64,000 nucleotides of DNA from NCBI RefSeq assembly GCF_000317045.1, contig NC_019703.1:2034501-2098500 (forward strand), read 5' to 3'. The stretch comes from Geitlerinema sp. PCC 7407. Its GTDB lineage: Bacteria > Cyanobacteriota > Cyanobacteriia > PCC-7407. Position numbers and translations under genes: made by a program. Numbering within the stretch: the stretch's first letter is position 1; the number at the start of each line of letters is the position of its first letter. This document shows positions 1 through 64,000 of the stretch, piece after piece. The notes under the pieces were generated by a model. That model was not told the DNA's origin, did no database searches, and saw only the letters and a program-made list of their open reading frames with translations.

Positions 1-140
1 AAATGTGTGCCAATTTTAAGAGATTTTTTCAGCTTCTTGATTGAGCAAAATGCGAAGATTTAGCCTGCTGAATTCCTGAAAAACCCAGGGATTTTCAGTT
101 AAGAAATGTCTAATTTTTATCAGTGTCCTGAGTCCCCTGT

Positions 141-2819
141 ATGAATCAATACCAAGTTGGTGGAAGTCTGGCTCAGGATTATCCTTACTACGTTGTCAGA
201 CCGGCGGACGATGACCTCTATCAAGCTCTCCGTAGAGGTGAGTTTTGCTATGTATTCAATGCACGCCAGATGGGAAAGTCTAGCTTGATGGTGCGGGTGC
301 TGCATCGCCTAGAGCAGGATGGCGTGTGGTGCGGCGCGATCGACTTGTCCCGAATTGGCACTGAGACGCTGAAGCCAGAGCAGTGGTACAAGGGGTTTGC
401 GGTGGAGCTCTGGCAGGCTCTCGGGCTCTTTCAGCGCATGAATTTGAAGCGCTGGTGGGATGAACATCTGGATCTGCCGCCGGTCCAGCGTCTAGGACTG
501 CTGCTTGAAGAGATTCTGGCGATGGAAGTGGCGGATTCAGGAGAGAGCCAGCCCGACCTGGTACTCTTCCTCGACGAGGTAGATAGTGTCCGGGGCCTGG
601 ACTTCTCGCTGAATGATTTTTTTGGGCTGATCCGGGCCTGTCACAACCGTCGAAGTGTCAAGCCTGCTTATCGTCGGCTGACTTTTGCGTTTTTGGGGGT
701 GACGACGCCGTCGGATTTGATGACTGACCTCCAAAGGACGCCTTTTAATGTGGGTCGGGCGATCGACTTGGGGGGATTTTTGGCTGCGGATGCGCAGCCC
801 CTGGTGCGGGGGTTAGTGGGATGCGTCCGAGATCCACGGCGGGCCCTCCAGTCGATTTTGATGTGGACTGGAGGACAGCCATTTTTGGTCCAAAAGCTCT
901 GTCGGCTGCTGGTGGAGTATCCTCCGGAGGCCCCATCGCTCTCGGACAATGAGCATATTCATCATCTGGTCCAAAAATTCATTGTGCAGGATTGGGAGTT
1001 TCACGACGAGCCGGAGCATCTGCGGACCATTCGCGATCGCCTGCTGAATGCGTCTTCTTTGACGGGGCGATTGCTGGGGCTCTATCAGCAAATTTTGTTG
1101 CAGGGTAGTGTGGCCTTTGACGGCAGCCGTGAGCATATCGAGCTGTTGCTCTCTGGTCTGGTCAGTAACCAGCAGCGATATCTGGTTGTCAAGAATCCAA
1201 TCTATCAAGCGGTGTTTGATCTGGCGTGGGTCCGCCATCACCTCAGGCAGCTGCGCCCCTATGCGCCCGCGCTGGAGGCTTGGCTGGCAGCGAGTCCCCG
1301 AAATGAGAGCTTTCTGCTGCGGGGGCAAACGTTGCAGGAGGCGCTGACCTGGGCGCTGGGCAAGAGTTTGAGCGATGAGGATTATCAGTTTCTGGGAGCA
1401 AGTCAGGAGCTGGCAAAGCGAGAGGTCCAAACGACGCTGGAAACCTTTGAGCAGGCAAGTCGAATCTTGGCTACGGCGCGACAGCGAGCGAGTCAGGAGG
1501 TGCGCAATCGGCGCATTGGGGGGCTGTGGTTGCTGGCAGGTATGCTGGGGGCGACGCTGCCGGTGTTGCTGGTGCGAACGCTGGGGCTGCTCCAAGGGGC
1601 AGAACTGGGGATGTTTGATCAATTTGTCAGGTGGCGACCCCCAGAACCGGGCGATCGCCGTGTGGTCGTTGTGGCGATCGATGAGCAAGATATCACTCAG
1701 GTTGGCCATCCGATGTCAGATCGCGTTCTGGCGCAAACTCTGCGATCTATCCAGGCTCAAAATCCTCGCGCCATTGGCCTAGATATCTATCGTGATTTGC
1801 CCGTTGCGCCGGGACAGGCAGAGCTAGCGCAGGTTTTTCGATCAACTCCCAATCTCATTGGGATCGAAAAGGTAGTTGGGCGGCGGGTTGCGCCGCCGCC
1901 AATTTTGTCTCAGGCAGAGCAGGTGGGGTTTGTTGATCAGATCGAAGATACAGACGGGAAGGTGAGGCGATCGCTTTTGTCCGTGATAGTCGGAGATACG
2001 CTGCATTACAGCCTGGCAGCGAAGCTCGCCCTCTCCTATTTGGAGAAAGAAGGTGTCACGCTAGAACCGCTGGATCAGTCAGGGCAGCGCTTGCGCCTGG
2101 GAAAAGCGATTTTTGAGCCATTTCTGCAAAATGACGGTGGCTATATCCGCGCTGCCGCTGGCGGCTATCAACTGCTGATCAATTTTCGGGGGACGGAAGC
2201 AGCGTTTTTAAATATCGCTTTGAGAGAGGTGCTGGCTGGAAAAGTGCCGGCTGAGACGTTCCGCGATCGCGTTGTCATTGTTGGCTATGTGGCTGAGAGC
2301 GTGAACGATTACTTCCGAACGCCCTATAACGGGGGATGGTTTGGCGCCTCTAAGCCGATTAACGGGGTGACGCTGCACGCCAATATTGTGAGCCAAATCC
2401 TGGGTGCTGCGCTGGATGCTAGACCGCTGATTCGCGTTTGGCCAGAGTTGGGAGAATGGCTTTGGGTGCTTCTGTGGTCTGGGATGGGGGCGATCGCGGC
2501 TTGGGGATTGCGATCGCCGCTCAAGCTCACTGCTGCCATGCTGCTGGCGCTTATTACTTTGGTAAGCAGTAGCTACTTGGCTTTCTTGACGGGTTGGTGG
2601 ATTCCCATGGTGCCTGCTTTCCTGAGCCTGCTAGGAGCGGCGATCGCCCTCCTGATTGCCACTGCTAAGCAAAGCGATCGACTGCGCTTTCAGCGCACCT
2701 TTGCACTACTAGTCGAGACCCAGAAAAACTACCCCGAAGCGGGGCGCATTGCGATCGAATATCTCCGACAATCCGAAACAAGAGAGAATCAATCCATCAT
2801 TGATCTGCATCTAAGGTGA
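141..2819 (+). CDS. AAA-type ATPase fused to CHASE2 sensor domain
   Basis: An 892-residue membrane protein. The N-terminal ~350 residues resemble the cyanobacterial AAA_35-type ATPase module: a P-loop-like RQMGKSSLM lies near residue 40 and a Walker-B-like LVLFLDEVDSV near residue 140. A transmembrane helix (about 457-478) leads into a CHASE2 domain (about 480-755, starting MFDQFVRWRPPEPGDRRV), which should lie outside the cytoplasm. Three further helices (about 770-843) and a short cytoplasmic tail follow. CHASE2 proteins usually end in a kinase or cyclase; here no output domain is present, so the ATPase may itself be the effector. I infer a sensor that couples an external stimulus to a STAND-like ATPase. 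The ATG at 141 has no strong ribosome site. The 3' end overlaps the convergent haemagglutinin gene by 9 bp. Confidence 0.85.
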   Translation: MNQYQVGGSLAQDYPYYVVRPADDDLYQALRRGEFCYVFNARQMGKSSLMVRVLHRLEQDGVWCGAIDLSRIGTETLKPEQWYKGFAVELWQALGLFQRMNLKRWWDEHLDLPPVQRLGLLLEEILAMEVADSGESQPDLVLFLDEVDSVRGLDFSLNDFFGLIRACHNRRSVKPAYRRLTFAFLGVTTPSDLMTDLQRTPFNVGRAIDLGGFLAADAQPLVRGLVGCVRDPRRALQSILMWTGGQPFLVQKLCRLLVEYPPEAPSLSDNEHIHHLVQKFIVQDWEFHDEPEHLRTIRDRLLNASSLTGRLLGLYQQILLQGSVAFDGSREHIELLLSGLVSNQQRYLVVKNPIYQAVFDLAWVRHHLRQLRPYAPALEAWLAASPRNESFLLRGQTLQEALTWALGKSLSDEDYQFLGASQELAKREVQTTLETFEQASRILATARQRASQEVRNRRIGGLWLLAGMLGATLPVLLVRTLGLLQGAELGMFDQFVRWRPPEPGDRRVVVVAIDEQDITQVGHPMSDRVLAQTLRSIQAQNPRAIGLDIYRDLPVAPGQAELAQVFRSTPNLIGIEKVVGRRVAPPPILSQAEQVGFVDQIEDTDGKVRRSLLSVIVGDTLHYSLAAKLALSYLEKEGVTLEPLDQSGQRLRLGKAIFEPFLQNDGGYIRAAAGGYQLLINFRGTEAAFLNIALREVLAGKVPAETFRDRVVIVGYVAESVNDYFRTPYNGGWFGASKPINGVTLHANIVSQILGAALDARPLIRVWPELGEWLWVLLWSGMGAIAAWGLRSPLKLTAAMLLALITLVSSSYLAFLTGWWIPMVPAFLSLLGAAIALLIATAKQSDRLRFQRTFALLVETQKNYPEAGRIAIEYLRQSETRENQSIIDLHLR

Positions 2820-5800
2820 AGTTTGCGATACCGCACACCCTTGCCTTCTCAAGGCTGTCTCTCGACGATCATCAGGCTGCGCTGCGACCAAAGTAACCTT
2901 GCCGTCGCGATCGATCATCCAACTCTGAGCCTCTACGATGGGCGAGGAAGACGACATTGGCCCTGGAGGTGTTGAAGACCTCTCTTTCCTGTCTCCAGAG
3001 CGCCCATCTTGCCACAGCACCTGCCCAACCAAAGGCTGTCGAGGATCTTCTGGTATCCCTCCCCGCCCTGTCATGGCAAAAGAACTTCTTTGATTGACAG
3101 AGCAGGTAGCTGTAACGAGGTCGCCGGGATCTACTAGATTTTCGGGTAAGGCTGTCATACCTCGAGTGGGATCAAGGTCCGGAGTTTGCAGCATGACGCG
3201 ACCTGTGTCAATGCTGGGATTGGCTTGGGAGAAGGCCGTCACATCATTGGTCGAGAGCAAACGCGGATCGAGTTTGGCGGGATCTGTGGTGCCCAGCAGC
3301 AGCTGCAAATCTTCTCGCGATCGCAGATCTATCCAAAAGGTTTTTTCTGCTGCTAGTCGTACCTGTCCACCCGAACCTTCAAAGCCATTGGCGATAATAT
3401 CGTTATTTTCGTTGGGAGCTGAAACAACGAATCCAGCATCGACTGCAATATTACCGCCGGTTGCTGTACCCGTTGCGTTAGTTGTGATACTGCTGTTGCG
3501 CCGAAGAATGATAAGAGGCGATCGCAAATTAATATCTCCACCACCACTGGTTGTGTTGGCGCTAATGACGCCCCCATCACTCAACTGAATTGTTTCGGCT
3601 TCTGCTGAAAGAGAGCCAGCGAGCCCTGCCCCGCTGCTGCTAACCTCTAATTTAGAACCACGCTGAACTGATAAAGAGTCTCCAGCAATAACGTTAATTG
3701 TGCCTCCATTCCCTCGTGCCATTGAACTCACATTACTAGACGCTTCACTACCACCTTCAAATCGGATTGAATCACGAGCGTATAGACTAATATTTCCGGC
3801 ATCCCCAAAAGCGTTTGTATTGGCTAACAGTCTTCCGCCATTGGCCACTACGACAGCCCGAGCGCTGATGCGAATGTCTCCTCCCTGCCCCCGAGCATTC
3901 CGCCCCTCTATAGAACTACTGCCGACCGAACTAAATGCTGAGCTTGCCAAAGGGAGCCTGCTGTCCTTGCCGTCAAAGAGAACGGTGTCTCGGGCATTAA
4001 TAATCACATTCCCCGCATTTCCCTCTCCTTGGGTGAGCGCAACAAGTTGACCAATATTGGTGACGAAGAGAGAGTTAGCGTCAATCTGAATATCCCCTCC
4101 TTGCCCTTTACCAAAAGGTGCAACAGCGCTCACACTCAGAGAGTAGTCAAGCCGAACATCATCGCGGGCCAAAATCTGAATATCACCCGCATTTCCCTCC
4201 CCAAATACTCTGCTATATAGACCCGATCCATTCATGATCGAAAGCGATCCGGTGCTGATTCGAATGCCACCTCCATTGCCACGCGCATCCGGTGCAATAT
4301 CATTAACCACACTGCTTTCATCCAAGGTAACGGCTCTCGCTGCCTGGATACTGATACCGCCAGATTGTAAGCCCTCTTCTCCTAAACCAGGCGATATCCC
4401 CGCTATCAAGCTGCTGTCTGAAAGATTAACCTCTTGGGCATATAGGGTGATACTGCCACCTTGATCAGCGGCGACGCTGATGACTGCATCATTCGCCAAG
4501 TCTACATTGCCTCTCGTGATTCCCTCGGGAATACTCAAGGATACATTCTGGCCTTGTTGCACAATCTCTACTACGCCAGCACCTGATATTCCTGCCAACT
4601 CAATTCTTCCTCCTGGTGCCTCTAGCCTTCCCCCTTCAATCCTGATCTCTCTTCCGATGAAGGCTAGAGATTTCCCCGGTCTAACTTGTAGACCATTTGG
4701 GCGAGGACCCAGTTTGATAGTATAGGGTCCCGTACTAGAGCGAATAGCCGGACTGGGAGTACCGTCCCATCCGCTGAGAGGCATGGATGCTCCCGGCCCC
4801 CGAGGATTTTCCCCGAAATCAAAAATAGAGCCTTGTTCGCTAATTGGCTGATTAGGATAATTAGAAATTCCCAGGTAATAAATACCTGAACGATCTGGAA
4901 TGAATGGTTCATACAAAGGAACTGTTGACTGAATGCCAACACTGTCGTTGTTGGCTGCAATGCCAAAGCCTCTACTATCAAAGAGAAATAATTCAGTATT
5001 GAGATTTGTACCCGCTACGGTGCTAGCTACAAAAGGTTCTCCCTTCTGGAGAAAAAGTGGATATAGATCTACATCACCCTCACGACTCAAGCTGCCAGAA
5101 ATGGCGTCAAATGTTTCACCACTCCTTGGATCGTTGATAATTGAGTTGCTGTCAAAACCCTCTCCGACATCACTGGTCTCTGTAAAAGAGTTGAGAGAAA
5201 CCACTTGGCCAGTCTGCACAAGAATATCTCCCTCAGTACCATAAAACTGAAGACCTGTAGGCACCGTAATGGTTAGTAGAGGCGTGCTTGCAGCATTGTC
5301 AGCTTTGAACTCTGTACCATCTGCAAACTTGATGCCTTGGGCTGTACTTCCGGTAAAAGAACCTCGAAGATCAAGAGACGCATCAGGCCCAAATACGATG
5401 CCGTTGGGGTTAATCAAAAATAAATTTGCATCACCCAGCACTCCCAAAGTACCCAAAATAGTAGATGAAGTAGGGCCAGTAACCCGCGACAGGATGTTTT
5501 CTACTCCCCCAGGGCTAGCAAAGTAGACTCGCTGAAGTCCGCCAATATTAAATTCTTGAAAGCTGTGGAAGAGATTAGTACCGCGCTGAGCACCCCCTGT
5601 GATGATATCGACTTGCCCACTTGAGGGATCAAACTCTGGGGTGATGACCGATCTTTCCGCACCTAGACTACTGTCTGGCAATACTTGGGCTGTACAGGGA
5701 TGAACCAGTAAAAAGCTCATTCCTGCAAGAATTGCAGTCGCTCTCCATAACAAGAAAATGCGTAATGGCGATCGCTGAATCATAGGATATCTGCTAGAAA

Positions 5801-5825
5801 GTTCAGAAAAAATCAGTCTTTGCAT
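2811..5825 (-). CDS. Filamentous haemagglutinin-like TpsA exoprotein with inserted PPC-like domain
   Basis: A 1004-residue secreted protein. A signal peptide lies in the first ~47 residues; the ATG at 5783 is an alternative start. The two-partner-secretion domain follows, with the hallmark motifs NLFHSFQEFNI and NLFLINPNGIVFG. A long right-handed beta-helix region has GGDI/GNAG-type repeats, then a proline/arginine-rich tail. Unusually, around residues 240-370 there is a segment like a bacterial pre-peptidase C-terminal (PPC) domain (DVDLYPLFLQKGEPF, then TELFLFDSRG), inserted before the helix resumes. Proteins of this family are exported through an outer-membrane TpsB/Omp85 pore and act in adhesion or surface modification. 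No TpsB gene is in the window. Neighbours (CHASE2, DUF928, CHAT) match the usual cyanobacterial setting. Confidence 0.88.
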   Translation of the reverse strand: MQRLIFSELSSRYPMIQRSPLRIFLLWRATAILAGMSFLLVHPCTAQVLPDSSLGAERSVITPEFDPSSGQVDIITGGAQRGTNLFHSFQEFNIGGLQRVYFASPGGVENILSRVTGPTSSTILGTLGVLGDANLFLINPNGIVFGPDASLDLRGSFTGSTAQGIKFADGTEFKADNAASTPLLTITVPTGLQFYGTEGDILVQTGQVVSLNSFTETSDVGEGFDSNSIINDPRSGETFDAISGSLSREGDVDLYPLFLQKGEPFVASTVAGTNLNTELFLFDSRGFGIAANNDSVGIQSTVPLYEPFIPDRSGIYYLGISNYPNQPISEQGSIFDFGENPRGPGASMPLSGWDGTPSPAIRSSTGPYTIKLGPRPNGLQVRPGKSLAFIGREIRIEGGRLEAPGGRIELAGISGAGVVEIVQQGQNVSLSIPEGITRGNVDLANDAVISVAADQGGSITLYAQEVNLSDSSLIAGISPGLGEEGLQSGGISIQAARAVTLDESSVVNDIAPDARGNGGGIRISTGSLSIMNGSGLYSRVFGEGNAGDIQILARDDVRLDYSLSVSAVAPFGKGQGGDIQIDANSLFVTNIGQLVALTQGEGNAGNVIINARDTVLFDGKDSRLPLASSAFSSVGSSSIEGRNARGQGGDIRISARAVVVANGGRLLANTNAFGDAGNISLYARDSIRFEGGSEASSNVSSMARGNGGTINVIAGDSLSVQRGSKLEVSSSGAGLAGSLSAEAETIQLSDGGVISANTTSGGGDINLRSPLIILRRNSSITTNATGTATGGNIAVDAGFVVSAPNENNDIIANGFEGSGGQVRLAAEKTFWIDLRSREDLQLLLGTTDPAKLDPRLLSTNDVTAFSQANPSIDTGRVMLQTPDLDPTRGMTALPENLVDPGDLVTATCSVNQRSSFAMTGRGGIPEDPRQPLVGQVLWQDGRSGDRKERSSTPPGPMSSSSPIVEAQSWMIDRDGKVTLVAAQPDDRRETALRRQGCAVSQTSP

Positions 5826-6272
5826 TGGACTCTGTATATTCTCTATTTAATCAAAATTTCTCAATCTCTCAATACTGGTTTCTGGCATTACATCTAGCCT
5901 GCGCTAATAAACAAAGAGTTCTTGAAGCTGAATTCAGTATTTGAAGTATAGAATTACACCAATAGGAAGTTAAAAAATAAATTATGAGAAACTGCATGAG
6001 CTTATTATGAGTTTTGTGGATTTAAAGAACTCTAAGAGGCTGACAAAATAACAACATTGAATTAAAGGTTTTGCCAACAAAATGTCCACTATTAATCTTG
6101 CTCTTTAAGATCTTTAGAGTCGTTGAAATAGCAATAAAAGATTTTGTGAGTGAGGATTGCTAACCGTATAACGGCGATCGCGATAGAGAAATCTGATTGA
6201 GATTACAGAGCATTGAAAATCGATAGAAAAGTCAAAGATAAATGGTATTGCTGAAAATCAGGAGACTTTCTG
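5826..6272. other. AT-rich intergenic region
   Basis: This 447-bp stretch separates the divergent haemagglutinin and DUF4278 genes. It is clearly more AT-rich than the rest of the window and has stop codons in all frames. One HIP1 octamer lies near 6174. It must hold both promoters, but I cannot pick convincing -35/-10 boxes. Confidence 0.5.
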
Positions 6273-6524
6273 ATGAAACTATGTTATCGCGGCACTGATT
6301 ACTCAATCCCTGTTCCTGCTCAAAACGCAGAATGCTTTGTGAGAAGTAATTTATGGACTAGTCTGACCTATCGTGGTAGCTGTTATCAGCTAAGTTCTCA
6401 TTTCTCTAATTCTTGTGCCCCTAATGCTTTGGATTTAGAGGCATTAGCTTTTCAGAAACTTCTGACGGCAAAGCAGAGATATCAGTTAACTTATCGTGGC
6501 GTTGTTTATGCTCTTGCATTTTGA
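6273..6524 (+). CDS. DUF4278 family small protein
   Basis: An 83-residue protein beginning MKLCYRGTDY and containing three YRG-type motifs (near residues 5, 35 and 74). This is the signature of the cyanobacterial DUF4278 family, whose function is unknown. An AGGAG ribosome-binding site sits about 8 bases before the ATG. It is soluble, with no signal peptide or membrane helix. It lies alone in AT-rich DNA between the haemagglutinin gene and an amidase remnant. The family call is firm; no role can be assigned. Confidence 0.75.
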   Translation: MKLCYRGTDYSIPVPAQNAECFVRSNLWTSLTYRGSCYQLSSHFSNSCAPNALDLEALAFQKLLTAKQRYQLTYRGVVYALAF

Positions 6525-6598
6525 AAAGACACTTAGGCTGTCTTATTCTTCAGTCGAAAATGTGAAACGTGACTAGTATTTCTTGAGAGACATTATCG

Positions 6599-6772
6599 AT
6601 GAATGTGAAAGTTTGTCTAGAGCGTGGTCATGCTCCTTTCAAGGATCGCTTCGGTGTTTAGGGATTTGAGCGAGGAGCTAGTGGGCCTGACACAACTGAG
6701 ATTGATGTAATCCTAAATGCAGCTTGCAGAGAATCTACTAAAAAAAGCTGCAAAGGCGATCGCTGAAGGCAT
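6599..6772 (+). pseudogene. Remnant of N-acetylmuramoyl-L-alanine amidase (Amidase_3-like)
   Basis: An ATG at 6599 opens a frame reading VCLERGHAPF and then FGV before a TAG at 6659. The same frame continues after the stop with GFERGASGPDTTEIDVILN, then meets a TGA near 6764. The spacing of an ExGH motif followed by a (D/E)xGAxGPxxTTE motif is the N-terminal pattern of zinc-dependent Amidase_3 peptidoglycan amidases. The rest of the domain (later His and Glu ligands) is missing. I read it as a decayed fragment with one in-frame stop. Only about 57 codons remain, so the call rests on motif recognition. Confidence 0.4.
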
Positions 6773-6922
6773 CCATAGATACTGCCAGAAAATCTTCTAA
6801 TTCAGAAGCCTGTGCTCAATTGTCGACAATACAGCGTGAAAAAAAGTGGGTAACTTAAGTAATTACCTCGCCTAACCTAATCTTTTGAAATCTTAATTCT
6901 CACTACTGTCGAGGAAAATGTC

Positions 6923-7459
6923 ATGTCTAAGATTCTTGATTACGTTCCCCAACCAGATGCCCATACCTGTCAAAGCGCCTGCATTGCTAAAGTTCTGGGA
7001 ACAACAAACGTTGCGGAAATTCGTTCTGCGTTAAATTCAATTGGTACGCCTGGTGATCCTCATGTGATGGGTGACTACCTGAAATCCCGAGTTAAAAGTT
7101 ATAAATTTCTAGAATCTGGCTCTCTAATTGATGCGAAAGAAGCAATTGATGATGGATGTGTAGTCATTACTCACGGCTGGTTTACGCAAAGTGGTCACGT
7201 GATTTGCCTGATTGGACATGAGCCTGACTCTAGAACACTTTCATACCGATTTATTGTAGATGATCCATGGGAGGAATTTAATTTCCCTGATGCTCGGTAT
7301 ATTCCCGGTAGGTCGGGTGATAATGTTCGCTATTCAAGTTATGGTGTTTATGCCTACTGTGTTGCTTCAAGTAGCTATGAGCACGCAGCACAAATTTATG
7401 CTCAGGGGCAATTGATGTCTTCTGAAAAAGGCGCATGGCTACACATAATTAAAAACTGA
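6923..7459 (+). CDS. C39-like cysteine peptidase family protein
   Basis: A 178-residue protein with the papain-like C39 arrangement: a catalytic-type Cys in DAHTCQSACIAKVLG (residue ~15), His in SGHVICLIGHE (residue ~92) and Asp in VDDPWEEF (residue ~112). C39-like proteins cleave peptides or, as stand-alone forms, may act on cell-wall or leader peptides. Here there is no ABC exporter part, no signal peptide and no recognisable double-glycine precursor next door. A GAGGA ribosome site precedes the ATG at 6923. The gene sits in AT-rich, HIP1-poor DNA beside an amidase remnant, which suggests an accessory or transferred segment. The triad is visible; the substrate is unknown. Confidence 0.7.
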   Translation: MSKILDYVPQPDAHTCQSACIAKVLGTTNVAEIRSALNSIGTPGDPHVMGDYLKSRVKSYKFLESGSLIDAKEAIDDGCVVITHGWFTQSGHVICLIGHEPDSRTLSYRFIVDDPWEEFNFPDARYIPGRSGDNVRYSSYGVYAYCVASSSYEHAAQIYAQGQLMSSEKGAWLHIIKN

Positions 7460-7500
7460 ATCCTCAATTTTTTAACATCTAGTTTATCGCCTCTTAAGTG

Positions 7501-7565
7501 TGAGAGTGCAGTCTTGATTCGTCAGCTCTTATAAAGTTAAAGCGAATTATCTGACTGCACTCTCA
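7501..7565. repeat. Long hairpin: 13-bp perfect inverted repeat plus inner stem
   Basis: TGAGAGTGCAGTC at 7501-7513 is the exact reverse complement of 7553-7565. Inside it, ATTCG (7517-7521) pairs with CGAAT (7543-7547), giving a two-tier stem. No T-run follows the right arm, so it is not a standard intrinsic terminator for the C39-like gene ending at 7459. It could be a structured 3' end, a leader of the small gene at 7607, or a remnant of a small mobile palindrome. Confidence 0.6.
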
Positions 7566-7606
7566 AGTTTCTCTGCCGAAAATGATTGTGTAAGGAGAAG
7601 AAATGT

Positions 7607-7899
7607 ATGAATCAATTTCGAAAAGATAGAATTAAAAAATCGCAGATATACTACTAATAATTACATCGGTTTTGGCGACTGTACTTAATCCCGTTATGGC
7701 AATTAAAAGTTATTTAATTTCAGAAAAAATTAGCAAAATCGAAAATCTTAGGAAAGAAAATTTTTCTAGTTTGATTCAGACGCAACTCCCAAATTTACAT
7801 AAGGATTCTGTCAAAGCAGCAATATCTATGACCAATCTATATGCCTTGATTTCAAAAGAAGAGGAAAATAATATTTTTCAATTTATATTATTAATATAA
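7607..7899 (+). pseudogene. Small membrane protein gene with frameshift in an A-run
   Basis: An AAGGAG ribosome site (7592-7597) is well spaced before the ATG at 7607, which reads MNQFRKDRIKK and then goes out of frame at six A's (7634-7639). Re-reading one base there (equivalent to seven A's) continues as IADILLIITSVLATVLNP, a good transmembrane helix, and then runs open to 7899 for a total of about 97 residues. The downstream open frame has only weak start codons of its own (TTG at 7672). A homopolymer indel or programmed slippage is therefore more likely than two genes. The protein is basic at the N-terminus, has one helix and a lysine/glutamate-rich tail. I recognise no family. Confidence 0.5.
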
Positions 7900-8149
7900 G
7901 TGTATTAAAAGAAACATTAAAAGAGCCTTGTATATGGCTAAAAATAGAGAAATCTAGTCGAGTTAAATCGATCCTAGATATGAAACAGCCTGGACAAAAG
8001 TGACTTTAATTCAAAACTGATCAAATCACTTTCTCTAATCTCACCGATTGTTCTCTATTGTTAGTCTGGTTTCAACAATTGCTTTAATGCTGGTGTGTTA
8101 AGTGTGGTAATGGGGGCAGCCTATATCGCTGTATGATTGTGGATGATGT
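7900..8149. other. AT-rich intergenic, possible further gene debris
   Basis: No intact gene. Near 8057-8136 two frames give short hydrophobic stretches, the second reading FNAGVLSVVMGAAYIAV before a stop. This hints at another decayed membrane protein. It is the right-hand edge of the AT-rich segment. Confidence 0.3.
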
Positions 8150-8956
8150 ATGGCAAAGAAGCTAAGAAGTATGCAACTTCAGCGAGTATTTGTACTTATA
8201 GCTTTTAGTTTTCTGCTAGTGATTGGATCAGTGCCTGCGCTAGGCCAATCTTTTCTCCAAGAGGCTGTACTGACTTTAGACCGCAATCTTAGCAAAGCAC
8301 AAAAACCCATTAAACAGATTCTCTTTAAGCCTCCAACTGATGAGGAACCCCCACCTACACGGGGTGCTGGATCGCGTAGCGATCGCCTCTGCTCTCAAGA
8401 TGCACTGGCTAGCCATAGTAGTGCATCTACTCAACCCTTGGCGCTTACTGCTTTAGTTCCTCCTAACCAATCTAATTTAACCTGGGCAGAGCGTCCTACT
8501 GTTTGGGTTTATGTGCCAGAGACGTCAGCGCGGCAAATTGTTTTGAGTGTGAGAGAGGAGAGCGGGCAGCCGCATTCACAGCGTTTTGTGGAGATTACGG
8601 GTGAGGCAGGAATTGTAGGGATCTCGATGGAGGAAGATGCGCCGCCTTTGGAAGTGGACAAGGTGTATCAGTGGGCGGTAGTCATGATCTGCGGCGATCG
8701 CCCCAATCCCAATGATCCTTTTGTGACGGCTTGGATTCGGCGTGCTGAGCCAACAGAGCCTCTTAGCGGCTCTCTCTCGGCCTTAGAAAAGGCTGCTGAA
8801 TATGCACAATTCGGAATTTGGTATGATGCTTTGACGGCTTTGGCCGAGGAGCGGCGATCGCGCCCTACAGATCCAGCTTTAGCGAAAATTTGGGTAGATT
8901 TCTTAGCTCAGCCAACCGTTGGTTTAGAGGCGATCGCCGACGAACCTCTTCGCTAA
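8150..8956 (+). CDS. DUF928 family secreted protein
   Basis: A 268-residue protein with a signal peptide (residues ~1-33, cleaved near VPALGQS). The DUF928 core follows: PLALTALVPPNQ, then LTWAERPTVWVYVPET and VYQWAVVMICG. The fold is likely an extracytoplasmic beta-sandwich; the molecular role is unknown. In cyanobacteria DUF928 genes recur next to haemagglutinin-like TpsA, CHASE2 and CHAT genes, as here, which suggests a part in a surface or secretion system. It ends 4 bp before the convergent CHAT gene. Confidence 0.85.
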   Translation: MAKKLRSMQLQRVFVLIAFSFLLVIGSVPALGQSFLQEAVLTLDRNLSKAQKPIKQILFKPPTDEEPPPTRGAGSRSDRLCSQDALASHSSASTQPLALTALVPPNQSNLTWAERPTVWVYVPETSARQIVLSVREESGQPHSQRFVEITGEAGIVGISMEEDAPPLEVDKVYQWAVVMICGDRPNPNDPFVTAWIRRAEPTEPLSGSLSALEKAAEYAQFGIWYDALTALAEERRSRPTDPALAKIWVDFLAQPTVGLEAIADEPLR

Positions 8957-8960
8957 TTTT

Positions 8961-11339
8961 CTAACGCCAGTTTCCGATCAGGACAAATGGCGCCCAGTGA
9001 TAGGGGTGTTGATAATTGCTCGATCGCAAGAGTGACAGCTGGGCTTGGCGAAGTGCCTCTGCGCGAGTGATGCCCGGTTTTTGCAGCTGTATATAAAACT
9101 GCGTCATTAGCTCAGATGTAGAGTCGTCCTGCACAGACCAGAGTGTTGCGATCGTGCTGCGTGCACCCGATCGCAGGGCTACACCTGCCATACCCAGTAC
9201 TGCCCGTTTATCTCCCTTTGCGGTTTGGCAAGCGCTCAAGATCAGCAGTTCGATGGGTTGATTTTGGCGATCGCCCATTTCTAATAGCCGGTCTAGATCT
9301 CTCACCTGAATACGGCCATCCCAAGTTAATAAAAACGTATTGTCCACCTGGGAAGAGAACTGACCATGAGTTGCAAGGTGCACAATGGGGAAAGCAGCAG
9401 ATGCTAACTTCTCATTCAAGGCTCTGGTTGTGAATGCCTGATTTAGCAGGACATTGGCAGGTACAAGAGTCGATATCTGCTCGATTTCTTCCGCTACGCC
9501 CGGCAGTGCTGAGAAGCCTGGTCGCTCCTCAGAGATCCCACCCGCTAGGGTCCGAAATTGATCCGGAGTGAGTGATCTTGAGGGCAAAATTTGTAGTCCC
9601 GGCGTTAGGGCAAGACTATATTTCTCGATCAAGTACTGCTGTCCATCGTGCAGGGCAGCTAAAGGCAGTCCCTGTAAGATGCCATCTAGGACAAATACTA
9701 GTGTCTGAGTCTCACTGTTAGCCAAGTCTTGCTCAAAAGGTCGAATTAGCCAGTCGTAGATTTTTTGGTGAGGCTGAAGTGGATTTGCGCTGGAAATGAA
9801 GGGACTCAAACTGGCGAAAAGATCATCAAAAGTCTGATCGATGATCCTATTATTGCCTTGATTTTGAGAGAGACTGGTCTCTTGAGAAGAGGCGGGAAAG
9901 CGAGTGAAGTGATAGCGTAGAGGCTGCTCTGGTAGAGAAAGGATCACTGCTAGGCGATCGGGTAGAAGAATAGAGTAGATAACTGCGGCCTTGGGATCGA
10001 CTTGCTCGATAGATTGGGGAAGGGTATCCAGACAAGCTTCCCGGAAAAAGTTGTTGAGCTCGGCAATTTGCAGGGCTTCGATAACTGCGCGTGCCTGCTG
10101 TAGATGGCTTTCTGTTGGCTCCTCCAGCAGCAGCTGCACAAGCTGTCGATAGATTGGCTCAACCTGCTCTCGAAATGAAAACTGGGCATCTGGATTAATC
10201 GCGACCAAGTCTCCTCGCAAGACTCCAAGCGTGTCAACGGCCTGACTATAAGCCTCAATGGCCTCTGGAGTTCGCCCTTGCTGGTGAAGAATCCGGCCTA
10301 ACTGCCACTGCCAGGAAACCGCAATATCCTCGGCCTGAATTGACTGAGCAATTTGGATAGCCTGACGAGTGACCTGTTCTGCGTCTTTCCACTGCTTTGA
10401 GGTTTCATAGAGATATCCTAGCTGCCCCAAAGCATAGGCCTGCGATCGCACATCCCCCAGGCTTTTGGCTTGGTGAACTGTATCAGCCAGAAGTTGAGCG
10501 ATCGCAGCAGGCGCTGTGGCGCTTTGAGACGAGTGGGCTGCCAATTTGATTAGACTTTCGGCGAAGTTGACCTGTGCATAGAGGCGGGAACGGCCGAGGG
10601 GAAGGGTCTCTAACAGGGACTGAATTTCGGGAAGCAGAAGGGAGGCGTGCGCTGCTTGCTTGCTGTCGGCGAGGAGACTCAAAAGGTTTAGGCGGGCTTG
10701 TAGTCGAGTCTCTGGATTGATGGTCTCTGCTGCTTCTTGGTAAAGGGCGATCGCTCGAAAATAATGAGTCTGTCTAGTCTTAGATTGATCTTGTTCTGCT
10801 TGAGCTCGGCTGAGATTTCCTAGGGCAAGGAGAGTGCTACCGGGATCTTCCTTGAGCTGCTGAGAGATCTCTAAACTAAATTCTAGAACTCGCTTGCTTT
10901 CTGAGAGATCCCCGATTCGCAGTAGCACAATGCCTAAACTCCTCAAGCTGCTTGCTTTCAAAGCAGAGGCGGGAAGAGTATTTAAATGGGCATTGATTTG
11001 CTCGAGTAAAGTTCTAGCACGTCGATACTGCCCCAGTGCTTTTAGCGCCTGAACTTGATTGAGCCGGCTCCCGAACTGGCCGGTTGTGTCACCTGCTCGA
11101 GTATAGGCGGCTTCAGCCTCTTTCCAGAGCTCGAGGGCTGCTTGGGCATTGCCAATGGATAACTGGTGTGCTCCTGCTTGGTTGAGATCTTGGGCTTTGG
11201 AGAGATAATCTGTTGTCGATAAGGATTGAAGTGATGCTGAACTCGCTAGAGATGCGATCGCCCCTTCTCCTGTGAGAATGACCATTCCCGCAGTGACTAG
11301 ACTCAAAGCAAGCTTGAGGAAAATGGTTGGCCTCAGCAT
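8961..11339 (-). CDS. Secreted TPR-CHAT domain protein
   Basis: A 792-residue protein with an N-terminal signal or anchor segment (residues ~1-30). TPR-type helical repeats cover about residues 40-400, and a C-terminal CHAT domain covers about 500-790. The caspase-like dyad is intact: His in IVHLATHGQFSS and Cys in LLILSACQTAKG. CHAT domains are caspase-fold peptidases. In this context (DUF928, haemagglutinin) they are thought to act on secreted partners, but no substrate is established. The ATG at 11339 is the first in frame. The DUF928 gene runs toward it. Confidence 0.9.
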   Translation of the reverse strand: MLRPTIFLKLALSLVTAGMVILTGEGAIASLASSASLQSLSTTDYLSKAQDLNQAGAHQLSIGNAQAALELWKEAEAAYTRAGDTTGQFGSRLNQVQALKALGQYRRARTLLEQINAHLNTLPASALKASSLRSLGIVLLRIGDLSESKRVLEFSLEISQQLKEDPGSTLLALGNLSRAQAEQDQSKTRQTHYFRAIALYQEAAETINPETRLQARLNLLSLLADSKQAAHASLLLPEIQSLLETLPLGRSRLYAQVNFAESLIKLAAHSSQSATAPAAIAQLLADTVHQAKSLGDVRSQAYALGQLGYLYETSKQWKDAEQVTRQAIQIAQSIQAEDIAVSWQWQLGRILHQQGRTPEAIEAYSQAVDTLGVLRGDLVAINPDAQFSFREQVEPIYRQLVQLLLEEPTESHLQQARAVIEALQIAELNNFFREACLDTLPQSIEQVDPKAAVIYSILLPDRLAVILSLPEQPLRYHFTRFPASSQETSLSQNQGNNRIIDQTFDDLFASLSPFISSANPLQPHQKIYDWLIRPFEQDLANSETQTLVFVLDGILQGLPLAALHDGQQYLIEKYSLALTPGLQILPSRSLTPDQFRTLAGGISEERPGFSALPGVAEEIEQISTLVPANVLLNQAFTTRALNEKLASAAFPIVHLATHGQFSSQVDNTFLLTWDGRIQVRDLDRLLEMGDRQNQPIELLILSACQTAKGDKRAVLGMAGVALRSGARSTIATLWSVQDDSTSELMTQFYIQLQKPGITRAEALRQAQLSLLRSSNYQHPYHWAPFVLIGNWR

Positions 11340-11387
11340 CCTAATCGATTGACCGAAAAGCCTAAAATTTAAGCGCTAGTATAAGAT

Positions 11388-11435
11388 TTAATTTGCCGAT
11401 CTATCCCCTGATAGACGGATAGATCGGCAAATTAA
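11388..11435 (-). terminator. Intrinsic terminator of the desaturase gene
   Basis: A 19-bp perfect inverted repeat (11388-11406 with 11417-11435, 10-base loop) begins one base after the desaturase stop. Its outer ends are A/T-rich, so it could act in both directions. The upstream promoter of the CHAT gene lies beside it. Confidence 0.75.
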
Positions 11436-11436
11436 T

Positions 11437-12294
11437 TTATCGGGTGGTGTCTGCCTCTAGGGGCGGCATGATGACTTTCTTGGCAAGTCCCAGCGTTATG
11501 AGGACCTGAATTACCCACCAAGTGATATCAATTTGCCACCACTTCCAGCCTGCTTTTGCGACTCGGGGATAGGCATGATGGTTGTTGTGCCAGCCTTCTC
11601 CGAAAGTCAGGAGCGCTGCCCACCAGAGGTTTCGCGAGCCATCTTCTGTCTCAAAGGTGCGATCGCCAAATAGGTGCGTGACTGAGTTGATCAGCCAGGT
11701 GGTGTGCCAAAGCAGGACGACTCGGACAAATACCCCATAGACTATAAAAGGCCAGCCTCCCAAAAGATAGAGAAGTCCTGCCAGGGGAATTTGCAAAAGT
11801 AGAAAATAGCGATCGAGCCAGGTATAGAAAGGATCGCGTGCCAGATCAGGGGCATTCTTGCGATAGGTGTTGACGTCAAAGAACTCTGGCCGGGGATACA
11901 GAATCCAAAGAATGTGACTCCACCAGAAGCCGCGCCGCGCCGAGTAGGGATCTTTGTGGACGTCTTCGGTGAAGGCGTGGTGTAGGCGATGGCCTGCCAC
12001 CCAAAAAATGGGTCCGCCCTGAAGTGCCAGCGCCCCCAAAAGGCCGAAAGTATACTCTAGCGGCTTGGGAACTCGAAGGCTGCGATGACTCAGGAGGCGG
12101 TGATACCCCAGACAGATGCCAATACTGCCGAACAACCAGTGTAAAAAAAGCATGACTCCTAAAGCGGACCAGGAAAAAAACCAGGGTGCTAGGAGTGCCA
12201 GGATGTGGAAGGCGCTGAAAAAAGCGACATTGCTCCAGCTTAAGACGAGAGATTGCTCACCGGTTGAGGCAGAGCTGGATAATTGAACAGACAC
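11437..12294 (-). CDS. desC: Acyl-lipid/acyl-CoA delta-9 fatty acid desaturase
   Basis: A 285-residue integral membrane di-iron desaturase that introduces the first double bond into saturated acyl chains of membrane lipids. All three histidine boxes are visible: HRLLSH near residue 65, HRLHH near 102 and HNNHH near 235. Four or so transmembrane helices surround them. The length fits the DesC family. The start is GTG at 12294, preceded by AAGGAG at a good distance. The product of DesC feeds the later desaturases that set membrane fluidity. The gene is monocistronic, with its own terminator at 11388-11435. Confidence 0.9.
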   Translation of the reverse strand: MSVQLSSSASTGEQSLVLSWSNVAFFSAFHILALLAPWFFSWSALGVMLFLHWLFGSIGICLGYHRLLSHRSLRVPKPLEYTFGLLGALALQGGPIFWVAGHRLHHAFTEDVHKDPYSARRGFWWSHILWILYPRPEFFDVNTYRKNAPDLARDPFYTWLDRYFLLLQIPLAGLLYLLGGWPFIVYGVFVRVVLLWHTTWLINSVTHLFGDRTFETEDGSRNLWWAALLTFGEGWHNNHHAYPRVAKAGWKWWQIDITWWVIQVLITLGLAKKVIMPPLEADTTR

Positions 12295-12804
12295 GAATTC
12301 TCCTTGAAAATTTCAGGGCTGGTGCAGTGGTAACCACAAATGCTGTGGTGTTGGAAATGAAGTGCTAACGCAGCAGATATATAGGAAGGTCAGAGTTCAC
12401 AGCGGTGATGTTGTGGTCAAACAAAACCCCAAAGCGTGTAATTGAATGTCTGTTTTCCTAACTGTCTTTGAGTGCGATAGGCCTGAGGGTCATTATATTG
12501 CCGTTATTGTTTCTTGATTATTCGCTCCGAAGATAACCCACTGCATCAAAGGAAACTGAGAGGATTTCCAGTTAGCTTCCATGGCCTGCCACTGCGGCTG
12601 TAGGTAGGACTTTTTTATTTTTAGGGAACATCTTCTGTTTTAGCAAAGGAAGTCAAAAATACTTAATTTTTTGGATAAAAATAAAATGGTGTTTATAACT
12701 TTTGGGTGATTGAAGAAAGAGGGTGTCAGGCAATCCTAAGGATAGAGGTTGTAAATACAATCCCCGTAGGAATTTACCTTTTTTCTTTTGGATTAAATGT
12801 GATA
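12295..12804. other. Intergenic region upstream of desC
   Basis: A 510-bp divergent spacer. ACCACA (12333-12338) and TGTGGT (12344-12349) form a small palindrome 40 bases upstream of the desC start, and TGTGGT recurs near 12413. They may be operator sites. No gene is visible. Confidence 0.35.
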
Positions 12805-13101
12805 ATGATTGACTCTGGCCGCCAGCAAAAAAGCTTTTTCGATCGCGTTTTTCGAGATGACGCGGGCAATATTGTGATTGCCCAAGTGCCTAATTTACCC
12901 ATTCTTGTTTGGCTGGCTGCTTCGCTGCTGTCCTATGGCACCGCGAGTGGCAAGCTGCACCAAGGCTTGGCGGCGGTGGCCTTTGGGGCTTTGTTTACCT
13001 GGGCATGGCAAGAGCTCTTTGATGGGGTGAACTATTTTCGGCGATCGCTCGGTTTGGGGGTGCTGCTAGGGGCGATCGCCTGGCAGATCTATGGAGCCTG
13101 A
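12805..13101 (+). CDS. Conserved hypothetical small membrane protein
   Basis: A 98-residue protein read from the ATG at 12805; an upstream GTG at 12706 would add 33 residues that look like untranslated sequence. A soluble N-terminus (FFDRVFRDDAGNIVIAQ) is followed by two or three hydrophobic helices (about residues 31-48, 50-65 and 80-97). The look is that of the small cyanobacterial inner-membrane proteins found as single genes. I do not recognise a named family. Confidence 0.6.
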   Translation: MIDSGRQQKSFFDRVFRDDAGNIVIAQVPNLPILVWLAASLLSYGTASGKLHQGLAAVAFGALFTWAWQELFDGVNYFRRSLGLGVLLGAIAWQIYGA

Positions 13102-13409
13102 GAATTAGCAGCGCCGAGCCAGATCATAACCAAAAAGCGATCGTTCTGCACTCTCTGCTTGCCCGAGGCATTGAAGGCTATCGCCCTGATTAGAAATTTT
13201 TAGAAACTTTTAAACTGCTTCTCCTTTCAGTGTCTGTTCGAAAGAGATGAGGCATCTAGATCAGGCATCTATATATTGGGAGAGTTTGCGCAAGTAGTAG
13301 AGACTGCTCTCGTGCGTGACTTCCCGGCGGTTGCGGAACGAATGTTCGCGGAAGACGGTCCTAGGAGCGTGTAGAGAACACTGTTTAACGCTACTAAGAC
13401 TCAAGCACT
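13102..13409. other. Intergenic region without visible gene
   Basis: About 308 bp with no supported open frame. A short competing frame from 13316 overlaps the next gene and lacks features of its own. Confidence 0.4.
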
Positions 13410-15614
13410 ATGCATTTGAACCAGGGTTGGCGGGTGGTCGGTTGCCTGGGATTGATGTTGCTCTGTACCGCTTCAATGCGCTCCATCCCTGGGGCAGTGG
13501 CGGAGTCCTCTCCTCCGGCGAGTTCTTCGACCGCAAAATGTGATGCTGAAGCGGGCCAGACCCTGGAACTACTGGCGCGGGATTTGGTGTATCGCAGTCA
13601 GGGATATGCTGCGGCGGGCCAGTTTGATCTGGCGGCGCGATCGCTCGAGCAGGCGCTGCTGATGGTGCCAGCGATCGGCGATCCCTTCGCGAAAACAGAG
13701 ATGGTGGCGAACATCGCGGGTGAATCAGGGGGCCAGCCCAGCACGATGGAGCAAATGATTCTCCATGCGTCTAAAAGCCAGCAGAAAGAAATTTCTTTGG
13801 CGCTGTTACCAAAGATAGCGGCGGCCACCCAGGCGCTGGAGGGTGAGTATGGGGTGATCAATACCAAGCGGGCTATTTTGATCCGCCTGGCGCGCTACTA
13901 TACGACCCTGGGGCAGACCGAGCAGGCGCGATCGCTGCTGGATGAGGCAGAGCAGCTGCTCGGGCGGTTGCAGGGAGATGGTTTCGGGCTGATCGCGGCT
14001 CCACTGGCTGAGGGATACGCGGCTGCGGGAGAGAAATCGGCGGCGATCGCGGTGCTGGATCGAGCGGTGCGGCAGACAGAGGCCATGAAGACCCAGGATC
14101 AAGGGTATCTGGCGGATATCTATCGGGCGATCGCCATCGGCTACGGAAAGGCCGGGGCAGAGCAGCCCGCTCAGCGAGCCGCTGAGCGCATTCAGGTGCC
14201 GGTGGTGAAAGCAAAGACGCTGGCGGCGATCGCGCGCCACCTGGCCCAGGCTGGCTCCCCCGCTGCGGCGGAGACGATGTTGACCCAGGCGCAGGATATT
14301 TTATCTACGCTGCCGGAGGGATCGCGATCGGATGCCATGGCTGAAGTCGCTTTGGCCTATGCCGAGAGCGGACAGTGGGAGAGTGCCCGAGAGAGAGTGG
14401 GCAAGATCTCTTCAGCAGAAGTCAAAATCCGCACGCTGGCAGAGCTCGCGTCGATCAGCCATCGCGCTAATCGGCCCGAACCCGCGACAACACTCATGGC
14501 AGATTTGGCGGCGATCGCCCGGACGATCTCTCCTTTTGATAATGGGGATAGTTTGCTGCGAGAGATCTCTAGCCAGTATGTAGCCAATCAGCAGTATGAG
14601 CTGGCGCTGGCGCTGAGCCAATCTCTAGATGAAAACCTGCGGCACGATCTCCTTCTCAAGCTGGTTGAAGAAGCCAGTGCAGCTGGAAAGTTTGCGATCG
14701 CCCAGCAAGCGGCTGAGGTGATTCCGCCGGGCTGGGAGAACCAGACGCGCTATATCAGCCTCAGGTCCCTGGCTGCGGGCTATGCCCAGGCGGGGCAGTA
14801 TGACCAGGCGATTCAGCTGCTCACTCAGATCAAAGACAACAGCAACTATCCCAGTCAGTCTCTTGGGCGAGTTGCGATCGCCCAGGCCTACCGAGAAGAG
14901 GGCCAAGTCGATCGAGCCGCTGACCAGCTCACCCAGGCGCTGAAGGCGCTGGAAACGCTGGAAAATTCGCCAGCGAAACTGGAGGCCATGGGCGCGATCG
15001 CAGTGACGTTTGCGCAGATGCAGCAGTCATCGCAGGCTGCCGACGCCCAGGCCCGCGCTTTGGCGGTGGCGAAGGCGCTCAATCCCCAGGGCTCGACTTC
15101 CTATAGCGTGGAGCAGCTGCTGAGCCAGTCTCTCAAGGCCCAAGAATATCCGCTGGCCTTCCGGCTAGTAGAGGCGCTGGGGGACTCTGAGGAGCGCGAT
15201 CGCCCCTTGCAGATGATCTTGCAGCAAATGCTGGATGCGGGAGAGCTGTCAGCGGTGTCAAAAGCCGCTGAGAAACTCTATAACCCCCATCAAAAAGTTG
15301 CTTTTTGGCTCAAGGTCGCAGACCATTACCGGGGAACCGGGCAGCCTGAGCCAGCGGCGGAAATTTTGGCCCAGGCCCTGGCGATCGCCCAAAATCTGAC
15401 CGGCCCAGACGAAAATAGCTTTGCGGCGGCGGCCCAGATCGATCCGTCGATTCCGGTCAATGATGAGTTTGACCGAGGGAGTTTGCTCGAAGCGATCGCC
15501 CTCCGCTATGCAGAAATGGGCCGCCATGAGGCGGCTCGCCAAGCGGCGCAGTCCTTGCGATCGCCCCTGGATCAAGAGCGCCTGATTCAGCGTTTGGCCT
15601 GCTATCAAGGCTAG
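13410..15614 (+). CDS. Secreted TPR-rich repeat protein
   Basis: A 734-residue protein with a signal peptide (residues ~1-33, cleaved near GAVAESS). After it come many degenerate 34-37-residue helical repeats with the A-x-G-Q and YA-x-A-G-Q pattern of TPRs, from about residue 60 to the end. No catalytic domain is visible. It is likely a periplasmic scaffold for protein-protein contacts. The gene stands alone, upstream of the hybrid kinase. Codon use is rich in G/C and HIP1 sites, like the host. Confidence 0.8.
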   Translation: MHLNQGWRVVGCLGLMLLCTASMRSIPGAVAESSPPASSSTAKCDAEAGQTLELLARDLVYRSQGYAAAGQFDLAARSLEQALLMVPAIGDPFAKTEMVANIAGESGGQPSTMEQMILHASKSQQKEISLALLPKIAAATQALEGEYGVINTKRAILIRLARYYTTLGQTEQARSLLDEAEQLLGRLQGDGFGLIAAPLAEGYAAAGEKSAAIAVLDRAVRQTEAMKTQDQGYLADIYRAIAIGYGKAGAEQPAQRAAERIQVPVVKAKTLAAIARHLAQAGSPAAAETMLTQAQDILSTLPEGSRSDAMAEVALAYAESGQWESARERVGKISSAEVKIRTLAELASISHRANRPEPATTLMADLAAIARTISPFDNGDSLLREISSQYVANQQYELALALSQSLDENLRHDLLLKLVEEASAAGKFAIAQQAAEVIPPGWENQTRYISLRSLAAGYAQAGQYDQAIQLLTQIKDNSNYPSQSLGRVAIAQAYREEGQVDRAADQLTQALKALETLENSPAKLEAMGAIAVTFAQMQQSSQAADAQARALAVAKALNPQGSTSYSVEQLLSQSLKAQEYPLAFRLVEALGDSEERDRPLQMILQQMLDAGELSAVSKAAEKLYNPHQKVAFWLKVADHYRGTGQPEPAAEILAQALAIAQNLTGPDENSFAAAAQIDPSIPVNDEFDRGSLLEAIALRYAEMGRHEAARQAAQSLRSPLDQERLIQRLACYQG

Positions 15615-15912
15615 GGACTCAGGGAGCCCGCTTCGGGTCAAAAAAACTGCTTTTGGCGATCGCTGGAGGTGCTCCTCTGGCGATCGCTTTTGCTGGGACA
15701 GAGGGAATGTAAGGCTCCTGAGAACTGGAGGCTCGCGCCTGCGGGGCTGCGGGCGTCTGGGCTCGGGGGAGCCCTTCTGGCCAAAAAAAGCTAAAAAGAC
15801 TAGAGGGCTGGGCAGTCTAGAGATATTCCTCTGCTGTGTCTTCTGGCACGGGTTTGGGTGCCTAGGCTCCCGCTGGAATGGATCCTTACCTTGCGTTCAC
15901 GGTTGCTCATAC
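15615..15912. other. Intergenic region with paired HIP1 sites
   Basis: Just under 300 bp. Two copies of TGGCGATCGCT flank a small palindrome (GGAGGTGCTCC) at about 15654-15690. The promoter of the hybrid kinase must lie here. No gene seen. Confidence 0.35.
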
Positions 15913-18900
15913 ATGCCCATCACCCATCCTATGGTTGGTACTTATCACCTTGAGCTTGTGCTGTTGTCACTGGCGATCGCGGTGATCGCGTCCTATAGTG
16001 CGCTGGATTTGGGCGGTCGGGTGAGGTCGGCGCGATCGTGGCTGCGGGCTTTGTGGCTGGTGGGGGGTGCGATCGCCATGGGGAGCGGCATCTGGTCCAT
16101 GCACTTTGTGGCCATGCTGGCGTTTCAGTTGCCGGTGGCGGTCCAGTATGATGTCACGCTGACTCTGGGCTCGCTGGGGGTGGCGGTGCTGGCGTCGGGG
16201 TTTGGGCTGGTGCTGCTGGCTCGCCCCCGTATGGACTGGCTGGTGCTGGCGGGCGGCAGTCTCTCCATGGGGCTGGCGATCGCGGCGATGCACTATCTGG
16301 GAATGGCGGCGATGGGGCCGTCGGTGCGCCTGACCTACAATGCGGGCCTGGTGGGGCTGTCGGTGGCGATCGCCATTGGTGCGTCGGGGGCTGCCCTGGG
16401 CCTGGCGTTTCAGCTGCGACAGCAAACTGAGCAGCGCCTCATTTGGTACAAGCTCGGCAGCGCCTTGGTGATGGGGGTTGCCATCAGCGGTATGCACTAT
16501 ACCGGTATGCTGGCGACCTGCTTTCTTGCGCAGCCGGGGCCGCTGCCCTCGTCTAGTCCGGCTCTGGCCCCGTCGCTGTTGGCGGTCGGGGTGGGGGCGG
16601 CGAGCCTGTTTTTGCTGGCCTTGACCTTGGTGACGTCGCTGTTTGAGCAGCGCCTGGCGGCCCAGCGGCGGCGGGAGCAGACCCTGGTCGAAAGCGAAAA
16701 CCGCTTTCGGCAGCTGATTCGAGAAATGCAGGTGGGGGTGCTGGTTCTCAATGTGGCTGGGGAGATCGTGGTGGCCAACCAGGCTGTCGAGCGGCTGCTC
16801 GAGCTGGATTTGACCGGTCAGGGGGGGAAGTCCTTTCAGGCGCTGGTGAGCCCGGTGTGGCAGCTGCTCCACGAAGACGAAACGCCCTTTTTGCCGGAGG
16901 AGTGGCCGATGGCGCGGGCGATCGCGACGGGGGAGCCAGTGCGGGATGTGGTGATGGGCCTAGCGCCGATCCAAGGGGGTGATCGCCGCTGGCTGCTGGT
17001 GCACACCGACCCCCACCGAGATGCGGGGGGCGCCCTGGAGCGGCTGGTGTGTACCCTCAGCGATATCACCGCCGAAAAGCAGGCTCAGGTGGCGCTGCGC
17101 CGCAGCGAGGAGCGCTTTGCCCTGGCGCTGGAGGGGGTGAATGACGGCATTTGGGACTGGAATCTGTCCACGGGGGAGGTTTACTATTCGCCGCGCTGGC
17201 AGCAAATGCTGGGCTACGACACGGTGGATCTCAATCCGTCCTTTGAGTCTTTTATGCAGCTGCTGCATCCGGAGGATCGGGCGGTGATTTTGGCGCAGAT
17301 CGAGGCCTATTTTGCGCGCCAGATTCCGATCTATGAGGTGGAGTTTCGGGCGGCGCACTGCGATGGCTCCTACCGCTGGATTTTGGCGCGGGGGGCGGCG
17401 CTGTGGAATGACCAGGGCGTCCCCTACCGCATGGTGGGGTCTCACACGAATATCACCGATCGCAAGCTCGCTGAGGTGACGCTGTGCCAGCTGATCGAGA
17501 AGGAGCGAACGGTGGCCCGCATTGTCCAGCGGATGAGCCAGAGCCTGGAGCCGGCGGTGATTTTTCGCTCGATGACGGAGGAGCTGCGCAGCGCGCTACA
17601 GTGCGATCGCGTGCTGGTGGGGCGCTGCGGGCCGGAGGGCAGCGGCCAGATCGAGGCGGAGGCGATCGCGCCCGAGAGCCCCTGGCCGCCTTTTTCGCGG
17701 GGGGCGATCGCGGCAAGTCTGGATTTCTCGGCTTTGAGCCGATTTTTGCTGGAGAGCCCTGGCACGCCGGCGATCGCCACGCTCTCCCTGGCGACTGCTT
17801 TCCCAACTAGCTGCTGCCTGATCGTGCCGATTCTCGCGCGCGGCCAGCGCTGGGGACTGCTGATCGCGGCGGAGTTTCGGGGCGATCGCCGCTGGCAGGA
17901 GACCGAAATCACTCTAACCACCCAAATTGGTAATCAACTGGGCGTAGCGATTCAGCAGGCGGAGCTGTTTGCCAAAACCCAGCAGCAGTCCATCGAGGTG
18001 CAGCTAGCCAAGGAGGCAGCCGATAGCGCCAACCGGGCGAAAAGCGAGTTTTTGGCCAATATGAGCCACGAGCTGCGGACGCCCCTCAACGCGATTTTGG
18101 GCTTTACGCAGCTGCTCCACCGCGATCGCTCTCTCTCGGCGGCTCACCGGGAATATGTCGAGGTGATTAGCCGCAGCGGCGCGAGTCTCCTCGACTTGAT
18201 CAATGACATTTTGGAGATGTCTAAGATCGAGGCGGGACGAGTGTTTCTCAATGAGGATAATTTCGATCTTTATCACCTGATCGAGACGCTGGAGGCGCTG
18301 CTGAGCGTCAAGGCCCAGGCGAAGGGACTGGAGCTGCGCATCGAGCGATCGCCCCGAGTGCCGCAATATATCAAAGCCGATGAGACCAAGCTGCGCCAGG
18401 TCCTGACCAATCTCTTGGGCAATGCCATCAAGTTCACCGAGCGCGGCAAGGTCGTCCTGCGCCTGCGGACCGAAAATGCTCCTGCCCAGGCGGGAGAGGT
18501 GCTGGGGACGGGGCTGCTGCTGTGCTTTGAGGTCCAGGATACGGGACCCGGAATTGCGCTCCACGAGCAAGAGCATCTCTTTGACGTGTTCAATCAAACG
18601 GCTCTGGGCATCAAGTCGGGAGAAGGGACGGGGCTGGGGCTGCCGATTAGCCAGCGGTTTGTGCAGCTGATGGGCGGCAAGATCTCTCTCGAAAGTGAGA
18701 TCGGCCAGGGGGCTTTGTTCTCTTTTGTCATACCGGTGCTGTTGGCGGATGAGTCTTTGGTGGTGCCGCTGCGATCGCCCCAGCGGCGCGTGCTGGCTCT
18801 GGCCCCCGATCAGCCGCCGACTCGCATTTTGGTGGTCGAGGATCACCCAAAAAGTCGTCTGCTGCTGACGCGGATGCTGACGGCGGTGGGCTTCGAGGTC

Positions 18901-19458
18901 CACGAGGCAGAAAATGGTCAAGAGGCGATCGCGGCCTGGCAGGCGTGGCATCCCCACCTGATCTTGATGGATATGCGCATGCCGGTGATGAATGGCTACG
19001 AAGCGACGGCCCGGATCAAGGCGAGTCCCGGCGGCGATCGAGTGCCCATTGTGGCCCTGACGGCAAATGCCTTTGAGGAGGAGCATCAGCAGGCCCGAGA
19101 CAGCGGCTGCAATGACTTTATTCGCAAGCCTTTTTCGGAGGAGGAGCTCTTTGATAAGCTGCGGGCCAGCCTGAATCTCCAGTATGTCTATGAAGATGAT
19201 GTCCAGTCACCCGAAGAAGAGGCGATCGCGGATACGGCCCTGCTGATCTCTCAGCTCCGCACGATGCCCGAAACCTGGTGTCAGCAAATCTATTACGCCG
19301 CTCGTCAGGGGAGTGATCTGCTGATCCTCAAGCTGATCGAGGAGATGCCTGACTCCCTAGAAACCCTAGAAAAAGCCCTCTCAACCTGGGTCAATGATTT
19401 TCGCTTCGATCAGATCGCCGATCTGATCCACTCTGCTTTCCCCGAAGCCAATGGCTAA
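15913..19458 (+). CDS. MHYT-PAS-PAS-GAF hybrid sensor histidine kinase/response regulator
   Basis: An 1181-residue membrane hybrid kinase. Residues ~1-245 form a seven-helix MHYT sensor with the repeated motifs SMHFVAML, AMHYLGMAAM and GMHYTGML (proposed to bind metal and sense a diatomic gas). Two PAS domains follow (about 262-385 and 399-520), then a GAF domain (about 530-690). The HisKA phosphoacceptor His is in MSHELRTPLN (residue ~718), and the HATPase covers about 815-940 with DTGPGI and GTGLGL. A receiver domain (about 972-1090) has phospho-Asp in LILMDMRMP. The GAF lacks a chromophore Cys motif. A short C-terminal extension (about 1110-1181) resembles the small tail seen in such hybrids. 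No partner regulator is adjacent. Confidence 0.93.
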   Translation: MPITHPMVGTYHLELVLLSLAIAVIASYSALDLGGRVRSARSWLRALWLVGGAIAMGSGIWSMHFVAMLAFQLPVAVQYDVTLTLGSLGVAVLASGFGLVLLARPRMDWLVLAGGSLSMGLAIAAMHYLGMAAMGPSVRLTYNAGLVGLSVAIAIGASGAALGLAFQLRQQTEQRLIWYKLGSALVMGVAISGMHYTGMLATCFLAQPGPLPSSSPALAPSLLAVGVGAASLFLLALTLVTSLFEQRLAAQRRREQTLVESENRFRQLIREMQVGVLVLNVAGEIVVANQAVERLLELDLTGQGGKSFQALVSPVWQLLHEDETPFLPEEWPMARAIATGEPVRDVVMGLAPIQGGDRRWLLVHTDPHRDAGGALERLVCTLSDITAEKQAQVALRRSEERFALALEGVNDGIWDWNLSTGEVYYSPRWQQMLGYDTVDLNPSFESFMQLLHPEDRAVILAQIEAYFARQIPIYEVEFRAAHCDGSYRWILARGAALWNDQGVPYRMVGSHTNITDRKLAEVTLCQLIEKERTVARIVQRMSQSLEPAVIFRSMTEELRSALQCDRVLVGRCGPEGSGQIEAEAIAPESPWPPFSRGAIAASLDFSALSRFLLESPGTPAIATLSLATAFPTSCCLIVPILARGQRWGLLIAAEFRGDRRWQETEITLTTQIGNQLGVAIQQAELFAKTQQQSIEVQLAKEAADSANRAKSEFLANMSHELRTPLNAILGFTQLLHRDRSLSAAHREYVEVISRSGASLLDLINDILEMSKIEAGRVFLNEDNFDLYHLIETLEALLSVKAQAKGLELRIERSPRVPQYIKADETKLRQVLTNLLGNAIKFTERGKVVLRLRTENAPAQAGEVLGTGLLLCFEVQDTGPGIALHEQEHLFDVFNQTALGIKSGEGTGLGLPISQRFVQLMGGKISLESEIGQGALFSFVIPVLLADESLVVPLRSPQRRVLALAPDQPPTRILVVEDHPKSRLLLTRMLTAVGFEVHEAENGQEAIAAWQAWHPHLILMDMRMPVMNGYEATARIKASPGGDRVPIVALTANAFEEEHQQARDSGCNDFIRKPFSEEELFDKLRASLNLQYVYEDDVQSPEEEAIADTALLISQLRTMPETWCQQIYYAARQGSDLLILKLIEEMPDSLETLEKALSTWVNDFRFDQIADLIHSAFPEANG

Positions 19459-19755
19459 CTGAACGTGGTTGGTCTTCTCAGACGACTTATCTTCTGCTCG
19501 ATGATGCTTGCCCGTTGAAGCCTGATCATATTTCTACTTGGTGAGATGCGATCGCCTGCCTGAATGCAGATCCTTGCTCAAATGTCTTTCCCAGCTTCAG
19601 ATCCGGAACCTTGTCGATGAGTCAGAATTGAGATTAAGTGGGAACACAAAAGGTGATTGACCTGCTTGATTGGGTTTGTACCGTCAGCGTTCGTACCATG
19701 GAAATCATCCACCAAATGCCAGATACCGTTGAGCATAAGGGAGGTTGAGCACGTA

Positions 19756-20334
19756 ATGACACAGGCACTTGAGCAACGCATCTATACCTGTGAAGAATAT
19801 CTGGAATTTGAAATGGCTTCGGAGGAACGCCATGAATATGTGAATGGAGAAATTCGACTCATGACGGGAGGCACACCTGACCATAATGAACTAGCCATTA
19901 ATCTTGCAACCCTGCTCAAGTCTGCTTTGCGAGGCAAACCCTACCGTATTTTTGGAGCCGATCAACGCCTGTGGATTCCCGATCGCAAGCTTTACACCTA
20001 TCCTGATTTGATGGTTGTCGAAAAACCCTTACAGCTTCAAACGGGGCGTACTGACACTGTGATCAATCCCTGTTTCATTGCTGAAGTGCTATCCAAATCA
20101 ACCCAAGATTACGACCACGGCGAAAAGTTTTCTGCTTACCGCACCATTGAAAGCTTCCGCGAGTATCTCCTCATTGATCAGTACAGTATTCACGTAGAAC
20201 ACTACGTCAAAACATCTGCTAATCAATGGCTCCTATCAGAATATGGTGATCCAAATGTTACGTTATCCCTGAGTGCGTTTGAAGCTCAACTTGAAATCAT
20301 TAGCCTTTATGAAAACATTGAGGTTGATGCTTAA
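19756..20334 (+). CDS. Uma2 family (DUF820) endonuclease-like protein
   Basis: A 192-residue protein of the Uma2/DUF820 family, which is greatly expanded in cyanobacteria and has a PD-(D/E)XK nuclease fold. Visible elements are EERHEYVNGEIRLM, then YTYPDLMVV (the PD), FIAEVLSKST (the E-x-L strand) and KFSAYRTIESFREYLLID. The ATG at 19756 is preferred over an in-frame start at 19657 because the family starts with this MTQAL-x-YTCEEYLEFE region. The role is unknown; these genes often behave as mobile, lineage-specific extras. Confidence 0.85.
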   Translation: MTQALEQRIYTCEEYLEFEMASEERHEYVNGEIRLMTGGTPDHNELAINLATLLKSALRGKPYRIFGADQRLWIPDRKLYTYPDLMVVEKPLQLQTGRTDTVINPCFIAEVLSKSTQDYDHGEKFSAYRTIESFREYLLIDQYSIHVEHYVKTSANQWLLSEYGDPNVTLSLSAFEAQLEIISLYENIEVDA

Positions 20335-20399
20335 AAACAGCAAGAGCGATTCTCTGTGAGACGCTAAAGCCGAATGCGGCATCACTCGATTATTGCTTT

Positions 20400-21404
20400 A
20401 TGCGCTATCTCGTGACGACCAAGGCCGATCGTCTGCCTGGTGATCATCAAATCATCATGGTGGATGGCACTGTGCCTGGCTGGTCAGCGAGACCGGGAGA
20501 CCTGCACTGGGATCATCATCGTTCTGGGGGAGCTGATGTGCAGATAGATGAGATCCCCATGCCGGAGCAGCAAACCCTGCTGGCAGAACGGGCTACTGGG
20601 CAGCCACCTTGCTTTGTGACGACGATGGTGGATGCGGATGCTTGCTGTGCGGCGGCTTGGGTGCAGTTGCCTCGGGAAGTGCTGACCCCTGAGACGATCG
20701 CGAAACTGCGGGCGATCGCGTGGGACTGCGATCATCTAGTAGTTCCCGACGAGTTGCAGCAGTATGCAGCGTTTGGGGCCAAGGCTGTGGTCGCTCTGAA
20801 AACTGCAAGCGAAGGAATTGCGGCTGATCTAGGGCTTCCTCACGAGCGCAAAGCGTGGGCGGATGAACAGTGGGAAGCCTATTCGTCGGAGGCCTTTCGT
20901 CGAGGCACTGATTGGCTGATTGCTGCTGCTAAGGGTGAGTCTCCGTATCCTGGAGAGAGTGGAGAAGCGGATAATTACTGGCAGCAGATTGAAGCGGATG
21001 CCCAAATGCTGATTGACGAAGGTCGAATTTGGTTTGTGCAGACCGATCGCGGTGATATTGCGGTCTGCGATCAAACCAGCACCAGTCACGGGATCGATCC
21101 GCGCTCCTTCTACCAGGCTCTGCCCAAAGCGCACGACTCTTTCCAAGCTCCCCTGCGCCCAGAAGCGCTGACCATTCGCGATCATCGGACCGGCGGAACT
21201 CAGTACACCCTGGGCAGCATTCCCCTCCATCCGCAAGTGCATGAATTGGACTATACCCAAGGTGCTTTCGATCGCCTGAGTCAAGCGGATCAAGCGAAAG
21301 ATCCTGACTCTGGCACCTGGGGTGGACGACGGACCGTGGGTGGTTCACCGTGGAATACACCCTCTCGCTTAACGGTTGAAGAGATTATTGCGTTGTTGGA
21401 TTAA
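20400..21404 (+). CDS. Hypothetical protein with DHH-like motif
   Basis: A 334-residue soluble protein. It contains HWDHHRSGG (residue ~38) and a conserved-looking VDADACCAAAW (residue ~76). Together these resemble the metal-binding motifs of DHH phosphoesterases (DHH, then an Asp-rich strand and small residues). Near the C-terminus is GGRRTVGGSPWNTPSRL, possibly equivalent to the glycine-rich DHHA1 substrate loop. I infer a divergent metallophosphoesterase, but the evidence is motif-level only. It starts 65 bp after the Uma2 gene and may be cotranscribed. It could equally be an uncharacterised cyanobacterial family. Confidence 0.55.
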   Translation: MRYLVTTKADRLPGDHQIIMVDGTVPGWSARPGDLHWDHHRSGGADVQIDEIPMPEQQTLLAERATGQPPCFVTTMVDADACCAAAWVQLPREVLTPETIAKLRAIAWDCDHLVVPDELQQYAAFGAKAVVALKTASEGIAADLGLPHERKAWADEQWEAYSSEAFRRGTDWLIAAAKGESPYPGESGEADNYWQQIEADAQMLIDEGRIWFVQTDRGDIAVCDQTSTSHGIDPRSFYQALPKAHDSFQAPLRPEALTIRDHRTGGTQYTLGSIPLHPQVHELDYTQGAFDRLSQADQAKDPDSGTWGGRRTVGGSPWNTPSRLTVEEIIALLD

Positions 21405-21608
21405 AAAAATAGAGACACAGGCGATCGCCCTTTCTTGTGGGCTGTGCCTTCCCATCAGAACTTGGCATCCCTTGCCCGCGATCGCCCGTTTAAAGCGTGA
21501 CAACTTCCGGGGATAGGGAACCTTTACCATAGATAAACCTGAGCTCTTGAGCAAAGGCTCAGCCCATTTACACACTGCGCAAACTCACTTGCCAGTGACA
21601 GGGGAACT

Positions 21609-23546
21609 ATGGTTTCAAGGAAACAAACCCAGATTTCCAAACTCAAGGGCACGCTGGACCATCTGCTACAAAAAACTCATTTAACCAAACCTCAAGCGTT
21701 GATATTGCTGCAAACGCTGACAATTGCCTGCATCTATGCCATCACGGCAAAAATGAGTCTTCAGTTTGCGATGCTACCCGGCAAGATAACAGCCGTTTGG
21801 TTCCCCTCTGGCTTCACCTTCGCCTTTGTCATCTGGTTCGGTCTGCGCGCCCTGCCCAGTATCGCCCTGGGCTCGATCGTCTTCATGGTGTGGAACAACC
21901 TGACCATGAACCTGGCCTGGCCAGTGTCCAGCGACATCGTTGCGATCATTGCCTGCACCATCGCCAACAGCCTGCAACCGGTCATCGGCGTCGACCTGAT
22001 CCGTCGGCTCACCCACGCCCCGCCCTCCCTAGAGCGAACGAAAGGCGTCATTGCTTTTGTGGTGGCGGCCACTGTCGCGCCGACGCTGCCCGCCTTCATC
22101 GGCGTCACGGTCTCTTCCCTGGTCGGTATTGTCCCCTGGCAAACCTACGGCATTTCCTGGCTGACGTGGTGGTCGGCTGGCGTAGCCGCCATCTTGATCT
22201 TGACGCCCACTCTCCTCTTTGGGCCTCAGGCAGCTGCATTGCTGCGTCCCCAGTTTCGCCGAGAAATCATGGGCATTTTGGGGACAACGCTGGGGCTTTG
22301 CTGGCTCATTTTTGGCCAAGGATATCCCGTTGAGTATGTGCTGCTGCTGGTGCTGATTTGGTCTGGGCTGCGCCTAGGAAACTTTGCGACCAGCGCCCTG
22401 GTGAGCCTGATTGCCCTCATCGCCATCGTCAGCACCGCCAATAGTTTGGGCACCTTTGCCGGCAATTCGACAACTCACTCTTTGGTGATTTTGCAGTCTT
22501 TTATTACAGCTTGTTCGGTTTCTACCTTGGTCTTGGGCGGCGCTTTAAATACGCAGAAAGCGGTTGAACTGAGCTTAGAAAAAACCCTACTGAGTCTAGA
22601 GCAGCAGGTGAGCGATCGCACGGCTCAGCTGCGAGAAAGTCAGGCGATTTTAGATGGTTTCTTTTCTGTGGCACCTGTGGGCTTGGGCATTGTCGATCGC
22701 GATTTGCGCTATGTCCGCGTCAACACGCTGATGGCGGACATGCACAATCTGCCTGCCGAGTCCCACATCGGCCAGTCAATCCACGAGATTCGCCCTGATC
22801 TGGCTGCGGAAATCGAGCCTATCTACCGCCAGGTTTTGAATACTGGAAAACCCGTTTTGAACCGAGAGGAAAACAATAGGATTCAGGATCCAAACGATCA
22901 AATCAAAACTTGGCTCGCTACTTACTTTCCGATTTTAAATTCTCGTCAAAGGCCGAATCAAGTCGGTCTTATTTTGATGGAAATTAGCGAAATTAAGCAG
23001 CTTGAGCAGCAGCTTCGCAAACAGGCTTATATGGATGGCCTGACGCAGGTTGCCAATCGATTGTATTTCAATGAATTTCTGGAACTGGAGTGGCGGCGCT
23101 GTGAGCGATCGCATCTGCCACTATCAATGCTGCTGACGGATTTAGACGAGTTCAAAATCTATAACGATACCTACGGGCATCCCATGGGCGATCAATGTCT
23201 CAAGCAGTTTGCAAGCGTTTTGCAAGCGTCAATTAAGCGTCCTGGGGACTTGGTGGCGCGCTATGGGGGAGAGGAGTTTGTGGTTGTGCTGCCAGAGACG
23301 GGGGCAGATGGCGCGCTGCGGGTAGCCGAGCGAATTCGCCAGCGCCTGCACGAGCTGCGAATCCCTCACAGCGGCTCGTCGGTGTGTGCCCATGTCACAG
23401 CCAGCCTGGGCGTCACTACCTGCACTCCCTCCGGCCAACACACCCCAGAAACGCTGCTGCAAGCCGCTGATGCTGCCCTCTATGAGTCGAAGCACCAAGG
23501 CCGCGATCGCATCACCCAGATAGACCTGAATCACGCTTCTTTATAA
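21609..23546 (+). CDS. MASE1-PAS diguanylate cyclase
   Basis: A 645-residue membrane protein that makes cyclic di-GMP from two GTP. Residues ~35-315 are a multi-helix MASE1 sensor. A PAS domain (about 345-460) and a GGDEF domain (about 470-635) follow. The catalytic signature is GGEEF (in RYGGEEFVVVLP), and an RPGD inhibitory I-site lies five residues upstream, so product inhibition is likely. No EAL domain is present. The gene has its own spacer on both sides. The MASE1 ligand is unknown. Confidence 0.92.
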   Translation: MVSRKQTQISKLKGTLDHLLQKTHLTKPQALILLQTLTIACIYAITAKMSLQFAMLPGKITAVWFPSGFTFAFVIWFGLRALPSIALGSIVFMVWNNLTMNLAWPVSSDIVAIIACTIANSLQPVIGVDLIRRLTHAPPSLERTKGVIAFVVAATVAPTLPAFIGVTVSSLVGIVPWQTYGISWLTWWSAGVAAILILTPTLLFGPQAAALLRPQFRREIMGILGTTLGLCWLIFGQGYPVEYVLLLVLIWSGLRLGNFATSALVSLIALIAIVSTANSLGTFAGNSTTHSLVILQSFITACSVSTLVLGGALNTQKAVELSLEKTLLSLEQQVSDRTAQLRESQAILDGFFSVAPVGLGIVDRDLRYVRVNTLMADMHNLPAESHIGQSIHEIRPDLAAEIEPIYRQVLNTGKPVLNREENNRIQDPNDQIKTWLATYFPILNSRQRPNQVGLILMEISEIKQLEQQLRKQAYMDGLTQVANRLYFNEFLELEWRRCERSHLPLSMLLTDLDEFKIYNDTYGHPMGDQCLKQFASVLQASIKRPGDLVARYGGEEFVVVLPETGADGALRVAERIRQRLHELRIPHSGSSVCAHVTASLGVTTCTPSGQHTPETLLQAADAALYESKHQGRDRITQIDLNHASL

Positions 23547-23738
23547 GAAATTAATATTCATAAATTTTGGATGATTTCGTTAGTGGCTAAAAAATTTTGG
23601 GAATTATTGATTCTAGAGAGCATTTGCATGACTTTGCCTCCTAGTCATTGACGTCTAGAAAATGCTTTTAGAAATCTGAAGCCAGATTTGAACAAAATTA
23701 CCTAGCTTTAACCCCTGACTTCTACCTAGGAGAAATAA

Positions 23739-24608
23739 ATGTCGAAATCTTGTTGTCCCAAAAAAGCTCGTAGAAATTTGGAAGCCGCTTTGCGAGAATA
23801 TGAGGAAATTCTCAAAGATGTACAATTTAAAGCTGAAGAATTATATGCTCAACGAATTAAGGCGATGAAGTTGATTGAGATTTGCAAATCCTATATAAAG
23901 CTGCTAATAAATATTCCTGAAGAATTTCTTGAAGCTATTGAATTCTATGAGTCTGAGTATCGAACTTTTCAAGAGCTCACTAAACCCTTTGAAAGTGAGC
24001 TTCTAGTCGATGATGTTGAGCAAGTTTCTGATTCGACAAACAGGGTGATCGCTGCTGCTGGATCGGGGGTTGCTGTGGGGGCGGGAGTTGCGGCTGTTGC
24101 TCCTTCTGCGGCAATGGCGATCGCGACTACCTTTGGTGCTGCCTCCACTGGGACCGCGATCTCGACCCTATCTGGGGCTGCGGCGACGAGCGCTGCCCTT
24201 GCTTGGCTAGGAGGCGGGACTTTGGCTGCTGGTGGCGGGGGCATGTTGGCAGGAGGTGCTCTCCTCGCCATGGCAGGCCCAGTCGGTATTGCCATTGGCT
24301 TGGCCGTCACTGGCGGTATGTTGTTTGCTTCGTCGCAAAAAGAACAGGAAGATTGTGAAAAGCTGGTTCAAGCAACTCTGAAAGTCAAGGCAGAGTCTAG
24401 ACAGTTTTTTGCTAGAAAGGAAGAGATTGAACGAATTCTTGATTTGACTCAAACTCATGCAGAAGCTGCCTTTTCTAAGCTCAAAAACTTGCTGGAAAAT
24501 GCCCCACGCGACTATAGCCAATTTACGTCGGAGCAGAAAAGAGATCTGGCAGCTCTGACGATTCATCTGCGAATTCTGGCTAGACTACTGAACCAAAAAA
24601 TTCAGTGA
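23739..24608 (+). CDS. Orphan protein: coiled coils flanking a glycine/alanine-rich membrane segment
   Basis: A 289-residue protein I do not recognise. Residues ~1-95 are charged and helical (coiled-coil-like), beginning with a CCPKK cluster. Residues ~103-203 are almost entirely Gly/Ala/Val/Ser, with small-residue zippers that could form two to four membrane helices. Residues ~205-289 are again charged coiled coil. This layout resembles membrane-active or dynamin/pore-type proteins with a hydrophobic hairpin between helical arms, but no GTPase or toxin motif is present. The ends are AT-rich and the middle is GC-rich. An AGGAG ribosome site precedes the ATG. Function unknown. Confidence 0.6.
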   Translation: MSKSCCPKKARRNLEAALREYEEILKDVQFKAEELYAQRIKAMKLIEICKSYIKLLINIPEEFLEAIEFYESEYRTFQELTKPFESELLVDDVEQVSDSTNRVIAAAGSGVAVGAGVAAVAPSAAMAIATTFGAASTGTAISTLSGAAATSAALAWLGGGTLAAGGGGMLAGGALLAMAGPVGIAIGLAVTGGMLFASSQKEQEDCEKLVQATLKVKAESRQFFARKEEIERILDLTQTHAEAAFSKLKNLLENAPRDYSQFTSEQKRDLAALTIHLRILARLLNQKIQ

Positions 24609-24657
24609 TTGATTCAGGGATTTAAGTGGCCTGAATTGATTGCCTCGGTGAAATAGT

Positions 24658-24675
24658 TTGTCCGAACTCGGACAA
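24658..24675. repeat. 8-bp palindrome between orphan gene and trhO
   Basis: TTGTCCGA (24658-24665) and its reverse complement (24668-24675) are separated by two bases. The position, about 80 bases before the trhO start, suits an operator; the arms are too close for a good terminator. Confidence 0.4.
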
Positions 24676-24753
24676 GCTAGGGTTCGCAACTTGGTGCGAT
24701 CGCTGGACTAAAATAAGAGACTGCTTTTCGATCTAGTTGGCCAGTCTCCGACC

Positions 24754-25680
24754 ATGCAAGTCGTCGCTACTTTTTACCAATTCGTTGCTCTGCCTGACTT
24801 TGCTGATATGCGATCGCCCTTGCTGGAGCACTGCCAGAGCCAGGGAATTTGCGGCACGATTTTGTTGGCAGCAGAAGGCATCAATGGAACCATTGCGGGC
24901 GATCGCGCCTCTATTGACGCTGTTTTGGCATACCTGCGTCGCGATCCTCGGCTTGCCAACCTAGAGCACCGGGAGTCCCTGGCGCAGACTCCCCCCTTCG
25001 AGCGAATGAAGGTTCGCCTCAAGCGTGAGATCGTCACCCTCGGTCAGCCCGAAGCCGATCCCAATCGCCAAGTCGGCACCTACGTCACCCCCGAGGAGTG
25101 GAACCAGCTACTGGCCGATCCGGAAGTGGTGGTCATCGACACGCGCAACCACTACGAAGTCGCGATCGGCTCATTTCGGGGCGCTCAGGATCCCCAAACA
25201 GCACACTTTCGGCAGTTCCCTGAGTTTGTGCAGCAAAACCTCGATCCCCAGCAGCATCCCAAGGTCGCCATGTTTTGCACCGGCGGCATCCGCTGCGAAA
25301 AGGCTTCGTCCTATATGCTGAGCCAGGGATTTCGCGAGGTGTATCACCTTAAGGGTGGCATTTTGAAATATCTCGAAGAAGTGCCCCCCGAAAAAAGTTT
25401 GTGGGAGGGGGAGTGCTTTGTCTTTGATGAGCGGGTTGCTGTGGGGCACGGCTTGGCCCTGGGCAATCACGAAATGTGCCGAGGCTGCGGTCACCCCATC
25501 AGCGCTGAGGACAAGGCGTCTCCAGACTACGAGGAAGGAGTGTCGTGCCCAGGGTGTGCGAGCACGCTCACCGAGGAAAAGCGATCGCGCCTGCGGGAGA
25601 AACAGCGCCAGCTCCTCGCCCAGACCTCTAAGGCCGCTTCCAAGCCAGGGTCAGACCGTCCCCGATCGGCACCAAGCTGA
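24754..25680 (+). CDS. trhO: tRNA uridine(34) 5-hydroxylase (rhodanese family)
   Basis: A 308-residue cytosolic enzyme of the YceA/TrhO family, which hydroxylates U34 in tRNA anticodons with oxygen (a step toward methoxyuridine and oxyacetyluridine). The N-terminal acylphosphatase-like domain contains ILLAAEGINGTIAG. The rhodanese domain covers about residues 120-225, with the active Cys loop CTGGIRCEKAS. A C-terminal Cys cluster (CRGCG, then CPGC) probably binds zinc. Length and motifs are full. Its 3' end overlaps the convergent O-methyltransferase by 53 bp, so the last ~18 codons read over that gene. Confidence 0.92.
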   Translation: MQVVATFYQFVALPDFADMRSPLLEHCQSQGICGTILLAAEGINGTIAGDRASIDAVLAYLRRDPRLANLEHRESLAQTPPFERMKVRLKREIVTLGQPEADPNRQVGTYVTPEEWNQLLADPEVVVIDTRNHYEVAIGSFRGAQDPQTAHFRQFPEFVQQNLDPQQHPKVAMFCTGGIRCEKASSYMLSQGFREVYHLKGGILKYLEEVPPEKSLWEGECFVFDERVAVGHGLALGNHEMCRGCGHPISAEDKASPDYEEGVSCPGCASTLTEEKRSRLREKQRQLLAQTSKAASKPGSDRPRSAPS

Positions 25681-26293
25681 GGCTGATGCGCTCGTCGCCC
25701 GATAGGGTTTCGTTGAAGCGGCGCATCCGCTGGGTGCGGTTGTCCTGGACCGAGGGGTCCGCGACCCGGCCGTGCCAGAGGACATTGTCAATGGCCAGCA
25801 GGCCACCGGGGCGCACGAGGGCCAGCGATCGCTCGTAGTATTCGGCATAGAGGCGCTTGTCCGCGTCGATAAACGCAAAATCAAAGGTGTTGGCCTGCCC
25901 CGTTGCCAGCAGGACATCGAGGGTTTCTAGGGCGGGGCGCAGATGGAGCTCGATTTTGTGGTCGACGCCTGCTGCTTGCCAGTGGCGCTGGGCGATCGCG
26001 CCGTAGTCTGGATTGTTGTCGCAGGCCACGATGCGTCCCTCGGGCGGCAGGGCCAGGGCCACGGCCAGAGCGCTGTAGCCCATGAAAACCCCGATTTCCA
26101 GGGTCTTGCGCGCACCCATGAGCTGCACCAGTAGCGCCAGAAACTGTCCCTGCTCCGGGGCGATCTGCATCTGGCCCAGGGGATGGAGCGCCGTCTCCGC
26201 CCGCAGGGTGGCCAGGGCCTCCGGCTCTCGCAGAGACACCGACTGTAGATAGTCTTGGAGCGATCGCGTCAGCCCCAGGGCATGGGTGGTCAA
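25628..26293 (-). CDS. Class I SAM-dependent O-methyltransferase (CCoAOMT family)
   Basis: A 221-residue enzyme of methyltransferase family 3 (caffeoyl-CoA/catechol O-methyltransferase-like). It shows the SAM-binding strand LEIGVFMGYSALAVA, the acidic loop VACDNN, the metal/catalytic strand FDFAFIDADK and LLAIDNVLWHG. It should transfer a methyl group to a catechol-type hydroxyl using a divalent metal; the natural substrate in cyanobacteria is not settled. The frame begins with TTG at 26293, with AGGAGAG upstream at suitable spacing. The tail overlaps trhO. Confidence 0.88.
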   Translation of the reverse strand: MTTHALGLTRSLQDYLQSVSLREPEALATLRAETALHPLGQMQIAPEQGQFLALLVQLMGARKTLEIGVFMGYSALAVALALPPEGRIVACDNNPDYGAIAQRHWQAAGVDHKIELHLRPALETLDVLLATGQANTFDFAFIDADKRLYAEYYERSLALVRPGGLLAIDNVLWHGRVADPSVQDNRTQRMRRFNETLSGDERISLSLVPIGDGLTLAWKRP

Positions 26294-26350
26294 TCTGGCC
26301 TCTCTCCTGTTTGCTATTGGCTAGAGTTTGACCAGAGTTTGACTGGATTT

Positions 26351-27502
26351 CTAGCCCGGTCGATCCGATTGAACCACACGGGAGGCATCGCTTTGGCCAA
26401 ACCAGCGGCGATCGAGCTGCCGAAACACATCGTCTTCCTGAAGCCGCAGCAGGCCCCGATTCAGCGATTCGAGCAGCTCCGTATTGCCCTCTCGCACGAC
26501 GATGCCGTAGTCCTCCCAGTTCAGGCGATCGCCCGCCAGCAGCAGATCCGAAGAGCGTGCCGCAAAATAGCGAGCCGTTGGCTGATCGAGCAGCAGCGCC
26601 TTTACCTCGCCTCGCCGCAGGGCCACGATCGCCCCATCGAGATCCTCAAAACTCTCTTCCTGAACCGGGTAGCGACGCGCAAATCCCATCGCCGTCGTAT
26701 CTGCCACCGCGCCCACCTGCACCCCATGCAGATCCTCGATGTCCTGCACGGGCAAATAGAGCTGCCGCGCTGCCGTCATGGAGGCAATAAAATCTGCCAA
26801 GACAAAAAAGCTGACCCCCATCCAGATCACCGTCACTAGCCGCCCCGGCAGCTTCAGCGGCGTCACATCGCCATAGCCAAAGGTGCCCAGGGTTGCCAGC
26901 GCAAACCAGACCCCCTGCCCGACCCCCTGCACCAGCCCCTGCTGAAAGGCGGGATTGTGTTTGCGCTCAAACCACCAAATCAAAAACCCCACCACAACAC
27001 TGCTCAAGGCCACCCGCAGCAGCGCCTTGAAGGCCTGCCAGCCCCCCAGATAGCGCAGGAGCTGCGCTAGACCGGATGACTGCTGGCGCGTCACCAGCAG
27101 CTGCAAACCCGCCCGGTAGATTGGGTAGGAAAAGTCCAGGTTCTCCGCTTCGCGGCTGGCGGTGATCGAGATCCCGGCGATCGCCGCGTCGATTTCGCCC
27201 TGGCGCACCGCCTCCAGCATCGGCGCGACGGAATCAAACGGCACCAGCTCCGCCTGAATATCTAACTCTCTTTCGAGCGATCGCCACACATCTACGCTAT
27301 ATCCGTAGGGGGACTCTCCCGGTGTCAGAAAGACAAAAGGACGGATTTGATTAACGCCGACTCGTAAAACGTTGCTAGGGGGAGGCGAAGTGGTTTGGCC
27401 CAGCGCCACCGGTCCCGGCAGTCCCAGCGCTACAGCTCCCAGTACGCCAACGCCAACGCCAACGATTCTAATAATCCGCGAACCAATTATTACCCAAACC
27501 AT
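26351..27502 (-). CDS. GluR0-like prokaryotic ionotropic glutamate receptor channel
   Basis: A 383-residue protein (ATG at 27502) with the layout of a bacterial ligand-gated potassium channel. It has a signal peptide (residues ~1-35) and the first half of a periplasmic amino-acid-binding lobe (VGVNQIRPFVFL). A pore module follows: helix, then TLGTFGYGDVTP, then helix. The second binding lobe (QVGAVADTTAMG, then ALLLDQPTARYF) comes last. The TFGYGD segment matches the potassium-channel selectivity filter, as in Synechocystis GluR0. Ligand binding outside should open a K+-selective pore. It lies divergent from the cyanobacteriochrome-like kinase gene, with a ~390-bp shared spacer. Confidence 0.9.
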   Translation of the reverse strand: MVWVIIGSRIIRIVGVGVGVLGAVALGLPGPVALGQTTSPPPSNVLRVGVNQIRPFVFLTPGESPYGYSVDVWRSLERELDIQAELVPFDSVAPMLEAVRQGEIDAAIAGISITASREAENLDFSYPIYRAGLQLLVTRQQSSGLAQLLRYLGGWQAFKALLRVALSSVVVGFLIWWFERKHNPAFQQGLVQGVGQGVWFALATLGTFGYGDVTPLKLPGRLVTVIWMGVSFFVLADFIASMTAARQLYLPVQDIEDLHGVQVGAVADTTAMGFARRYPVQEESFEDLDGAIVALRRGEVKALLLDQPTARYFAARSSDLLLAGDRLNWEDYGIVVREGNTELLESLNRGLLRLQEDDVFRQLDRRWFGQSDASRVVQSDRPG

Positions 27503-27890
27503 TAGAGTTCTACCCTGCCACAGGTCACAATCAGCTACCAATGGGCATCCTAAGAATAGGAATCTGCAAGTAGGTCTCTACCATAAACTGTCTATTAGCC
27601 TATGAAAAACTGCCAACCCACTCTCGACGAAAATATTTACATCTTTGCCTAAAGCTGTCTAATATCGCTCCCACAATCTTCCTTGAGCTTCTCTGCAATC
27701 CTGAACAAAATTCGGTCTAAAATTGCGCCAAAATCTGGGAAATTCAGCTCTAAAACACGATTTTTCTTTCCGAAAGGCCCTAGAGTATTTTTGGGTGCAC
27801 TTCGCCTCAGGAAATCAGGGGGCTGGGGTGAGCCCCTGGCTGGCCAAGAGGGCTGGCTAGAGGCGATCGCTGGCTCGTTTCCGCATCTTT
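27503..27890. other. Divergent spacer between channel and kinase genes
   Basis: About 390 bp carrying the promoters of both genes. The left half is AT-rich and poor in HIP1. I see no gene. If the kinase starts at 28026 the spacer extends by 135 bp. Confidence 0.4.
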
Positions 27891-30824
27891 TTGACCTTGA
27901 GCTTCCTGAAATATCCGGCTGCCCCTGCCCTCGTTGGCGACATCACCCCCCAGCAGCAAATTCCAAGCATTCTTAACCAGCAGAGCCTAAGCATTTCGGG
28001 TCCTGCATCGCCTTCTACCGCCCACATGGGAACGCAATCTGCGAAAGACGCCTTCCAATCCACCGTCCAAGAAATCAGCGACACTACGGGCTTTCCCATT
28101 GTGGCGATCGAGCGCTATGACGCTGCGCGACAGGTGATGGTGTTTGAAGGGGCAATCGGTGTGCCTCTGCCTGAGGGGAAATCCTTTGAAGTTCCTGTTC
28201 ACCAGACTCTCTCTGGCACCGTTGTCGCTACCCAGCAGGCCATCATCAAGACCTACGCACCCAATGAGCTCAAGCTGTGCAGCAGCAATGACGTTCTCAG
28301 CGCTCTGGGAATTCGCACCTTTGTGTGCATTCCCCTGGTGGTTGAGCGGCGTACGATCGGCGCGCTGAGTTTGGGCCATCCCGAACTTGTGACGGTTGAG
28401 GGGCCTCTGCTCCGGTGGATCACCCGCTTGGCGCGAGATCTGGCCTGGATCATAGACCGCTACCCAATCAATCCAGAAGCCCTCGAAACCGACGAACGCC
28501 TGTGGCTGGCGTGGAATGCTGCGCCGCTGATCGAGCGGGGCCGCTTTTATGGGGTGACGCGCGACCTTAGCCAGCAAAAGGCTTCTGAGGCTGCTCTGCG
28601 AGAGAGTGAGGAGCGCTATCGGCAGCTGGTCGACATTTGCCCTGACGGGATTTTGATCCATCAGGAAGGGCGGGTGGTGCTGGCCAATCAGGCGCTGCTG
28701 CGGCTGTTTGGGGCGAGCCGGGCCGAGGATCTGATTGGCCGGGAGGTGATCAGTCTGGTGCATCCGGCGGACCAGGAACTGATGCGCCAGAATCTGGCGG
28801 AGACCTGCTGTCAGGAGGGTCCGCCGCCGCTGCTCGAAGAGAAACTGGTGCGCCTCGATGGCAGCACCTTTGATGCGGAGGTGGTGGCGATCGCCTATCG
28901 GTACCAGGGGCAAATGGCCGTGCAGGCCGTGATTCGGGATATCAGCGATCGCAAGCAGACAGAACGGGCTCGGCGTCAGCAGGACGAGCGGGAGCGGCTG
29001 ATGAATGCGATCGCCCATCGGATTCGCCAGTCTCTGGATCTGTCCGAGATTCTCAACACCACGGTGGATGAGGTGCGCCAGTTTCTCGGGTGCGATCGCA
29101 CGATCGTGTTTCGGCTGACTGCCCAGGGCGACGGCGAGGTGATTGTCGAGTCGGTGATCCCGCCTTGGGAGTCGATTTTGGGGTTTAGTTTTTTTGATCC
29201 TTGCTTTCGCAGCGATTTCACCGAGCGCTATCGCGAGGGCCGAGTCAGCGCCGTGGCGGATGTTCGCGCCCCCAGCGTCACGCCTTGCTATCGCCAGGTG
29301 CTGGAGGCGCTCCAGATTCGCGCCAACTTGATTGTGCCGATTGTGCAGGGCGATCGCCTCTGGGGGCTGCTGATCGCCCATCAGTGCGGGGGGCCGCGGG
29401 TTTGGCAGCCCTTCGAAATTGACCTGCTCAAGCAGCTAGCCACCCAGGTGGCGATCGCCATTCAGCAATCCGAGCTGTATCAGCAAGTTCAGACCCTCAA
29501 CGTCACCCTCGAAGAGCAGGTGCGCGATCGCACTGCCCAGCTTCAGCGATCCATCGACTTCGAGGCTCTGCTCAAGCGGATCACCGATCAGGTGCGTGAC
29601 TCCCTCGACGAGCACAAGATCCTCCAGAGCGCCGTCCAGAGCCTTGCCGAAGGCCTCGGTGTCGAGTGCTGCGACACGGGAATGTACAACGCTGAGCAGA
29701 CCACCTCCACCATTTGCTACGAATACACCACGACCCTGCCTCGAGCGCGCGGCCGGGTGATCTCCATCGCAGACCATCCCGAGCAGTACCAGCAGCTATT
29801 TCAAGGACAGCCGCTCCAGGTTTGTCCCATTGCGCCGACGCCTGCCCGCAACCTAGCGCGGCGTTGGGCGATCCTGGCTTGCCCCATCGCAGATGACCAG
29901 GGCGTGATTGGCGATCTGCGTCTGTTTCGCCACAGTCGCGACTGGTTTGATCAGCTAGAGGTGCGCCTTGTGGCCCAGGTTGCCAACCAGTGCGCCATTG
30001 CCATTCGGCAGGCCCGCCTGTTTGAGGAATCCCAGGCCCAGGTGCGGGAGCTGGAGCGGCTCAACCAGCTCAAGGACGACTTTTTGAGCACGGTCTCCCA
30101 CGAGCTGCGGACCCCCATGGCCAATATCAAGATGGCCATTCAGCTTTTGGAGATTTTGCTCAAGCAGCAGGACTGGTTCAATGAGCCCAGCAACCCGGCC
30201 CAGCGCTACTTTGGGATTCTCAATGACGAGTGCGATCGCGAAATTACCCTGATTAATGACCTGCTGGATCTGTCGCGCCTGGATGCGGGCACCGAGCCGC
30301 TCGTGCTGGCGACCATTCAGCCCCATCTGTGGCTGCCCAGTCTCATTGAGCCTTTCTATGGCCGCATCGAGCAGCAAAAGCAGCGCGTCGAGATCCTCAC
30401 GCCCGAGGATCTGCCCCCCTTGACGACGGATCTCAAGCACCTGAGCCGCGTCTTGATGGAGCTGATCAGCAACGCCTGCAAGTACACTCCCGCCCACGAG
30501 ACCATTACCCTGGCTGCTGCTCGGCAAGGCGAGGGGGTCGAGTTTCAGGTGAGCAACTCAGGGGTCGAAATTTCCGAGACAGAGCAGGGGCGGATTTTCG
30601 ATAAGTTCTATCGGATTCCCAACAGCGATCCCTGGCGCCACGGCGGCACGGGCCTCGGTCTGGCCCTGGCGAAAAAGCTGGTGGAGTATCTTGGCGGGTC
30701 GATCGCCGTCAGCAGCGGCGATCGCCGCACCACCTTCACCATCACGCTGCCTCTCCAGCCGCTGCCTCGCCCTGTCGAAGACTTTAGCCGAATTTTTCAG
30801 GCCCCCAGGGACCCAGACGCCTGA
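27891..30824 (+). CDS. Cyanobacteriochrome-like sensor histidine kinase (GAF-PAS-DXCF GAF-GAF-HK)
   Basis: A soluble kinase of up to 977 residues. The listed start is TTG at 27891; the ATG at 28026 is an equally good choice (932 residues). In the longer numbering: GAF1 about 45-190, a C-terminal scrap of a PAS/PAC (about 210-233), PAS about 240-357, GAF2 about 366-535, degenerate GAF3 about 557-712, HisKA with MSHELRTPM-like SHELRTPMAN at ~737, and HATPase about 843-957 (GTGLGLALAKKL). GAF2 has DPCF (Cys codon 29202) and a second Cys in TPCYRQ (codon 29286) exactly 28 residues later, followed by RANLIVPI and LWGLLIAHQC. That is the DXCF cyanobacteriochrome pattern, so bilin binding and blue/green-type photosensing are likely. 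Its 3' end overlaps sbcD by 28 bp. Confidence 0.85.
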   Translation: MTLSFLKYPAAPALVGDITPQQQIPSILNQQSLSISGPASPSTAHMGTQSAKDAFQSTVQEISDTTGFPIVAIERYDAARQVMVFEGAIGVPLPEGKSFEVPVHQTLSGTVVATQQAIIKTYAPNELKLCSSNDVLSALGIRTFVCIPLVVERRTIGALSLGHPELVTVEGPLLRWITRLARDLAWIIDRYPINPEALETDERLWLAWNAAPLIERGRFYGVTRDLSQQKASEAALRESEERYRQLVDICPDGILIHQEGRVVLANQALLRLFGASRAEDLIGREVISLVHPADQELMRQNLAETCCQEGPPPLLEEKLVRLDGSTFDAEVVAIAYRYQGQMAVQAVIRDISDRKQTERARRQQDERERLMNAIAHRIRQSLDLSEILNTTVDEVRQFLGCDRTIVFRLTAQGDGEVIVESVIPPWESILGFSFFDPCFRSDFTERYREGRVSAVADVRAPSVTPCYRQVLEALQIRANLIVPIVQGDRLWGLLIAHQCGGPRVWQPFEIDLLKQLATQVAIAIQQSELYQQVQTLNVTLEEQVRDRTAQLQRSIDFEALLKRITDQVRDSLDEHKILQSAVQSLAEGLGVECCDTGMYNAEQTTSTICYEYTTTLPRARGRVISIADHPEQYQQLFQGQPLQVCPIAPTPARNLARRWAILACPIADDQGVIGDLRLFRHSRDWFDQLEVRLVAQVANQCAIAIRQARLFEESQAQVRELERLNQLKDDFLSTVSHELRTPMANIKMAIQLLEILLKQQDWFNEPSNPAQRYFGILNDECDREITLINDLLDLSRLDAGTEPLVLATIQPHLWLPSLIEPFYGRIEQQKQRVEILTPEDLPPLTTDLKHLSRVLMELISNACKYTPAHETITLAAARQGEGVEFQVSNSGVEISETEQGRIFDKFYRIPNSDPWRHGGTGLGLALAKKLVEYLGGSIAVSSGDRRTTFTITLPLQPLPRPVEDFSRIFQAPRDPDA

Positions 30825-32095
30825 GGCGTCTCTAGGGTATCCAGCAGATCCTGCACAAATTCGTAGAGCGTGTCTTCTGCCTGGTTGTCCAGGACGCGGT
30901 CTTTGAGATCGGTCAGGCCAGCGGCTAGGCGGGGCGCATGGGTCTCGTAGCGGGTGTTGGCCGTGAGGAGATCTAGAAAGACTTGCTGCTCGATCTGGGC
31001 GCGGGTGGGGGCGTTTCCAGTGCCTGCCAGGGCCGGGGTGCGGTATTCGGTGCCGACGGCTTCGTACTTGAGCAGCAGAATGAGCGCGCCGCTGAGGGTC
31101 TTGAGGCGATCGCGCAGGGTCTTGAGGTTGAGGTCGACGCGATTGAATCCGGTTTGGCCCTGGATCACCATCTCGACCAGGGCTCCCTGGGTTTCGCCCC
31201 GCTGCGCCGCCGCCTCGATCTGGGCGATCGCCCCTGCCGCTAGGTCGTCGCTGGTCATCTGCTTCTCGGTCTTGAAAATCAGGCGACGGATCGGGCGCTG
31301 GTAGTAGTCGCGCCGGAGATCCGCCCGGATTCCCGTCTCGTCCATCTCCACCAGGAGCACGCCCCGGGGGTTTTGGGCCTGGTTTTCGACAATGCTGTTG
31401 GCCTCCAGGGACCCCGGATTAAAAATCCAGCCTTCTTTTTCGTAGTGGCGGTGGATGTGGCCCAGGGCCAGGTAGTCGACGCCCGCCTCTCGCAGGGGCA
31501 GCAACTCTTGGTAGCGCAGAGCGCCGTTGTACCGGGCGATCTGGCCCTCGAGACCGTGGTGAAACATCATGATCGTTTTGTCGGGTCCGGGCGGCAGAGC
31601 GGCGATCGCCTCTGCGATCTTTCGGATCATCTGGGGGGCTGAGGCCCCGTACCACCGCGAGCCGATGATCCGCACGCCGCAGGGCAGGTCCACGTATCCG
31701 CCCGAGTGGCTCTCTGGGTCCCAGGGCTCATACTCCGGCCCGCTCTCGCCGTCGTAGGGCTCCAGCAGCACCAGGTAGTCCCAGCTGGAGAGATAGCGCA
31801 GCCAGCTCGTCTGCGTGCCGTAGGGGCAGTTGTCGTGGTTTCCCTCGATGGCAAATACGGGGATTGCCGCATCCTGGAGCTTCTGGAGGCAGAGCTTGGC
31901 CTGGTTGAGCGTCGCTGGCAGGATCTGCCGATCCTCAAATAGATCCCCCGCAATCAGCACAAAATCCACTTGAGCGGCGATCGCGTAGCGCTCGATCACG
32001 TCATCCAGCGCCAGATAAAAATCCTTGGTTCGCTCCGCGCTACCGTAGCGATTGAACCCTAAATGCACATCCGATAAGTGCAGAAAGCGAACCAT
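30797..32095 (-). CDS. sbcD: SbcD/Mre11-family DNA repair exonuclease
   Basis: A 432-residue calcineurin-like phosphoesterase of the SbcD/Mre11 group, which pairs with the SbcC ATPase to trim DNA ends and hairpins. All metal motifs are present in order: DVHLG (residue ~9), GDLFED (~50), GNHDN (~85), a later His in MFHHGLEG (~178) and GHIHRH (~216). The C-terminal ~150 residues are the capping and partner-binding region. No sbcC gene lies adjacent. The symbol is by family; cyanobacteria often have several such proteins. Confidence 0.85.
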   Translation of the reverse strand: MVRFLHLSDVHLGFNRYGSAERTKDFYLALDDVIERYAIAAQVDFVLIAGDLFEDRQILPATLNQAKLCLQKLQDAAIPVFAIEGNHDNCPYGTQTSWLRYLSSWDYLVLLEPYDGESGPEYEPWDPESHSGGYVDLPCGVRIIGSRWYGASAPQMIRKIAEAIAALPPGPDKTIMMFHHGLEGQIARYNGALRYQELLPLREAGVDYLALGHIHRHYEKEGWIFNPGSLEANSIVENQAQNPRGVLLVEMDETGIRADLRRDYYQRPIRRLIFKTEKQMTSDDLAAGAIAQIEAAAQRGETQGALVEMVIQGQTGFNRVDLNLKTLRDRLKTLSGALILLLKYEAVGTEYRTPALAGTGNAPTRAQIEQQVFLDLLTANTRYETHAPRLAAGLTDLKDRVLDNQAEDTLYEFVQDLLDTLETPQASGSLGA

Positions 32096-32150
32096 ATCCC
32101 AGCTAGCTCACAAACGGTCGTCGCGTCAGCGAGTCTAGCACAGGCACCCC

Positions 32151-32579
32151 CTAGGCTTCCGGGGGCTTCGGTTCGGAGGAGCGCTCCGGCAGCGCAGGCT
32201 TGGCCAGCTCAAAAGAGCCCCGAGAAGAGCCGGACACCGCAAAAAAGTATCCCGTCACCGCCGTTGCCAGCGGGGTTAGCAGCGCATACAGCGTTTGCAC
32301 CGTGCTGTTGAATCCGATCATTGCCTTCTCCATTTGCGCTACGCGGGCAGGATCCGCCGCCGGGAGATCTGCTACCTTCTGTGCAAATTGGCGGGACGTC
32401 AAGAGATGGAACACCGCAACATAGCCCAAAAATCCCCAAAGGATCAGCGCCAGCAGCGCCGACACCAGCAGCTTGAGGCTGGCGCGCCATTCTTCCGGTG
32501 GATTGGCCTGAGCATTGATCAGCACCAGTTCTTTGAAGAAAGAGTTTTGATGCTTTGAAGGGTCGGGGGAATTTGGCAT
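32151..32579 (-). CDS. Hypothetical two-helix membrane protein
   Basis: A 142-residue protein. Two hydrophobic helices (residues ~35-60, LLVSALLALILWGFLGYVAV, and ~95-115) are separated by a short amphipathic loop with AQMEKAMIGFNSTVQ. The tail is proline- and glutamate-rich. I recognise no family. It is transcribed away from the next gene, with about 160 bp between their starts. Confidence 0.6.
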   Translation of the reverse strand: MPNSPDPSKHQNSFFKELVLINAQANPPEEWRASLKLLVSALLALILWGFLGYVAVFHLLTSRQFAQKVADLPAADPARVAQMEKAMIGFNSTVQTLYALLTPLATAVTGYFFAVSGSSRGSFELAKPALPERSSEPKPPEA

Positions 32580-32738
32580 AGCGTTAGATTCTGTGGCCTG
32601 CTATTAACGGCAGTATCAATTTCCATCAATCTAAAGACGCCACAGAAATATCCCGGAAACTTTCACATTTGCGCAATAGTTTGTTCTAAAAAGGCTCAAG
32701 CCGACGGGAAGAATAAGGTTATCGTTTGGTCCCAAACC

Positions 32739-33725
32739 ATGGCTTCTTCTACCAGCGACCTTCAGAGCTTACAGATCATCGAAGATACGTCCTATCAGCT
32801 GGTGCTGAGCCGGGGACGATTTCACCAAAATCCCATGGCGATCGCGCGCGGACTCGCCAATCTCGCTTTTGTCATTGCCTTGGTGGGAGGGTGGTGGCAG
32901 TGGCAGGGCCAAGCGCTGTGGCAGGAGTTTCTGCAAGAGTATGGATCAACCCTGACGGAGCTCAGCACCCAGAGCGATTTTCGGAGACTCGTAGGCATTC
33001 TGGGCCTAGGAATAGTTGGCACCATCGCGCTGATGAGCCTGGGGCTGCTTCGGCCTGTGGCGCAGAAGTGGGTGTTTGACCGGATGGCGAGGGAAATGGT
33101 CCACACGGCTCTGTACCGGTTCGGCACCCGAGTCCAGCACTACAGCTTGTCTGAAATAGTCGCTGTGGAACTCAAGCAGCACCAGGGGGGAGAAGACGGA
33201 AACAGCATTGCCTATGAACTGCTGGTTCATTACCAAGCCAATCGCCTTCAGAAGCTGTCTCTGGGGCGGACCGTGGCGTCGGCCTCTCGCCGTCAGCAGG
33301 CGATCGCCCGCAAGCACTATCGAGATATTGCCCGCAAGATCTGTGTTTTTTTGCCGTCGGGTGACACCACATCTTTAATTGACCGCGCGGTGGGCGATGA
33401 CACCATTCCCCCCAAAATCAACCTGAGCTTCAAAGGAATTTTTCAAGAAGGGAAGATGCTGTTTGAAACGGCTCGGTTGAGCCAAAAACAAGGTGCAGCG
33501 GCGATCGCCCAGTTAGAGGCAGCAGTCCAGGCCAACCCCACCGATCCCCACACTCACAAAAAACTCGGCATTGCCCTTCTCACCCAAAAACGTCGCGCCG
33601 AGGCTAAGGCATGTTTGCAACAGGCCCTGGAACTCTTTCAAGCCCAGGGCAACGAGAGCCAAGTCGCTTTGATGGAACTATTGCTGCTGAACCTAAACGA
33701 GCGACTATGGCCCGATCACCACTGA
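32739..33725 (+). CDS. Membrane protein with C-terminal TPR
   Basis: A 328-residue protein of unknown function. Two transmembrane helices lie at about residues 38-58 and 85-108. The middle (about 120-230) looks like a PH- or beta-type cytoplasmic region reading electrostatically mixed strands (LSEIVAVELKQHQG). The end (about 240-320) carries two TPR-like units, including ANPTDPHTHKKLGIALL. It may anchor a protein-interaction platform at the membrane. No operon partner is evident. Confidence 0.6.
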   Translation: MASSTSDLQSLQIIEDTSYQLVLSRGRFHQNPMAIARGLANLAFVIALVGGWWQWQGQALWQEFLQEYGSTLTELSTQSDFRRLVGILGLGIVGTIALMSLGLLRPVAQKWVFDRMAREMVHTALYRFGTRVQHYSLSEIVAVELKQHQGGEDGNSIAYELLVHYQANRLQKLSLGRTVASASRRQQAIARKHYRDIARKICVFLPSGDTTSLIDRAVGDDTIPPKINLSFKGIFQEGKMLFETARLSQKQGAAAIAQLEAAVQANPTDPHTHKKLGIALLTQKRRAEAKACLQQALELFQAQGNESQVALMELLLLNLNERLWPDHH

Positions 33726-33809
33726 AACTTTTCGCCCCTAGAACCGGCAAGATTGCCGTTAATGAAGGATTGCCGCATTCGCTGTGAGGGCGTGCCATCT
33801 TAGGAAATC

Positions 33810-36458
33810 ATGGTCTTTTTTGATACTCCTATGGCGCGCGCTCTTTGGTCTCGACTCTCTCTGATGACTTCGCTGGTGGCCCTGAGCGCGATCGCCGCTG
33901 TGGGGAGCAGCACACCGCTGATGGTTGCCAGTAGCCGGGCTCAGTCGCCCGTCGTCCAGCCCGCAGAGCAGGCCCAGGCCCAGGCGCTGACGATCTATCA
34001 GCCTTTGCAGCGGATTCCCTGGGAGGGGCAGTACACCACGGCCCAGGGCCTGAAGTATTTCGCGGTGGAGCCGTGGAGCGGCGCGCCGGTGTCGGAGGGG
34101 GCACTATCCGAGGCGCGGGCCATGGGCGATCGCCGCAAAGAGGCGGCGCTGCTGATCGACCAGGGCCTAGAGGCCTTTTTGGGAGAACAGTTTGAGCGGG
34201 GGGTGCAGGCGTACAAAGAGAGTCTGGCGATCGCCCGGGAGCTTGGCGATCGCTCCCTCCAGCGCTTGGCCCTGGGCAATCTCTCCCTCGCCTATGCCCA
34301 AAAAGGGATCTATAGCGCTGAGGGAATCGAGTCTCTCCAACAGTTTCACCAGCTGCTGCGCGAAGAGGGGACCGATCCATCTCTAGAGGGGATGGCCCTG
34401 GGAAATTTGGGCAAAGGATACTTTGGCGCAGATCTCTATGCTTTGGCCATTGAAACCCATCAGCAGCGGCGATCGCTGGCCCAGAAAACCGGCGATCGCC
34501 GAGGAGAGGCCCAGGCCTTAGGAGATCTGGGCTTGGTCTATCAAGCGCTGGGAGAGAGTGAGAAGGCGAGAGATCTCTATCAGCAGCAGTTGGCGATCGC
34601 CCAAAGCCTGCAAGACGAAGCGCTTCAGAGTTTGGCTCTGGGAAATTTGGGCATCGCGTACCATGCAGCAGGCAACTATGCCCAGGCTGTCCAGTTTCAG
34701 CAGCAGCGTCTCACCCTCGCCCAGAAAGCCGAAAATCGGCAGTGGGAAGCGGAGGCCTTGGCAAACCTGGCTGGCGCTCACTACAAGATGGGAGAAATCG
34801 ACCGGGCGATCGCCCTCTATGACCAGGCTTGGGAGACGGCTTGGCAGTTTCTCCGCGACCCCGATATTCTCTACGGCCTGCGCGGCAATCAAGGCCTCGC
34901 CTATTTCCAGAAAGGAGACTATGCCACCGCCGAGAAATACTATCAGGAGTATTACACCTACGTGCGATCGCGCAATAATCGGCGCGGTCAGGGAGTTGCC
35001 AAAAATAATATGGCGGTCTTGCAGATTCAGCGCGGAGATCTCACCGGCGCGGCCCGGACTCTGCGCGAAGGGGTGGCAGAGTGGGAAGATCTGCGATCGC
35101 GTCTAGGAGACAATGACGCCTACAAGATCTCTATCTTTGAGACCCAGCGAGCGCTCTATCAAAATCTCCAGTTTGTGCTGATGCAGCTGCGGCAGTCTGA
35201 CGCCTCTCTGGAAGTGGCCGAGCGGGCGCGGGCGCGCGCCTTTGCGGAGCTGCTGGCTCGACGCGTCTCACCCACCGACGAGCGATCCATTGAGATGGGC
35301 GCGGTGCCCAACCTGTCCCAGATTCAGCAGCTGGCCCAGTCTCAGCAGGCGACTTTTATTGTCTACTCTGTGATTAGCCAGACCTTTCGGCGGCCCCAGG
35401 CCCTGGAAGCGCGGGAGTCCCAGCTGCTGATCTGGGTGGTGCCGCCCCAGGGGGCGATCGCCGTGGAGACGGTGGACTTGGCGACGGCCCTGGACGGCCA
35501 AACCCTGGCGGACTGGGTGGGCCGCAGTCGGCAGTCCATCGGCGCGAGCGATCGCGGGTTGGGGGTCGCGAGTCGCGCCGGAGGAACCCGCGCCGCTGGC
35601 AGCGATCTCGACCAGCTCTATCAGTGGCTGATTGCCCCCGTCGCCCAATATTTGCCCCAAAATCCGGACGATCGGGTCGTCTTTGTGCCCCAAGATGCGC
35701 TCTTTTGGGTGCCTTTCGCCGCCCTCCGAGCCGCAGACGGCACTTACCTGATCGAGAAGCACACCCTCAGCGTCTCACCGTCTCTCCAGGTTTTGCAGCT
35801 GACGGAGCGCCTGCGGGCGCAGAACCGGGCCGCGACCTCTGCGTCTCTGGTCGTGGGCAATCCCACCATGCCCAAGGTGACTGTGGCTGCTGGGGAGCCG
35901 CCGGTGCCGCTGCCCAACCTGCCCGGTAGCGAGAGCGAGGCAAAGGCGATCGCCGATTTGCTCGGCACCCAGCCGCTGCTGGGCGCTCAGGCCACCAAGG
36001 GCGCTGTGCTCCAGCAGATGCGCTCTGCCTCTCTGATTCACCTGGCGACCCACGGGCTGATGGATGATTTTCGGGGGTTGGGCGTCCCGGGGGCGATCGC
36101 CCTTGCGCCCAGCGGCGCAGACGACGGCCTCCTGACCGCCAGCGATCTCCTCACTCTCCAGCTTCAGGCCAGGCTCATTGTCCTGAGCGCCTGCAACACC
36201 GGTCGCGGCAAGCTCACGGGCGACGGGGTCGTCGGCCTCTCGCGATCGCTGATCGCCGCCGGAACGCCCAGCCTGCTGGTCTCACTCTGGGCCGTCCCCG
36301 ATGCCCCCACCGCAGACCTCATGGTGACTTTTTATCAGCAGCTCCAGCAAGACCCGGACAAGGCCAAAGCCCTGCGGCAAGCCATGCTGGCCACCAAGGC
36401 CAAATATCCGGAGCCCTCTGCCTGGGCCGCTTTTACCCTGATCGGTGAGAGTCGCTAG
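33810..36458 (+). CDS. Secreted TPR-CHAT domain protein (second copy)
   Basis: An 882-residue protein with a signal peptide (residues ~1-45, cleaved near SSRAQS). TPR repeats cover about 90-450, with clear units such as ALGNLGIAYHAAGNYAQA. The C-terminal CHAT domain (about 590-880) keeps the dyad: His in LIHLATHGLMDD and Cys in LIVLSACNTGRG. It is a paralogue of the protein at 8961-11339 but lies away from the haemagglutinin cluster. The AGGAAATC site precedes the ATG at 33810; an ATG at 33831 is an alternative. Confidence 0.9.
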   Translation: MVFFDTPMARALWSRLSLMTSLVALSAIAAVGSSTPLMVASSRAQSPVVQPAEQAQAQALTIYQPLQRIPWEGQYTTAQGLKYFAVEPWSGAPVSEGALSEARAMGDRRKEAALLIDQGLEAFLGEQFERGVQAYKESLAIARELGDRSLQRLALGNLSLAYAQKGIYSAEGIESLQQFHQLLREEGTDPSLEGMALGNLGKGYFGADLYALAIETHQQRRSLAQKTGDRRGEAQALGDLGLVYQALGESEKARDLYQQQLAIAQSLQDEALQSLALGNLGIAYHAAGNYAQAVQFQQQRLTLAQKAENRQWEAEALANLAGAHYKMGEIDRAIALYDQAWETAWQFLRDPDILYGLRGNQGLAYFQKGDYATAEKYYQEYYTYVRSRNNRRGQGVAKNNMAVLQIQRGDLTGAARTLREGVAEWEDLRSRLGDNDAYKISIFETQRALYQNLQFVLMQLRQSDASLEVAERARARAFAELLARRVSPTDERSIEMGAVPNLSQIQQLAQSQQATFIVYSVISQTFRRPQALEARESQLLIWVVPPQGAIAVETVDLATALDGQTLADWVGRSRQSIGASDRGLGVASRAGGTRAAGSDLDQLYQWLIAPVAQYLPQNPDDRVVFVPQDALFWVPFAALRAADGTYLIEKHTLSVSPSLQVLQLTERLRAQNRAATSASLVVGNPTMPKVTVAAGEPPVPLPNLPGSESEAKAIADLLGTQPLLGAQATKGAVLQQMRSASLIHLATHGLMDDFRGLGVPGAIALAPSGADDGLLTASDLLTLQLQARLIVLSACNTGRGKLTGDGVVGLSRSLIAAGTPSLLVSLWAVPDAPTADLMVTFYQQLQQDPDKAKALRQAMLATKAKYPEPSAWAAFTLIGESR

Positions 36459-36546
36459 GGTGGAGCCCGCTCGAAACGTTCACGACGGACACTCTCTTTC
36501 GCCCCTTGGCGACACCATCAAGGAAATCCCAAAGTCTAACGCGTCC

Positions 36547-37227
36547 ATGGTTTCCTCAGACATTTCTATCCCGGCTCGTCCCCATCCTTTCCCTTTCGAT
36601 GGCGCTCATACAGCCCTGATCGCCATCGATCTGCAAAAAGACTTTTGTCACCCGGAGGGATACTGCGGGCAGGTCCTCAACGCGGATCTCACAGGTCTCC
36701 AGGCGATCGTCCCCCGAGTGCAGCAGCTCATTGCCTGGGCTCGCCAGCGAGATATCTGGATAATCTATACGCGCGAGAGTCATCGGCCAGATTTGAGAGA
36801 TCTCACCCCCAGCAAAAAGCTGCGATATATCAATGCCGGATATCCGGTTGGCAGCCTCGGGAAGCTGGGGCGATTTCTGATTGCTGGAGAGGCTGGAACG
36901 CAGCTTTTGGAGGAGTTTCAGCCCTTAGAAAATGAGCTGGTTCTCGATAAGCCTGCTCAGTCTATTTTTGTCGCGACTGACCTCGAAGCAAGACTGCGAT
37001 CGCGCGGTATCACCCATCTGCTTTTTGCGGGGGTCACGACGCAATGCTGCGTCCTCGGCAGCTACCGCCACGCCAGCGATCTGGGCTTCTATGGCCTCTT
37101 GCTAGAAGACTGCTGCGCAGCTCTCACCCCCAGTGAGCACCAAGCAGCTCTGGAGGTTATTACCAGTGAGGGAGGGGCGATTGGCTGGGTCAGTACATCT
37201 AAGGCGCTGATGGAGGCCGTGGGGTAG
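36547..37227 (+). CDS. Isochorismatase-family cysteine hydrolase
   Basis: A 226-residue cytosolic hydrolase read from the ATG at 36547; an in-frame GTG at 36445 would overlap the CHAT gene. The family triad is visible: Asp in LIAIDLQKDFC (residue ~27), Lys in LVLDKPAQS (residue ~139) and Cys in VTTQCCV (near residue 165). Relatives include nicotinamidase, biuret hydrolase and ureidoacrylate hydrolase, all cleaving amide C-N bonds. The substrate cannot be fixed from sequence. A 34-bp palindrome follows the stop. Confidence 0.85.
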   Translation: MVSSDISIPARPHPFPFDGAHTALIAIDLQKDFCHPEGYCGQVLNADLTGLQAIVPRVQQLIAWARQRDIWIIYTRESHRPDLRDLTPSKKLRYINAGYPVGSLGKLGRFLIAGEAGTQLLEEFQPLENELVLDKPAQSIFVATDLEARLRSRGITHLLFAGVTTQCCVLGSYRHASDLGFYGLLLEDCCAALTPSEHQAALEVITSEGGAIGWVSTSKALMEAVG

Positions 37228-37230
37228 AAG

Positions 37231-37264
37231 AGATAGATAAGGGGCGATCGCCCCTTATCTATCT
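37231..37264. terminator. 34-bp perfect palindrome centred on HIP1
   Basis: The sequence from 37231 to 37264 is its own exact reverse complement, with GCGATCGC at the centre (37244-37251) extended by AT-rich arms. It starts three bases after the hydrolase stop codon. As RNA it would make a long hairpin, so terminator or transcript-end protection is the simplest reading, though no clear T-run follows. Confidence 0.6.
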
Positions 37265-37393
37265 CTCTTCTAACAAATCCAGGCTACTGGCTAAACCTTA
37301 GATTTTGAGTTTCTTTACAAGTTCACCTATTTTCTCTTGAGGTGGCTATTTTGGATGAGTCCCAGACCTTGGCTATCCTCAACCTTCTTTTCT

Positions 37394-39684
37394 ATGGAAA
37401 CCTCGGCCCGCCCCCAAACTAACGCCAAACAGTCCCCCACAAACCTGGTCAAAGCTCTCGTTCTCATCCTAGGAATTATCCTTTGGCAAAGCTGGCAACA
37501 ATACAATACCTCAGCGAACAAAAGGCGATCGCCCTCAAGATCGCGGCTCAAGCAGAGCTCCTGACCTCCCGCAGCGACAAAGCAAGCATCACCGGTGCGC
37601 TCCTCGCTGTCGAAGCCCAAAAACGCCTAGACAAGCTCAACCTATCCTCTGTAGAAGCTGACCGCGCCTTGCGTCAGGCTTTACGCTTTCTTCCCGGGCC
37701 TTCCATCCCGCTACAGCATGACGGTAATGTTTTAGCGACTAGTTTTAGTCCAGATGGATCAATCGTCGCCACTGGCAGCATTGACGATACGGCTCGCCTT
37801 TGGGATGCCAAAAGCGGCAAGCTTATCCACTTGCTTGCCCACAAAGATATAGTCCAAGCGGTAAGCTTCAGTCCAGACAGTTCTATGCTCATCACTGGGG
37901 GTGATGAGCCTATTGCCCGTATTTGGAATACCAAAACTGGTAAACTCCTGCACTCTCTTCAGCATGACGGTCCCATCTTCGATGTAGACTTCAGTCCCAA
38001 CGGCTCCCAGGTTGTTACTAGCAGCGATGATAAAACCGCGCGCCTCTGGGACGCTCAAACCGGTCAGCTTCTCCATACACTTCAAGATGAAAAGCCGTTA
38101 GAAATTGCGCGCTTTAGTCCTGATGGATCCATGGTTATGACAGCCAGTCAGGAGAGTCCAGCTCGTATCTGGAATGTCCAAACCGGTAAGCTCCTTCATT
38201 CTCTTCAGCACAAAAAAATAGAAAGCGTAAGCTTTAGTGAAGATGGCTCTATGGTTCTCACCGGCGGCTACGACAAAGTAGCGCGAATCTGGAGCTCAAA
38301 AACTGGCAAACTGCTCCAGGTTCTTCAGCACGAAATTCCAGTTACATCTGTGAGTTTTAGTCCAGATAACTCTAAGGTCATTACGGGGATTTGGGGCAGC
38401 GAAGAAAACATTTGGGCTGCAAACCTCTGGGACGCTAAAACCGGTAAATTGCTTCATGCTCTTCAACACACGGGAAATATCTTCGATACAGATTTTAGTC
38501 CCGACAGTTCTATGGTCATTACAAGCAGCTTTGATAAGACAGCTTATATTTGGAACACTGAAAATGGAGCACTTCTCCAGACTCTTCCTCATGAGCAAGC
38601 AGTGCTGCGTGTGGACTTTAGCCCAAATGGCTCACAGGTTATAACAGGAAGCGCCGATCACACAGCCCGCATCTGGAATATTGAGACGGTGCAAGAACCC
38701 CGATCATTTCAGCATCAGGGCTCGGTCAATAATCCAAGCCTTAGCCCTGATGGCTCCAAACTCATGACAGATAGGGATGATCACACAGTGCAGATTTGGG
38801 ATGTCAGTACGGGCCAGCTTCAGCACTCTCTTCAGCACGAAAACGAGGTGTATACCAAAGTCTTTAGTCCAGATGGCTCTAGTCTCGTAACTGGCAGCTC
38901 TGACTTGACAACCCGTATTTGGGATATCGACACTGGTCAGCTCACTCGTTCTCTCCTATTTAAGGAAGCTTTATCTGGCGCAAGCTTTAGTTCTAGCGGG
39001 TCCAAGATTGCTACAGGAAGGTATGGTCAAACTAGCTATATCTGGGACATGGAAACTGGCGATCTTCTTCAATCTCTTCAGCACGAACACACTATTTATA
39101 ACCTGATTTTTAGTCCTGACGGCTCCAAGCTCGCAGTAGATTGGGATGGAACCGCCTATATTTGGGATGCTCAAGCGGGTAAGCTCATACATTCTCTTGA
39201 GCCTGAATCGTGGTTTATCCGCGATTTAAGTTTTAGCTCAGATGGCTCCATGCTCGTTATGGCGAACTTTGATGCAGTAGAACTTTGGAGCACCGAAACC
39301 GGTAAACTCTTACGTTCTCTGCCCTATGAAAACTTTTTGTACAGTGTGAGATTTAGTCCTGATGGGTCTAAAGTTGTCGCAGGGAGTATTGATAATACAG
39401 CTCTTGTTTGGAGCACTCAGAACGGAACACCCCTCCACTCCCTTCAGCAAGAAAGCACCTTACGTGATGTTGCTTTTAGTCCGGACGGCTCCCACGTTAT
39501 TACAGAAAGTCAGGATAATACGGTACGCGTTTGGACTCTCTCATCAGACAGCTTGGTGAATGAAATCTGCAATCGGGTGACGCGCAATCTAAGCGCAATG
39601 GAGTGGAAAACACATGTCAGTGAAGATCTCAATCAGTATGAGCGAACCTGTGAAAATTTGTCGGCACATTCTAGCGTGCAATAG
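37394..39684 (+). pseudogene. Membrane-anchored 15-repeat WD40 protein, frameshifted by a 5-bp duplication
   Basis: The ATG at 37394 opens METSARPQTNA and a transmembrane helix (LVKALVLILGIILWQSWQQ). The frame is then lost at 37500-37509, where AATAC occurs twice in tandem. Removing one copy joins WQSWQQ directly to YLSEQKAIALK, the usual linker of this family, and the frame then stays open to 39684. The downstream part has 15 WD40 repeats (about 42 residues each, FSPDGS...RIWD pattern), probably two beta-propellers. As it stands, the intact repeat part could only start from the TTG at 37483 without its membrane anchor. The event may be true inactivation, slipped-strand variation or a sequence error. 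Confidence 0.75.
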
Positions 39685-39865
39685 ACAAGGGTCTGAAAAC
39701 ACTGCACGCCTTTAAAGCGGTCAAAACCTGTTTCAAACAGCTTCTTGTAGAGTTCAGAGAAGGTAATTGTTTTTGCGCACAAAACTCGACAAGTGTTTGA
39801 AAGATGCCGGAAGACAATCTCCTGAGAAACCGTAAGATTCAAAAGTGTCCTGTCTCTTGGCGTCT

Positions 39866-40324
39866 CTAGTGACGAATCTGATCTGCCCAGGGCGTGAGTC
39901 GGCGAGAGATCCACTTCAGGACATAATCTAGCAGCAGACCAATGACGCCAATCAGCGCGATGCAAAAGAGAACCTTGTCGGTTTGCAAGAAGCGCTGGGC
40001 CTGAATGATGCGGAAACCAAGGCCATTTTGGGACGCGACCAGCTCCGCAATGACCAAGAAATTCCAGGCTCCCGAGATATTGACTCGCAGCGTGTCCAGG
40101 ATGCTGGGAAAGGCTGCCGGGATGATCACCTGAAACACCACATCGCGTCGGCTTGCCCCCATGGTATAGGCCACATTGATCATCTCATTGGGGATAAACT
40201 TCACCGCGTCCGCCACCATGATCGCGTTGTAGAGCACCACCCCCAGCATGATGATCAGAATTTTCGAGGGCTCCCCGAGGCCCAGCCAAATGACGATGAG
40301 GGGGACAAAGGCCGTCACGGGCAT
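39866..40324 (-). pseudogene. ABC transporter permease, 5'-truncated (NitT/TauT type)
   Basis: Only the C-terminal ~150-165 residues of an SsuC/TauC/NrtB-type permease remain. They include the diagnostic cytoplasmic loop (NVAYTMGASRRDVVFQVIIPAA) that contacts the ATPase. The frame is open upstream of the ATG at 40324, back to codons for LDSLFSPIVGTVRYMPV. Those residues also belong to the permease family and overlap, in another frame, the 3' end of the binding-protein gene. About 100 N-terminal residues, including the first helices, are absent. The deletion that removed them also removed the end of the neighbouring gene. Function is almost certainly lost. Confidence 0.8.
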
Positions 40325-41244
40325 ATAGCGGACGGTCCCGACAATGGGTGAGAAGAGGCTATCGAGACTGTAACGGTTTTATTACCTTCGTTGTCAAACA
40401 GCTTCACCCCCATTAGCTGCTCTTTGACTTCTTCCCCGGAGATACCTAGCTTCTTGCCCACAAGCCCAAGGGCCTCAGCATCCCCCGCATTCAGCAGCTT
40501 CACCGCCCGATCCACCGCCTGGAAATAGGCCTGCAAATCTGCCTTGCGAGACTGAATGAGTTCATCTCGGGCGACCACCACATCGGCGATCAGGTTGGTG
40601 TCTTTGGTTGAAAAGATCACTGCGCCGCCCCCCTGCTCAGCGCTGCGGCTGAGATAGGGCTCATAGGTGACGGCTGCGTCCACCTGCCGGGCCGCAAAGG
40701 CTGCCGCTGCGTCGGCGGCGGCCAAGTCTTTGATCACGACATCTTGTTCTGTGAGGCCTGCTTTTTCGAGGTAGGCGCGCAGCAGCACCTTTTCAAATAA
40801 GATATTTTCTCGAGCGACGGTCTTTCCTTTGATGTCTGCGGGTGACTGGATTTGGCGGCCCAATATGCCGTCGGAGCCGTTGGAGTAGTCTACTAAATAG
40901 ATAATTTTGATCGAGGGATCTTTGGCGGCCATTTGGACCGCATCCCCCGAGGTAAACCAGCCGAGATCCACTCGTCCAGCCAGGAAAGCGGTGATCTGTT
41001 CGCTGGCGCTTTGGAAAAAGAGATCTTGGACTTGGAGACCTTTTTCCGAGAAGAAATTTTTGCCGACGGCGACGTGGTGACCGCCGTAGCCAACCCAGTT
41101 GTTCGTTGCCGAAATTAAGGGACCCGTGGCGGCGGCGTCAGGAGCCCCATTATCGGCGTTGGGCTCCTGCGCACAGGCGATCGCCAATATCATCGCCGCG
41201 ATCGCCAACCCCAGCGATCGCATTATTTTAGAGATTTTTGCCAT
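40315..41244 (-). pseudogene. ABC transporter substrate-binding lipoprotein, 3'-truncated (NitT/TauT type)
   Basis: A 309-residue frame from the ATG at 41244. It has a lipoprotein signal (lipobox-like AIAC near residue 25), then the binding-protein fold: NNWVGYGGHHVAVGKNFF, FLAGRVDLGWFTSGDA, and FAARQVDAAVTYEPYLS. After LMGVKLFDNEGNKT the sequence stops looking like the family and runs into DNA that encodes permease residues in another frame, ending with a stop at 40315. About 30 or more C-terminal residues are lost. Because the operon is led by a guanidine-I riboswitch, the original ligand was probably guanidine or a relative. The truncated lobe may or may not fold. Confidence 0.8.
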
Positions 41245-41301
41245 CGGAAACACAAGATGATTTAACGTCACAAAGTCACAAACAATATGCGTCATCTCGC
41301 G

Positions 41302-42159
41302 TCAAGCTTCTGCGGTGGGACCGCGCAGGGCCTGCAAAACTTGGCGCTTGATCTCCACAAATTCCGGTGAGAGTTTGATATCCAAATCTCGATGCTCCGG
41401 TAGCTGGATCCCAATCTCGGACTCGATGCGGCCCGGATGCGCCCCCATCACATACACCCGCTGCGAGAGATAGATCGCCTCTTCTACATCGTGGGTGATC
41501 ATCAGCACGGTGATATGGGTTTGCTCCCACAGCTCCAGCAAGAACTGCTGCATCTGCTCCTTGGTCTGGGCGTCCAGCGCGCCAAAGGGCTCATCCATCA
41601 GCAAGACCGCCGGTTCATTGGCCAGGGCGCGGGCGATCGCCACTCGCTGCTTCATACCCCCCGAGAGCTGCTTGGGGTAGCTGTTGGCAAAGCGGCCGAG
41701 GCCCACTACCTCCAAGAAATACCTCACGCGATCGCGCTGCTGCGCCTTGGGCATCCTCTGAAACTGCAGCCCAAAGGCCACATTTTGGGCCACCGTCAAC
41801 CACGGATAGAGGGTATATCCCTGGAACACCATGCCCCGGTCTGAGCCCGGTCGGCCCGTCACGCACTGGCCATCTACCATCACCCGTCCCGACGTCGGCG
41901 GCACCAGCCCCGCAATGATATTCAGCAGGGTTGATTTGCCGCAGCCGGAGGAGCCCACCAGACACACCAGCTCTCGCTCAAAGATCTGAAAATTCACCTC
42001 CTCTAGCACCGTGAGCGGTTTTTGGTGTTTTACCCCATAGGATTTGTGGATATTTTGCACCTCTAGTTTGATGGCCGGTCCGGCGATCGCGGCGCTGGTC
42101 CGATCCGCTTGGACGGCTCGTTCGAACATGTTCTGAAGTCCTGGATAGGTCTTGATCAT
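41302..42159 (-). CDS. ABC transporter ATP-binding protein (NitT/TauT type) under guanidine-I riboswitch
   Basis: A 285-residue ATPase from the ATG at 42159. Walker A is GSSGCGKST, the Q-loop region is VFQGYTLYPW, the signature is LSGGMKQR, Walker B is VLLMDEPFGALDAQ and the switch His is in MITHD. It closely matches the SsuB/TauB/NrtC-type subunits that power import of small nitrogen or sulfur compounds. It is the first gene after the riboswitch (42254-42374) and intrinsic terminator. The ATPase itself looks complete, but its permease and binding partners downstream are truncated, so it may be idle or serve another transporter. Guanidine as substrate is inferred from the riboswitch. Confidence 0.88.
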   Translation of the reverse strand: MIKTYPGLQNMFERAVQADRTSAAIAGPAIKLEVQNIHKSYGVKHQKPLTVLEEVNFQIFERELVCLVGSSGCGKSTLLNIIAGLVPPTSGRVMVDGQCVTGRPGSDRGMVFQGYTLYPWLTVAQNVAFGLQFQRMPKAQQRDRVRYFLEVVGLGRFANSYPKQLSGGMKQRVAIARALANEPAVLLMDEPFGALDAQTKEQMQQFLLELWEQTHITVLMITHDVEEAIYLSQRVYVMGAHPGRIESEIGIQLPEHRDLDIKLSPEFVEIKRQVLQALRGPTAEA

Positions 42160-42218
42160 TTCGAAAACTCCGGGGCATAAAGGACAGCCATCGAGAGAGC
42201 TCTCGGGAAAACATAAAC

Positions 42219-42268
42219 AAAAGCCCAGGAGAGACGCAGCGATCGCTGGACAGCTCTCCCGGGCTTTT
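42219..42268 (-). terminator. Riboswitch-controlled intrinsic terminator
   Basis: On the minus strand AAAAGCCCGGGAGAG pairs with CTCTCCTGGGCTTTT (positions 42254-42268 and 42219-42233, one mismatch) and is followed by a T-rich run. The first arm is also the 3' part of the riboswitch aptamer. Ligand binding and terminator formation are therefore mutually exclusive: an ON switch. Confidence 0.88.
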
Positions 42269-42374
42269 ATCCCGCCGTGTAATTCACTGGATCTTCCCAC
42301 CGGAAAACCTAGGAACCGACCTCTCTCGGACCAGACGCCGCACCCAAAAATGGACCGGAACCCTAGAGGTCTGC
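42254..42374 (-). promoter_or_regulatory. Guanidine-I (ykkC) riboswitch
   Basis: Read on the minus strand, the leader of the ABC operon contains the conserved blocks of the ykkC/guanidine-I aptamer in order: CTCTAGGGTTCCGG, then CTGGTCCGAGAGAGG, then ACACGGCGGGATAAAAGCCC and GGGAGA. GACCTCT near the start pairs with AGAGGTC further on, forming P1. Guanidine-I riboswitches bind guanidinium and turn on export, degradation or uptake genes. The expression platform is the terminator at 42219-42268. The leader is about 95 bases from the ATPase start codon. Identification rests on these blocks and their order, which I consider diagnostic. Confidence 0.94.
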
Positions 42375-42552
42375 TTAATACTGCAATGAGGAGTCTCAGC
42401 AAAAGAGTTCTCCCCGAATACCAATACTTATAACGAGTTATGTCAGGGGCATTTGTATCAAAAACAACGGAAGCCCCGCGATCGCCCGTTTCGATCTCGA
42501 GTTGATGTTTTGGGGCCTGCAGCCCTACACTCACTCATCATCACCAACCCCC

Positions 42553-43758
42553 ATGTTCTCTCTCCGCAGCGGCCTGTATCGTCGTCCCCTTCCTCCTGAC
42601 TGCATTGCTTTCTCCTCCACCGAGGGCCGGACCATTTTTCGCGAAGCCCTGGCCCAAGGCGGTATGGAAGGATACTTTGTTTTAGCGGAGCAGTTTCATA
42701 CCCAGGCTGATCCGGCGTTTTGTGGTTTGGGCACCATGGTTGTCGTGCTCAATGCCCTTGCCATCGATCCAGGCCGGATTTGGCGCGGCGTGTGGCGCTG
42801 GTATGGCGAAGAGATGCTGGACTGCTGCCAGCCGCTCTCGACCATTCAGCAGCAGGGTATCTCCATGGATGAGTTTGTCTGCATTGCTCGCTGCAACGGA
42901 GCCCAGGTCACCGCCCATCGCTTTGCAGACAGCACCCTGGAGGCGTTTCGCGAGACTCTCAAGCAGGTGACGGCCTCCCCCCACGGCGTCCACATGGTCG
43001 TTAGCTACAGCCGACAGGTGCTTGGCCAAACGGGAGACGGGCATTTCTCCCCCGTGGGGGGCTACCACCCCGAAAAGGATTTGGTGCTGCTGCTCGATGT
43101 TGCCCGGTTTAAATATCCTCCTCACTGGGTACCGGTTTCTTTGCTCTGGCAGGCCTTTGAGCCGGTCGATCCAGTGACTCAGCGCAGTCGCGGCTATCTG
43201 GTGCTGCAACCAAGCGCCGAGAGCGAAGGAGGACTGCTGCAAGTGGGCCTCCATCCGCAGCAGTGGCACCAGGCGATCGCCCCTCATCTCGCCGAAACCC
43301 TGCCCAACTCCCTTGCCGATGCCCCATCCCCCACGCAGGCGATCGCCCGCTTGATTGAGCACTTACCGGAGACTTTTCTTGAGCTTCTACAGCTTTCTGC
43401 GTCTCCCCAAAGCCGCGATCGCCTCCAGGCCTTACACCGCGACCTAGAGCGCCAGCCGCTTTTTTCCCAGATTCAGCAGGTGTTGCAGATCCCGCTCGAC
43501 AGCCCCATGCTGCGACAGTGGTCTCGCTCAGCCCTCGCCGACCCCCAAAACCCCCCGCCCCTGAGCTTTGGCGCTTGGCTAACGCTGCTTCTCTTGGCCT
43601 GTCCGCCAACGCTCTATCGCACCCTCTCCCCCCAGATCCAAGCTTGGTTTGACCAGGTTCGCGATCCCGCTTCTCTGCCTGCGGATCTCCAGCGAGAGGT
43701 CGCCCACCTCCAGCAACAAATAGCCGCCCTAGAAGACTTCGGTCGAGGCCATGCTTAG
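42553..43758 (+). CDS. Phytochelatin synthase, full-length eukaryote-like form
   Basis: A 401-residue enzyme from the ATG at 42553. The N-terminal ~215 residues follow the plant/fungal enzyme closely: LYRRPLP, FSSTEGR, then the catalytic Cys in PAFCGLGTM (residue ~57), VVLNALAIDPGR, WRW...EEMLDCC, His in GDGHFSPVGGY and Asp in LLDVARFKYPPHWVP. It transfers gamma-glutamylcysteine units between glutathione molecules to make metal-binding phytochelatins, or cleaves glycine from glutathione. The best-known cyanobacterial enzyme is a ~240-residue half-size protein without the C-terminal domain. Here ~185 further residues follow. The gene is divergent from the riboswitch-led ABC operon and ends 24 bp before the convergent desaturase gene. 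Confidence 0.93.
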   Translation: MFSLRSGLYRRPLPPDCIAFSSTEGRTIFREALAQGGMEGYFVLAEQFHTQADPAFCGLGTMVVVLNALAIDPGRIWRGVWRWYGEEMLDCCQPLSTIQQQGISMDEFVCIARCNGAQVTAHRFADSTLEAFRETLKQVTASPHGVHMVVSYSRQVLGQTGDGHFSPVGGYHPEKDLVLLLDVARFKYPPHWVPVSLLWQAFEPVDPVTQRSRGYLVLQPSAESEGGLLQVGLHPQQWHQAIAPHLAETLPNSLADAPSPTQAIARLIEHLPETFLELLQLSASPQSRDRLQALHRDLERQPLFSQIQQVLQIPLDSPMLRQWSRSALADPQNPPPLSFGAWLTLLLLACPPTLYRTLSPQIQAWFDQVRDPASLPADLQREVAHLQQQIAALEDFGRGHA

Positions 43759-43782
43759 TCCCACCGCCGACCCTCAGTCGCC

Positions 43783-44823
43783 TCAGGGCAGCACCAGAAA
43801 CGACACGCCGATCGCTCCGTAAAACGTTTCTAGCTGCTGCTGACCCGCGGCATCCAGCGCCTGTCCCTGATCTGAAAAAATGCGGCTGAGGCGAAAGCGG
43901 TGAAAATTGCCCAGCAGGCGCGGCAGCGGCATATAGTGCGGCTCATCTCCGCGAAAAAGCTGGCGATCGAGGGCGGGCAGCCGGTACCACGGACAGGTCA
44001 TGGCGTGGTGATGGGCGTTGTGATAGCCGAAGTTGAGCAGCAGCAGATTGAGCCGGGGCCAGCGCAGAGAGATCACGTTGGAGAAGGTGTTGCGCTGCTC
44101 GTCGGCCGCCGTGTAGCGGGGCACCGCCTCCCCCAGCCCAAAGACCGGATAGGTGTGCTGAAAGGCATCCATCAGCCGCAGGATCTGGAGCATGGCGCTG
44201 TAGGCCACGCCGTAGAGCAGGAGTGCTTTCCAGGACAGCAGGCCCAGCAGGCCAAACAGCACTCCTCGCAGGGCCAGTACCCCAGCGGCCCGCGATCGCT
44301 CCTCTTGCCTTTGGGCGCTTGTGAAGGGGGCCAGCGCCGATCGCCAGTGCAGCAGGTAGTCCACCGCCGGAATGTACAGCCACTCCAGGGCCAGCACCCC
44401 GCGAAACAGCGGTCCCGGAAAGCGGCGCAGCCACTGGGGAAAATCCGAGGCGTAGTCCACTCGGTCCACGTGGTGGGCCAGGTGCAGCCGCGCCAGATCG
44501 GCAAATCGGGCATAGCAGCCCCCATTGAGCCACAGCATTAGCGTCCCGCCCAGGGCATTCAGCTGGCGGGCGCTCAGGCCCCAGCGCCGCCGAAAGATCG
44601 TCCCGTGCATGAACTCGTGGGACAGGTAGGCCGAGTACACCAGGCTGTGGGTCAGCAGCAGCAGTCCCAGGGCATTTTGCCAGAGCAGGGGAGCCAGGAG
44701 CAGCCCCAGTCCCCCACCGTAGCCGCCCAGGGTATAGGCGATCGCCCCGCCATTCCAGAGCGCGCCCCAGCCGCCGCCCGGATCTCCAAGCCGGTTTGCC
44801 GGGGCCACATCCGCAGGAGCCAT
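43783..44823 (-). CDS. Fatty acid desaturase-superfamily membrane protein
   Basis: A 346-residue membrane di-iron protein (ATG at 44823). The histidine boxes are HEFMH (residue ~77), HLAHH (~114) and HNAHHH (near 270), with five or so hydrophobic helices around them. The spacing fits the fatty acid desaturase/carotenoid hydroxylase superfamily (FA_desaturase domain). It could act on lipids or carotenoids; the sequence does not decide. An Lrp-type regulator lies upstream on the same strand, 119 bp away, and may control it. Confidence 0.8.
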   Translation of the reverse strand: MAPADVAPANRLGDPGGGWGALWNGGAIAYTLGGYGGGLGLLLAPLLWQNALGLLLLTHSLVYSAYLSHEFMHGTIFRRRWGLSARQLNALGGTLMLWLNGGCYARFADLARLHLAHHVDRVDYASDFPQWLRRFPGPLFRGVLALEWLYIPAVDYLLHWRSALAPFTSAQRQEERSRAAGVLALRGVLFGLLGLLSWKALLLYGVAYSAMLQILRLMDAFQHTYPVFGLGEAVPRYTAADEQRNTFSNVISLRWPRLNLLLLNFGYHNAHHHAMTCPWYRLPALDRQLFRGDEPHYMPLPRLLGNFHRFRLSRIFSDQGQALDAAGQQQLETFYGAIGVSFLVLP

Positions 44824-44942
44824 ACGCACCTCGCTTCCCTCAATCACGAATTCTTCAGCTCTCAATCAGTCTAGAGGTTTTTGTTTGCGCTTTTAGTATA
44901 AAGAAAAACTTTTGCTGCTTTAATCGCAATCAAAAACAAGCC

Positions 44943-45437
44943 TCACGTCTTGAGGTGAAAGGAGTACTGGCTTTTGAGGAGTTTCAGGACGATCTGGCTC
45001 TGGGAGGACACCACCCCCGGCAGCGATCGCAGGTGCTGCAAAAACGCCAGCAGCCCGCTGTGATCCTCGAAGGTCACCTCCACAAACAGGTCATAGGAGC
45101 CCGCCGTAAAGGCCACATAGCTCACTGCGTCCATCGCGGCCAGATCCGCTGCGATCGCCTCTGCTCGGTGGAGATCGGTGCAGTTGAGCGTCACCAGCGC
45201 GATGTGACGATAGCCGAGCTTCTCGGGGTTCAGGTAGGCCTGGATCGTGATGGCTCCGGACTCGATCAGTCGCTGAACCCGGTAGCGAATCGTCGCCTCC
45301 GCCGACCCCAGGCGCTTTGCGATTTCCGTATAGGCCATCCGCCCATCGCGGTGCAAAAGCTGCACAATCTGCCGATCCAAATCATCCAAATCAAAGCTAT
45401 TGAGGCTGGAAGCCGAAGATTTATCAGGAAGGGTCAT
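44943..45437 (-). CDS. Lrp/AsnC family transcriptional regulator
   Basis: A 164-residue regulator (ATG at 45437). The N-terminal winged helix-turn-helix is visible in LDDLDRQIVQLLHRDGR and AKRLGSAEATIRYRVQRL. The C-terminal RAM domain, which binds amino acids and forms octamers, spans about residues 80-160 (VAFTAGSYDLFVEV). Such proteins respond to leucine or other amino acids. It is transcribed toward the desaturase-family gene. Its own targets cannot be told. Confidence 0.9.
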   Translation of the reverse strand: MTLPDKSSASSLNSFDLDDLDRQIVQLLHRDGRMAYTEIAKRLGSAEATIRYRVQRLIESGAITIQAYLNPEKLGYRHIALVTLNCTDLHRAEAIAADLAAMDAVSYVAFTAGSYDLFVEVTFEDHSGLLAFLQHLRSLPGVVSSQSQIVLKLLKSQYSFHLKT

Positions 45438-46021
45438 GGCAGTTGCGAAATCCGCAAGCAGAGGTCTTTTTTTAGTATAGGCTGCCAAAAAATCAGCGCG
45501 ATCGCCAAGATGCGGCAACCTAAATCGCCACCAATGTGATCAAACCCATGAAAATTTGGAGCCTCTCGTATGAAATTTTCGTAGATTTTGAGAAATTCCA
45601 GAGAAAAATTCCAGATCTGCGATCGCCGTTTTAGACGAACCAAAGCCTCTCTAAAGCCGTCAGCGTCCCCATACCAGAGATATACGGCTTTTATGCGTTA
45701 AAACCCGAACTTTTGGGAAAATTTGCCGCTTTTTTGCACAAACTAAGCGCACCCGTTCCGGCCTGAGGATCACTGATCCCGGTTTTTAGCAGCAAAGCGT
45801 CACAATTGATATCCTCCAATGGAAGGATGTTAACAATTTCAAGTCCTTCCTAGAAGACTTTTGATGCGCCTGTTCATAAAATAAGGGGCATCTCAATCGA
45901 TTTCCTGTTGTCGATCGCACCCTGTGTTTCTGGGTAGAGTGTCCACCTTTTTGGACCTTTGCTCCTTTCCCTGTACGGCGTACTGCCCGGCTAAAGTTCT
46001 TCCCACGAGTCTTCTCTCGGC
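45438..46021. other. Divergent intergenic region without visible gene
   Basis: A 584-bp spacer between the Lrp gene and the large kinase-cyclase gene. Overlapping short frames here show no protein-like signal. A possible -10-like TAAAAT lies near 45880 for the kinase-cyclase transcript. Two or three HIP1-like sites are present. Confidence 0.4.
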
Positions 46022-49000
46022 ATGAGCACAATTCACGGCTATCAGATTCGCGAAAAGCTGTTTGAGTCTTCGCGCACCTCTGTTTATCGCGCCGATACGA
46101 ATCCAGATGGCCGCTCCGTCATTCTCAAGATTCTCAAAGAGGCTCACATTTCTCCTGAGCAGCTTGCGAAATATCGCCAGGAGTATGAAATTGTCCGCAG
46201 CCTCGACCATGAGGGCGTGATCAAGGCCCACGGCTACGAAATCTTTCAGCGTACACCGGTGATTGTGTTTGAGGACTATCGGGGCCAGCGCCTCGACCAG
46301 CGCCTCCAGGTCGCGCCCCTGGCCATGGCGGACTTTTTGCCCATGGCCAGCCGCATCACCGAGATTCTGGGCGTTGTTCACGCCGCCAATATCATTCACA
46401 AGGATCTCAACCCCGCTAATATCCTGTTCAATCCCGAGACCAAGCAGGTCAAGATCATCGACTTCGGGATCGCCACCGTGCTGCCCAAGGAGGCCCCCGA
46501 TCTCCAGAACCCGACGCAGCTAGAGGGGACGCTGCCCTACGTTTCCCCGGAGCAGACGGGCCGCATGAACCGGGCTCTGGACTATCGCACCGATTTTTAT
46601 TCCCTGGGCGTTACGTTTTATGAGCTGCTGACGGGGCAGCTGCCCTTTCCGAGCGGCGATCCCCTGGAGCTGGTCCACGCCCATATTGCGCTGCGGCCCA
46701 TTGCGCCCCACCGGCTCAACCCCGAGATCCCAGCGGCGGTCTCGAACCTGATTATGAAGCTGCTGGAGAAAAACGCGGAGGATCGCTATCAGAGCGCCTG
46801 GGGAATCAAGGCTGACCTGGATCAATGCTGGGAGGCCTGGAGCCACAATCAGGCGATCGCCCTGTTTCCCCTCGGACAAAATGACCTCTCCGATCGCTTC
46901 CAGCTGCCCCAAAAGCTCTATGGCCGAGAACAGGAGCTCAGTCGCCTCCTAGAAGCGTTTGAGCGGGTCGCCCAGGCGGGGCTTCAGGCGGTGGTGCGGC
47001 CTCTGTTTATGCTGATCGCGGGCTATTCGGGCATCGGCAAGTCTGTCTTGGTCCGAGAAGTTTATAAACCGATCACTGAGCAGCGGGGGCACTTTGTCTC
47101 TGGGAAATTTGATCAGCTCCAGCGCAACGTTCCCTACTCGGCGATTATTCAAGCCTTTCGATCGCTGTTTGGGCAGCTTTTGGCGAGCAGTGAGGGGGAG
47201 TTGCAGTACTGGCGCCAAGAGCTGAGCGCGGCTCTGGGCAACAATGGCCAGGTGATCGTGGAGGTGCTGCCCGAACTGGAGCTGCTCCTCGGTCCCCAGC
47301 CCGCGATCCCCGAGCTGCCCCCCACCGAGAACCAAAACCGCTTTATTTTGGTGTTTCAGAATTTTGTGCGGGTCTTTGCGGCGCCGGACCATCCTCTGGT
47401 GCTGTTTTTGGATGACTTGCAGTGGGCCGATGGCGGCAGCCTGCGCCTGATCCAGGCCCTGATGACCACCACCGGCAACAATGCCCTGCTGCTGATCGGG
47501 GCCTACCGCGACAATGAGGTCAGCGCGTCCCACAGCCTGATGCACACCCTGGAGGACCTGCGCAAGCAGCGGTGCGCCATCGAGCAGATCGAGCTCAAGC
47601 CGCTGCACCCGGAGCACGTGATCCAGTGGATTGCCGATACGGTCCACCGCTCTCCCCAGGAGGCGCGCCCCCTAGCGGAGCTGGTGCGGGCCAAAACCGG
47701 CGGTAATCCTTTCTTTATGGGGGAGTTTCTCAAGGCTCTCTACAGTGAGGGGCTGCTGAGCTTTGACTATGGTCAGCGGGGCTGGATGTGGAATCTGCGC
47801 CAAATCCAGAACGCCAATTTTACAGACAACGTGGTGGAGCTGATGGCGGGCAAGATCCAGAGCTTGCCGGCTCCAACCAAGCAGGCCCTCCATGTGGCGG
47901 CCTGCATCGGGAACCAGTTTCGGCTGCGGACTTTGGCGCTGGTCCAGGGGGAGGGGACGCCGGAGCTGCGGGAGCGTCAGCGCAGCGTGGCGGCGGCTCT
48001 GCACGCTGCGATCGCCCAGGGCTACGTGATCCCCTTGAGCAATCTCTACCAGGCTGCTGAGTCGGAGGCCATGCTGGACGATCGCCTGGAGCCGGCGCTG
48101 AATGTGGCCTATCGCTTTACCCATGACCGGATTCAGCAGGCGGCCTATTCTCTGCTGCCGGAGGGCGATCGCCAGCAGCTCCACCTGCGGATTGGCCGGC
48201 TCCTGCTCGCCGACAGCGGCGATCGCATCTCCGACGAGGCCGTTTTTGAGATCGTGGATCAGCTCAATGAAGGGATTGCTCTCCTCGACAACCCCACCGA
48301 GCGACTGCGCCTGGCTGAGCTGAACCTCCAGGCCGGTCGCAAGGCCCGCTCGGCCACTGCCTACGACTCCGCCCAGAGCTATCTCAGCTTGGGCCTGAGC
48401 CTGCTGCCTGCTGACGCCTGGAGCGCGCACTATGATCTGACGCTGGCCCTGCACACCGAAGCGATGCAGGCCGCCTACCTCAGCACCCACTTTGCCGAAG
48501 CCGAGCGCCTGGCAGAGGCCACCCTCGCCCACACCCACACCACCCTGGACCAGGCCTACATCTACGAAATTAAGACGCTGTTCTATATCGCCCAGAACCA
48601 GATGCAGACAGCCCTCGACACCGGTCTCCAGGCGCTGGAGATGCTGAATGTCCCCTTCACCAGCGTTCCGCCGGAGTATGAGGACATTGATAACCTGGCT
48701 AACCTGCCTGCCATGGAGTCGCCAGAGTATCTGGCGGCGCTGCGAATCTTGGTGGTGCTCCACGCACCGGCCTACATCGCCAACCCTATGGAGCTGCCCC
48801 GGCTCAACTTCACCAGCGTGAGTCTGTGCATTCATCACGGCAACTCAACCATGGCTCCCTTTATCTATGCATACTACGGCATGCTGCTGTGTGGGATCTT
48901 TGGCGAAATGGAAAAAGGCTATCGTTACGGACAAATAGCAACACAAATAATTGATATCCTCAACGCTCACGAAGTTCAATATAAAGTCACTGTTCTAGTC

Positions 49001-51352
49001 AATGCTTGCATCAAGCACTGGCATGAACCACTCAGTCTATGCACCCAGGTCCTAGAACAAAATTTCCCCCACGGCATCGCTATGGGAGATCTGGAGTATG
49101 CGGCAATTGCTATCAGTACTTGGTGTGCTAACAGTGTCGTTTCTGGGGAAAGACTAGAAACAACCGAGGCTAAACAGAGTAACTATTGGCCTCTAGTACA
49201 CAAACTCAAACAAGAATTTCATCTGAACTATTTTCGGATCTGGACCCAGGTGGTGCGCAATTTGCGCAGCCTCTCGCCCCAGCCAGAGGAGCTGGACGGG
49301 GAGCTGTTTGAGGCCGAGACGCTGCTGCCCTTTTTGGTCGAGACGAATAACTATACGTCGCTGTTTGCGGTGTATTTGGCCAAGACGATCCTGCACTATT
49401 TGTTTGGCCAATATCCCCAGGCGATCGCCGATGCCGAGCAGGCGATTCAGTATCAGCAGAGCGCCGCAGGGCTGATTATCTTTACCCAGGTGCCCTTTTA
49501 TCACGCCCTGGCGCTCTTGGCGGAGTACCCCCGGAGCGATCGCCCCACCCAGGAGGCCAGCTGGGAAAAGATCACCGGCTATCTCCAGCAGCTGCAAACC
49601 TGGGCCATCACGGCGCCCATGACCTTTCAGCACAAGTGCGATCTGCTGGCGGCGGAGATGGCCCAAATTCAGGGCAATGTCTTGGCCGCAATGGATCTCT
49701 ACGAAGCCGCCATCCGGGGCGCGCGGGAGCACGGCTATCTCCACGAGGAGGCGATCGCCTATGAGCGGGCCGCCGAATTTTATCAGCGCCGCCAGCTCGA
49801 AGAAGTCTCCCAAACTCACCTGATCAAGGCCTACGAGGTCTATCGCATTTGGGGGGCGATCGCCAAGTGCAAGCACCTCGAAGACAGCCACCCCGCCATC
49901 TTCCTGGCCAAATCCACCACCCATCAGCGCTCGAAGCACCAAAGCACCTGGCGCACCACCTCCCGCACCACCACCAGCGGCGGCTCCGGTCTGGCCCTCG
50001 ACCTTGCCACCGTCCTCAAAGCTGCCCAGGCCATCTCCAGCGAAATTATTCTCGATAAGCTCCTGGCCAAGCTCATGGGAACCCTGCTCGAAAACGCGGG
50101 CGCTCAGCGCGGATACCTGATCTTGGAGACCAAGGGCAAGCTCTTTATCGAGGCATCGGGCTGCGTCGAGAGCAGCGCCATCGAGGTGCTGCAGGCGATT
50201 CCCCTCGACGTCCTCGCCCACCAGATCGACCAAACCACCCTCTGCGTCGCCATCGTCAACTATGTCGCCCGCACCCGTGAGAGCGTCGTCCTCAACAACG
50301 CCATCGAAGATGAGCGTTTTCGCATCGACGCCTATATTCGCCAAAACCAGCCCAAGTCCATCCTCTGCGCACCCCTGCTCAATCAGGGCAAGCTCAGCGG
50401 CATCGTCTACCTCGAAAACAACCTCTCCGTCGGCGCCTTTACTCCCGACCGGCTCGAGATGCTGAACCTGCTGTCTGCCCAGGCCGCCACCTCCATCAGC
50501 AACGCCCGCTACTACGCCAGCCTGGCCGATCTCAACCGCGCCTACGAGCGATTTGTGCCGCGCCAGTTTCTCCAGCTCCTGGATAAAGACAGCATCACCG
50601 AGGTGGCTCTCGGCGATCACGTCGAGCAGGAAATGTCGGTCCTCTTTGCCGATATTCGCGACTTCACGGCCCTCTCCGAGAGCATGACCCCCGAGGACAA
50701 CTTCCGGTTTATCAATGCGTTCCTGTCGCGCATGGAAACCGCCATCACCGACAATCAGGGCTTCATCGACAAGTACATCGGCGACGCCATCATGGCCCTT
50801 TTTAGCGAAGAGGCCGACCACGCCGTGCGCGCCGGTATCGATATGCAAAAAGCCCTCCAGGTCTACAATCAGCAGCGCCAGCGCAGCGGCTATATGCCCA
50901 TCACCATCGGCATCGGCATCAATACGGGCCAGCTCATGCTCGGCACCGTGGGCGGCCAAAACCGCATGGACAGCACCGTCATCAGCGACGCGGTGAACCT
51001 GGCGTCGCGCATTGAGGGCTTGACCAAGCGCTATCAGGTCTCTCTGCTGATTTCCCAGGAGACGTTTTTCCGGCTCAATCAGCCCGATAGCTACGCCTTT
51101 CGGGTGGTGGACCGGGTGAATGTCCAGGGGAAGCTGAACGCCGTGACGGTGTATGAATTTTTTGATGGGGACCTGCCCGAGGTGCGCGATGCCAAGCTCG
51201 CCACCAAGTCTCGATTTGAGGAGGGGTTTTTGCTCTATCGCAATCAGCGCTATCGGGAGGCGCAGCAGTGCTTTGAGGACTGCTTGCGCCACAGCAGCCT
51301 AGACAAGGTGGCCCAAATCTATCTGGAGCGCTGCCGGTTGCAGGTGATATAG
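46022..51352 (+). CDS. Serine/threonine kinase-AAA ATPase-GAF-adenylate cyclase multidomain protein
   Basis: A 1776-residue cytosolic signalling protein. Residues ~1-270 are a protein kinase (IHKDLNPANILFN, DFGIAT, then GTLPYVSPEQTGRM). About 290-600 is an AAA/STAND ATPase (Walker A AGYSGIGKSV at ~335, Walker B LVLFLDDLQWAD). About 600-1300 is a TPR-like helical region. A GAF domain covers about 1333-1497. A class III cyclase domain (about 1535-1690) keeps both metal Asps (FADIRDFT, YIGDAIMALF) and the VNLASR motif, so it should make cAMP from ATP. A short TPR-like tail ends it. HKD replaces the usual HRD in the kinase loop. A patch around 48895-49220 has clearly lower GC than its flanks. Confidence 0.93.
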   Translation: MSTIHGYQIREKLFESSRTSVYRADTNPDGRSVILKILKEAHISPEQLAKYRQEYEIVRSLDHEGVIKAHGYEIFQRTPVIVFEDYRGQRLDQRLQVAPLAMADFLPMASRITEILGVVHAANIIHKDLNPANILFNPETKQVKIIDFGIATVLPKEAPDLQNPTQLEGTLPYVSPEQTGRMNRALDYRTDFYSLGVTFYELLTGQLPFPSGDPLELVHAHIALRPIAPHRLNPEIPAAVSNLIMKLLEKNAEDRYQSAWGIKADLDQCWEAWSHNQAIALFPLGQNDLSDRFQLPQKLYGREQELSRLLEAFERVAQAGLQAVVRPLFMLIAGYSGIGKSVLVREVYKPITEQRGHFVSGKFDQLQRNVPYSAIIQAFRSLFGQLLASSEGELQYWRQELSAALGNNGQVIVEVLPELELLLGPQPAIPELPPTENQNRFILVFQNFVRVFAAPDHPLVLFLDDLQWADGGSLRLIQALMTTTGNNALLLIGAYRDNEVSASHSLMHTLEDLRKQRCAIEQIELKPLHPEHVIQWIADTVHRSPQEARPLAELVRAKTGGNPFFMGEFLKALYSEGLLSFDYGQRGWMWNLRQIQNANFTDNVVELMAGKIQSLPAPTKQALHVAACIGNQFRLRTLALVQGEGTPELRERQRSVAAALHAAIAQGYVIPLSNLYQAAESEAMLDDRLEPALNVAYRFTHDRIQQAAYSLLPEGDRQQLHLRIGRLLLADSGDRISDEAVFEIVDQLNEGIALLDNPTERLRLAELNLQAGRKARSATAYDSAQSYLSLGLSLLPADAWSAHYDLTLALHTEAMQAAYLSTHFAEAERLAEATLAHTHTTLDQAYIYEIKTLFYIAQNQMQTALDTGLQALEMLNVPFTSVPPEYEDIDNLANLPAMESPEYLAALRILVVLHAPAYIANPMELPRLNFTSVSLCIHHGNSTMAPFIYAYYGMLLCGIFGEMEKGYRYGQIATQIIDILNAHEVQYKVTVLVNACIKHWHEPLSLCTQVLEQNFPHGIAMGDLEYAAIAISTWCANSVVSGERLETTEAKQSNYWPLVHKLKQEFHLNYFRIWTQVVRNLRSLSPQPEELDGELFEAETLLPFLVETNNYTSLFAVYLAKTILHYLFGQYPQAIADAEQAIQYQQSAAGLIIFTQVPFYHALALLAEYPRSDRPTQEASWEKITGYLQQLQTWAITAPMTFQHKCDLLAAEMAQIQGNVLAAMDLYEAAIRGAREHGYLHEEAIAYERAAEFYQRRQLEEVSQTHLIKAYEVYRIWGAIAKCKHLEDSHPAIFLAKSTTHQRSKHQSTWRTTSRTTTSGGSGLALDLATVLKAAQAISSEIILDKLLAKLMGTLLENAGAQRGYLILETKGKLFIEASGCVESSAIEVLQAIPLDVLAHQIDQTTLCVAIVNYVARTRESVVLNNAIEDERFRIDAYIRQNQPKSILCAPLLNQGKLSGIVYLENNLSVGAFTPDRLEMLNLLSAQAATSISNARYYASLADLNRAYERFVPRQFLQLLDKDSITEVALGDHVEQEMSVLFADIRDFTALSESMTPEDNFRFINAFLSRMETAITDNQGFIDKYIGDAIMALFSEEADHAVRAGIDMQKALQVYNQQRQRSGYMPITIGIGINTGQLMLGTVGGQNRMDSTVISDAVNLASRIEGLTKRYQVSLLISQETFFRLNQPDSYAFRVVDRVNVQGKLNAVTVYEFFDGDLPEVRDAKLATKSRFEEGFLLYRNQRYREAQQCFEDCLRHSSLDKVAQIYLERCRLQVI

Positions 51353-51464
51353 GCAGAAAGTGAGACAGCTGTGAGCATAGCAATAGTTTTGTGGGAACAC
51401 TGAGATGTCCCTGTTTAAAGCTATACAGGGTTTGTCCTTTGTGCTCTACATCAGATCTCTAACT

Positions 51465-53937
51465 ATGCCTGACTCCTCCCGTCCTACCGACCCCATGAAT
51501 CATGTTTTTCCGCGATCAGTACTGTTTGCCAGTCGTGAGGAGTTTGGCGATCGCGAAGATACTCCTAACGCCCGTTCTTACAACCCCCAAGCCACTCACC
51601 CACCCCTGAAATTGCGAATTCGTGAGGGTAATATCCCTGCCGATCTGTGTGGTCATGTCTATATTGTTGGGCCTGTAGGTTCTGTGGATTCCCTAAATAT
51701 CTACGGACAGGCTGATCAGTCTGTGGTTGTCCCTTCTCTGGATGGAACAACCCTGCTATATAACGGCGACGGCATGATCTACCGTCTTGATTTCGATCAG
51801 CCTAAGGATGGAGTTTATCTGAGCAGCCGCATGGTCAAAACCCCTTGCTACTACGCTGATGCCGCAACACATCGCTGTCCTGATTACCAAGGGAAAAAGA
51901 GCTCACACAATCCAAGATTCAACAAAGATTTGCGTTTTCGAAACTTTGGTATTACCCGATTGTCTAGCTTTCTTGGAATTCGAAACCAGCTCAATACGGC
52001 CTTTTTGCCTATGCGGTTTTCAGAAGAAGATCGCGATCGCCTGTTAGTTAGTTGGGATATGGGTCGACCTTACGAGATAGATCCCCGAACTCTAGAAACC
52101 ATAACACCCGTAGGCCGAGAGATCGAATGGAAAGAGATCAATCCCCTGATTAAATCTCCTCATAAGCCAGAACCCATGTTTAAAACAGTTCAGAGCTGTG
52201 CTCATCCAAGCTTTGATCCTCACACAGGAGAAGTCTTTAATGTCAATACTGGCCGCTCTTTGGCTAATTTTTTCTCTCAACTCCTTCCCGTCAATCGCCT
52301 TCTAAAACCAGTTATTAGAACAATTCAAAATCAAGTAAAGAACCGACACAGGGAGCTGATTGCAAACGGCAATAAGAAAACAGATAAAGTGCTTTGGAAG
52401 TATTTATGATGCATTACACGAGAAGCTTGTTTTTCTTAGAGCATTGAGTGAGACTACGCCAGGAATTATTGATCTTTTCCAGGTGATGATCAACTTCCTT
52501 ACTGGTAATTTTCGAAGTGTCTTTGATCAAGATTTAGAGAAAAGCTCTGAAAATCATCACCTGAAAAATTTTCTGCTAGGATTAATTAAATTTTTCCAGG
52601 CAATATTTCATTTTTTTAAAGGCGATTTTCTAGAGATATTGGTCTGGAATGGAAAGCATGACTTACAGCGATGGCAAGTCACCTATTCTGGAAAGCCAGT
52701 CAAAATAATTCAAAGTACACATCAAATTGGCATCACAGAAGACTATATTTTAATCGTTGACACTGCTTTCAAGTTTGCAATCAAAGAGCTTTTACCTTCT
52801 TTGAAGACGAAAGGAACAGAAAGGATCGAGTCACTGATTCGCGAAATGCTTAACCGCCAACAAATTCCTGATAATTATGTCTATATAATCCCCCGAAGCG
52901 AACTTTTTCCAGGTAGCATGAAAGTCGAAGCAAAAAGAGTGATTATTCCTTATGAAGCAGCTCATTTTTTGGTGGACTATAAAAACTTAGACAGCCAAAT
53001 ACGAATACACTTCTCTCATGTATGTGGATGGGATGCCGCCGAATGCATAACCAAGTTTGATTTCCAAGATCCCAGTGATTCAACTTCGCATATCTCACGG
53101 GAGCAACAACAGCCTTTATATGGTGTGCTCTATGGACCTACCGATGTAAGTCGTCTTGGGCTCTATATTCTAGATGGAAAGAGCGGAAACATTATTGAGT
53201 CTCGAAAAGTAGAGACGAAAGACCAAGGATCATCCAACCCTATGAATCTAGCTATTGAGTCTTGGGCTTGGGGGCCAGCAATTTTCACTTATCGGAGTCA
53301 CTCAAATTATGCACCTCCAAATCATATTGAAGACCTATATTGGGGATCACTTGGTTGCTGGGAAGAGCTTCTACTTCCCCATATCACAGATCTTTACGAA
53401 GACTATAAATACCGGGAGCTATCTTTGAGCACAGTTCAAGATATAGCTCGTCAGGGACGACGCTCCAATATTATTCATATCCATACAGAGCCGCCTAGAA
53501 CAGATGGTTGCAGCAGTCATTCTGCACCTCAAATTGTCAATGCCTATGGCTTTCCCGATGGACACTATGTCACTTCACCGCAGTTTGTGCCGGCCAAGGA
53601 TCGCACTGGCTCCACCGATGGATATATTGTGTGCATCGTTCACTACGGTGATGGCAGCGATCGCTTTGAAGGAGAAAACACCAACGGTAATGAAATCTGG
53701 ATCTTTGACGCTCGGACGCTAGACGAGCCAATCTGCAAGCTCTATCATCCCAAGCTCAACATCGGTTTCACGGTTCATGGAACCTGGATGGCCCAGGCTG
53801 AGCGCCGGACCGCTCCTTACTATATTTCCCCCGAAGAGGACTACGGCCCCCTGCTCAAAGATCAGGGCGTCGAGGTCAAGGATCTCTTTGAGCGCTGGGT
53901 CTTCCCGCGCAAGGAGCCTCAGGCAGGCGACTGCTAG
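51465..53937 (+). pseudogene. Carotenoid cleavage oxygenase (RPE65 family), frameshifted
   Basis: The ATG at 51465 opens a frame to a TGA at 52407, and the protein resumes in the next frame up to 53937. Dropping one T from the run at 52403-52405 joins them as KVLWKY-YDALHEK, giving about 824 residues. Family marks: GDGMIYRLDFD, RPYEIDPRTLET, AHPSFDPHTGEVF, and iron-ligand-type His in STHQIGITEDY, IHFSHVCGWDA and, at the end, VHGTWM. The frameshift puts the last ligands out of reach of the first frame, so the enzyme should be dead unless the shift is an error. The middle (about 52250-53050) is AT-rich and contains ~130 residues beyond the usual family length. Confidence 0.8.
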
Positions 53938-53987
53938 GCTCGGGCTCCGGGCGATCGCCTTTTGGCTGCCAACCGGTAGGATACAAA

Positions 53988-54009
53988 GGGGCGATCGCCC
54001 TATTTTTTT
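53988..54009 (+). terminator. HIP1-based terminator-like hairpin
   Basis: GGGGCGATCGCCC (53988-54000) forms a short stem and is followed by a run of T's. It sits 50 bases after the carotenoid oxygenase frame and just before the small peptide gene. Confidence 0.45.
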
Positions 54010-54025
54010 AACTTCCCAACCTTCG

Positions 54026-54142
54026 ATGCTCGAAACCAGTACTGCTGCTGTCGGTGATTGGCGTGAACTTTTGGTTGTGCTGGGCTATGTGAGCTTTGCT
54101 GCTTTCATTGCCTGGCGCGTTTTCATGACCAAGCAGCAATAG
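54026..54142 (+). CDS. 38-residue single-helix membrane peptide
   Basis: The ATG at 54026 reads MLETSTAAVGDWRELL and then a single hydrophobic helix (VVLGYVSFAAFIAWRVFM), ending in TKQQ. Size and layout are those of small thylakoid or photosynthetic-complex subunits, but it does not match any I know (PsbN, PsbY, Psb30, PsaM, PetN). A strong ribosome site is not evident. It could be an uncharacterised accessory subunit or a chance frame; the protein-like composition favours a real gene. Confidence 0.45.
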   Translation: MLETSTAAVGDWRELLVVLGYVSFAAFIAWRVFMTKQQ

Positions 54143-54678
54143 TCTAGTCTCTCTGGCCTGAGCGGCTTTTGCGGGTGGCCCCGACGCAGGGCTCTCTGGC
54201 TGAATATTGCGTTTAACATTGTGCCTAAACATCTTGCGCACAAATACTGCGTCTAAAAAATAATTTTAATTTGGGCCGTCGGTGATGGCCTTTTCGAGTT
54301 TCCGGGAAAACTGCGAGTGGGGAAAATCGCGTCACCGTCCTGTCGCGTTCTGGGTAAGGACAATTCCCAGCTTCCCTGGCTAGGGCGTGATTTCGGCCGA
54401 TCGCTCCTGCGATCGCCGCTCTCTATTTCCCAGAAAACTGCCTTGACAGGGGGTGATGGCCAGCGCTAGGACTAAGGCGATCGCCCGCTCACCGCTCAAA
54501 ACCCTTGCAAAAAACCTGTGGTTGATGGTTTCAACGCTCTCAAAACTTCCAGATATGCAGGTGCTGGAACTTTCAGGTTGAGTGGTCTGGTAAGCATTTC
54601 CTAGCCCATGAGCCACCGCGATCGCGCGCTGCTTTGGGGCGATCGCCGTCTTCCATCCTCTCAAGACCCTTCAGGATC
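54143..54678. other. Intergenic region without visible gene
   Basis: A 536-bp spacer. TGCG-centred motifs recur at about 54206-54253 (TTGCGTTTAA, TTGCGCACAA, CTGCGTCTAA), possibly operator-like. Several HIP1 sites follow. No supported gene. Confidence 0.35.
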
Positions 54679-56490
54679 ATGTCATTAGAGTCTTCATCTA
54701 CCGCCTCGTCGCCCCGAGCCCTCTTTCCCAAAGGCCAGAGGACTCCCCTTACTGGGTGGCTGCGCCGCCTGAAGGTCGGCCAGAAAATCGGCCTGGGCTA
54801 TGGGATGGCGCTGGGCATTGGCATTGCGGGGACTGCCTTGGGCATCTGGGTGGGCGATCGCTACCAGCGCCAAGCCTGGAGGCAAGAAACCCACGCCCGT
54901 GAGGAAGTGAGCTTGCTGAGCACGCTCCAGATTGCCGTGCTGCAAACCCGCACTCATCAGCAGCAGCTGATCCCCTTGGTCCGCGATCGCGACGCCTTTC
55001 AGGCGGAATATCAGCACTTGCAAGCGCACCAAGTCGATGTCCTCAAGGCCTGGCGTCAAGCCGCCGCTTTTATTGGCGAAGCAGATCACTCTGATGAGCT
55101 GCACACGACTGAAATGCCCGCCTTTCTGGAGCGCTATGAGGGGGTTTCCGAGGACTATTTTCAGGCTCTCGCAGCTGTGCTCGATCGCCTGGATGTGGAG
55201 ACCATCGACACTCCCGCAGAAATCCAGACGGCCCAGCGCTTGCTGCTGGACTTTACCAACAGCGATGTCGCTTTGCGCTTTGACGGTATTTCCGATGATT
55301 TGCTGGACCTTGCCAAGGTCTCAGAAGCTGAGATGGCAGCAGCTTTTGCAATTCGGGAGGCCGCGTACAATCTGCGCCGCTGGATTATTTTGTTGAGCAT
55401 CGTGATCTCGGGGGCGATCGCCACGCTCCTGGCCATCTGCACCAGTCGTGCCATCGTACACCCCCTGACCACCGCAACGGCGATCGCCCAGCGTGTCCGC
55501 CACGATGCCGACTTCAGCCTCAAGATCCCCATCACCACCAACGACGAAGTCGGGGAGCTCTCCAAAACCCTCAATCAGCTGATCAAGCGGGTGAAGCTCC
55601 TGCTCACCGAACAGCAAAACGCCGCCCAGCAGCGCCTAATCCAGAGCGAAAAAATGTCCAGCCTGGGGCGCATGGTGGCAGGGGTCGCCCACGAAATCAA
55701 CAACCCCGTCAACTTCATCTACGGCAACCTCGACCACGCCAACCAGTACATCCAGGATCTCTTTGACCTGATTCACACCTACGAAACCGAGATCCCCCAG
55801 CCGCCCGACGCCGTCCGAGACAAAGCCGAAGACATCGATCGGGAATTTCTTGAAGAGGATTTGCCCAAGCTCGTCCAGTCCATGCAGGTCGGCGCTGAGC
55901 GCATCCGCCAGATCGTGCTCAGCCTGCGCAGCTTCTCGCGCCTCGACGAAGCAGACGCCCACCCGGTGGATCTCCACGAGTGCCTCGAGAGCACGCTGCT
56001 GATTTTGCACAATCGGATCAAGCAGGGCGTGACGATCACCCGGGAGTTTGGCGATATCCCGCTGGTGGAGTGCTACGCCGGGTCGATGTACCAGGTGTTT
56101 ATGAACCTGCTGAGCAACGCCCTCGACGCCATGGGCAACCCCGAAACTCGAGAGCCCGGCCAGCTGGCCCCGGAGATCCGGATCGTGACCGAGCGCCAAG
56201 GGAGCGATCGCGTGGTGATTCGCATCGCCGACAATGGCCCCGGCATTTCGCCCGAAAACCTCGACAAGATTTTCGAGACTTTTTTCACCACTAAGCCCAC
56301 TGGCGTCGGGACCGGCCTTGGCCTCTCCATCAGTCGCCAGATCATCGAGGAAAAGCACGGCGGCCGGCTGATCTGTCGGTCTAGCCCGGGCCAGGGGGCA
56401 GAGTTCTGGATCGAGCTGCCCCTGCGACCCCCGGCCCCCGAGCCCAACTCCGAGATCATCTTCACACCGGCCATGGCCAACCCGTGCTAG
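54679..56490 (+). CDS. Membrane sensor histidine kinase with HAMP domain
   Basis: A 603-residue kinase from the ATG at 54679. TM1 (about 35-60) and TM2 (about 235-260, WIILLSIVISGAIATLL) enclose an all-helical sensor domain of ~170 residues without a recognised ligand motif. A HAMP linker follows (about 260-310), then HisKA with the phosphoacceptor in MVAGVAHEINNPVNF (residue ~343). The HATPase has DNGPGI and GTGLGLSI. The HEINNP type places it with the large cyanobacterial NtrB-like kinase group. No response regulator is adjacent. It converges with argZ, with the ends overlapping by 4 bp. Confidence 0.9.
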   Translation: MSLESSSTASSPRALFPKGQRTPLTGWLRRLKVGQKIGLGYGMALGIGIAGTALGIWVGDRYQRQAWRQETHAREEVSLLSTLQIAVLQTRTHQQQLIPLVRDRDAFQAEYQHLQAHQVDVLKAWRQAAAFIGEADHSDELHTTEMPAFLERYEGVSEDYFQALAAVLDRLDVETIDTPAEIQTAQRLLLDFTNSDVALRFDGISDDLLDLAKVSEAEMAAAFAIREAAYNLRRWIILLSIVISGAIATLLAICTSRAIVHPLTTATAIAQRVRHDADFSLKIPITTNDEVGELSKTLNQLIKRVKLLLTEQQNAAQQRLIQSEKMSSLGRMVAGVAHEINNPVNFIYGNLDHANQYIQDLFDLIHTYETEIPQPPDAVRDKAEDIDREFLEEDLPKLVQSMQVGAERIRQIVLSLRSFSRLDEADAHPVDLHECLESTLLILHNRIKQGVTITREFGDIPLVECYAGSMYQVFMNLLSNALDAMGNPETREPGQLAPEIRIVTERQGSDRVVIRIADNGPGISPENLDKIFETFFTTKPTGVGTGLGLSISRQIIEEKHGGRLICRSSPGQGAEFWIELPLRPPAPEPNSEIIFTPAMANPC

Positions 56491-58604
56491 AGCAGCCGGA
56501 GCGCCTCATAGGGGCGGGTGAGGCGATCGAGCTGGCGCACCAGCAGGCTCAGGAACAGGCCCACATCCGTCACCACCCCGACAGACTCCACCGAGCCGCG
56601 ATCGCTCAGCTTGGTCACCACCGCCGGATTGATATCGACACACACCATCTTGACCCCCGCTGGCGTCATATTCCCCACCCCGATGGAGTGGAGCATCGTC
56701 GACAGCATCAAGATCAGGTCCGCGCCCTCTAGGAGGCGGACATAGTCTGTCTGGGCCTGGAGCAAGTCCATCTGGGTGTCCGGCAGCGGCCCGTCATCGC
56801 GGATCGACCCCGCCAGAGCGAAGGGCACCTGATTGCGAACGCACTCGTAGAAAATCCCCTCGGTCAGGACGCCTGCTTCGACGGCTTGGGCAATGCTGCC
56901 GCAGCGGCGAATGGTGTTGATGGCCTTGAGGTGGTGGCGATGGCCGCCGCGGACCGACACGCCCCGCTGCATATCCACGCCCAGAGACGTCCCCATCAGG
57001 GCCTGCTCGATGTCGTGAACGGCGATCGCGTTGCCCCCCAGGAGGCCCTGGACGTAGCCCTCGCGGATCAGCCGAGACAGGTGCACGCCGCCGCCGGTGT
57101 GGATCACCACTGGCCCCGCCGTCACCACCACCTTGCCCCCTTGGTCGCGGATGTGGCGCAGCTCCCAGGCCACCTGCTCCACCACCAGCTCCACCCGGCG
57201 CTCACTAGAAACCCCCGATCCCATGAAGCCAAATTCTGGCTGGGCCGCTCGGGCTTCCCGGGCTGCCACCTTGCGAATGGTGCGGATGCCGTCCACCCCC
57301 ACCACCACCTGCTCACCGACTTCTAGATCCCGCAGGAGCTTGCAGCGGGCCACCACGCCATCGGCGGTGCGAGACAGGGCGATCGCCCCATCCATGCGCT
57401 GGTTCTGCACCTTGATCCACTGGCAGTCCACCCGGATCTCCGTCGGGTAGATCGTGGTCACATAGAAGTTATCTGGCGCCACTCCCGCCTGGGTCACCGT
57501 CTCCAGCTGGGTATCACACACCTCCTGGGGCGCCGCTACCGCGCCCAGATCGATCAGCTGGGCCATGATTTTGTCCATCACCACCAGCGACGGTGCCGAC
57601 ACCCGAATCTCGGCGCAGGAGGTGCTTTGGCGCTGCTCGCCGAGGTTGAAGTCGAGCACCTGGAAGCTGCCGCCGCCCTCCACCACCAGGTCCAGCGCTT
57701 GATTGATCAAGCCAGAGTCGAGGAGATGGCCCTCCAGCTGGATCACGCGGCTCTCCACTGATGCCGCAGCGTGGAGGTCCACCTGCACCGGCTCTGTAAT
57801 GCGCAGGGTCAGACACTTGGCCGCGCCCCCCGCCTTGAGAAACTCTGTCAGGGGCGTCTCGAGCACCTGGAAGCCCAGCTCCCTCAGGCGATCGCGCAGT
57901 TCTGGACTGGCCTGGTTCATCACCACGGTCCGATCCACGTTGACCGAGTTGCAGGCGAAGTTCACCGCGTCGGTCTCGCTGACGGCGATGCGCTTTTCGG
58001 CGGGCACCCGCCGCTCGATCAGGTGATTGGAATAGGCGTCAAAAGCGGGCGGATAGTACAGTAAGTAGCCGTCCACCAGCGGGCAAAAGCAGGTATCCAG
58101 GTGATAAAAGCGCTCATCCATCAAGCGCAAAGACAGCACCTCGATGTCTAGCCACTTGGCCAGGTAGGGGTGGGAGTCGAGCTCCGAGCGGAAGCCGTAG
58201 CCCGCCCACAGCCAGCGCCCTTCGCGATCGAGCAGGGCATCCCCCGCCCCCTCAAAGGGCAAGTCCTTGGGCAGCTCGTGGACCGTGTAGCCCTGCGCCT
58301 CAAACCACGCCCGGAAAAAAGGCTCCTCCCCCTGGCGCTCGGGGTGAAAGAAGCGGCTCAGGACCACTGAGTTTCCCAGCACCAGGCCCGCGTTGGCCGT
58401 GAAGACCATGTCGGGCCAGCCGGGCTGGGGTTCGAGCAGATCAACAATGGCGTGGTCCTTGAGGGTGTGATAGAGCTGCTGCCACTGAAGAACGGCGCGA
58501 TCGCGGGAGGATTTGTGAATATTTCCCTCCATCCATGGATTAATTACGTAGTCCACATCGTAGTGGTCGGGCGGACACATCAAAATCTGAATCGAAGTGC
58601 TCAT
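56487..58604 (-). CDS. argZ: Bifunctional arginine dihydrolase/ornithine cyclodeaminase
   Basis: A 705-residue enzyme (ATG at 58604), matching the length of cyanobacterial ArgZ/AgrE. The N-terminal guanidine-group-modifying domain (about 1-280) shows DMVFTANAGLV, FEGAGDAL, the FYHLDTCFCPL His and the catalytic Cys in GGAAKCLTLR. It converts arginine to ornithine, CO2 and ammonia. The C-terminal half (about 290-700) is the TIGR00300-type ornithine cyclodeaminase part, with the nucleotide-binding pattern VVVTAGPVVIHTGGG. In Anabaena (AgrE) this half makes proline from ornithine. The enzyme drives the arginine/cyanophycin nitrogen cycle. The leader upstream is highly structured. Confidence 0.93.
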   Translation of the reverse strand: MSTSIQILMCPPDHYDVDYVINPWMEGNIHKSSRDRAVLQWQQLYHTLKDHAIVDLLEPQPGWPDMVFTANAGLVLGNSVVLSRFFHPERQGEEPFFRAWFEAQGYTVHELPKDLPFEGAGDALLDREGRWLWAGYGFRSELDSHPYLAKWLDIEVLSLRLMDERFYHLDTCFCPLVDGYLLYYPPAFDAYSNHLIERRVPAEKRIAVSETDAVNFACNSVNVDRTVVMNQASPELRDRLRELGFQVLETPLTEFLKAGGAAKCLTLRITEPVQVDLHAAASVESRVIQLEGHLLDSGLINQALDLVVEGGGSFQVLDFNLGEQRQSTSCAEIRVSAPSLVVMDKIMAQLIDLGAVAAPQEVCDTQLETVTQAGVAPDNFYVTTIYPTEIRVDCQWIKVQNQRMDGAIALSRTADGVVARCKLLRDLEVGEQVVVGVDGIRTIRKVAAREARAAQPEFGFMGSGVSSERRVELVVEQVAWELRHIRDQGGKVVVTAGPVVIHTGGGVHLSRLIREGYVQGLLGGNAIAVHDIEQALMGTSLGVDMQRGVSVRGGHRHHLKAINTIRRCGSIAQAVEAGVLTEGIFYECVRNQVPFALAGSIRDDGPLPDTQMDLLQAQTDYVRLLEGADLILMLSTMLHSIGVGNMTPAGVKMVCVDINPAVVTKLSDRGSVESVGVVTDVGLFLSLLVRQLDRLTRPYEALRLL

Positions 58605-58747
58605 AGGAAATATCAGCGGTGGAGGCAAGAGGGCAAACGGAAAGAAAACAAGAACCGAAATTTAGCAAAATTTTTGTATGGATTTGTACAGATTGATACC
58701 AACAATCATCTTGATTGAGTCTAGGGACGCGATCGCCCATGTCGGTC

Positions 58748-58813
58748 AGCTGCTGCTCGCAAGCGGCAGCTTTGCAGTTGCTCAAACCCTTTTCGGGCAG
58801 GCACTTGAGCAAC
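58748..58813 (-). promoter_or_regulatory. Structured leader upstream of argZ (two hairpins)
   Basis: Within the 200 bases before argZ there are two strong stems: 58748-58771 (ten pairs, CGCA-type loop) and 58777-58785 with 58805-58813 (nine perfect pairs, 19-base loop). Another stem is possible further upstream, near 58830-58855. This could be a regulatory leader RNA. It does not match the glutamine, guanidine or other riboswitch blocks I know. Confidence 0.4.
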
Positions 58814-59362
58814 CAAAACCCTCTCGGAGTCCGCGATCGCCGCAGGCTCCATTGTATTACCGTCTAGGACTCAAAACACGTAACCAACCTGACAAAGCGA
58901 GCTTTTTGGGACCGGCGATCGCCCGTTGAGATTGGTTAGATCTGTTGAATCAAAGTCGAATCAAACTTGATCTTGATCCCGGCTCGAAAAAGTCATCAAA
59001 CGATCACATTTCCTGTGTCAATGGAGCTGCCTTTTCGCCAGAAATTAGCCTTCTGTTTGGTCAAGGTTTTACTTAAAGTTTTAGCAAAATCTCGTCAACA
59101 AACCTTCAAGATTCTTGATAGAAGTTTGAGCGCTCTAAAGGGGGTCGCGTCCTGATTTCGTAGCCTAGGAGACACAATTCGGCGATCGCGCCCTTGCCAA
59201 GCACCCGCCTTTTTCGCTTCACTAGAGAGCCCAGCATTGCTCAGCAGCCTTAGGGACCGGGGGCGATCGCCCGCCGCAGGCCCTGCTCTCCACCGCCGAG
59301 GGGTACAAATGCTTCACTCTCCCGTGGAGCAATTAATAGAATGAGGTATTGGTAAGAACTCT
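58814..59362. other. Intergenic region before dnaG
   Basis: About 550 bp. A 44-codon frame (ATG at 59021, basic, MELPFRQKLAFCLVKVLL) exists but has weak support. Other short frames look random. Several HIP1 sites lie near 59180-59270. Confidence 0.35.
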
Positions 59363-61318
59363 TTGGTTCAGTCTGCGCCCTTGATCGAAATTCCCCGTCT
59401 GCACCCCGACACAATTGAACAGGTCAAGCAGCGGGCCGACATTGTCGACGTGGTGTCCGAGCATGTCGTGCTGCGCAAGCGGGGCAAGGACTTCTTGGGC
59501 CTGTGCCCCTTCCACGACGACAAGTCCCCGAGCTTCACCGTCAGCCCCAGCAAGCAGTTTTACTACTGCTTTAGCTGCGGCGCGGGCGGCAACGCCATCA
59601 AGTTCTTGATGGAGCTGGGCAAGCAGTCCTTTGCGGATGTGGTCCTCGACCTGGCGCGGCGCTACCAGGTCCCCGTCCAGACCCTGGAGCCGGAGCAGCG
59701 CCAGGAGCTCCAGCGTCAGCTCTCGGTGCGCGAGCAGCTCTACGAGATTTTGTCTTTGGCGGCGCGCTTTTATGAGCACGCTCTGCGCCAGCCTGCGGGC
59801 CAGACGGCCCTCGACTATCTCCAGGGGCTGCGGGGCCTCGACGATCGCACCATTCAGCGGTTTCAGCTCGGCTATGCGCCCGCGAGCTGGGACACCCTCT
59901 ATGGCTACCTGGTCGAGCAAAAGCACTATCCGGTGGAGCTGGTGGAAAAAGCGGGCCTGCTGGTGCCGCGCAAGGGCGGGGGCGGCTACTACGATCGGTT
60001 TCGCGATCGCCTGATGATCCCGATTTTGGATTTGCAGAGCCGCGTGATCGGCTTTGGGGGCCGGGCCCTGGGCGACGATCAGCCCAAATACCTCAACTCC
60101 CCAGAAACCGAGCTATTCGACAAGGGCAAAACCCTCTTTGGCCTCGACAAGGCGCGAGCGGCGATCGCCAAACAGGACCAAGCGCTCGTCGTAGAGGGCT
60201 ACTTCGACGTGATCACCCTCCACAGCGCAGGCATCGAAAACGCCGTCGCCGCACTCGGCACCGCCCTGAGCGTGGCCCAGGTGCGCCAGCTGCTGCGCTA
60301 CACCGAATCCAAGCAGATCGTCCTCAACTTTGACGCCGACGCCGCTGGCACCAAGGCCGCTGAGCGGGCCATCGGCGAAGTCGAGGACCTGGCCTACCGG
60401 GGGCAAATTCAGCTGCGCGTCCTCAACCTGCCCGACGGCAAGGACGCTGACGAGTTTTTGCAGGCCAACAGCGCCGACGCCTACCAAACGCTGCTCGACG
60501 AAGCGCCGCTGTGGATCAACTGGCAAATCGATCGGGTGCTGCTGGGGCGAGACCTCCAGCAGGCAGACGACTTTCAGGGGGCTGTACAGGCGATCGCCGA
60601 GCTGCTGGGCAACCTCCCCAACGCCTCCCTGCGCACCCACTATATCCACCACTGCGCGGGCCTCCTCAGCCAGGGCAACCCCCGCATGGCCCTCCAGCTC
60701 GAAAACGACCTGCGGACCCAGGTCCGGGGTCAGCGCTGGCACGGCCGCTCCCAAAAGTGGCAAACCCCCGGCGATCGCACCCTGCTGGAAGAAGCCGAGG
60801 CCCAGCTATTGCGGCTGTACCTCTACAGCGCCGAATATCGGTCCCTGGTCCAGGACTCCCTCAACGAGCGCGACCTCGACTTTAATATTTCTCACCACCG
60901 CTTTTTGTGGCGCCAGATCCTCGCCATCGAGGAAGCCGGAGACGTGGCGCCAGCGGACCTGCTGCCCGTTTTGCGTCAGCGCTGCGCCGAGTTCCCGCGA
61001 GAGTTTACCCAGGTGGTGCCGCTGTTTCAGCTGGACGAGAAAACCCGCCAGGATATCCTGCGGGCTCCCTTAACGATTCGCGCCGCCACGGCCTGCATCG
61101 AGCGGGTCATGTGCGAAAAGCGCTGCCGTCACTTTTTGACGCTGTGGGAAAAGATCGACTGCTCCACTGCCATCGAGCTGGGGCGCTACTACCAGCAGCA
61201 GATCTACAACGAGAAGCAGCGCATCGAAGAGCTCGATCGCCAGCGCCTGGTCAGCTTCACCGACCTGGTGGAGCTGCCCTGGATTGGCGAATTTTCCAAT
61301 TCCCTAGAGCCGATCTAG
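59363..61318 (+). CDS. dnaG: DNA primase
   Basis: A 651-residue primase that lays RNA primers for replication. The N-terminal CHC2 zinc site is CPFH...CFSC (about residues 48-72). The TOPRIM catalytic core (about 270-350) has VVEGYFDV and NFDADAAG. A C-terminal helicase-binding region of weaker similarity follows. The frame begins with TTG at 59363. Family alignment suggests residues IPRLHPDTIEQVKQRADIV are near the true start, so a TTG at 59383-59385 is also possible; no ATG is available. The stop overlaps the convergent pentapeptide gene by 4 bp. Confidence 0.95.
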   Translation: MVQSAPLIEIPRLHPDTIEQVKQRADIVDVVSEHVVLRKRGKDFLGLCPFHDDKSPSFTVSPSKQFYYCFSCGAGGNAIKFLMELGKQSFADVVLDLARRYQVPVQTLEPEQRQELQRQLSVREQLYEILSLAARFYEHALRQPAGQTALDYLQGLRGLDDRTIQRFQLGYAPASWDTLYGYLVEQKHYPVELVEKAGLLVPRKGGGGYYDRFRDRLMIPILDLQSRVIGFGGRALGDDQPKYLNSPETELFDKGKTLFGLDKARAAIAKQDQALVVEGYFDVITLHSAGIENAVAALGTALSVAQVRQLLRYTESKQIVLNFDADAAGTKAAERAIGEVEDLAYRGQIQLRVLNLPDGKDADEFLQANSADAYQTLLDEAPLWINWQIDRVLLGRDLQQADDFQGAVQAIAELLGNLPNASLRTHYIHHCAGLLSQGNPRMALQLENDLRTQVRGQRWHGRSQKWQTPGDRTLLEEAEAQLLRLYLYSAEYRSLVQDSLNERDLDFNISHHRFLWRQILAIEEAGDVAPADLLPVLRQRCAEFPREFTQVVPLFQLDEKTRQDILRAPLTIRAATACIERVMCEKRCRHFLTLWEKIDCSTAIELGRYYQQQIYNEKQRIEELDRQRLVSFTDLVELPWIGEFSNSLEPI

Positions 61319-61827
61319 GGGCACATCAGAGACTCGCGGGTGGCGCGGCCGGTGGTGGGGTTGACGCCGCTGGCTACTTCGCACAGGTGCTCGATTTCGT
61401 CATCGCGCAGCAGCGCATCGGTGAAGTCAGCACCCTCGATGGTCGCCCCGGCGAACTTGGCGTTGAAGGCGTAGGTGCCTTCGAGGATGGCGTTAGTCAG
61501 GTTGGCCTTCACGAGGCGGGCGGAGTCTAGGGTGGCGTAGTTGAGCTGCGCTCCCTCTAGGTTGGCGCTCTCCAAATTGGCCCCAAAGAAGCTCACCCCT
61601 TGCAGGTTGGCGCGACTGAGGTTGCTGCTGCGCATGTTGGCCTTGGTGAAGTTGGAGTCGGTCAGGTCGCGCCCCGAAAAGTCTGCTTCGACCAAAAACT
61701 CTTTGGTGTAGTTGTCGGCCCAGGCAGCGGGCACCGACACAAGGGCGATCGCACCCAAGGCGATCGCCAGAATGAGAAAGCCGTGAAGCCCACGCTTCAG
61801 CCTTTGCACAAAGGGGTGGTAACGCAT
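61315..61827 (-). CDS. Secreted or lumenal pentapeptide repeat protein
   Basis: A 170-residue protein (ATG at 61827). A signal peptide (residues ~1-37, FLILAIALGAIALVSVPAAWA) is followed by about 16-18 A(D/N)LxX pentapeptide repeats (residues ~48-135), which fold into a right-handed quadrilateral beta-helix. The end has a conserved-looking HLCEVASG...ESLMCP with two Cys residues. This matches the thylakoid-lumen pentapeptide proteins of cyanobacteria and plants (TL15/TL17-like). Function unknown. Confidence 0.88.
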   Translation of the reverse strand: MRYHPFVQRLKRGLHGFLILAIALGAIALVSVPAAWADNYTKEFLVEADFSGRDLTDSNFTKANMRSSNLSRANLQGVSFFGANLESANLEGAQLNYATLDSARLVKANLTNAILEGTYAFNAKFAGATIEGADFTDALLRDDEIEHLCEVASGVNPTTGRATRESLMCP

Positions 61828-61954
61828 CTCAAGCTGACACACTCAACGCACGAAAGATTAAAAACAGCGATCGCTGAAGAGCGGTAGGCAACCCGTCTCG
61901 ACCAGCGGCAAAGCCAGCCCGAGGCGATCGCCCCTATCAAAATCGCTGTCATTA

Positions 61955-62422
61955 ATGCTATACCGTGTTGGCACAGGAGTGTTGGCACCCCCATGGAGCA
62001 AAGCCGTGAATCAAGGGCGATCGCGCACAGACCAGCGAGGCCAGCAGGGCGAAGACCTCGTGGCCGAGTGGCTCCAAGGGCAGGGTTGGCAAATCTTGCA
62101 GCGGCGGTGGCGCTGTCGCTGGGGCGAGCTGGATCTGGTTGCTCAGCAGCCCGAAACGGGCGCGATCGCCTTTGTCGAAGTCAAAACCCGCAGCCCCAAA
62201 AACTGGGACGCTGACGGCCTGCTCGCCATCACGCCCCAAAAACAGCAAAAGTTATGGCGCGCTGCCCAAACATTTCTGGTCAGTTTTCCCGAGCTGGCCG
62301 CCTGTCCGTGCCAGTTCGATGTAGCGCTGGTCGGCTATCGCGAAGCCTCACCTGCCAACGGGGCGATCGCCCCGTCCCTCGTTCTCCAGCAGTATCTTCC
62401 CGCAGCCTTCAGCCCCGAATAG
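61955..62422 (+). CDS. YraN family (UPF0102) endonuclease-fold protein
   Basis: A 155-residue protein of the YraN/UPF0102 family with a restriction-endonuclease-like fold. Visible elements: [27 protein letters not shown] and [10 protein letters not shown] (the E-x-K core). The listed ATG at 61955 gives a 17-residue extension beyond the family start; the GTG at 62006 is the better match to family length. Function is not established; it may act on branched DNA. It stands between the pentapeptide gene and a hypothetical protein. Confidence 0.85.
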
Positions 62423-62457
62423 TCTCCGGGCCGCCCAAGCCTGCGACGCTCCAACCC

Positions 62458-62847
62458 CTAAGCCAAGGTCTCCGGGCAATAGCCCAACCCAGACACGAAC
62501 TGTTGACGAAACTCTTCGATTTCTTCGCGATCGGGGCTACCGTGGGAAACCACAGCCACCTGATAGCGATGCATCACTTCCACCGGTGATAGACCAATTT
62601 CGAGTCCCCACAGCGCCATGCGCACCCGAATTGCCGGTTCGTAGGGAATGCCCAACTCATTCAGGAAGGCCTGAAAGTCTCCATCTTGTTGAGAAGAGAG
62701 GGCCTGTTTCATCTTGATCCGGATGACCCAGCCGTCAATTTGGTGAATCACGGTTACAAAGGCAACCGGCAGATCCGAAGACCGATGCAGGTACTCAACA
62801 ATCCTGAGGGTTAAGCTGGCATTAGCAAGATAGTGAATATATTCCAT
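62458..62847 (-). CDS. Conserved hypothetical protein
   Basis: A 129-residue soluble protein (ATG at 62847). It begins MEYIHYLANASLTLRIVEYL and contains RVRMALWGLEIGLSPVEVMHRY. It has no signal peptide, membrane helix or known motif. An in-frame start at 62928 would add residues that do not look coding. It resembles small cyanobacterial proteins often annotated as hypothetical. No function assigned. Confidence 0.6.
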   Translation of the reverse strand: MEYIHYLANASLTLRIVEYLHRSSDLPVAFVTVIHQIDGWVIRIKMKQALSSQQDGDFQAFLNELGIPYEPAIRVRMALWGLEIGLSPVEVMHRYQVAVVSHGSPDREEIEEFRQQFVSGLGYCPETLA

Positions 62848-63120
62848 ATCGCTCGAATACAGCCAGGCCAGTTCTACACCTATATTCTCACTGGGAAAGG
62901 TTAATCCTAGTAGGGGTAAAGTCCCCAAGTCCCATGGGGGGTCTTACCCAAATTTGGCCCTACAGGACAAAAAATCCAAGTTTTAGCGGGGTAGAAGGCC
63001 GCTAGAATGGGAAATCGCGGCAAAAAGCTCCCCTTTGTGGGTGCGCGGCCTGCTGGGACTTTTGTTATGGGAGCAAGACTTGTGAGCGTGGATCTCGGGG
63101 GCGATCGCCCTACTTCGGCA

Positions 63121-64000
63121 ATGACCTCAACGCAATCTCCTCGCGATTGGCAGCTAGCGGCCTACGAGTATGACCTGCCCGAGGATCGCATTGCCCAAAA
63201 CCCCGTCGAACCGCGAGACCACGCGCGGCTCTTGGCGCTCACCTCTCCCACGGAGCATCGTCATCACCACTTTTACGATTTGCCGGATCTCTTGCAGCCA
63301 GGGGATCTCTTGGTGCTCAATAATACCCGCGTGATCCCGGCCCGCCTCTACGGCCGCAAGCCTGAAGGAGCCCAGGTCGAGGTGCTGCTGCTCGAGGAGC
63401 AGGGGCGCGATCGCTGGCTGGCCCTGGTGCGGCCCGGCAAACGCCTGAAGCCGGGAGCCCGCATTCTGTTTGGGCCGGAGGAGGCGCCCACGCTGACGGC
63501 GGAGGTGCTGGCGACGGACGAGGCGACCGGCGGGCGGGTGCTGCAGTTTGCGGTGCCGGAGGGGCGATCGCTGCTGACCCTGCTCGAAGATCTGGGGGAG
63601 ATGCCCCTGCCGCCCTATATTACTGATTCCCAGGCCGCCCCGGAGCGCTACCAGACGATCTACGGCGATCGCCCGGGGGCCGTGGCAGCGCCCACGGCGG
63701 GACTGCACTTTACTCCGGAGCTGCTTGAGCGTCTGGCCGAGCGGGGAATCGATCGGACTTTTGTGACCCTCCATGTGGGGGTCGGCACCTTTCGGCCCGT
63801 GGAGGTGGACGACATCACCACCCACCAGATGCACGGCGAGTGGATTGATGTCCCCGCCGAAACCGTGAAGAAGATCCAGGAAACTCAGGCTCGCGGGGGC
63901 CGGGTGATTGCCGTGGGTACCACCGCTGTCCGCTCCCTGGAAGGGGCCGCTCACGGAGGCGTGCTCCAGCCCTTCGAGGGCAAAACAAACCTGTTCATCT
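63121..64000 (+). CDS. queA: S-adenosylmethionine:tRNA ribosyltransferase-isomerase (partial, 3' end outside window)
   Basis: The first ~293 codons of QueA, which transfers the ribosyl part of SAM onto 7-aminomethyl-deazaguanine in tRNA to form epoxyqueuosine. Family features: YDLPEDRIAQNP, GDLLVLNNTRVIPARLYG, LPPYI, AAPTAGLHFTPELLE, TLHVGVGTFRPV and VGTTAVRSLE. The usual full length is about 350-360 residues, so roughly 60 are missing at the edge. The ATG at 63121 fits the family start; an in-frame ATG at 63067 would add 18 residues. Confidence 0.95.
   Translation, partial: MTSTQSPRDWQLAAYEYDLPEDRIAQNPVEPRDHARLLALTSPTEHRHHHFYDLPDLLQPGDLLVLNNTRVIPARLYGRKPEGAQVEVLLLEEQGRDRWLALVRPGKRLKPGARILFGPEEAPTLTAEVLATDEATGGRVLQFAVPEGRSLLTLLEDLGEMPLPPYITDSQAAPERYQTIYGDRPGAVAAPTAGLHFTPELLERLAERGIDRTFVTLHVGVGTFRPVEVDDITTHQMHGEWIDVPAETVKKIQETQARGGRVIAVGTTAVRSLEGAAHGGVLQPFEGKTNLFI

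Follow-up and report, generated by a model that had tools for sequence, protein, structure and literature searches.

A guanidine-I riboswitch with an overlapping terminator heads a probable former import operon, broken by deletion, in Geitlerinema sp. PCC 7407

In the cyanobacterium Synechocystis sp. PCC 6803, the guanidine operon sll1077-sll1082 comprises gdmH, hypA and hypB together with genes for a substrate-binding protein (SBP), a permease and an ATPase (PMC8390497). Guanidine is known to permit transcription in the guanidine-I riboswitch class (PMC11410670, PMC12186494). The locus described here lies in a window of 64,000 nucleotides of the Geitlerinema sp. PCC 7407 genome (NC_019703.1, positions 2,034,501 to 2,098,500). 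It shares with the Synechocystis operon a guanidine-I leader and ABC transporter genes of the NitT/TauT type, and this genome's GdmH aligns with its Synechocystis counterpart along its length. In contrast to sll1077-sll1082, however, this genome has two separately switched loci, and the ABC set in the window belongs to another subfamily, has its ATPase gene first, and is broken by a deletion. We consider it highly probable that the window holds a guanidine-I antitermination switch at the head of a former import operon that was broken by an internal deletion. What is new here is the operon's broken condition, along with a wider association of guanidine-I with a ligase gene in cyanobacteria.

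The guanidine-I aptamer and its terminator

The initial annotation had read a guanidine-I riboswitch by eye at 42219-42374, with all conserved ykkC/guanidine-I blocks in order on the minus strand, and had named a covariance scan as the check. That scan (cmscan) confirms the riboswitch and shows the proposed coordinates to be right to within a few bases. RF00442 matches 42377-42254 on the minus strand over model positions 1-107 of 107, at 74.7 bits (E 1.9e-11) against a gathering cut-off of 63 bits, and is the sole Rfam match in the entire window. The elements of the switch are as follows:

42254..42377, minus strand: Guanidine-I (ykkC) riboswitch aptamer (RF00442, 74.7 bits, full model)
42261..42273, minus strand: aptamer helix P3, GGGATAAAAGCCC, the antiterminator side of the switch (Rfam alignment and position)
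42215..42272, minus strand: intrinsic terminator, with 5' arm 42272-42254 (common to P3), 3' arm 42233-42215 and a T-rich tail to ~42208 (helix score, folding energy, minimum-energy fold)

The consensus blocks of the family, CUAGGGUUCCG, CUGGUCCGAGAG, ACACGG and GGGAUAAAAGCCCGGGAGA, are all present and in order; they are read here as CTAGGGTTCCG at 42366-42356, GGTCCGAGAG at 42332-42323, ACACGG at 42280-42275 and GGGATAAAAGCCC (P3) at 42273-42261. Judged by this alignment, the RNA is a guanidine-I class riboswitch and an ordinary addition to RF00442. It resembles the described family (ykkC-yxkD) in its whole consensus, its score above the cut-off and its transcription-terminator platform overlapping P3, and nothing essential differs; its terminator loop carries the cyanobacterial GCGATCGC repeat. 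In a 400-base scan, matches to other Rfam families, including miRNA-like ones at the terminator, fell far under their thresholds. The aptamer lies in the 5' leader of genes that we count as guanidine-related because their relatives are linked to gdmH-hypAB (see below), and the ATPase start is ~95 nt downstream. Divergent from the riboswitch operon is a phytochelatin synthase gene (42502-43758, plus strand), which encodes 401 amino acids from an ATG at ~42553; the published length of the Geitlerinema sp. PCC 7407 enzyme is 401 amino acids (PMC7411734).

The 5' arm of the terminator (42272-42254) is made up of the P3 3' strand plus the GGGAGAG that comes after it. This stretch, GGATAAAAGCCCGGGAGAG, pairs over 19 nt with CTCTCCTGGGCTTTTGTTT (42233-42215), after which more T follows. 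The helix scores 40, whereas dinucleotide-preserving shuffles of the downstream DNA gave at most 31 in 100 trials, bearing out the original reading of the aptamer's 3' arm as the first arm of a terminator followed by T's. The folding energy of the terminator is -33.5 kcal/mol against -5.7 kcal/mol for P3 alone, and forcing P3 in the full-length RNA costs ~10 kcal/mol. As in an expression platform, the hairpin is stable, mutually exclusive with P3 and followed by a U tract.

Because the P3 strand and the terminator overlap, the element would be an ON switch acting by antitermination, which supports the proposed mechanism of a ligand that prevents termination. Without guanidine, the downstream arm would capture the aptamer 3' strand and RNA polymerase would halt at the T tract (~42222-42208), while with guanidine P3 and the ligand pocket would be held, no terminator would form and the operon would be transcribed. 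The energies suit an ON switch under kinetic control, with the ligand having to stabilize P3 ahead of synthesis of the terminator arm, and a response to the ligand in vivo is predicted on these grounds. The overlap appears to be a conserved design, since among 28 cyanobacterial sites tested in this way, no more than 1 shuffle in 100 equalled the helix at 16 and no more than 3 in 100 did so at 23. A few of the 28 (L010, L015, L029 and L031) do not show it and may use another platform.

Upstream of the riboswitch, a sigma-70 consensus scan found no promoter, and no NtcA box (GTAN8TAC) is present. A scan for short-loop terminators returned no standard one at the riboswitch site, as the loop of this terminator exceeds the limit of that scan.

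Genes under the switch and the deletion junction

The following features lie downstream of the terminator:

41302..42159, minus strand: ABC transporter ATP-binding protein, 285 amino acids, intact, NitT/TauT type (PF00005, TauB/SsuB-like models)
40315..41244, minus strand: SBP, truncated (SsuA-family/NMT1; alignment to L053 and L054; start placed by relatives)
40372..40373, minus strand: deletion junction (blastn and distances)
39866..40372, minus strand: permease remnant, original start lost, longest open reading frame from the ATG at 40324 (identity to relatives)

Consistently with the initial annotation, NCBIfam and Pfam models assign the ATPase, the SBP and the permease piece to the NitT/TauT type. 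The ATPase is 72-76% identical to its relatives over its length. Homology of the SBP stops at ...EGNKT (~40373) and is followed by ~19 out-of-frame residues; with its C-terminus missing after EGNK, the protein is short of about its last 46 residues. Its PDB relatives are weak and of the sulfonate and nitrate type. The permease remnant comprises the C-terminal 168 of ~283 residues, about the first 115 being missing together with the N-terminal hydrophobic segments, and is 88-89% identical to residues 116-283 of its relatives, which are 91% identical among themselves in this part. Neither the SBP nor the permease remnant contains stops. Of the parts of a functional NitT/TauT importer, an intact ATPase is thus present, and a complete permease and a complete SBP are absent. 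The earlier claim of a guanidine transporter below the switch therefore stands only in part. Guanidine, or a close relative of it, is a likely original import substrate by the relatives' linkage to gdmH-hypAB, but with the SBP and permease truncated across an out-of-frame junction the assignment fits the relatives and not a working transporter in this strain.

At the junction (40373/40372), SBP codon ~290 runs into permease codon ~116 with a change of frame. By blastn it maps to a single point against four relatives (L053-L056), and the SBP and permease protein alignments break there. The missing piece amounts to ~3.5-3.8 kb in comparison with L053-L056 and L082, in which all three inserted enzyme genes are present, and to ~2.0 kb in comparison with the short form in L078, with the ligase alone in between. 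The deletion, which is known from one assembly, was probably ~3.5 kb in size and at least 2 kb; SBP-permease spacing varies in the relatives (2.0-3.8 kb), which leaves uncertain what this piece originally contained.

In a class-wide search, which gave 72 permease matches from 65 genomes, the match begins at query residue 1-18 in every case but that of the window's copy, which starts at residue 115 of 283 and is the only one of the 72 without its N-terminus. For those lost genes that were tested (permease start, creatininase and ligase), the rest of the genome yielded no orthologue; the best matches there reached 36% for the creatininase, 41% over part of the ligase and 29% for the permease; relocation of these genes within the genome is thereby ruled out. 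A natural SBP-permease fusion is also ruled out, since the two genes lie in different frames here and are complete and separate in every relative. Given the lack of stops and the high identity of the permease piece, the loss looks recent, possibly as recent as culture. With no sign of long neutral decay in these remnants, one must suppose either a recent loss or retention of the permease remnant for some purpose.

Relatives of the operon and the link to guanidine breakdown

The ATPase-SBP pair is also found on eleven other cyanobacterial contigs (L053-L056 and L077-L083). A guanidine-I at or above the cut-off lies upstream of the pair in nine of them (L053-L056, L077, L078, L079, L082 and L083); upstream of the pair, none reaching the cut-off was found in L080, and none was found in L081, a short contig. 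The next genes are visible in nine contigs (L053-L056, L078, L079, L080, L082 and L083), and in complete relatives one to three enzyme genes separate the SBP and the permease. All nine contigs have a type III glutamate-ammonia/methylamine ligase in between (the L054 copy matches TIGR03105 at 592.7 bits against a cut-off of 469.6), seven have a creatininase-family protein and five a close MBL-fold protein. The window is like this ABC-enzyme operon in its orthologous ATPase, SBP and permease and in the position of its riboswitch (8/9 contigs, not L080), while the relatives are complete and the window lacks the middle.

Beyond the permease remnant, the window contains an isochorismatase-fold hydrolase gene (36445-37227, plus strand), whose nearest family is biuret amidohydrolase (195.9 bits, under the cut-off of 370). 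In L053 and L082 an orthologue of this gene faces the permease gene convergently, which makes the gene a probable member of the same neighborhood; L054-L056 have a different isochorismatase-fold gene behind the permease, on the strand of the operon. The permease remnant and the isochorismatase gene are separated by a gene for a WD40-repeat protein (37483-39684, plus strand) that L053 and L082 lack at that position, so an insertion may have occurred in this region in addition to the deletion.

The second guanidine-I of this genome (C1:2860718-2860848, minus strand, 80.5 bits) precedes an intact gdmH-hypA-hypB operon (L003), in which gdmH lies ~0.78 Mb from the window's riboswitch. The encoded GdmH scores 774 bits against the solved guanidine hydrolase (7esr/7oi1), and the active-site stretches compared are identical. 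Within the ~14 kb examined behind gdmH-hypA-hypB, there is no SBP or permease homologue of the window's type, and the only ABC ATPase is distant (29%) and on the other strand. Linkage is found in other genomes: gdmH-hypA-hypB, with its own guanidine-I, is directly divergent from the ATPase-SBP operon in L053, hypA-hypB is immediately upstream of ATPase-SBP in L081, and the ligase sits inside the gdmH operon in L061. These linkages point to guanidine or something close as the substrate of the transporter, and we infer that guanidine, or a close relative of it, was likely the original import substrate of the operon in the window. The window SBP is ~25-31% identical to SBPs near gdmH in other genomes. 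To judge from these gene sets, guanidine sensing and breakdown look intact in this strain, and this importer looks recently broken. Back-to-back guanidine-I pairs occur in one intergenic region each in L053 (5919-6145, minus strand, and 6387-6513, plus strand) and L062 (5676-5786, minus strand, and 6069-6179, plus strand), where each riboswitch apparently serves one divergent operon.

Class-wide, guanidine-I was found by hand upstream of the ligase, on the same strand and within 7 kb, at at least 20 loci. At at least seven, the type III ligase is the first gene after the riboswitch, and its start lies ~90-140 nt behind guanidine-I in G133 C9, G147 C34, G175 C32, G235 C20, G325 C56, G339 C493 and G360 C54. 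The occurrence of the ligase directly behind guanidine-I in other cyanobacteria would make it an overlooked member of the guanidine regulon. Its nearest PDB relative is a glutamate-methylamine ligase (9qur). Close creatininase-family orthologues (19 matches in 18 genomes) are neighbors of this ligase in 18 of the 19 cases, as read by hand, and form a conserved pair with it; some copies of the pair, e.g., in G056, have no riboswitch nearby. It is tempting to assume that the ligase, often together with the creatininase-family and MBL-fold enzymes, could provide an assimilation route for a guanidino compound, e.g., methylguanidine. Only tentatively do we suggest that the locus is a decayed second cyanobacterial guanidine operon that served more than import, namely ligase-based assimilation, and that this pathway is being lost while the guanidine hydrolase is kept. 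Among the papers searched, none joins guanidine and a riboswitch with a creatininase or a methylamine ligase, and four mention a guanidine riboswitch together with glutamine synthetase; an earlier mention of the ligase association may exist.

Present state of the operon

The ancestral operon would have been an import and assimilation unit made up of an ATPase, an SBP, one or more enzymes and a permease, from which the internal deletion would have taken the enzymes along with the C-terminal end of the SBP and the N-terminal end of the permease. The switch would now mostly drive an intact ATPase and two non-functional remnants, and it probably controls a mostly dead operon. The full model of the initial annotation, a riboswitch controlling a working guanidine ABC importer in this strain, is very unlikely. 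It agrees with the intact ATPase, the correct family and the strong aptamer and terminator, and an overlap between the SBP stop and the permease ATG region at 40324 could allow coupled translation of the permease remnant; however, permease residues 1-115, and with them the N-terminal hydrophobic segments, are missing, the SBP lacks its C-terminus, and the genome has no second copy of this permease. An operon that is reduced and not dead, with an ATPase kept under guanidine control to power another permease, would explain why the ATPase is full length and conserved. The genome has four other permeases of the same superfamily, but these are merely 26-29% identical over the matched part, and NitT/TauT systems normally have dedicated ATPases, making such an exchange of parts improbable.

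An assembly or culture artefact, with a complete operon in the natural strain, is an unlikely source of the deletion. The genome is a single closed-size contig (4,681,111 bases), and since the junction sides share at most a few bases in relatives and the flanks contain no long repeat, there is no obvious cause for an assembly collapse; on the other hand, the remnants are undecayed, and this is the single genome of its family in the comparison set, so no sister strain confirms the deletion. As for the RNA itself, subtype-2 ykkC RNAs bind ppGpp or PRPP and belong to the same overall fold family, and the Rfam library used may be without models for them. Yet the Guanidine-I cut-off was passed with every conserved block present, and the genome's other guanidine-I copy precedes a guanidine hydrolase, which leaves a negligible chance that this RNA is a ykkC look-alike with another ligand. 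The reading we prefer, a guanidine-I antitermination switch heading a broken import operon, takes the aptamer class, the terminator overlap, the gene identities and the deletion junction from sequence, and from the truncations a loss of transport would follow.

The locus illustrates that transporter genes behind a riboswitch need not form a working transporter. A genome whose switch and guanidine hydrolase are intact and whose importer is broken represents a natural knock-out, and the strain is predicted to still sense and degrade internal guanidine while lacking this uptake route. The relatives, in turn, point to an additional guanidine-controlled ligase, whose substrate would be easy to test.
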